Shown: in pieces, positions 1 through 20,593 of the stretch | Numbering within the stretch: the first letter of the stretch is position 1 | How the letters are laid out: each line of letters starts with the position of its first letter | DNA from: Micavibrio sp. | Lineage (GTDB): Bacteria; Pseudomonadota; Alphaproteobacteria; Micavibrionales; Micavibrionaceae | Direction of reading: 5' to 3' | Assembly (NCBI GenBank): GCA_027051315.1 | Contig: JALTZE010000072.1 | Span: 1-20,593, forward strand | Length of the DNA: 20,593 nucleotides | Translations under genes and position numbers: made by a program | The notes under the pieces: generated by a model | The model's database searches: none | The model's input: the letters and a program-made list of their open reading frames with translations, nothing else | What the model was told of the DNA's origin: nothing

Positions 1-26
1 GGATTATAATCTCTAATTACAAACAT

Positions 27-65
27 AAAAAACGGCCGCATAGATGAAATAAGCGACCGTTTTTT
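27..65 (-). terminator. Rho-independent terminator of ettA
   Basis: A 13-bp inverted repeat (27-39 with 53-65, loop 40-52) lies just beyond the ettA stop codon. The single imperfect pair, 36/56, is a C-A mismatch in plus-strand RNA but a G-U wobble in minus-strand RNA. The minus transcript also ends in a U run, so the hairpin is best read as the ettA terminator. It could work in both directions. Confidence 0.8.
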
Positions 66-81
66 ATTTATAAAAATATTA

Positions 82-1755
82 TTATCTAGCTATTTTTTTA
101 TATTTAATTCTATGTGGTTGGTCAGCATCTGCCCCCAATCTGCGTTTACGGTCTTTTTCATAATCCTCATAATTACCTTCAAACCATACAACTTGTGAAT
201 CTCCTTCAAAAGCAAGAATATGCGTTGCCAAACGGTCAAGAAACCAACGGTCGTGAGAAATAACAACAGCACAGCCAGCAAAAGTTTCAAGTGCATCTTC
301 AAGTGCTGCCAAAGTTTCTGTATCAAGGTCATTTGTCGGTTCATCAAGCAATATAACATTTGAAGTTTCTTTTAGCATTTTTGCAAGATGGACACGATTT
401 CTCTCACCTCCTGAAAGTTGTCCTACTTTTTTTTGCTGGTCTGGTCCTTTGAAATTAAAAGAAGAAACATAAGCCCTGCTTGACATTTCCCTTTTACCTA
501 GTTTGATAACATCGTTACCATCAGAAATTTCTTCCCATACATTTTTATTATCATCTAAGCTATCACGGCTTTGGTCGACATATCCAAGCTTTACTGTATC
601 ACCTATGATAAAATTACCATCATCAGGTTTCTCTTTACCTGTAATCATTTTAAATAATGTGGATTTACCTGCCCCATTTGGTCCAATAATGCCAACAATA
701 CCACCAGGTGGAAGATTAAAAGATAAATTTTCCATCAATAATTTATCGCCAAAGGCTTTTTTTACATTTTCTGCCTTTATAACGACATCACCAAGACGCT
801 CAGGAGTAGGTATTATAATTTGTGCATTACTCACTTCTGCCTTTTGCGACTGGTTAAGGAGTTCTTCATAAGCAGTAATACGAGCCTTGGATTTTGCTTG
901 CCTTGCTTTTGGTGATTGTCTTACCCATTCAAGTTCTCTTTTTAATGTACGTTCACGGGACTCTTCTTCTCTTGCCTCTTGAGCAAGTCTTTTTTGTTTA
1001 TGTTCCAGATAAGTGGAATAATTTCCCTCATAGGGAATACCTTCCCCTCTATCAAGCTCCAATATCCAGCCAGTAACATTATCAAGAAAATATCTATCGT
1101 GAGTAATCATCACAACAGTACCTTTATAATCTCCAAGAAATTTTTGAAGCCATGCAACAGACTCAGCATCAAGATGGTTTGTAGGCTCATCAAGCAACAG
1201 CATATCAGGTTCTTCTAATAATAATCTTGCCAGAGCAACTCTTCTTTTTTCACCCCCTGAAAGATTCTTTACTTCCCAATCACCATCAGGACAACGCAAA
1301 GCGTCCATTGCCATATCTATTTTATTATCAATTTCCCAGCCATCTTTGGCATCAATTTCATCTTGGAGTTCTCCCATCTCGACCATTAATGCGTCCATAT
1401 CAGCATCAGGGTCGGCCATCTGCATGGAAATATCGTTATATCTATCTATTTTGCTTTTTATTTCTTTTAGACCGTCCATTATATTTTCGCGGACATTTTT
1501 GCTCTCATCAAGTTTTGGCTCTTGTTCAAGATAGCCAATCTTTATACCTTCCGCGGCCATAGCTTCGCCGTTATATTCCTTATCAATACCAGCCATTATT
1601 TTTAAAAGCGTGGATTTACCCGCCCCATTTGGTCCTAGAACACCTATTTTTGCTCCTGGTAGGAAACTTAAGGTAATATCTTTTAAAACCTGTTTCCCAC
1701 TTGGATAGGTTTTTGAAACTTTATGCATTGAATATATATATTGGTAGCTTGCCAT
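82..1755 (-). CDS. ettA: Energy-dependent translational throttle protein EttA (ABC-F ATPase)
   Basis: A 557-residue ABC-F protein with two ATP-binding domains and no membrane segments. Domain 1 has Walker A GPNGAGKS at 41-48, the signature LSGGE at 165-169 and Walker B LLLDEPTNHLD at 186-196. Domain 2 repeats these at 358-366 (GPNGAGKST), 447-451 and about 469-478 (LLDEPTNDLD). The inserted arm region (about residues 90-145) and the charged interdomain linker (about 250-320) match EttA, and the length is close to the 555 residues of the E. coli protein. The family binds the ribosomal E site and gates entry into elongation according to the ATP/ADP ratio. The ATG start is preceded only by a weak GAGA-type ribosome binding site. 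It is probably its own transcription unit; 92 nt separate it from the end of the pilin array on the same strand, and no clear terminator was seen in that gap. Confidence 0.96.
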   Translation of the reverse strand: MASYQYIYSMHKVSKTYPSGKQVLKDITLSFLPGAKIGVLGPNGAGKSTLLKIMAGIDKEYNGEAMAAEGIKIGYLEQEPKLDESKNVRENIMDGLKEIKSKIDRYNDISMQMADPDADMDALMVEMGELQDEIDAKDGWEIDNKIDMAMDALRCPDGDWEVKNLSGGEKRRVALARLLLEEPDMLLLDEPTNHLDAESVAWLQKFLGDYKGTVVMITHDRYFLDNVTGWILELDRGEGIPYEGNYSTYLEHKQKRLAQEAREEESRERTLKRELEWVRQSPKARQAKSKARITAYEELLNQSQKAEVSNAQIIIPTPERLGDVVIKAENVKKAFGDKLLMENLSFNLPPGGIVGIIGPNGAGKSTLFKMITGKEKPDDGNFIIGDTVKLGYVDQSRDSLDDNKNVWEEISDGNDVIKLGKREMSSRAYVSSFNFKGPDQQKKVGQLSGGERNRVHLAKMLKETSNVILLDEPTNDLDTETLAALEDALETFAGCAVVISHDRWFLDRLATHILAFEGDSQVVWFEGNYEDYEKDRKRRLGADADQPHRIKYKKIAR

Positions 1756-1847
1756 TATTATTTATCTCATTATTAAATTAGCTATAAGTACGATGAAACG
1801 GCTAAAAGCTATAGCATTGCTAGAAGCAAATGACAAGATGTATAAAT

Positions 1848-3092
1848 TTATGGATATATATTGCAATTACCCGATGAATCGCAACAGCGTATATTTCCTA
1901 AATTTGAGAATCCATTTAGAAATTCTCCTGCTGGGCAGGTTGTAACAGGCACAACATCAAAAACACTTTGACAAACAACAGCATTATTTTCAACACCAAT
2001 AGCGGCCTCTCCATTAGGACATGTAGAGCCTGAACCACCTATAGCTTCAGGAAGTAGACAATCTTCTCCCGCAATATCACAATATCTATCCGAAACTATT
2101 GCATTTTCTGCATTTACATCACCAGTTACATGAAGTTTAACATTAGGTGTATTAGTTCCAACTCCAACATTTCCTATATTTGTATTATAAAGATAACTCT
2201 CACCAGGTGGGCTAAGAAATGACCTTAACCACAAAGATTGACTTTTGTTCGTAGTAAAAAATAATATATCATCATAATAATCATCACTATTTGCTCTTGA
2301 TTGTAATCCTTTTATAAATATAGCGTCATTTCTATCACAATTTTCCTTATCTTTTTCAATACCAGCAACATTAGGACCAGGTGGAGGAATAGGAGCAGGA
2401 CCAGGGTCTGGCCACATAGCAGAAGGAATTGTACATTCAGTATTAAATACTCCCTCTCTGGAATATCCGCCTGTTTGATTTTCTCCATGTGATATAATAA
2501 CCAAATGAGCAGAACCAACAGGTTCTACAACACTAACCCCAAATTCATCTTCAACCCTTATTGCTCCAAGCTCACTACTAACAGGGTCAACAATTGTTGC
2601 TGTGCTATCGGTCATATTCTCTGATACTGCATATGAAAGCCTCATATTATAACCATCAATAGCATTAACCATAGAAAACTTAACATCTTTTATTACTGAC
2701 ATAATAGTATTTACAGGAACCATACCCATCATAACTGGGTCATTAACTGTATCACCATCAGCATCACGGCTAAAAGATTGTGTACATGTTATATTTGCTG
2801 GTGTTCCTACACAATCTGGTGTAATAGCAGCCCTACATTGTTCTATTCCAAAATTAGGGTCGCTTATCGGTAATGTAGGGTCGGCAGGACATGGATAACG
2901 ACCACTAAGACCATAAAATTCAAAAAGTGCATTTTGTGTAATTTCTATATTATCTATAGTTTTTATATAATCAGCACGATATTTATGAGTAGCATATAAT
3001 GAAACAATAGCATACATCATGATAGAAGATATGACCATAACTATGGCTATCTCTATCAATGTAAAGCCCTTACTATTATATATTAATTTCAT
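1848..3092 (-). CDS. Prepilin-like multidomain surface protein, array gene 6 (last)
   Basis: A 414-residue protein of unrecognised specific function. A type IV prepilin leader ends at G9, followed by FTLIE (10-14, with Glu at mature position 5) and a hydrophobic helix to about 33. The pilin-like domain has YPCP (C68) and C86, likely a disulfide pair, then a DxDGD loop at 110-118 that resembles a calcium site, a DGY segment near 146-148, and SAHLVIISHGENQTGGY at 194-210. A proline-rich loop (228-239) interrupts this domain. A tail-fibre-like strand, VGVGTNTP...LHVTGDV, covers 309-326. A two-Cys module (C338, C345) follows, then two CPxG...C modules (358-374, 386-403). Ribosome binding site AGGA lies 5 nt upstream of ATG, and the start is 18 nt after the previous gene. 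Export and prepilin processing are expected; a role in adhesion is inference. Confidence 0.85.
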   Translation of the reverse strand: MKLIYNSKGFTLIEIAIVMVISSIMMYAIVSLYATHKYRADYIKTIDNIEITQNALFEFYGLSGRYPCPADPTLPISDPNFGIEQCRAAITPDCVGTPANITCTQSFSRDADGDTVNDPVMMGMVPVNTIMSVIKDVKFSMVNAIDGYNMRLSYAVSENMTDSTATIVDPVSSELGAIRVEDEFGVSVVEPVGSAHLVIISHGENQTGGYSREGVFNTECTIPSAMWPDPGPAPIPPPGPNVAGIEKDKENCDRNDAIFIKGLQSRANSDDYYDDILFFTTNKSQSLWLRSFLSPPGESYLYNTNIGNVGVGTNTPNVKLHVTGDVNAENAIVSDRYCDIAGEDCLLPEAIGGSGSTCPNGEAAIGVENNAVVCQSVFDVVPVTTCPAGEFLNGFSNLGNIRCCDSSGNCNIYP

Positions 3093-3110
3093 TTTTATCC
3101 TATTTTTCTT

Positions 3111-5543
3111 TTATGGCGATTGTAAAACACAACTACAATTATTCCATACATTATAACCTGTACCAGAGGAAATATTACATAAAGCTATTGCTGGTGTAGA
3201 ACAATTACATGCAGAACCAACCGTATCACCTAGCGCAAAATCATTAGGAGTAGGGGTGCCGGCAGGAGCTTCAACAAGACAGGAATAGCACTTATTTTCT
3301 ACAAGTTCCCAATCAGATTCTGGTTCCCATGAATTAGTTTCACAATTCCATTCTTTCTCATATTTTAGTCCAGGTCCACTAGTTGTGGGGTCTGGACAAG
3401 GTTTCCATTCATAATCTACAAGATTTTCGTCACAAACACATGCAGGAATATCATCAACAGGAATAGCAGGACCATATGAACCACCAGGAGGAATGGCACC
3501 ACAAGACCATGTCTGTGTAGTGATAGACTGAACAGCAGTTTCATTATGAGTTGCTCCTTCTGGGTCAGTCCAGCTAAAGCTATTTGTGGTTCCTACTGGA
3601 CATGAAGTCCTATTTATATTGATAGAATTTACAGGGCATGCACATGCACTTGTATCTGTATCAAAAGGAACAGCCGCAACAACAGCACCAGGACAGCTTA
3701 CATTATAAGAAAATACAACATTTCCTGTAACCGCAGAAGCAGGTAAACCATAATAACTAGCACAGCTTTGCGTAGTAGTAGTTATTCCAGGTACACATTC
3801 ACAAGAGCTTGTATCAGTATATATAGTTGTCCAGTTATGAGCAGTTTGTGGACAATTATGTTTTTGTATGGTGATTCTATTACCTGCAAATCCACTAGGA
3901 CAGGCATTTGTTACCATTCTGTAATCTTCTCGACACCAACAATCATGATTTGGTTGGTTATTATTTGGGTCTGCTCCTATACTATACGGAACAACAATTT
4001 CAGCAGGCCATGGCGATGAATTTGTAACAACATTTGTGGGAAAGGGGTCACTGGAGGTAGTATAACCACTTCTTTCGTGAGCTCTTCTATGGAAGAATTC
4101 TCCAGATACACATTCATATGCATCTCTTATCTGAGCAGTAGCAGCAGTAGAACCGCAAGATTCCATAACTCTTGCTTCTGCGTTAATGCTATCTATTATC
4201 CCATTAACATTGTTGAGAAATGTTGCAAGATTAGAATCATAAACTGCTGCAATCTGTGTTGCAAAATATGCTGCATCATAATTTGTAGCTATTCTATAAC
4301 ATTCACCTGAATAGGCAAGTTCATATCCTCCGCTATATGTAGCATTAAGAGTAGATGTCGTGCCACAACTATTAGTTACTGTAGTAGAGAAACACCCAGG
4401 AGGAGGAGAAACATCACATTTAATACTTCCATCAGCATTTATCCCAGATATAAAATTACCTTCTGGGCATGATACATATACTTCAGCAACACAAACAGGA
4501 GCACCATTTTGTATACCTGTCATAAATTCTCCTGCTGGACACGACATTCCTTCTCCACTTGCAATTTGTCCAGCTATAAGCCTTGAAGGAAAACAATCTG
4601 CTGCTGTACCAGTACCATCATATTCACATATTTGGGATGAAGTAACTAATCCTCCATCTGCTTCTAAAATTCCTTCATCAGGGTTTGCACCAAAAATTTC
4701 TACTTCTTCTGCAGATGTAAGATTAGTACTTGCATCTGCTCCAATTGCAATCATACTTCCTGTTCTTAAATGTATATTTTGCTGGTTCGTACTAGCTCTT
4801 TGCCACTCTTGTGGTTCAATAGAGCTAAAATATCTTAATTTATCATCAAAATTATTATTTTTTAGTGCCGCCCTATATGTAGCATCGGCATCACAATTTT
4901 CTCCTTCTGGGTCTGCAGCTGCAGGGCATCCTCCTGTTTGTGTTCCTGCTCTGTTATATCCACCTGTTTGATTTTCTCCATGACTTACAATAACAAAATG
5001 TGCAGCCCCTGCTGGCTCAACCACATTATCACCATTTTCATCAATTATAGATATACCCCCTTGCGCCCGATTATATGTCGAACTATCTGTAAGTACCTGA
5101 GTAACAGCATATGTTAATCTTTGTCCATATCCATCATATATATCATCTTCTTGGATATTCATTGAACGAAATGGTATTGTTCCCCTAAGCACATAATGAG
5201 GAGAAGGAAGAGTTCCAACCGTTCTTGAACTAATATCTGTACAAACTCCATTTGTACAAGTACCAACAGCAGAAATAGTACAATCTTCTCTACCATAATC
5301 GGCATCTCCTGCTACTGCATCATATGGTGCAGGGCATGGATACCTACCATATACAGATCTAAAACCTCCTAAGGCATTTAATGTTTTTGTTATTGCCCTA
5401 TCAGTTTGTTCTATTGCTTGCTCTTTCTTATATTGGTTATAATAATAAATTGCAACAACAGCTATTATACCTAGAACCACCATTGATATGGCTATTTCTA
5501 TCAAAGTAAAACCTTTTTGATTTTTATTTACGGTACTGTACAT
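3111..5543 (-). CDS. Prepilin-like protein with long Cys-rich repeat region, array gene 5
   Basis: An 810-residue secreted protein, specific function not recognised. The leader ends at G11, followed by FTLIE (12-16) and a helix to about 34. The pilin-like domain has YPCP (C70), C88, GTIPF (121-125), DGYG (137-140) and AAHFVIVSHGENQTGGY (180-196). The fibre-like strand is degenerate here (IAIGADAS, 265-272). The two-Cys module is at C306 and C317, and two CPxG...C modules are at 335-351 and 359-376. A unique stretch (about 377-530) contains a predicted helical segment near 420-460. The C-terminus (535-805) is a run of CxC-type Cys-rich repeats with CxC at 535, 581, 634, 702, 779 and 803. The start overlaps the upstream gene by 16 nt, with GGGAG 8 nt before ATG, which suggests translational coupling. 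Long disulfide-rich stalks or binding heads on a pilin anchor are the likely arrangement. Confidence 0.85.
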   Translation of the reverse strand: MYSTVNKNQKGFTLIEIAISMVVLGIIAVVAIYYYNQYKKEQAIEQTDRAITKTLNALGGFRSVYGRYPCPAPYDAVAGDADYGREDCTISAVGTCTNGVCTDISSRTVGTLPSPHYVLRGTIPFRSMNIQEDDIYDGYGQRLTYAVTQVLTDSSTYNRAQGGISIIDENGDNVVEPAGAAHFVIVSHGENQTGGYNRAGTQTGGCPAAADPEGENCDADATYRAALKNNNFDDKLRYFSSIEPQEWQRASTNQQNIHLRTGSMIAIGADASTNLTSAEEVEIFGANPDEGILEADGGLVTSSQICEYDGTGTAADCFPSRLIAGQIASGEGMSCPAGEFMTGIQNGAPVCVAEVYVSCPEGNFISGINADGSIKCDVSPPPGCFSTTVTNSCGTTSTLNATYSGGYELAYSGECYRIATNYDAAYFATQIAAVYDSNLATFLNNVNGIIDSINAEARVMESCGSTAATAQIRDAYECVSGEFFHRRAHERSGYTTSSDPFPTNVVTNSSPWPAEIVVPYSIGADPNNNQPNHDCWCREDYRMVTNACPSGFAGNRITIQKHNCPQTAHNWTTIYTDTSSCECVPGITTTTQSCASYYGLPASAVTGNVVFSYNVSCPGAVVAAVPFDTDTSACACPVNSININRTSCPVGTTNSFSWTDPEGATHNETAVQSITTQTWSCGAIPPGGSYGPAIPVDDIPACVCDENLVDYEWKPCPDPTTSGPGLKYEKEWNCETNSWEPESDWELVENKCYSCLVEAPAGTPTPNDFALGDTVGSACNCSTPAIALCNISSGTGYNVWNNCSCVLQSP

Positions 5544-6748
5544 ATAGGGTCTCCCGAAGCATTAAATCCTGTTACCAGCATACCAGTTGCATAACAATCA
5601 GCTGGATTATATATATTCATATCAAGTTGAAGCCTCTTGCCATCTACATCTATAAGCGTTCCACCAGCATCAACCGATGAAGCACAACCAACCTTACTAT
5701 TTGCAACTTCCATCATTGGTTGTTCTCCAAACATTATATCTGTATTGTCGCATCGCATTTCTGGTCTTGTACCTGTTATTAATTCTGGTTCAAAGCAATT
5801 ATTATTATTCTCATCACAAATATTGCTTGACATAATATTATTATCTACTCTTATATCACCCACCACATGTATTGATACTTGAGGATTTGTTGTTCCAATC
5901 CCTATTCTAGTAGCCAGAGTAATGATATCCGCATTATTAGTTAAGCTTGGAAACCATGTTGATATTGGTACTTGTGCTTGTTCTTCTGTTATATCATCAT
6001 AAAAACCAGCTCCTGCCACTTCGGAACGTGCATTCGGTATTGAAAGATTATTTGGATTAACTTCTAAAATAAACACACTATCAAAATCACAATTTTCGTT
6101 ATCAAATCCTTGAGCCATAGTTCCACATGGGGCAATAGGGATACCGTCTTTTCCATATCCTCCTCTTCCAGTTTCTCCTGTTGAGAATAATACAAAATCA
6201 GTTAAATTATCAACCACGGTTGGAACACGGTTAATATCAAGTGCCTGCGATGTTATAACACCATTATTATCAGAAAATCTGCTTGGGTCTGTTTTTACTT
6301 CTGTTACCACATAGATAATTTTATTATCCCAGCCATCAAGACTATCTTCTATATTTAGCTGTAAGGCAGCAAAAGGAACAGCACCAACAACAGCAGCAAT
6401 ATTAGGGTCAGCAGTTGTTCTACATATTCCATTAGTAGTAAACCATGTTGCAGAACTACATTGCGGAATAGCAGCAGCATTCACCCAGCTTTCTTCCTTA
6501 CCATAATTTGGATTTATTTCATTAAATGATAAATTTGCAGGTCTTGGATAAGCTCCCGTTAATCTATAATATTGATTTATCGCAGTTTCTATTTTTGCTA
6601 GATTCCCACTAGTATATCTTTGTCTTCTATCAGCATTTTCGGCTTGTGCCATTGCTAATATTCCAGCTATTATCAGCCCAGCAACAACCATTCCTATTGC
6701 TGTTTCAATAAGAGAGAATCCCTTGCTGCAGTAGATTCTACTACTCAT
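5528..6748 (-). CDS. Prepilin-like multidomain surface protein, array gene 4
   Basis: A 406-residue member of the array. The leader ends at G10, followed by FSLIE (11-15) and a helix to about 34. The pilin-like domain is the most diverged. The usual YPCP reads YPRP (R69), and the partner cysteine of the GxExC motif is Ser87, so both halves of the conserved pair are gone. GAVPF (122-126), a DGW segment and a loop FSTGETGRGGY (188-198) keep the shared layout. The fibre-like strand is clear: IGIGTTNP...IHVVGDI at 282-299. The two-Cys module is at C311 and C318, and the C-terminal CPxG modules are degenerate, the last one running from C385 to C403. Ribosome binding site AGGAG lies 7 nt upstream of ATG; the start is 30 nt after the previous gene. 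Processing by a prepilin peptidase is expected; function is unknown. Confidence 0.84.
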   Translation of the reverse strand: MSSRIYCSKGFSLIETAIGMVVAGLIIAGILAMAQAENADRRQRYTSGNLAKIETAINQYYRLTGAYPRPANLSFNEINPNYGKEESWVNAAAIPQCSSATWFTTNGICRTTADPNIAAVVGAVPFAALQLNIEDSLDGWDNKIIYVVTEVKTDPSRFSDNNGVITSQALDINRVPTVVDNLTDFVLFSTGETGRGGYGKDGIPIAPCGTMAQGFDNENCDFDSVFILEVNPNNLSIPNARSEVAGAGFYDDITEEQAQVPISTWFPSLTNNADIITLATRIGIGTTNPQVSIHVVGDIRVDNNIMSSNICDENNNNCFEPELITGTRPEMRCDNTDIMFGEQPMMEVANSKVGCASSVDAGGTLIDVDGKRLQLDMNIYNPADCYATGMLVTGFNASGDPICTVP

Positions 6749-6778
6749 TACTTGCTCCTGAACAGATACATATTTTTC

Positions 6779-7999
6779 CTATTCTTTATAAGGGTCAACA
6801 CATATCAATCCTTTTGTATTTGAAATACCTTGCAAAAACAATCCCTCATCACAATTGGTTTTTTCAATATTAAATTCTACAAGTTTACACATAACCTTCC
6901 CTTCAGAAATTCCATACATAGCCTGACCAGATGGACATTTCATACTTGCAACTTCTCCTCCTATAAGCTCGGCATCAATACAGTATCCTGAACTATCACA
7001 AATTTCTGTTGTTCTTACTTTTTCTGCTTTTAAACCTGAGGTCGGTAAGGGGTCACCATTTTCATCAAATCTTTGTGAGCCATCTATATGTAATTTAGCA
7101 GAAGGATTTCTAATACCAACGCCAACTGAACCATCATTACTATTCGTAATTTTATCAGTAGATACTTGGTCCCATAATGTAATATCTTGGGTTATATAAA
7201 AATTTGCAAAATCATCATTAGGTTGCCTACTATTGTCTTGTCTAATGCCTAGTAAAAATAATCCGTCATCATCGCAATTTTCCCTTTCATTTATATCGGC
7301 AGGTATCATTTCATTAGTATCACCATCGCCATCTGAATCATCAGTATCTTGAATTAATAAAACATTACAATCAGCACTACGATATCTTTTACCATCTAAT
7401 GTATATGCTCCTATGCCATTTTGCCCATGTGAAAGTAAAAGCATATGCGCAGTATTTTCAGGCTCTACTACCGTTCTGTTATTTTCATCCCAGATACCTA
7501 TGGCACCATATTCTGAATTATAAGTAGCTGCATCTGTTAGATTCTTTGTAACAACATATGTTATTTGCCTTCCCCAACCATCAGTTATAGCATCTATACC
7601 AAGCTTACTATACACATTTCTATCAGAAATAGTTTTAAATGGGATAGTTCCTATTAATATACTATCCGCAAATCCGTCCCCATCAGCATCACGAATATTT
7701 CCACTCTTATCTGGAGTAAGATTGGCAACGGCAGGTAAAGTACAATCCTCCACCCCGTAATTTGCATCGCTAGGTGCAAGTGTTGGATTGGCAGGACAAG
7801 GATAACGCCATGACAAAGACCTAAACTCTCTTATTGCATTTCTAGCATAATCAATATGGTCTTTTGTTTCGGTCTTACTAACTTCATAAGAATAGTTTTT
7901 ATAACCAAATCCTATTCCCATTACTATCAGGGCAAATATAAACGAAACAAGACACATTTCTACTAAGGTAAAACCTTTACAGTTTTTTTTACAATTCAT
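6779..7999 (-). CDS. Prepilin-like multidomain surface protein, array gene 3
   Basis: A 406-residue array member. The leader ends at G9, followed by FTLVE (10-14) and an aromatic-rich helix to about 33. The pilin-like domain carries YPCP (C68), C86, a DADGDGFAD loop at 104-112 and a second acidic DSDGDGD loop at 221-227. Both resemble calcium-binding loops of the thrombospondin type 3/dockerin kind. GTIPF, DGWG and HMLLLSHGQNGIGAY (185-199) follow the common layout. The fibre-like strand is VGVGIRNP...LHIDGS (292-308), so the usual GIGT is altered to GVGI. The two-Cys module is at C334 and C340, and the CPxG...C modules are at 355-371 and 383-400. Ribosome binding site GAGGA lies 9 nt before ATG and the start is 22 nt after the previous gene. 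Secreted and probably pilin-processed; function inferred only. Confidence 0.85.
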   Translation of the reverse strand: MNCKKNCKGFTLVEMCLVSFIFALIVMGIGFGYKNYSYEVSKTETKDHIDYARNAIREFRSLSWRYPCPANPTLAPSDANYGVEDCTLPAVANLTPDKSGNIRDADGDGFADSILIGTIPFKTISDRNVYSKLGIDAITDGWGRQITYVVTKNLTDAATYNSEYGAIGIWDENNRTVVEPENTAHMLLLSHGQNGIGAYTLDGKRYRSADCNVLLIQDTDDSDGDGDTNEMIPADINERENCDDDGLFLLGIRQDNSRQPNDDFANFYITQDITLWDQVSTDKITNSNDGSVGVGIRNPSAKLHIDGSQRFDENGDPLPTSGLKAEKVRTTEICDSSGYCIDAELIGGEVASMKCPSGQAMYGISEGKVMCKLVEFNIEKTNCDEGLFLQGISNTKGLICVDPYKE

Positions 8000-8021
8000 A
8001 ATAATATGTCCTCGTCATTTA

Positions 8022-10580
8022 TTAATCACCATTGACCAAAGTACAAATACAAGAGTCATAATTGTTAAATTTACCCATAGCTCTTCCAAAACATCCAGTA
8101 AATCCGTAGTCTTTATCCTTATTACATTCACCACCAATCTCATAAGGAGATATAGGAGTATCTTCTATAGTATTGTTACTGCTTTCTACAGCCACCCATT
8201 CATATCTTGGAGCTCTGCATGTATCAATAATTTCACCTTCTATATCATATTTCCCGTTTGTACAATTTAGGTACATTCTTGTCGTTACCTGACCAAGAGT
8301 ATGTGAAGGGTCAGAACAGCCGCTATATTTTTCAATATATTTCGAATCATCACATTCACATGTATTATAATCAGGAACATAATTCTCAAATTGACCTGTT
8401 TCACAGTTCAATGTACCTGTTTCATAATATTTACCTGATATAACACCTGGACAGTCTGCATATGGTCTTGTATCAGTTTTTGCTGGGTCACATGCACACG
8501 TATTTACAGTTCTAGAATGTACATATTCTCCTGTCTCACAATCTAAAACTTCGTAATTTATAATTTTACCAGTATAATTTCCCAAAGGACAATTTTCTTC
8601 ACTAGCAACTCTTTCTTTACCATCAACACAATTACATGTATTAACTTCTTCACCATATGAAGTAGTTGGAATATTATCATCACCACAAGATACTATCAAA
8701 CTGTCATAATATCTTTCACCATCATAGTTTTTAGGGCATGGACCTGCATCTACAGGGGCAATATTATCAACATATCCCTCATTACATACACATTGATTAT
8801 CTACATATTCTGGAATAAGTGTATCTGTTTCACAATTATAATATGCTGGTGTGGTATATATTTTACCTCCAGGAACATAATATTCACCACAATTTTGTTC
8901 ATTTGTTTCAGGAATTGTTGTAGTACATTCACAATGACTTGAATCAAGTACAGAGCTTACTATACCTTCTTTATCATTCACACATGTTTGCGTAGTTTTA
9001 TATAGATTATATCCACTGTAATAATCAGGGCAATCATATACAATATTTGTTGTAGGAGATGTATATTCCTGACATTCACAAGTATCATAACTCAAATATT
9101 CAATTTTCTTAGGATTATAATAAGACCATCCATCTAAACAAGTATGAGTTTGTGTGAAATATGTATGCCCTTCATAATAATCACCAGGGTAGAAACTGCT
9201 GCATGTATTATGTTCTCGTTCCCTAGGTTCTTGTCCTGTACACCCGCATGCTCCTTTAGTGTAATATGATTTGCTCGTATCTCTTTTCCATTCCCCGTCA
9301 ACACATTTATATCTTTCTTGACGTTCTTTCATGGAATCGCCTTTATAATCAGTAGTATACGAATATACATATTGGGCAAAACCATCATCATGCTTATCAA
9401 GATGCACAACCTCATCACAAACCATTATATCAGTTGCTTCGCAAGGAGCAGGCGGAGCTGTATTACATACAGGTTTTCCATCTTCTATACCCTTCATGAT
9501 ATATCCATCTGGGCAACTTATTATAATTTCATCTTCACATACAGGCTTGGCATTTTTTATTCCTACCATATATTGTCCTTCAGGACATTTCATTCCTCCC
9601 GTACCTTCTTCTATACTTCCTGTAAATAGGCTAGGAGAAAAACAATCATCATCACTACCACCATTATTATTAAGACATATATCCTCAACAAAAACTTTCT
9701 CAGTTGCCCTTACATCACCAGCAACAGCTATCTTTTCACCAAATTCACCTGCTTTTGTACCTATACCCATTGTGCCACCTCCGACAATATCCATAGTTTT
9801 ATTGTCATAATCATATGCCCAAGTAGGTACATCACTTTGTTTAAAATAATATATATAATCATCATATCCGTTATTTCTATCATCACGGCTTGCAACCTGA
9901 AAGATAGCCTCATTTTCTAAATCACAATTTTCTCCATCAGTGGCAGCAATATTACAAGCTATTCTGCCACCAGCTGTAGTAAATGCTCCATTTCCGTCCT
10001 CACCATGGCTTATGATTACAAAATGAGCCGAACCTTCATCGCTCAAAGAAGAACGTCCACTTTCATTCACTATTTCTATTGCCCCACCTTTAGCAGAAAA
10101 CCCACCATCAGTGGCAAGTCTTTCCGTTACTATGTAACTAAAAGGATTACCATATCCATCAATTATATCTTCTTCATCCAGATTTAGCGTCTTGAATGGT
10201 AAAACACCCTCTCTAACTCTTTCTGGTACTCCTGAAAAGGCAAGAGCTGTTCTAGCTGGCGTACTTTGATAAATACATTGTCCATTATTACATGTACCTA
10301 CAGCTACTGTATTATCTGTACAATCTCCTTCATGGCCGTAATCTAAATCTCCTCTTTGTGCATTATAGGGTGAAGGGCATGGATATCTTCCATAAACAGC
10401 AAGAAAATTAGATATAGCCGATTCAATAGAGGCCTGATGCGATACAGTTTCTTTATATTGTCTATCTTTTTCATATATATTATACATCGAAAACATAGAA
10501 GCAAGCGCAATGCCCAATATTATAATTACTATGGACATTTCAATTAAGGTAAAACCTTTATTACTTCTGATGTACAACAT
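8022..10580 (-). CDS. Prepilin-like protein with seven CxC Cys-rich repeats, array gene 2
   Basis: The largest array member, 852 residues. The leader ends at G9, followed by FTLIE (10-14) and a helix to about 33. The pilin-like domain has YPCP (C68), a downstream Cys at 87, GVLPF (125-129), DGYG (141-144) and AHFVIISHGEDGNGAF (185-200). The fibre-like strand is MGIGTKAG...IAVAGDV (271-290). The two-Cys module is at C302 and C313. Two well-preserved CPxG modules lie at 332-348 and 356-372. The C-terminal half (about 445-790) is a tandem repeat array with CxC at 445, 501, 550, 597, 649, 695 and 741, a period of 46-56 residues, and further conserved Cys in each unit. It ends in a distinct tail with CIC at 846-848. 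AAGGAG lies 8 nt before ATG, and the start is 56 nt after array gene 1. Its size and regular cysteines suggest a long disulfide-stabilised stalk; the ligand is unknown. Confidence 0.86.
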   Translation of the reverse strand: MLYIRSNKGFTLIEMSIVIIILGIALASMFSMYNIYEKDRQYKETVSHQASIESAISNFLAVYGRYPCPSPYNAQRGDLDYGHEGDCTDNTVAVGTCNNGQCIYQSTPARTALAFSGVPERVREGVLPFKTLNLDEEDIIDGYGNPFSYIVTERLATDGGFSAKGGAIEIVNESGRSSLSDEGSAHFVIISHGEDGNGAFTTAGGRIACNIAATDGENCDLENEAIFQVASRDDRNNGYDDYIYYFKQSDVPTWAYDYDNKTMDIVGGGTMGIGTKAGEFGEKIAVAGDVRATEKVFVEDICLNNNGGSDDDCFSPSLFTGSIEEGTGGMKCPEGQYMVGIKNAKPVCEDEIIISCPDGYIMKGIEDGKPVCNTAPPAPCEATDIMVCDEVVHLDKHDDGFAQYVYSYTTDYKGDSMKERQERYKCVDGEWKRDTSKSYYTKGACGCTGQEPREREHNTCSSFYPGDYYEGHTYFTQTHTCLDGWSYYNPKKIEYLSYDTCECQEYTSPTTNIVYDCPDYYSGYNLYKTTQTCVNDKEGIVSSVLDSSHCECTTTIPETNEQNCGEYYVPGGKIYTTPAYYNCETDTLIPEYVDNQCVCNEGYVDNIAPVDAGPCPKNYDGERYYDSLIVSCGDDNIPTTSYGEEVNTCNCVDGKERVASEENCPLGNYTGKIINYEVLDCETGEYVHSRTVNTCACDPAKTDTRPYADCPGVISGKYYETGTLNCETGQFENYVPDYNTCECDDSKYIEKYSGCSDPSHTLGQVTTRMYLNCTNGKYDIEGEIIDTCRAPRYEWVAVESSNNTIEDTPISPYEIGGECNKDKDYGFTGCFGRAMGKFNNYDSCICTLVNGD

Positions 10581-10620
10581 ATCATTGCTCCTTAAAAATT
10601 TTTTAATTACTAATTTAAAA

Positions 10621-10639
10621 TAATAGATATTATCTATTA
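10621..10639. repeat. Perfect 9-bp inverted repeat between array genes 1 and 2
   Basis: TAATAGATA and its exact complement flank one base, overlapping the stop codon of array gene 1. The one-base spacer makes an RNA hairpin unlikely, so a protein-binding dyad is more plausible. In DNA this AT-rich, chance is a realistic explanation. Confidence 0.35.
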
Positions 10640-11773
10640 CTTAGGCGGTTCTTTACATATCACCTTACCTGAGCTGTTAATGCCAGCTACATATTTTCCC
10701 TCTTCACAGCTATTATTAACCAAGAATTCGTCATTTTTGATTACGCCTGCTAAGAATCCATTATCACAATCAACATCGTTATGCGCAATTGTAGTTGCAA
10801 AATTATTTCCATCATCACAATTCATGCCAGTAGTAGTTATTTTAGCTACATCAGTACATGTTACACCATCACCCAAATCTTCTTCGCAATATTCCCCTAC
10901 ATTTATATCACCATTTTCAATTTTTATATCACCATCTACATCAAGAGCAACTTGTGGAACATCATCTCCTATACTCACATATGAATATTGGCTTTCTAGA
11001 TTTCCTTCGGTATCCATATTCCAAGTTTCTGATGGTGTTGATACTCTGTATTTTACCATATCATCATATTTCATGGAAAAGCCGTTATTATCAACGGCTG
11101 TATCATTATCTACACGCATATATTCATCATCAACAAATATATCATCACCATCACAATTTTCTGAATCCCTAGGTGATGAAGGCAAAGCAGGGTCAGGACA
11201 TGCACCGATACTAATCCCTTCATCTGAATAAAAACCGCTAGCATTTTCGCCCGCAGCAACAATTATATAATCTATATCATTTTGCGTATTGTTATAAGCA
11301 GCTGTGGTATCAGGCTCATTACCCATAGCATCTTTATCATAGCCCTTTACAGTGATTTCTGAAGCACCTGATTTTGTGGCATAAATAAATCTATTCCCAT
11401 TTGAATCTACGGTAAGTTCTCTTGGTATTCCAAGAGTAATAAACGGTATCATTCCAGTGTGAATATTTCCGTTAAGCGTACCAGCACAATCAGAGATTCC
11501 TAAATTAGGGTCATTAAGAGGCAACGTCATATCTGCAGGGCAAGGATATCCAGCAGCAGATTTTTCATTACTTGCTGCACTATATCTATTGATAATAAAA
11601 TAATTATCTATAGCATTTGCTACACTTTCTTCATTAGAATATGTTTTTGCACCTTTTTCTTGAATTAACTCAATATTATATTGCCTAATAAAACCAGCCA
11701 TAAATATCCCAAACACCAATAACAAAATCATGGTATCTATGAGTGTTAGACCTTTTTCATCCGATAATTTCAT
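10637..11773 (-). CDS. Prepilin-like protein with atypical cleavage region (E5D), array gene 1
   Basis: The first gene of the array, 378 residues from the ATG at 11773. A GTG at 11785 is possible but would place GGGGA, the best ribosome binding site, inside the gene; the ATG also gives an 8-residue leader like those of its neighbours. The leader ends at G8 and is followed by LTLID (9-13), so mature position 1 is Leu and the usual Glu at position 5 is Asp. The pilin-like domain has YPCP (C78), C96, GMIPF and IIVAAGENASGFY (169-181, without the SHG motif). The fibre-like strand is degenerate (VSIGDDVP...LDVDGDI, 266-283). A late CxxG...C module covers 356-373. Position and substitution recall minor pilins that cap or initiate filaments, such as GspK; that is only an analogy. 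Confidence 0.82.
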   Translation of the reverse strand: MKLSDEKGLTLIDTMILLLVFGIFMAGFIRQYNIELIQEKGAKTYSNEESVANAIDNYFIINRYSAASNEKSAAGYPCPADMTLPLNDPNLGISDCAGTLNGNIHTGMIPFITLGIPRELTVDSNGNRFIYATKSGASEITVKGYDKDAMGNEPDTTAAYNNTQNDIDYIIVAAGENASGFYSDEGISIGACPDPALPSSPRDSENCDGDDIFVDDEYMRVDNDTAVDNNGFSMKYDDMVKYRVSTPSETWNMDTEGNLESQYSYVSIGDDVPQVALDVDGDIKIENGDINVGEYCEEDLGDGVTCTDVAKITTTGMNCDDGNNFATTIAHNDVDCDNGFLAGVIKNDEFLVNNSCEEGKYVAGINSSGKVICKEPPK

Positions 11774-11809
11774 CACAATCCCCACTCAAACATAGCAACA
11801 TACACAATA

Positions 11810-11830
11810 ACGCATTCTATAATTATGCGT
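11810..11830. promoter_or_regulatory. Inverted repeat upstream of the pilin array
   Basis: ACGCAT (11810-11815) and ATGCGT (11825-11830) form a 6-bp dyad with a 9-nt centre, 37-57 bases upstream of the first array gene and between it and cycM. AT-rich -10-like sequence lies within it on the minus strand. No U run follows on either strand, so an operator for the array is more likely than a terminator. A clear -35/-10 pair could not be assigned. Confidence 0.3.
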
Positions 11831-11888
11831 GTAGAAAATTACTATTTAGTTAAATTTTATACAAATTAACAGCTAATCCGTATAAAAC

Positions 11889-12395
11889 TTACTCCGATAA
11901 TGACTTAAGATAAGCAATTACAGCGGCTCTATCTTTAGTATTTTTTATACCAGCATAGGTCATTTTTGTACCTGATATATATGATTTAGGTTTATATAAG
12001 AACTTATTAAGCTCTTCTGTATCCCATATTCCTCCAAATTCACGCATTGACTTGGAATATGAAAAACTTGCAAGTGAGCCTTTGTCGCGTCCATATACTC
12101 CCCATAAATTTGGACCTACACCGTTTCTACCACCTTTTTCAAAATTGTGGCAAGCAAGACACGGTTTTGTTTTCTTCTTACCCAATTCTATATCGGCAGA
12201 TAAAACAGCCTCTGATATATCTTCAGGTCCAGAAGATTTTTTTGATATTGATGCGCTTTGTGCCTCAATATAAACAGAATTTTCTTTTATTCCTTCGTCA
12301 GGAACCATGATTCTAGATACTGCTCCAGAAGAAAACGCGATAACTCCTGCTACTGCAAAAGCCATAAAAACCTTGATTAGATTGTTAAAAGACAT
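11889..12395 (-). CDS. cycM: Membrane-anchored cytochrome c (CycM-like, class I)
   Basis: A 168-residue class I cytochrome c. An N-terminal hydrophobic segment (about 5-25) lacks an obvious cleavage motif and looks like a signal anchor. The haem c site is CLACH at 79-83, followed by GPNLWGV (94-100), and the axial Met is probably M145 in GTKMTYAGI, with a C-terminal AYLKSL helix. The ATG at 12395 was chosen because AGGTG lies about 7 nt upstream. An in-frame ATG at 12428 would sit at the predicted transcription start. The family carries electrons from the bc1 complex to aa3-type oxidase in the periplasm. It is divergent from pheA, an association also seen in rhizobia, where I recall kdsB lying between them; kdsB is absent here. 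Confidence 0.88.
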   Translation of the reverse strand: MSFNNLIKVFMAFAVAGVIAFSSGAVSRIMVPDEGIKENSVYIEAQSASISKKSSGPEDISEAVLSADIELGKKKTKPCLACHNFEKGGRNGVGPNLWGVYGRDKGSLASFSYSKSMREFGGIWDTEELNKFLYKPKSYISGTKMTYAGIKNTKDRAAVIAYLKSLSE

Positions 12396-12434
12396 TAATA
12401 AACACCTGATAAAGAAAGTTATAAACAAGACAGC

Positions 12435-12440
12435 ATTATA
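12435..12440 (-). promoter_or_regulatory. -10 element of the cycM promoter
   Basis: On the minus strand this is a perfect TATAAT, with only a weak TTTATT at the -35 position 17 nt upstream. A start about 7 nt downstream would give a leader of roughly 33 nt before the ATG at 12395. Confidence 0.45.
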
Positions 12441-12466
12441 ACCTTAATTTATAAAATAATAAATAG

Positions 12467-12472
12467 TATAAT
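12467..12472 (+). promoter_or_regulatory. -10 element of the pheA promoter
   Basis: A perfect TATAAT lies 28 nt before the pheA ATG, with a weak TTAATT 17 nt further upstream as a possible -35. It forms the plus-strand half of a divergent promoter region shared with cycM. The AT-rich background limits confidence. Confidence 0.4.
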
Positions 12473-12500
12473 AATTAAAAAGAATAAGGCGCTAAATCAT

Positions 12501-13346
12501 ATGGTCAAAAAAAATAAAAAAATATCATTTCAAGGTTCATATGGTGCTTATTCAGACCTCTCATGTCGTACAGTCGCACCAGAAATGGAAACTTTGCCGT
12601 GCCATTCTTTTGAAAGTGCCTTTAATGCAGTTATAGAAGGTAAAGCAGAGCTAGCAATGATACCTGTTGATAATAGTTTAGCAGGAAGAGTTGCAGATGT
12701 TCATCATTTATTACCTAATGCTGGATTGCACATAATAGGTGAGCATTTCCAACCAATAAAACATGCCTTGCTTGGAATAAAAGGTGCGAAAATAGAAGAT
12801 ATTAAAGATGTACACAGCCATGTGCATGCAATTCCACAATGCCGTAATATAATCAAAAAATTAGGATTAACTCCCCATATACATGCTGATACTGCTGGCG
12901 CAGCTTACGAAGTTGCACAAAAAAAAGATAAGACAAGAGCAGCCATAGCCTCTTCTTTAGCAGCAAAAATATATGACCTTGATATATTAATTAACGACAT
13001 ACAAGACGCTGACCACAATACAACTCGTTTTTTGATATTATCAAAAGAAAAGATTATCCCTGAATATAAAGAAAATACACTTTATATAACCAGCTTCGTA
13101 TTTAAAGTTAGAAATATATCAGCTTCTTTATACAAGGCTCTTGGTGGATTTGCTACTAACAATATTAATATGACTAAACTTGAATCATATGTTGATGAAA
13201 ATTTTAAAGCTGCACAATTTTATTGTGAAGTAGAAGGACATATAGATGAAAAGAAACTCCAAATGGCATTTGAAGAGCTAGGTTTTTTTGCCAAAGAATT
13301 AACAATTCTTGGAACATATAAAGCAAGCCCATTTAGAAATAAATAA
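12501..13346 (+). CDS. pheA: Prephenate dehydratase
   Basis: A 281-residue monofunctional prephenate dehydratase, converting prephenate to phenylpyruvate in phenylalanine synthesis. The catalytic domain (about 8-182) shows QGSYGAYSD (11-19), the ESAF motif (38-41), IPVDNSLAGRV (54-64), HALLGIKG (88-95), a conserved AIPQC segment (110-114) and the TRF triplet at 175-177 within NTTRFLIL. A regulatory ACT domain follows (about 196-272), with KLESY (226-230) where enteric enzymes have ESRP; the shorter form is usual in alphaproteobacteria. There is no chorismate mutase domain. It is transcribed away from cycM, with AAGG about 11 nt before ATG. Feedback inhibition by phenylalanine through the ACT domain is expected from the family. 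Confidence 0.94.
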   Translation: MVKKNKKISFQGSYGAYSDLSCRTVAPEMETLPCHSFESAFNAVIEGKAELAMIPVDNSLAGRVADVHHLLPNAGLHIIGEHFQPIKHALLGIKGAKIEDIKDVHSHVHAIPQCRNIIKKLGLTPHIHADTAGAAYEVAQKKDKTRAAIASSLAAKIYDLDILINDIQDADHNTTRFLILSKEKIIPEYKENTLYITSFVFKVRNISASLYKALGGFATNNINMTKLESYVDENFKAAQFYCEVEGHIDEKKLQMAFEELGFFAKELTILGTYKASPFRNK

Positions 13347-13364
13347 TTAGCACAATTTACCCTA

Positions 13365-13407
13365 GACTATAACATAATGACATGTTAACCTTTTTGCGAC
13401 TATAACA
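13365..13407 (+). repeat. Pair of 10-nt direct repeats upstream of the small ORF
   Basis: GACTATAACA occurs at 13365-13374 and again at 13398-13407, 33 nt apart start to start, between pheA and the 65-residue gene. The second copy contains a TATAAC that could serve as a -10 element for that gene. A binding-site pair is possible; chance cannot be excluded. Confidence 0.3.
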
Positions 13408-13425
13408 AAAAAAGAAAGTTTTAAA

Positions 13426-13623
13426 ATGCCTTCACATGCCGAAATGGCTGCCAGACTTATGAGAGATGCAGCTACTTTTTTCCGTACTATTGCTGAACAA
13501 AATGAACCTCTTAAGGAGCAAATGATGGAAAATGCCACAGTATTTGAACAAGTAGCAGACCTTGTTGAAAGCGACCCTACAGGTTCAGTCCCTGATTCAC
13601 CTCCAGAAGAAGTACAGCAATAA
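13426..13623 (+). CDS. Small acidic helical protein, function unknown
   Basis: A 65-residue cytosolic protein with no signal peptide or membrane segment. Residues about 5-50 look like two amphipathic helices (MAARLMRDAATFFRTIAEQN, then LKEQMMENATVFEQVADLV), and the tail is short, proline-rich and acidic. The composition and helix pattern look like a real gene, and I believe similar small proteins occur in other alphaproteobacteria, but no family name is certain. The ribosome binding site is weak (GAAAG about 8 nt upstream). It lies 79 nt after pheA on the same strand and ends one base from the end of the convergent gene at 13625. Confidence 0.65.
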   Translation: MPSHAEMAARLMRDAATFFRTIAEQNEPLKEQMMENATVFEQVADLVESDPTGSVPDSPPEEVQQ

Positions 13624-13624
13624 T

Positions 13625-13975
13625 TTATTGTAATTGAATAATGTAATATGTGGCAACAAAAGTAAGAATGCCACATATTGCTATTGCTGCTATCATTGAT
13701 TTTGTTCCAAAAGTAGGGCTTGAATTATTATCAAATATTTTTAATGTTACATCGACATTCCGCCCTTTTTTCTTATCCATAAATTTTTTCTTTATTTCAA
13801 TTTTCTGGAATTTATTACTTGAATTAAGCTTCTCGGCCTCTTTAATAGCGATATCTTGATTCTCAGTGGACATATATTTTTTCCACCTATTCTTTTCAGA
13901 GGCTTTATTATTTTTAGGAAACTCAAACGTATAGATTATATACTCAATTTCATTAGCGGGTATAGCTCTGCCCAT
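13625..13975 (-). CDS. Tail-anchored basic protein, function unknown
   Basis: A 116-residue protein with no recognised domain. Residues 1-90 are soluble and lysine-rich, with a helical segment (about 38-66) and several aromatic residues near the start (EYIIYTFEF, 11-19). Residues about 93-113 form a single hydrophobic segment at the very C-terminus, which suggests a tail-anchored inner-membrane protein with its bulk in the cytoplasm. The start at 13975 is preferred to an upstream ATG at 14065 because AAGGA lies 7 nt before it and the extra N-terminal residues look like non-coding sequence. It converges on the small gene ending at 13623 and diverges from ftsK, from which it is separated by a 249-nt region. 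Confidence 0.68.
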   Translation of the reverse strand: MGRAIPANEIEYIIYTFEFPKNNKASEKNRWKKYMSTENQDIAIKEAEKLNSSNKFQKIEIKKKFMDKKKGRNVDVTLKIFDNNSSPTFGTKSMIAAIAICGILTFVATYYIIQLQ

Positions 13976-14058
13976 GATGAATCCTTGTGTTTTAAAGTAT
14001 TTATAGTTCCAAAAAAGAGAATCCCATCTCCTGTAATATCCATATGACAATATAAAAG

Positions 14059-14074
14059 TTAACAAATTATTAAC
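14059..14074. promoter_or_regulatory. CtrA-box-like site (TTAA-N7-TTAAC)
   Basis: TTAACAAATTATTAAC matches the full alphaproteobacterial CtrA consensus. It lies 150 nt upstream of ftsK and about 84 nt upstream of the divergent gene starting at 13975. In DNA this AT-rich, about one such match per window this size is expected by chance, and the spacing to the TATAAT before ftsK (46 nt between them) is not that of a typical activated promoter. Confidence 0.35.
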
Positions 14075-14113
14075 AAAAAATATTCCTGATTATAAATATC
14101 ATCTTTTACATGA

Positions 14114-14143
14114 AATTGGCTATAATATGATAAAAAGCCAATT
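14114..14143 (+). promoter_or_regulatory. 8-bp inverted repeat enclosing a TATAAT, upstream of ftsK
   Basis: AATTGGCT (14114-14121) and AGCCAATT (14136-14143) are exact complements, and a TATAAT begins at 14121 inside the dyad. The -35 position (ATCATC at 17 nt) is poor. This could be an activator- or repressor-controlled ftsK promoter about 100 nt before its ATG. No U run follows, so it is not a terminator. Confidence 0.4.
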
Positions 14144-14224
14144 GTAATTTACACTCTAAAAGGTTAATATGTTATGGTATTAATATATCCACTCCTTGAG
14201 TTGAAATAATCTGAAAGTATTATC

Positions 14225-16627
14225 ATGTCGCGTAAATCTTCAAGCAGGAAGAGCAATCAAAGCAAAATCTCAGAAACTTCCAAAGCATTTATAGCAAGAA
14301 GAATAATAGATGTAATGGCATTAATATCTATATCTTTTTCAGTATTTATTGCTCTTTCAATGGCATCATATGATAAGAAAGACCCATCTTTGAATAGTGC
14401 CTCTGATAGTGAAGCTGTAAATAATATTTTTGGCGTGAAAGGAGCATATATATCTGACTTTTTGATTCAATCTGTTGGTTATGGCGGTTATATCCTTGCA
14501 TTTATATTTGCTGTATGGGGGGTAAGAATATATCTAAGACATTCTTTAAGACCATTATGGCTTAGATTTTCTAGCCTTTTAATTTCAATGGTTTTTGCAT
14601 CTGTTGCTTTTGCAAAAATACCTTCATCTGCTCTACCTTCTCCATATTCGGGTGGAAGCGGCGGTTCTCTTATACTTAATTTAGCAGGAGGCGCATTACA
14701 TAATGTTTTTGGAGGTTGGGAATATGTTATTATCTCCATTATTTCTGCATTTGCATCTATTTTTGCTTTATCTATTGCATGTGCGATTAATAAATATGAA
14801 GCAAAAACAGCATTTCTATGGTCATTCTATTTTATAAAATCACTTTATGCATTTATATATAATTCCACACAATCTTTTATTGATTGGGTTCATCACTATG
14901 GTAATCATGAGTATATTCCACGCAAAAAACAGGTAAAAGTTGTACCACCAAAAATTCAAGAAGATAGAAAAGTAACAGCTCCATCACCTGCAAACGAAAT
15001 TCTTAAGGAAGATTCACCTAATAATAAATCTATAAAAGTTGTAAATCCTCAAAATATAGAAAAAACATCATCTATTCTATCTCAGGGAAGTTTTTCCCTT
15101 TCTTCTGGTGAAGAATGGCAATTTCCTCCCATAGATTTATTGGACAGCCCACCAGAACAATGTGAAAAAAGTGCAATAGATGAAGCTTCTTTACGAAAAA
15201 ATGCTCATATGCTTCATACTGTATTACAAGATTTTAACGTAAAAGGCGATATAGTATCTATTCATCCAGGACCTGTTGTTACTTTATATGAGCTAGAGCC
15301 AGCCCCAGGTGTTAAATCATCACGAGTAATTGGTCTTTCAGATGATATAGCAAGGTCAATGTCAGCAATATCAGTACGTGCCGCAGTAGTACCAGGAAGA
15401 AATGTAATAGGTATAGAACTGCCAAATAAAGCAAGGCAGACAGTTTTTATGCGTGAACTTTTATTAACCAAAGATTATATGGAAACAAAAGCAAAGCTAC
15501 CTTTAGTTCTTGGTAAAGATATAGGAGGTAAGCCTATTATAGGCGACCTTGCTCGTATGCCTCATCTTCTTGTTGCTGGTACTACTGGCTCTGGTAAATC
15601 TGTTGCTGTTAATACTATGATTTTATCATTGCTGTATAAGCTCCCACCAGAAAAATGTCGTTTTCTTATGATTGACCCAAAAATGTTAGAGCTTTCAATA
15701 TATGATGATATTCCACATCTTCTTGCCCCTGTTGTTACTGACCCTGCTAAAGCAGTTGTTTCTCTTAAATGGGTTGTTCAAGAAATGGAAAATCGCTATT
15801 CGGCTATGTCAAAGCTAGGTGTAAGGAACATAGAAGGATATAATCAACGTATGGCAGATGCTGTTAAAAAGGGTGAAACCCTTATGCGTAAGGTACAAAC
15901 TGGATTTGATGTTGAAACAGGAAAACCAGTTTACGAAGAACAGGCTCTTGACCTTTCCGAGCTCCCATACATAGTGGTAGTAGTTGACGAATTTGCTGAT
16001 TTAATGATGGTTGCGGGTAAAGACGTAGAAAGTGCTATCCAACGTCTTGCACAAATGGCAAGAGCAGCGGGAATACATATAATAATGGCAACGCAAAGAC
16101 CTTCTGTTGACGTTATTACAGGTGTTATAAAGGCAAATTTTCCCACCAGAATATCATTTCAAGTAACATCAAAAATTGATAGCCGTACCATTTTGGGTGA
16201 GGGAGGAGCAGAACAGCTTCTTGGTATGGGTGATATGTTGTATATGGCAGGCGGCGGTAAGATAAAGCGTGTTCATGGTCCATTCACTTCAGATGATAGT
16301 GTAAGGGACATAGTAGAATTTCTAAAAATTCAGGGTGAACCATCATATCTTGATGAAATAACAGAAGGTTCAATCGATAGTAATGGTGGTGGAGTTGAAG
16401 GTTTCGAATCAGGTAATAAGGATATGGATGAATTTTATGATGCTGCCGTTGCGCTGGTTGCAAGGGAAGGTAAAGCCTCAACAAGCTTTATCCAGCGTTA
16501 TTTTAAGATAGGATATAACAGGGCAGCAAATATTATCGAAGAAATGGAAAGACAAGGCGTCATAGGACCTGCAAATCATGTAGGGAAACGGGAAGTTCTT
16601 GTAAGTGACCATAGCGATGTAGCGTAA
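14225..16627 (+). CDS. ftsK: DNA translocase FtsK
   Basis: An 800-residue FtsK/SpoIIIE-family ATPase that couples chromosome segregation to division at the septum. The N-terminus has about four membrane segments (near 28-48, 80-103, 112-131 and 166-190). A variable linker follows (about 230-320), short compared with E. coli FtsK and typical of alphaproteobacteria. The motor has Walker A AGTTGSGKS at 451-459, Walker B VVVVDEFADLM at 584-594 and the ATQRPSVDVITG segment at 622-633. The C-terminal winged-helix gamma domain (about 734-797) recognises orienting sequences and activates XerCD. All key motifs are intact. No good ribosome binding site precedes the ATG. lolA follows on the same strand after 85 nt, a common pairing in this class. 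Confidence 0.97.
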   Translation: MSRKSSSRKSNQSKISETSKAFIARRIIDVMALISISFSVFIALSMASYDKKDPSLNSASDSEAVNNIFGVKGAYISDFLIQSVGYGGYILAFIFAVWGVRIYLRHSLRPLWLRFSSLLISMVFASVAFAKIPSSALPSPYSGGSGGSLILNLAGGALHNVFGGWEYVIISIISAFASIFALSIACAINKYEAKTAFLWSFYFIKSLYAFIYNSTQSFIDWVHHYGNHEYIPRKKQVKVVPPKIQEDRKVTAPSPANEILKEDSPNNKSIKVVNPQNIEKTSSILSQGSFSLSSGEEWQFPPIDLLDSPPEQCEKSAIDEASLRKNAHMLHTVLQDFNVKGDIVSIHPGPVVTLYELEPAPGVKSSRVIGLSDDIARSMSAISVRAAVVPGRNVIGIELPNKARQTVFMRELLLTKDYMETKAKLPLVLGKDIGGKPIIGDLARMPHLLVAGTTGSGKSVAVNTMILSLLYKLPPEKCRFLMIDPKMLELSIYDDIPHLLAPVVTDPAKAVVSLKWVVQEMENRYSAMSKLGVRNIEGYNQRMADAVKKGETLMRKVQTGFDVETGKPVYEEQALDLSELPYIVVVVDEFADLMMVAGKDVESAIQRLAQMARAAGIHIIMATQRPSVDVITGVIKANFPTRISFQVTSKIDSRTILGEGGAEQLLGMGDMLYMAGGGKIKRVHGPFTSDDSVRDIVEFLKIQGEPSYLDEITEGSIDSNGGGVEGFESGNKDMDEFYDAAVALVAREGKASTSFIQRYFKIGYNRAANIIEEMERQGVIGPANHVGKREVLVSDHSDVA

Positions 16628-16712
16628 AATATCAACAATTATATTACATATAAAAATACATAATATAAATTTTAATCTTGCATGATGATAAAAACTCTCT
16701 CGATTACTTTTC

Positions 16713-17339
16713 ATGAAAATAACAAAAATTTTATTAATATCGTTCATAATCTTGATAAATCTAGGTCATAATTCAATGGCAGAAGATTCTCTTGCCTCAA
16801 TAATCAGTAAAGCGCAAAATTATATGAATAGCCTAAAAACTGCCAAAGCAAGATTTATCCAAACAGCATGGGACGGAACACAAGTTACAGGAACATTCTA
16901 TTTAAGTCGTCCAGGAAAGCTTAGATTTGAATATGACCCACCAATCAAAGATTTCGTAGTAGCAGATGGATTTTTTATATATTTTTATGATTCTCAAATG
17001 AAAGAACAGACCAATGCACCAATAGGACAAACTCTTGCAGATTTCCTGTTAAGAAAGGACCTTTCATTTACTGATGATAAAACAATTTCAATTGAAGAAG
17101 TTTCAAAATCATCAAATCTTATAAAAATAAAACTAGTGCAAACCGCTGATAAAGCCGCAGGCTCCCTCACATTAGGTTTTACCGAAGAACCATTCTCTTT
17201 AAAAAAATGGCGTGTTGTTGATGCACAAGGAATGATAACAGAAATCGAACTTTACAGACTTGAATTAGGGGTTAATCTTGATAGCAATTTGTTTGTCTAT
17301 AAGAATCCTGACAAACCTAAATTCTCATATAATGAATAA
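16713..17339 (+). CDS. lolA: Outer membrane lipoprotein carrier protein LolA
   Basis: A 208-residue periplasmic chaperone that accepts lipoproteins from LolCDE and carries them to the outer membrane. An N-terminal signal peptide (about 1-23, hydrophobic core 6-17) is followed by the LolA fold. Diagnostic segments are KARFIQ (45-50), GTFYLSRPGKLRFEYDPP (60-77), a QTLADFLLRKDL stretch (106-117) and a C-terminal strand ending LFVYKNP (193-199). The length fits the family. The start is preferred because it gives a complete signal peptide, although no clear ribosome binding site is present. The stop codon overlaps the start of the next gene. Confidence 0.9.
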   Translation: MKITKILLISFIILINLGHNSMAEDSLASIISKAQNYMNSLKTAKARFIQTAWDGTQVTGTFYLSRPGKLRFEYDPPIKDFVVADGFFIYFYDSQMKEQTNAPIGQTLADFLLRKDLSFTDDKTISIEEVSKSSNLIKIKLVQTADKAAGSLTLGFTEEPFSLKKWRVVDAQGMITEIELYRLELGVNLDSNLFVYKNPDKPKFSYNE

Positions 17340-18066
17340 AATTATGAAACTAGAATACACAGCAAAAATTGCTGGAATAAATAGAATTGGTAAAGACATC
17401 GTAATTATCAATCTTAAAACATCAAACCCAATTAAATATAAAGCAGGGCAATATATACATATATCATTACCTTACAATAATAATATATTGGTAAATCCAT
17501 ATTCAATTGCTTCAACACCAAATGATAAAGATATAGAAATACATATAAGAAATACCTCTTATGGGCTAAGCAATTATTTTTATAATGAAGCATCAATTGG
17601 CGATGTAATCAAAATATCCAAAGCACAAGGAGAATTCATTTACCATAAAACAAATAATAAAATAATAGCATTAGGCGGGGGAACTGGTATCGCGCCATTA
17701 AAAGCAATAATCAAGCAAGCAAAAATAGCAAATCATCAAAATGATATTGATATATATTTTGCATCCAGAAATATCGAAGATTTATATCTACATGATTATT
17801 GGAAAAATTTTGAAAAAGAGAATCTCAATATAAACTATATACCAATCACCATAGAGCAATCATCATATCCTGAAATAAAAACAGGAAATATATTCGACAT
17901 ACTAATAGATAGACAAAAAAGCTTTGTAAATTGTGATATATATTTATCAGGACCACCAGCAATGATTGAAGACGGGTTTAAAATATTGGATAATACTGAC
18001 ATTGAATTAAACAATATCTATACAGAGAGCCATTATCGTAAATATGCAGGAAAAAATGCAAAATAA
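17332..18066 (+). CDS. FAD/NAD(P)-binding oxidoreductase, ferredoxin-NADP reductase type
   Basis: A 244-residue flavoenzyme of the FNR superfamily, specific substrate unknown. An N-terminal FAD-binding beta barrel (about 1-105) contains YKAGQYIHISLP (36-47) and NPYS at 55-58, where the family normally has RxYS, so the usual FAD-contacting Arg is Asn. The NAD(P) domain (about 108-240) has the glycine-rich GGGTGIAP at 115-122 and YLSGPPAM at 204-211. No iron-sulfur cysteine cluster is present, so it resembles stand-alone flavin reductases. The ATG at 17332 overlaps the lolA stop by 8 nt; an alternative ATG lies at 17344. The end overlaps recR by 11 nt, implying translational coupling across lolA, this gene and recR. 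Confidence 0.82.
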   Translation: MNKIMKLEYTAKIAGINRIGKDIVIINLKTSNPIKYKAGQYIHISLPYNNNILVNPYSIASTPNDKDIEIHIRNTSYGLSNYFYNEASIGDVIKISKAQGEFIYHKTNNKIIALGGGTGIAPLKAIIKQAKIANHQNDIDIYFASRNIEDLYLHDYWKNFEKENLNINYIPITIEQSSYPEIKTGNIFDILIDRQKSFVNCDIYLSGPPAMIEDGFKILDNTDIELNNIYTESHYRKYAGKNAK

Positions 18067-18655
18067 TAATCCCATTAGTCAACTTATAAAGATTCTTAAT
18101 GCTCTTCCAGGAATAGGAGGGAGGTCTGCAAGACGTATAGCCCTGCATTTGATTACAAATAATAACACGGGATTGTTACAGCTTTCTGATTCTCTTAAAA
18201 ATATTCATGAAAATATAAAGAAATGTGAAATATGTAATAATATTGATACAATCAGCCCATGTACCATATGCAGTAGTGAAAAAAGAGACAAAAAAACTAT
18301 ATGCGTAATTGCAGATGTAATGGATTTATGGGCGATAGAACGTTCATCAAGCTATAAAGGTCTATATCATATACTTGGCGGAATATTATCTGCAATAGAT
18401 GGAGTAGGACCTGATGACCTTTCAATAGATAGGCTTGTAAATCGTATAAAGAGCGAGGAAGTTACAGAGGTAATACTGGCATTAAGTGCAACTGTCGATG
18501 GACAATCAACTGCTCATTATATAACAGATAAATTATCAGAGTTTAAAGAGCTTAAAATAACTAGGCTTGCTCACGGAATGCCAATTGGAGGAGAGCTAGA
18601 TTATCTAGACGATGGTACAATCATAACTGCATTTAAATCTCGTTTATCAATATGA
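18056..18655 (+). CDS. recR: Recombination mediator protein RecR
   Basis: A 199-residue RecR, the RecFOR partner that loads RecA at gaps (E. coli RecR has 201 residues). It shows the helix-hairpin-helix LPGIGGRSARRIALHL (17-32), a four-cysteine zinc site (C57, C60, C69, C72), a Toprim domain (about 80-175) with YHILGGILSAIDGVGPDDL (104-122), and the C-terminal LAHGMPIGGELDYLDDGT (171-188). In the first Toprim strand the usual acidic VVE is VIA, so the conserved Glu is Ala86. The start at 18056 was chosen over the ATG at 18044 because AGGA lies 4 nt upstream of it. recR usually follows dnaX and ybaB; here it follows a flavoenzyme gene. Confidence 0.95.
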   Translation: MQNNNPISQLIKILNALPGIGGRSARRIALHLITNNNTGLLQLSDSLKNIHENIKKCEICNNIDTISPCTICSSEKRDKKTICVIADVMDLWAIERSSSYKGLYHILGGILSAIDGVGPDDLSIDRLVNRIKSEEVTEVILALSATVDGQSTAHYITDKLSEFKELKITRLAHGMPIGGELDYLDDGTIITAFKSRLSI

Positions 18656-18692
18656 TTAAGCCCCCAGTTTAAAGCAAACCTAAGGGGCTTAA
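18656..18692. terminator. Hairpin between convergent recR and the orphan gene
   Basis: TTAAGCCCC (18656-18664) pairs exactly with GGGGCTTAA (18684-18692) around a 19-nt loop, directly after the recR stop codon. Neither strand has a clean U run after the stem. It is probably a bidirectional terminator by position. Confidence 0.55.
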
Positions 18693-18698
18693 ATCAAT

Positions 18699-19037
18699 TT
18701 ATTCTTTTTCAGAAATATATAAAATCCCGTCTGTTTCCGCACGTAAAGCAGCAATATGAGTAAAATGGGGGCTACCTGCATCTCCACCAAGTGCAACATC
18801 ATAATATACACCAGCTGGAAAATAATGGTCATTTGTTGTTGCTGTTACTGTGTTATCTCCAAATCTTATATATACAGGATTAGTGGCATATAGGATAATT
18901 ACCTTAATATCAGAGTCAAACGATATAGAATTTCTGGTAGAAATAGAACTAAATGTAATTGATTGTGCACCATCTGGTTTTAAACGTAGGGCAGGAATAA
19001 TATTATTATTAACATCTGTAGGAAGTAGAGTAGTCAT
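18699..19037 (-). CDS. Orphan protein resembling small phage virion proteins
   Basis: A 112-residue protein rich in beta strands, with no signal peptide or membrane segment. The central part contains the pattern ATNPVYIRFGDNTVTATTND (51-70), then FPAGVYYDV (73-81), HIAAL (94-98) and a final GILYISE. From memory, this FVRFGD...ATxxD...PAG...G-TLY-V order is shared by short proteins in tailed-phage and gene transfer agent structural clusters; their role is not established. No other phage gene is nearby. The start at 19037 is supported by AAGG about 8 nt upstream; an earlier ATG at 19100 would run through the leader hairpin. It has its own promoter and converges on recR. Confidence 0.7.
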   Translation of the reverse strand: MTTLLPTDVNNNIIPALRLKPDGAQSITFSSISTRNSISFDSDIKVIILYATNPVYIRFGDNTVTATTNDHYFPAGVYYDVALGGDAGSPHFTHIAALRAETDGILYISEKE

Positions 19038-19080
19038 TTTTATACCTTTCTTAGGAATTAATTTCTGGGAAGTAAAAAAC

Positions 19081-19114
19081 AAAAAATGCGCAAAGGACAA
19101 AATCCTTGCGCATT
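19081..19114 (-). terminator. Promoter-proximal terminator-like hairpin in the leader of the orphan gene
   Basis: On the minus strand AATGCGCAA (19114-19106) pairs with TTGCGCATT (19093-19085). Three further pairs follow beyond a bulged base, the loop is 5 nt, and two U-rich runs come immediately after. It begins within a few bases of the predicted transcription start, so it could attenuate the gene or produce a short RNA of about 45 nt. Confidence 0.65.
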
Positions 19115-19122
19115 CATTTACA

Positions 19123-19151
19123 ATTATGTTCGTTTTTTGTTCTTAAGTCAA
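19123..19151 (-). promoter_or_regulatory. Sigma-70-type promoter for the orphan gene
   Basis: Minus strand: TTGACT (19151-19146), a 17-nt spacer and CATAAT (19128-19123), each five of six to consensus. It is the best promoter seen in the window. The predicted start is near 19116, about 80 nt before the ATG at 19037. Confidence 0.65.
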
Positions 19152-19235
19152 TATTTTTATTTGGATATAGATTTAGTAAATTTTAACTTTTTAAGGAGAT
19201 AATTAATTATTGCTATCGGTTCCTCCTCATACTTT

Positions 19236-19268
19236 ACTGCTCGACATTATGCCGAGCGGTATTTTTTT
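19236..19268 (+). terminator. Rho-independent terminator without an assigned gene
   Basis: ACTGCTCG (19236-19243) pairs with CGAGCGGT (19253-19260), one pair being G-U, around a 9-nt loop, and is followed by A and seven T. The upstream plus-strand gene recR already has its own hairpin at 18656, so this one implies a separate plus transcript starting within the previous few hundred bases. Confidence 0.6.
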
Positions 19269-19328
19269 GTGATAATTTCTTATTTCCTAAAACTATTATA
19301 TGAAAAAGTCACTCTTATAATAAATTTA

Positions 19329-19344
19329 TTAACCTCCTGTTAAG
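19329..19344. promoter_or_regulatory. CtrA-box-like site upstream of the YdcH-like gene
   Basis: TTAACCTCCTGTTAAG matches TTAA-N7-TTAAC at every fixed base except the last. It lies about 145 nt upstream of the small gene at 19490. The match is suggestive but expected by chance at AT-rich composition. Confidence 0.3.
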
Positions 19345-19434
19345 CTTGTAAATGTCATTATAAGATATCGGTGTAAATCACGTATAAATACATATTATTG
19401 TAATTATATTACCAATATATTTTTATATTTGTAA

Positions 19435-19440
19435 TATAAT
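19435..19440 (+). promoter_or_regulatory. Possible -10 element of the YdcH-like gene
   Basis: A perfect TATAAT, 49 nt before the ATG. The sequence 17 nt upstream (CCAATA) does not resemble a -35 element, so assignment is tentative. Confidence 0.3.
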
Positions 19441-19489
19441 TCTTTGTATGATATTTTAAACTCGTTAAATGAACAAATAGGAGTAAATA

Positions 19490-19684
19490 ATGGCAGTAAC
19501 GCTTGCTAATAAAACTGTTAAACAGCCTCATCTTGAGAATCTTCGTAATCGTCATCAGGCATTATCGAATAAAATAGAAAAAGAATATAGAAATCTGGCC
19601 TGTAGTGATATTTATATCAGGCAGCTCAAAGTAGAGAAATTGAAATTAAAAGAAGAAATCCAGAATATTTCAGGCACGGCCTAG
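19490..19684 (+). CDS. YdcH family (DUF465) small helical protein
   Basis: A 64-residue cytosolic protein. The pattern HLENLRNRHQALSNKIEKE (14-32) followed by a loop and IRQLKVEKLKLKEEI (43-57) is the two-helix antiparallel coiled coil of the YdcH/DUF465 family, which is widespread in proteobacteria and of unknown molecular function. Length is normal for the family. GGAG lies 7 nt before ATG, the clearest ribosome binding site in this end of the window. It converges on trcR and shares a terminator with it. Confidence 0.85.
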   Translation: MAVTLANKTVKQPHLENLRNRHQALSNKIEKEYRNLACSDIYIRQLKVEKLKLKEEIQNISGTA

Positions 19685-19712
19685 AAGTATATTTCTAGCT
19701 TAAATTAACAAT

Positions 19713-19741
19713 AAAACGACCATTCTAATAATGGTCGTTTT
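19713..19741. terminator. Bidirectional terminator between the YdcH-like gene and trcR
   Basis: A perfect 11-bp stem (AAAACGACCAT 19713-19723 with ATGGTCGTTTT 19731-19741) with a 7-nt loop. Its A and T ends give a U run on both strands. A second small dyad (CTAGAA/TTCTAG, 19681-19698) overlaps the preceding stop codon. Confidence 0.85.
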
Positions 19742-19769
19742 TCTATAATATAATTAAATAATCTTTGTT

Positions 19770-20441
19770 TTATTCAGAGCTATCCTTTGATTTAGCAGCA
19801 CTACCCATGAAGTTAGAAAAATCAAATCCACTGCTTAAGGGGTCAGAATTATTATTATTATTTTCTTCTATACTTTCAGTTTGCGCTTGTGGATTATCCT
19901 TCCCAAGAGCTTCAAGACCTTTTTCTGATGCTTCTTGTAATTCCACATATGTGCAAAGACCAAGTTCAGCAGGGTGGCGTGCTTTTATATTAGCTATATC
20001 TGCGTGTGTTTTATCTCTTATAGATTGTATAGTTGGTTTTGTAGTTCCTATAAGCTTACAGATTTTTGCATCATTAATCTCAGGATGATTTTTAAGTATA
20101 TAGGCAATCGCATTTGGCTTGTCTCCACGTTTTGATATTGGAGTATATTTAGGACCTTTTGACCTTACTTTAACTTTAGGAAGGTCACTTTTCATCATAA
20201 TAAGACGTGCATTTTCGTCATTTTGACATCTTTCTATTTCTTCTTTGGTAAGTTCTTTATTTTCAATAGGATTTCTTCCCACTATACCTCTACCGATTTC
20301 TTCATCTGCAATTGCTTGCACTTCCAAAGCATCAAGCCCGCAAAATTCTGCAATTTGTTCAAAACTTAATGCAGTATTGTCAATAAGCCATACTGCAGTA
20401 GCTTTTGGCATTAATGGTTTATTATAATCAACTTGTGCCAT
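19770..20441 (-). CDS. trcR: Cell cycle transcriptional regulator TrcR (DUF1013)
   Basis: A 223-residue protein recognised as DUF1013/TrcR, an alphaproteobacterial family linked to the CtrA-controlled cell cycle. The conserved N-terminal block runs from PLMPKATAVWLIDNTALSFE (9-28) through FCGLDALEVQAIADEE (33-48) to GRNPI (55-59), and includes a helix-turn-helix-like segment (26-45). A second helix-turn-helix-like region (about 115-143) contains INDAKICKLIGTTKPTIQSI. The C-terminal 40 residues are low-complexity, with an Asn run. The family is reported to act with RNA polymerase; a direct role here is inferred from homology. AAGGAG lies about 8 nt before ATG. The 150-nt upstream region contains a GC-only palindrome. 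Confidence 0.88.
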   Translation of the reverse strand: MAQVDYNKPLMPKATAVWLIDNTALSFEQIAEFCGLDALEVQAIADEEIGRGIVGRNPIENKELTKEEIERCQNDENARLIMMKSDLPKVKVRSKGPKYTPISKRGDKPNAIAYILKNHPEINDAKICKLIGTTKPTIQSIRDKTHADIANIKARHPAELGLCTYVELQEASEKGLEALGKDNPQAQTESIEENNNNNSDPLSSGFDFSNFMGSAAKSKDSSE

Positions 20442-20484
20442 TTCTAAATCTCCTTGAAATTATATAAAGCAGCTTTCCTGCCAA

Positions 20485-20500
20485 CCCTGCCCCGCGGGTA
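20485..20500. promoter_or_regulatory. GC-rich palindromic element upstream of trcR
   Basis: A GC-rich patch containing the perfect palindrome CCCGCGGG, with ACCC/GGGT arms around it, lies about 50 nt upstream of the trcR start in otherwise AT-rich DNA. It may be an operator or part of a structured leader. No known motif is recognised. Confidence 0.35.
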
Positions 20501-20593
20501 AGCATTATTTAAATCTTACAAAGATTATGGGGAACAAAAGCTAATATATGCATTTTCTAAAAAAATACCAGATTTTTTTTATTTTTCTTTATA

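What the first reader, a model, noticed from the sequence alone, without database searches (positions are those of the whole stretch)
1848..11773. Operon-like array of six multidomain prepilin-like proteins
Six consecutive genes on one strand each start with a prepilin leader and share five further modules in the same order, but have diverged strongly in sequence and in length (378-852 residues). Spacing is tight and ribosome binding sites are good. No pilus motor, secretin or peptidase gene is present. This looks like a tandemly duplicated set of filament-borne surface proteins, possibly alternative or cooperating tip components. The architecture is seen directly; the adhesin or tip role is inference.
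Basis: partly seen in the sequence, partly recalled or inferred. Interest (0 to 1): 0.8.

Follow-up and report, generated by a model that had tools for sequence, protein, structure and literature searches.

The report
Two pilus-tip cassettes with fibre modules
Six neighbouring genes turn out to be two old, different copies of a three-gene set that probably builds the grasping tip of a retractable bacterial hair, using a part also found in the attachment fibres of viruses and predatory bacteria.

Summary
The six genes are real, but they are not six equivalent duplicates. They are two adjacent three-gene cassettes, each A (378 or 406 aa), B (852 or 810 aa, long Cys-rich tail), C (406 or 414 aa). 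In 20 loci mapped from relatives of the same order (Micavibrio-type alphaproteobacteria, which include epibiotic predators), 18 hold exactly one A, B and C. The window's two cassettes belong to different lineages; sisterhood is rejected (p=3.6e-5, LG+G4). After the pilin part, A and C carry the "VGIGTxxPxxxLDVxG" loop of trimeric fibres: the profile's best PDB matches are Bdellovibrio MAT fibres (Bd2133, 7.8e-13). One relative has a prepilin fused to four such loops plus an S74 chaperone-protease domain. By my reading, 34 of 58 genomes carry a full cassette; all 34 have PilT, against 16 of the other 24. PilY1, the usual tip adhesin, was found in one of the 34: this genome itself, on a contig that may be foreign. 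In one relative two tandem B genes share a 909-nt identical anchor with diverged tails. Best reading: heteromeric type IV pilus tips with exchangeable ends. Tip location, stoichiometry and prey binding are inferred.

The parts
10637..11773 (-). A1: first gene of cassette 1, 378 aa, prepilin-like with atypical leader (Asp +5), PCPA pilin domain, fibre loop VSIGDDVPQVALDVDG
8022..10580 (-). B1: large gene of cassette 1, 852 aa, prepilin leader, shared core, then a 476-aa tail with 7.6% Cys and 8 CxC motifs
6779..7999 (-). C1: last gene of cassette 1, 406 aa, with fibre loop VGVGIRNPSAKLHIDG
5528..6748 (-). A2: first gene of cassette 2, 406 aa, fibre loop IGIGTTNPQVSIHVVG; overlaps the next gene by 16 nt
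3111..5543 (-). B2: large gene of cassette 2, 810 aa, 430-aa Cys-rich tail (6.5% Cys, 6 CxC); AF2 model: pilin head and most of a beta-rich tail confident, fibre module not
1848..3092 (-). C2: last gene of cassette 2, 414 aa, fibre loop VGVGTNTPNVKLHVTG; AF2 model has long alpha-1 helix 12-63 and a confident pilin-like head

Best explanation
The array is two complete but anciently diverged copies of a three-gene cassette (A-B-C) for type IV pilus minor pilins. SHOWN: five of six proteins match the prepilin N terminus by profile, and all six share a core; the two modelled ones have a pilin-like head. A and C continue into the capping-loop module of trimeric phage-tail/MAT fibres (degenerate in B). 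B ends in a long, faster-changing Cys-rich tail. The cassette recurs across the order, mostly as 1A:1B:1C, and in the 58 genomes searched occurs only where PilT is found. INFERRED: the prepilin peptidase cleaves the leaders; one A, one B and one C join through their alpha-1 helices and the fibre module into a heterotrimer that caps the PilB/PilC/PilT pilus in place of a PilY1-type tip; B's tail is the binding end; retraction pulls the cell to what the tip holds (for this order, plausibly prey cells). Two cassettes would give one cell two different tips.
For: Conserved unit: of 20 loci mapped (chosen from the 33 relatives with a full-length hit), 18 have exactly one A, B and C, one ABBC, one AB. 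Old, separate lineages. Fibre module: PDB matches of a profile of 28 A and C segments are five MAT-type chain sequences (7.8e-13 to 3.4e-4; two of them align identically and may be one protein), then MyRF twice (0.031, 0.15), then unrelated chains at 0.52 and worse. The alignment falls on both capping loops of Bd3182 as the MAT paper places them (R656-H669 and F752-H765; 14 residues each, 96 apart in paper and alignment). 23 of 28 segments match a phage tail-fibre PHROG at E<=0.1, best 7e-6. Natural fusion: L134, prepilin leader, same head, four loops and Peptidase_S74 with SDARLK. PilT over cut-off in 34 of 34 cassette genomes against 16 of 24, p=0.00038. The C5-type second ATPase set is not found in 8 of 34. 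PilY1 in 2 of 58. B tails less conserved than cores in 282 of 304 pairs. Tandem B pair: 909-nt exact run, then tail dS 0.95. AF2 heads confident in C2 and B2.
Against: No complex was modelled; the heterotrimer rests on gene counts and on what the module does elsewhere. B's loop is degenerate in most copies. Low AF2 confidence in the module may also mean disorder, and C2 is weak at 221-250 as well as from 281 on. Fold searches gave no match at E<=0.001 for C2 or B2. A and C as whole groups have weak tree support, and in family f3 the genes labelled A and C by profile both fall on the A side of the tree. One of the two genomes with PilY1 is this one (C8), so the own pilus may have an ordinary tip if that contig is genuine. 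Some cassettes lie near tad genes and Flp pilins occur in all 34 cassette genomes. Without family f7 the PilT tie is p=0.013. ABBC loci break 1:1:1. No binding or prey data exist for this organism, known only as a draft genome.
Confidence: 0.55

Rival explanations
1. The cassettes are tips of the Tad (Flp) pilus, the counterpart of TadE/F/G or of the Kil tips of Myxococcus, and not of the PilT pilus.
For: Three co-encoded minor pilins with one large tail-bearing member is the Kil tip layout (PMC12075869, passages read). Nine loci from seven genomes have tad-type genes in the fetched neighbourhood (L066, L068, L070, L090, L093, L097, L098, L111, L114; clusters, Pfam on six representative neighbours, four of them pilus-type or CpaE-like). 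Flp pilins are in 34 of 34 cassette genomes.
Against: Flp pilins are also in 21 of 24 genomes without the cassette. In the own genome no TadA- or TadB/C-type gene was seen: T2SSE matches are PilB type, C5, two PilT type, a DotB-like gene and one weak one, T2SSF matches are C27 and C5 only; a short Flp gene is there and the draft is incomplete.
Confidence: 0.2
2. Each of A, B and C forms its own homotrimer (as MAT fibres do), giving three kinds of adhesin on the shaft or tip.
For: The solved MAT fibre tip is a symmetric trimer of one chain (PMC10769870, passages read); the S74-fused prepilin in L134 would be expected to be one too.
Against: The mostly 1:1:1 gene set, with A and B overlapping in 13 of the 17 relative loci where A directly precedes B (starts taken mechanically), suggests one complex; the degenerate loop in B argues against a B homotrimer.
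Confidence: 0.2
3. They are pseudopilins or cargo docks of a type II-like secretion system, presenting an effector and not adhesion.
For: N-terminal profile matches include GspG and GspH, below cut-off; a tip pilin of another system docks a secreted factor (PMC12075869, passages).
Against: Association with PilT, which secretion pseudopili lack by established knowledge; the faster-changing tails look like binding surfaces.
Confidence: 0.1
4. The array is a store of variants switched by recombination (shufflon or pilE/pilS type).
For: Constant anchor and variable tail in the tandem B genes of L081.
Against: In the window B1 and B2 are 39% identical in the core and 25% in the tail; only two imperfect inverted repeat pairs (70% and 79% complementary) were found; no recombinase was recognised among the window's ORFs (by look); no Shufflon_N match.
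Confidence: 0.05

Closest known systems
Kil tip complexes KilL-KilM-KilN of Myxococcus xanthus (Tad pilus; PMC12075869, passages read)
   Same: Three minor-pilin genes in a cluster, one with a C-terminal domain forming the extremity; several alternative clusters in one genome; found in a predator; modelled there as heterotrimers.
   Different: Here the link is to PilT and not clearly to a Tad machine, and A and C carry a phage-fibre capping loop. No sequence comparison with Kil proteins was run.
Mosaic adhesive trimer (MAT) fibres of Bdellovibrio (PMC10769870, passages read; PDB 8ond, 8ojn, 8ol4 and others)
   Same: Capping-loop module found by profile search at 7.8e-13; diverse C-terminal ends; predatory host.
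   Different: MAT proteins start with a signal peptide and a conserved beta-rich domain, not a prepilin leader and pilin head; the solved tip described is a trimer of one chain.
PilA-PilB-PilC tip of Streptococcus sanguinis T4P (as described in PMC12075869 passages; PMC9934059 seen as a listing)
   Same: Heterotrimeric minor pilins with adhesive domains.
   Different: Lectin and VWA ends there; Cys-rich beta-rich tail and fibre module here.
Minor pilin-PilY1 tip of T4aP (recalled; PMC7541494 seen as a listing)
   Same: Minor pilins that cap a PilT-driven pilus.
   Different: PilY1 not found in 33 of 34 cassette genomes, the one being the window's own.
TcpB/CofB minor pilins (T4bP; PMC9565799 and PMC5207764 seen as listings)
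   Same: Minor pilins whose C-terminal part trimerises (recalled).
   Different: Single gene, homotrimer (recalled); neither appeared in the PDB sequence search.

Membership tests
Type IV (pre)pilin superfamily | Prepilin leader and N-methylation profile | tested here: met
   Pfam N_methyl in 5 of 6; A1 has no match
Type IV (pre)pilin superfamily | Long N-terminal alpha-1 helix followed by a globular head | tested here: met
   tested for 2 of 6: C2 helix 12-63, block pLDDT 85-97 over residues 11-160; B2 helix 14-65
Type IV (pre)pilin superfamily | Prepilin peptidase and assembly machine in the genome | tested here: met
MAT fibres | Capping-loop motif of the trimeric beta-prism | tested here: met
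   A and C: (falls on both capping loops of Bd3182); degenerate in B
MAT fibres | Signal peptide followed by a conserved beta-rich N-terminal domain | tested here: inconclusive
   N terminus is a prepilin leader and pilin head; no direct comparison with the MAT N-terminal domain was run. Not filed as MAT
MAT fibres | Trimeric state | not testable with these tools
   no complex prediction available
S74 (endosialidase-chaperone) fibres | Peptidase_S74 domain | tested here: not met
   none in the six and no match in the own genome; present in a prepilin of relative G001
PilY1-type T4aP tip | PilY1 adhesin with the minor pilins | tested here: inconclusive
   PF05567 in 2 of 58 genomes, but one is the own genome (C8, another contig than the cassettes, possibly foreign)
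Kil/TadEFG tips | Tad machine in the genome | tested here: inconclusive
   Own genome: an Flp gene but no TadA/B/C-type gene seen; several relatives have tad-type genes near the cassette
Kil/TadEFG tips | Heterotrimer of three minor pilins | not testable with these tools
   only gene counts
R64-type PilV shufflon | Shufflon_N domain, recombinase, set of inverted repeats (recalled) | tested here: not met
   no Shufflon_N match; two imperfect inverted pairs only; recombinase judged by look

The most novel reading that the evidence does not exclude
Micavibrio-type epibiotic predators cap retractable type IV pili with a hetero-trimeric tail-fibre head: three paralogous prepilins (A, B, C) zipped together by a phage-fibre trimerisation module, with prey specificity carried by an exchangeable Cys-rich tail on B. 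The window's organism holds two such heads from different lineages. This would be a pilus that has taken over phage-fibre architecture for prey recognition.
Probability: 0.33. Interest if true: 0.86.

Novelty: new variant of a known kind. Interest (0 to 1): 0.7.

Why it matters
How epibiotic predators such as Micavibrio pick and hold prey is, to my knowledge, not known at the molecular level. The M. aeruginosavorus genome paper notes type IV pili with eight prepilin-type proteins in three operons and suggests a role in adhesion (PMC3189940, passages read). A conserved three-gene cassette that joins prepilins to the fibre module of MAT adhesins gives a defined, deletable candidate. It suggests that two unrelated predator lineages (Bdellovibrio with surface fibres, Micavibrio with pilus-borne ones) use the same trimer module. 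The constant-anchor, variable-tail pattern could be read across genomes to study target range. Four paper searches showed no paper describing such a cassette among the rows listed (15 of 36, 12 of 2,721, 8 of 9 and 8 of 19 papers found); most subscription papers are not held, so this is weak evidence of absence.

Tried and rejected
Rejected: (1) one recent tandem amplification. (2) Shufflon or pilE/pilS switching inside the window. (3) The C5 ATPase system as obligatory partner: not found in 8 of 34 cassette genomes. (4) A known Pfam/NCBIfam domain for the head or the Cys-rich tail: none beyond the leader and chance-level matches. (5) Fold matches: none at E<=0.001. For C2 the best were T4b pilin CFA/III (E 0.056), CofA, pseudopilins and, at E about 3-5, MAT fibres, suggestive only. 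For B2 the 50 rows shown are unrelated proteins with TM at most 0.14. (6) Whether contig C8 (PilY1 set) is foreign was not settled. (7) The A1/A2 sister test did not finish and A1 is a long branch. (8) The AU test of the concatenated tree under the mixture model did not finish; the reported p is under LG+G4.

Limits: A/B/C labels come from my tree and from profiles made of the same loci. In the tree A as a whole has support 74/53 and C 81/88; in L071 and L074 the gene labelled C by profile falls on the A side, and L061's A falls next to B. Rows scoring 100 bits or less were left out of the tree. The concatenated tree used 19 of the 20 mapped loci (L066 lacks C), 13 named loci chosen by me and the two window cassettes. 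The module profile used 25 of 53 listed A and C segments plus three of the window's four. Cassette presence (34 of 58) was read by me from the printed rows (a hit reaching profile position 350 or more of 380); that table was cut at its weak end. G031 (to 340) and others with shorter loop-bearing sets, such as G021, count as without; with G031 counted as a carrier Flp would be 34 of 35, the C5 type 26 of 35 and PilT 35 of 35. Two genomes with only contig-edge fragments of the C5-type ATPase (G019, G055) count as without. In one search at most four candidates per genome were scored. Pairs are not independent. DotB/DotC/DotD, PilM/N/O, PilU, FimT/PilV/PilW/PilX names are by look, from memory.
Full report
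What is there. The window is one whole contig (C72) of a 1.70-Mb draft genome, 97% complete. On the minus strand six ORFs run from 11773 down to 1848. They share a core of about 380 residues with 35 invariant columns and are closely spaced (56, 22, 30, -16, 18 nt). Flanking genes look ordinary: an ABC-F-type ATPase downstream; upstream a cytochrome c (Pfam) and, by look, a prephenate-dehydratase-like gene and FtsK. GC (0.35-0.38) is in the range of four neighbours (0.33-0.38) and GC3 is slightly lower (0.15-0.21 against 0.18-0.24), so there is no clear sign of recent arrival.

The unit is a triplet. In transcription order the genes are A1 (378 aa), B1 (852), C1 (406), A2 (406), B2 (810), C2 (414). 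A profile of the core matches 54 of 58 genomes of the same order; in 34 of 58, the own included, a printed hit reaches profile position 350 or more of 380. I fetched 20 of the 33 relatives among these: 18 loci hold exactly one A, one B and one C on one strand (12 ABC, 3 ACB, 3 CAB), one holds ABBC, one AB. Of 39 named loci from a second search, 30 hold all three types (27 with one of each, 3 ABBC), 4 hold only A and B (two of them at contig edges) and 5 hold other related pilins; many are the same contigs as among the 20. Of all these loci only the window has two whole cassettes side by side. Named carriers of cassette genes include Micavibrio sp. DHS20C02 (its contig length equals that of G010:C4, a member of the window's family), UBA6139, UBA2020, UBA5703, UBA7689 and TMED27. 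In a sample of 385 genomes of the class, matches over the whole profile occur in the 4 of the window's family only; 5 others match in the N-terminal part.

Age. In a tree of 66 cores the B group is well supported; A and C as wholes are not (74/53 and 81/88), but A2, B2 and C2 each sit in a supported group with the same five relatives, while B1 and C1 sit elsewhere. In family f3 the genes labelled A and C by profile both fall on the A side, so the split of A and C there is unsure. Holding B1 and B2 together is rejected (p=0.0013), likewise C1 and C2 (p=0.026). With A, B and C put end to end for 34 cassettes, cassette 2 falls in a group of 10 with SH-aLRT 100 and cassette 1 in another of 10 with 92; sisterhood is rejected at p=3.6e-5 under LG+G4. 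Cassette 1 has an unusual letter make-up and A1 is a long branch, so its exact place is unsure. The two cassettes are thus old and different, by ancient duplication with loss elsewhere or by transfer of a second cassette next to the first.

What the proteins are made of. (i) A prepilin leader, N_methyl in 5 of 6. (ii) A pilin-like head: AF2 of C2 gives an alpha-1 helix at 12-63 and confident blocks (85-97) over residues 11-160; B2 is alike. (iii) A module with consensus IxNxNxGNVGIGTxxPxxxLDVxGxI. Its profile finds in the PDB five MAT-type chain sequences of Bdellovibrio (8ond 7.8e-13, 8oml 3.4e-7, 8ojn 1.3e-6, 8ol4 2.2e-4, 8on4 3.4e-4; 8oml and 8on4 align identically), then MyRF (0.031 and 0.15), then unrelated chains at 0.52 and 0.83. 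The MAT paper places the two capping loops of Bd3182 at R656-H669 and F752-H765 (passages read). In the 8ojn alignments the matched stretches RVGVGTTAPTSALH and FFGINTAAPAYNIH have the same end residues, the same length of 14 and the same distance of 96, so the module is that capping loop. The paper also reports a MyRF match for its motif. 23 of 28 segments match a phage tail-fibre PHROG at E<=0.1 (best 7e-6). In B the loop is degenerate in most copies. (iv) Two C-P-x-G blocks. (v) In B only, a tail of about 70-570 residues; 34 of 36 copies have 6-9% Cys, the two others being cut by contig ends. It is predicted mostly confident and beta-rich, without a known fold. The fibre module is the least confident part of B2 (block pLDDT about 29-49 for residues 241-310) and is weak in C2 (about 47-59 for 281-340), as expected for a piece that folds only as a trimer; but C2 is weak at 221-250 too, and disorder would look the same.

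A telling relative. In genome G001, L134:1063-4086 encodes 1007 aa with a prepilin leader, the same head, four loops and a Peptidase_S74 domain (848-902) with SDARLK at its start, which fits the SDxxxK motif given for MATs. The cassette of that genome lies on another contig (C55). So prepilin heads are joined to S74 fibres in this family. Two more long prepilins (L135, 1020 aa; L147, 633 aa) carry two loops each. In the one-contig genome G021, whose length I recall as that of M. aeruginosavorus EPB, a three-gene prepilin set has the loop in two of three members.

Which pilus. The own genome has PilB- and PilC-type genes (C27), two PilT-type genes and prepilin peptidase (C177) and a secretin (C144). 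Across 58 genomes, PilT over the family cut-off is in 34 of 34 with the cassette and 16 of 24 others (p=0.00038; 0.013 without family f7). The C5-type second ATPase is in 26 of 34 against 12 of 24, Flp in 34 of 34 against 21 of 24, PilY1 in 1 of 34 against 1 of 24. The one PilY1 among the 34 is the own genome's, on contig C8, which may or may not be foreign. The PilT pilus is the best candidate carrier, and the usual PilY1 tip is not found in the 33 relatives with the cassette. Against this, nine loci from seven genomes have tad-type genes near the cassette.

Variable end. Over 304 B pairs with more than 38% core identity (not independent), the tail is less conserved than the core in 282 (mean 35% against 42%). 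In L081 (same contig as L065) two tandem B genes share 909 identical nt in the anchor (no change in codons 61-300), then tail dS 0.95 and dN 0.19, then near identity again at the end. L088 shows the same slope more weakly (dS 0.57 to 1.73); L098 shows no clear slope, its synonymous sites being saturated. A mis-assembly across a 909-nt exact repeat cannot be excluded for L081. The pattern fits gene conversion of the anchor with diverging tips.

Mechanism proposed. Leaders are cleaved by the prepilin peptidase; A, B and C assemble through alpha-1 helices and the fibre module, prime and cap the PilB/PilC pilus, and expose B's tail; PilT retraction pulls the bound target in. The heterotrimer is my inference from gene counts, gene overlaps and the module's trimer role elsewhere. 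Heterotrimeric minor-pilin tips with a tail-bearing member and several alternative clusters are known from the Kil system of Myxococcus, where predation by single tips varies with the prey (PMC12075869, passages read); the word Micavibrio does not occur in its held text. That the target is prey is an inference from the order's known members (PMC3189940, passages); nothing here shows that the window's own organism is a predator.

Verdict. Observation confirmed. It works like a Kil-type or S. sanguinis-type minor-pilin tip, but with a MAT/tail-fibre module; it is not filed as MAT, Kil or PilY1 tip because features defining those were not met, unsettled or not testable. Novelty: new variant of a known kind.

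Noticed in passing
L134:1063-4086 (genome G001, C2): 1007-aa prepilin with four trimeric-fibre capping loops and a Peptidase_S74 domain; a prepilin-anchored fibre.
   Followed up: partly
L081:5778-7949 and 7959-10130 (same contig as L065): Two tandem B genes with a 909-nt exact anchor and strongly diverged tails; looks like gene conversion with tip divergence, or an assembly effect.
   Followed up: partly
own genome C8 (L023:268-7000): PilA-like pilins, FimT/PilV/PilW/PilX-like genes (by look) and a 1191-aa PilY1 on one contig; PilY1 is in only 2 of 58 genomes searched, so the contig may be foreign to this draft genome.
   Followed up: partly
own genome C17 (L017:1-2328): DotD/DotC/DotB-like genes in a row (by look, from memory), suggesting a type IVB secretion system; a match of similar strength to the PilT family appears in many relatives.
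   Followed up: no
own genome C5 (L022:1468-7641): Second GspE/GspF-type set with two small prepilin-like proteins lacking GFTLIE; its ATPase is in 38 of 58 genomes at 64% identity or more.
   Followed up: partly
L136:938-5158 (genome G017, C19): 1406-aa protein with prepilin leader and part of the pilin head and a C-terminal pretoxin HINT domain (Pfam PT-HINT 4e-13).
   Followed up: no
L066, L068, L070, L090, L093, L097, L098, L111, L114: The cassette lies near tad-type pilus genes in these loci (seven genomes).
   Followed up: partly
window 18699-19100: Small ORF (133 aa) without a family match over cut-off, beside a TrcR gene at 19770-20441.
   Followed up: no
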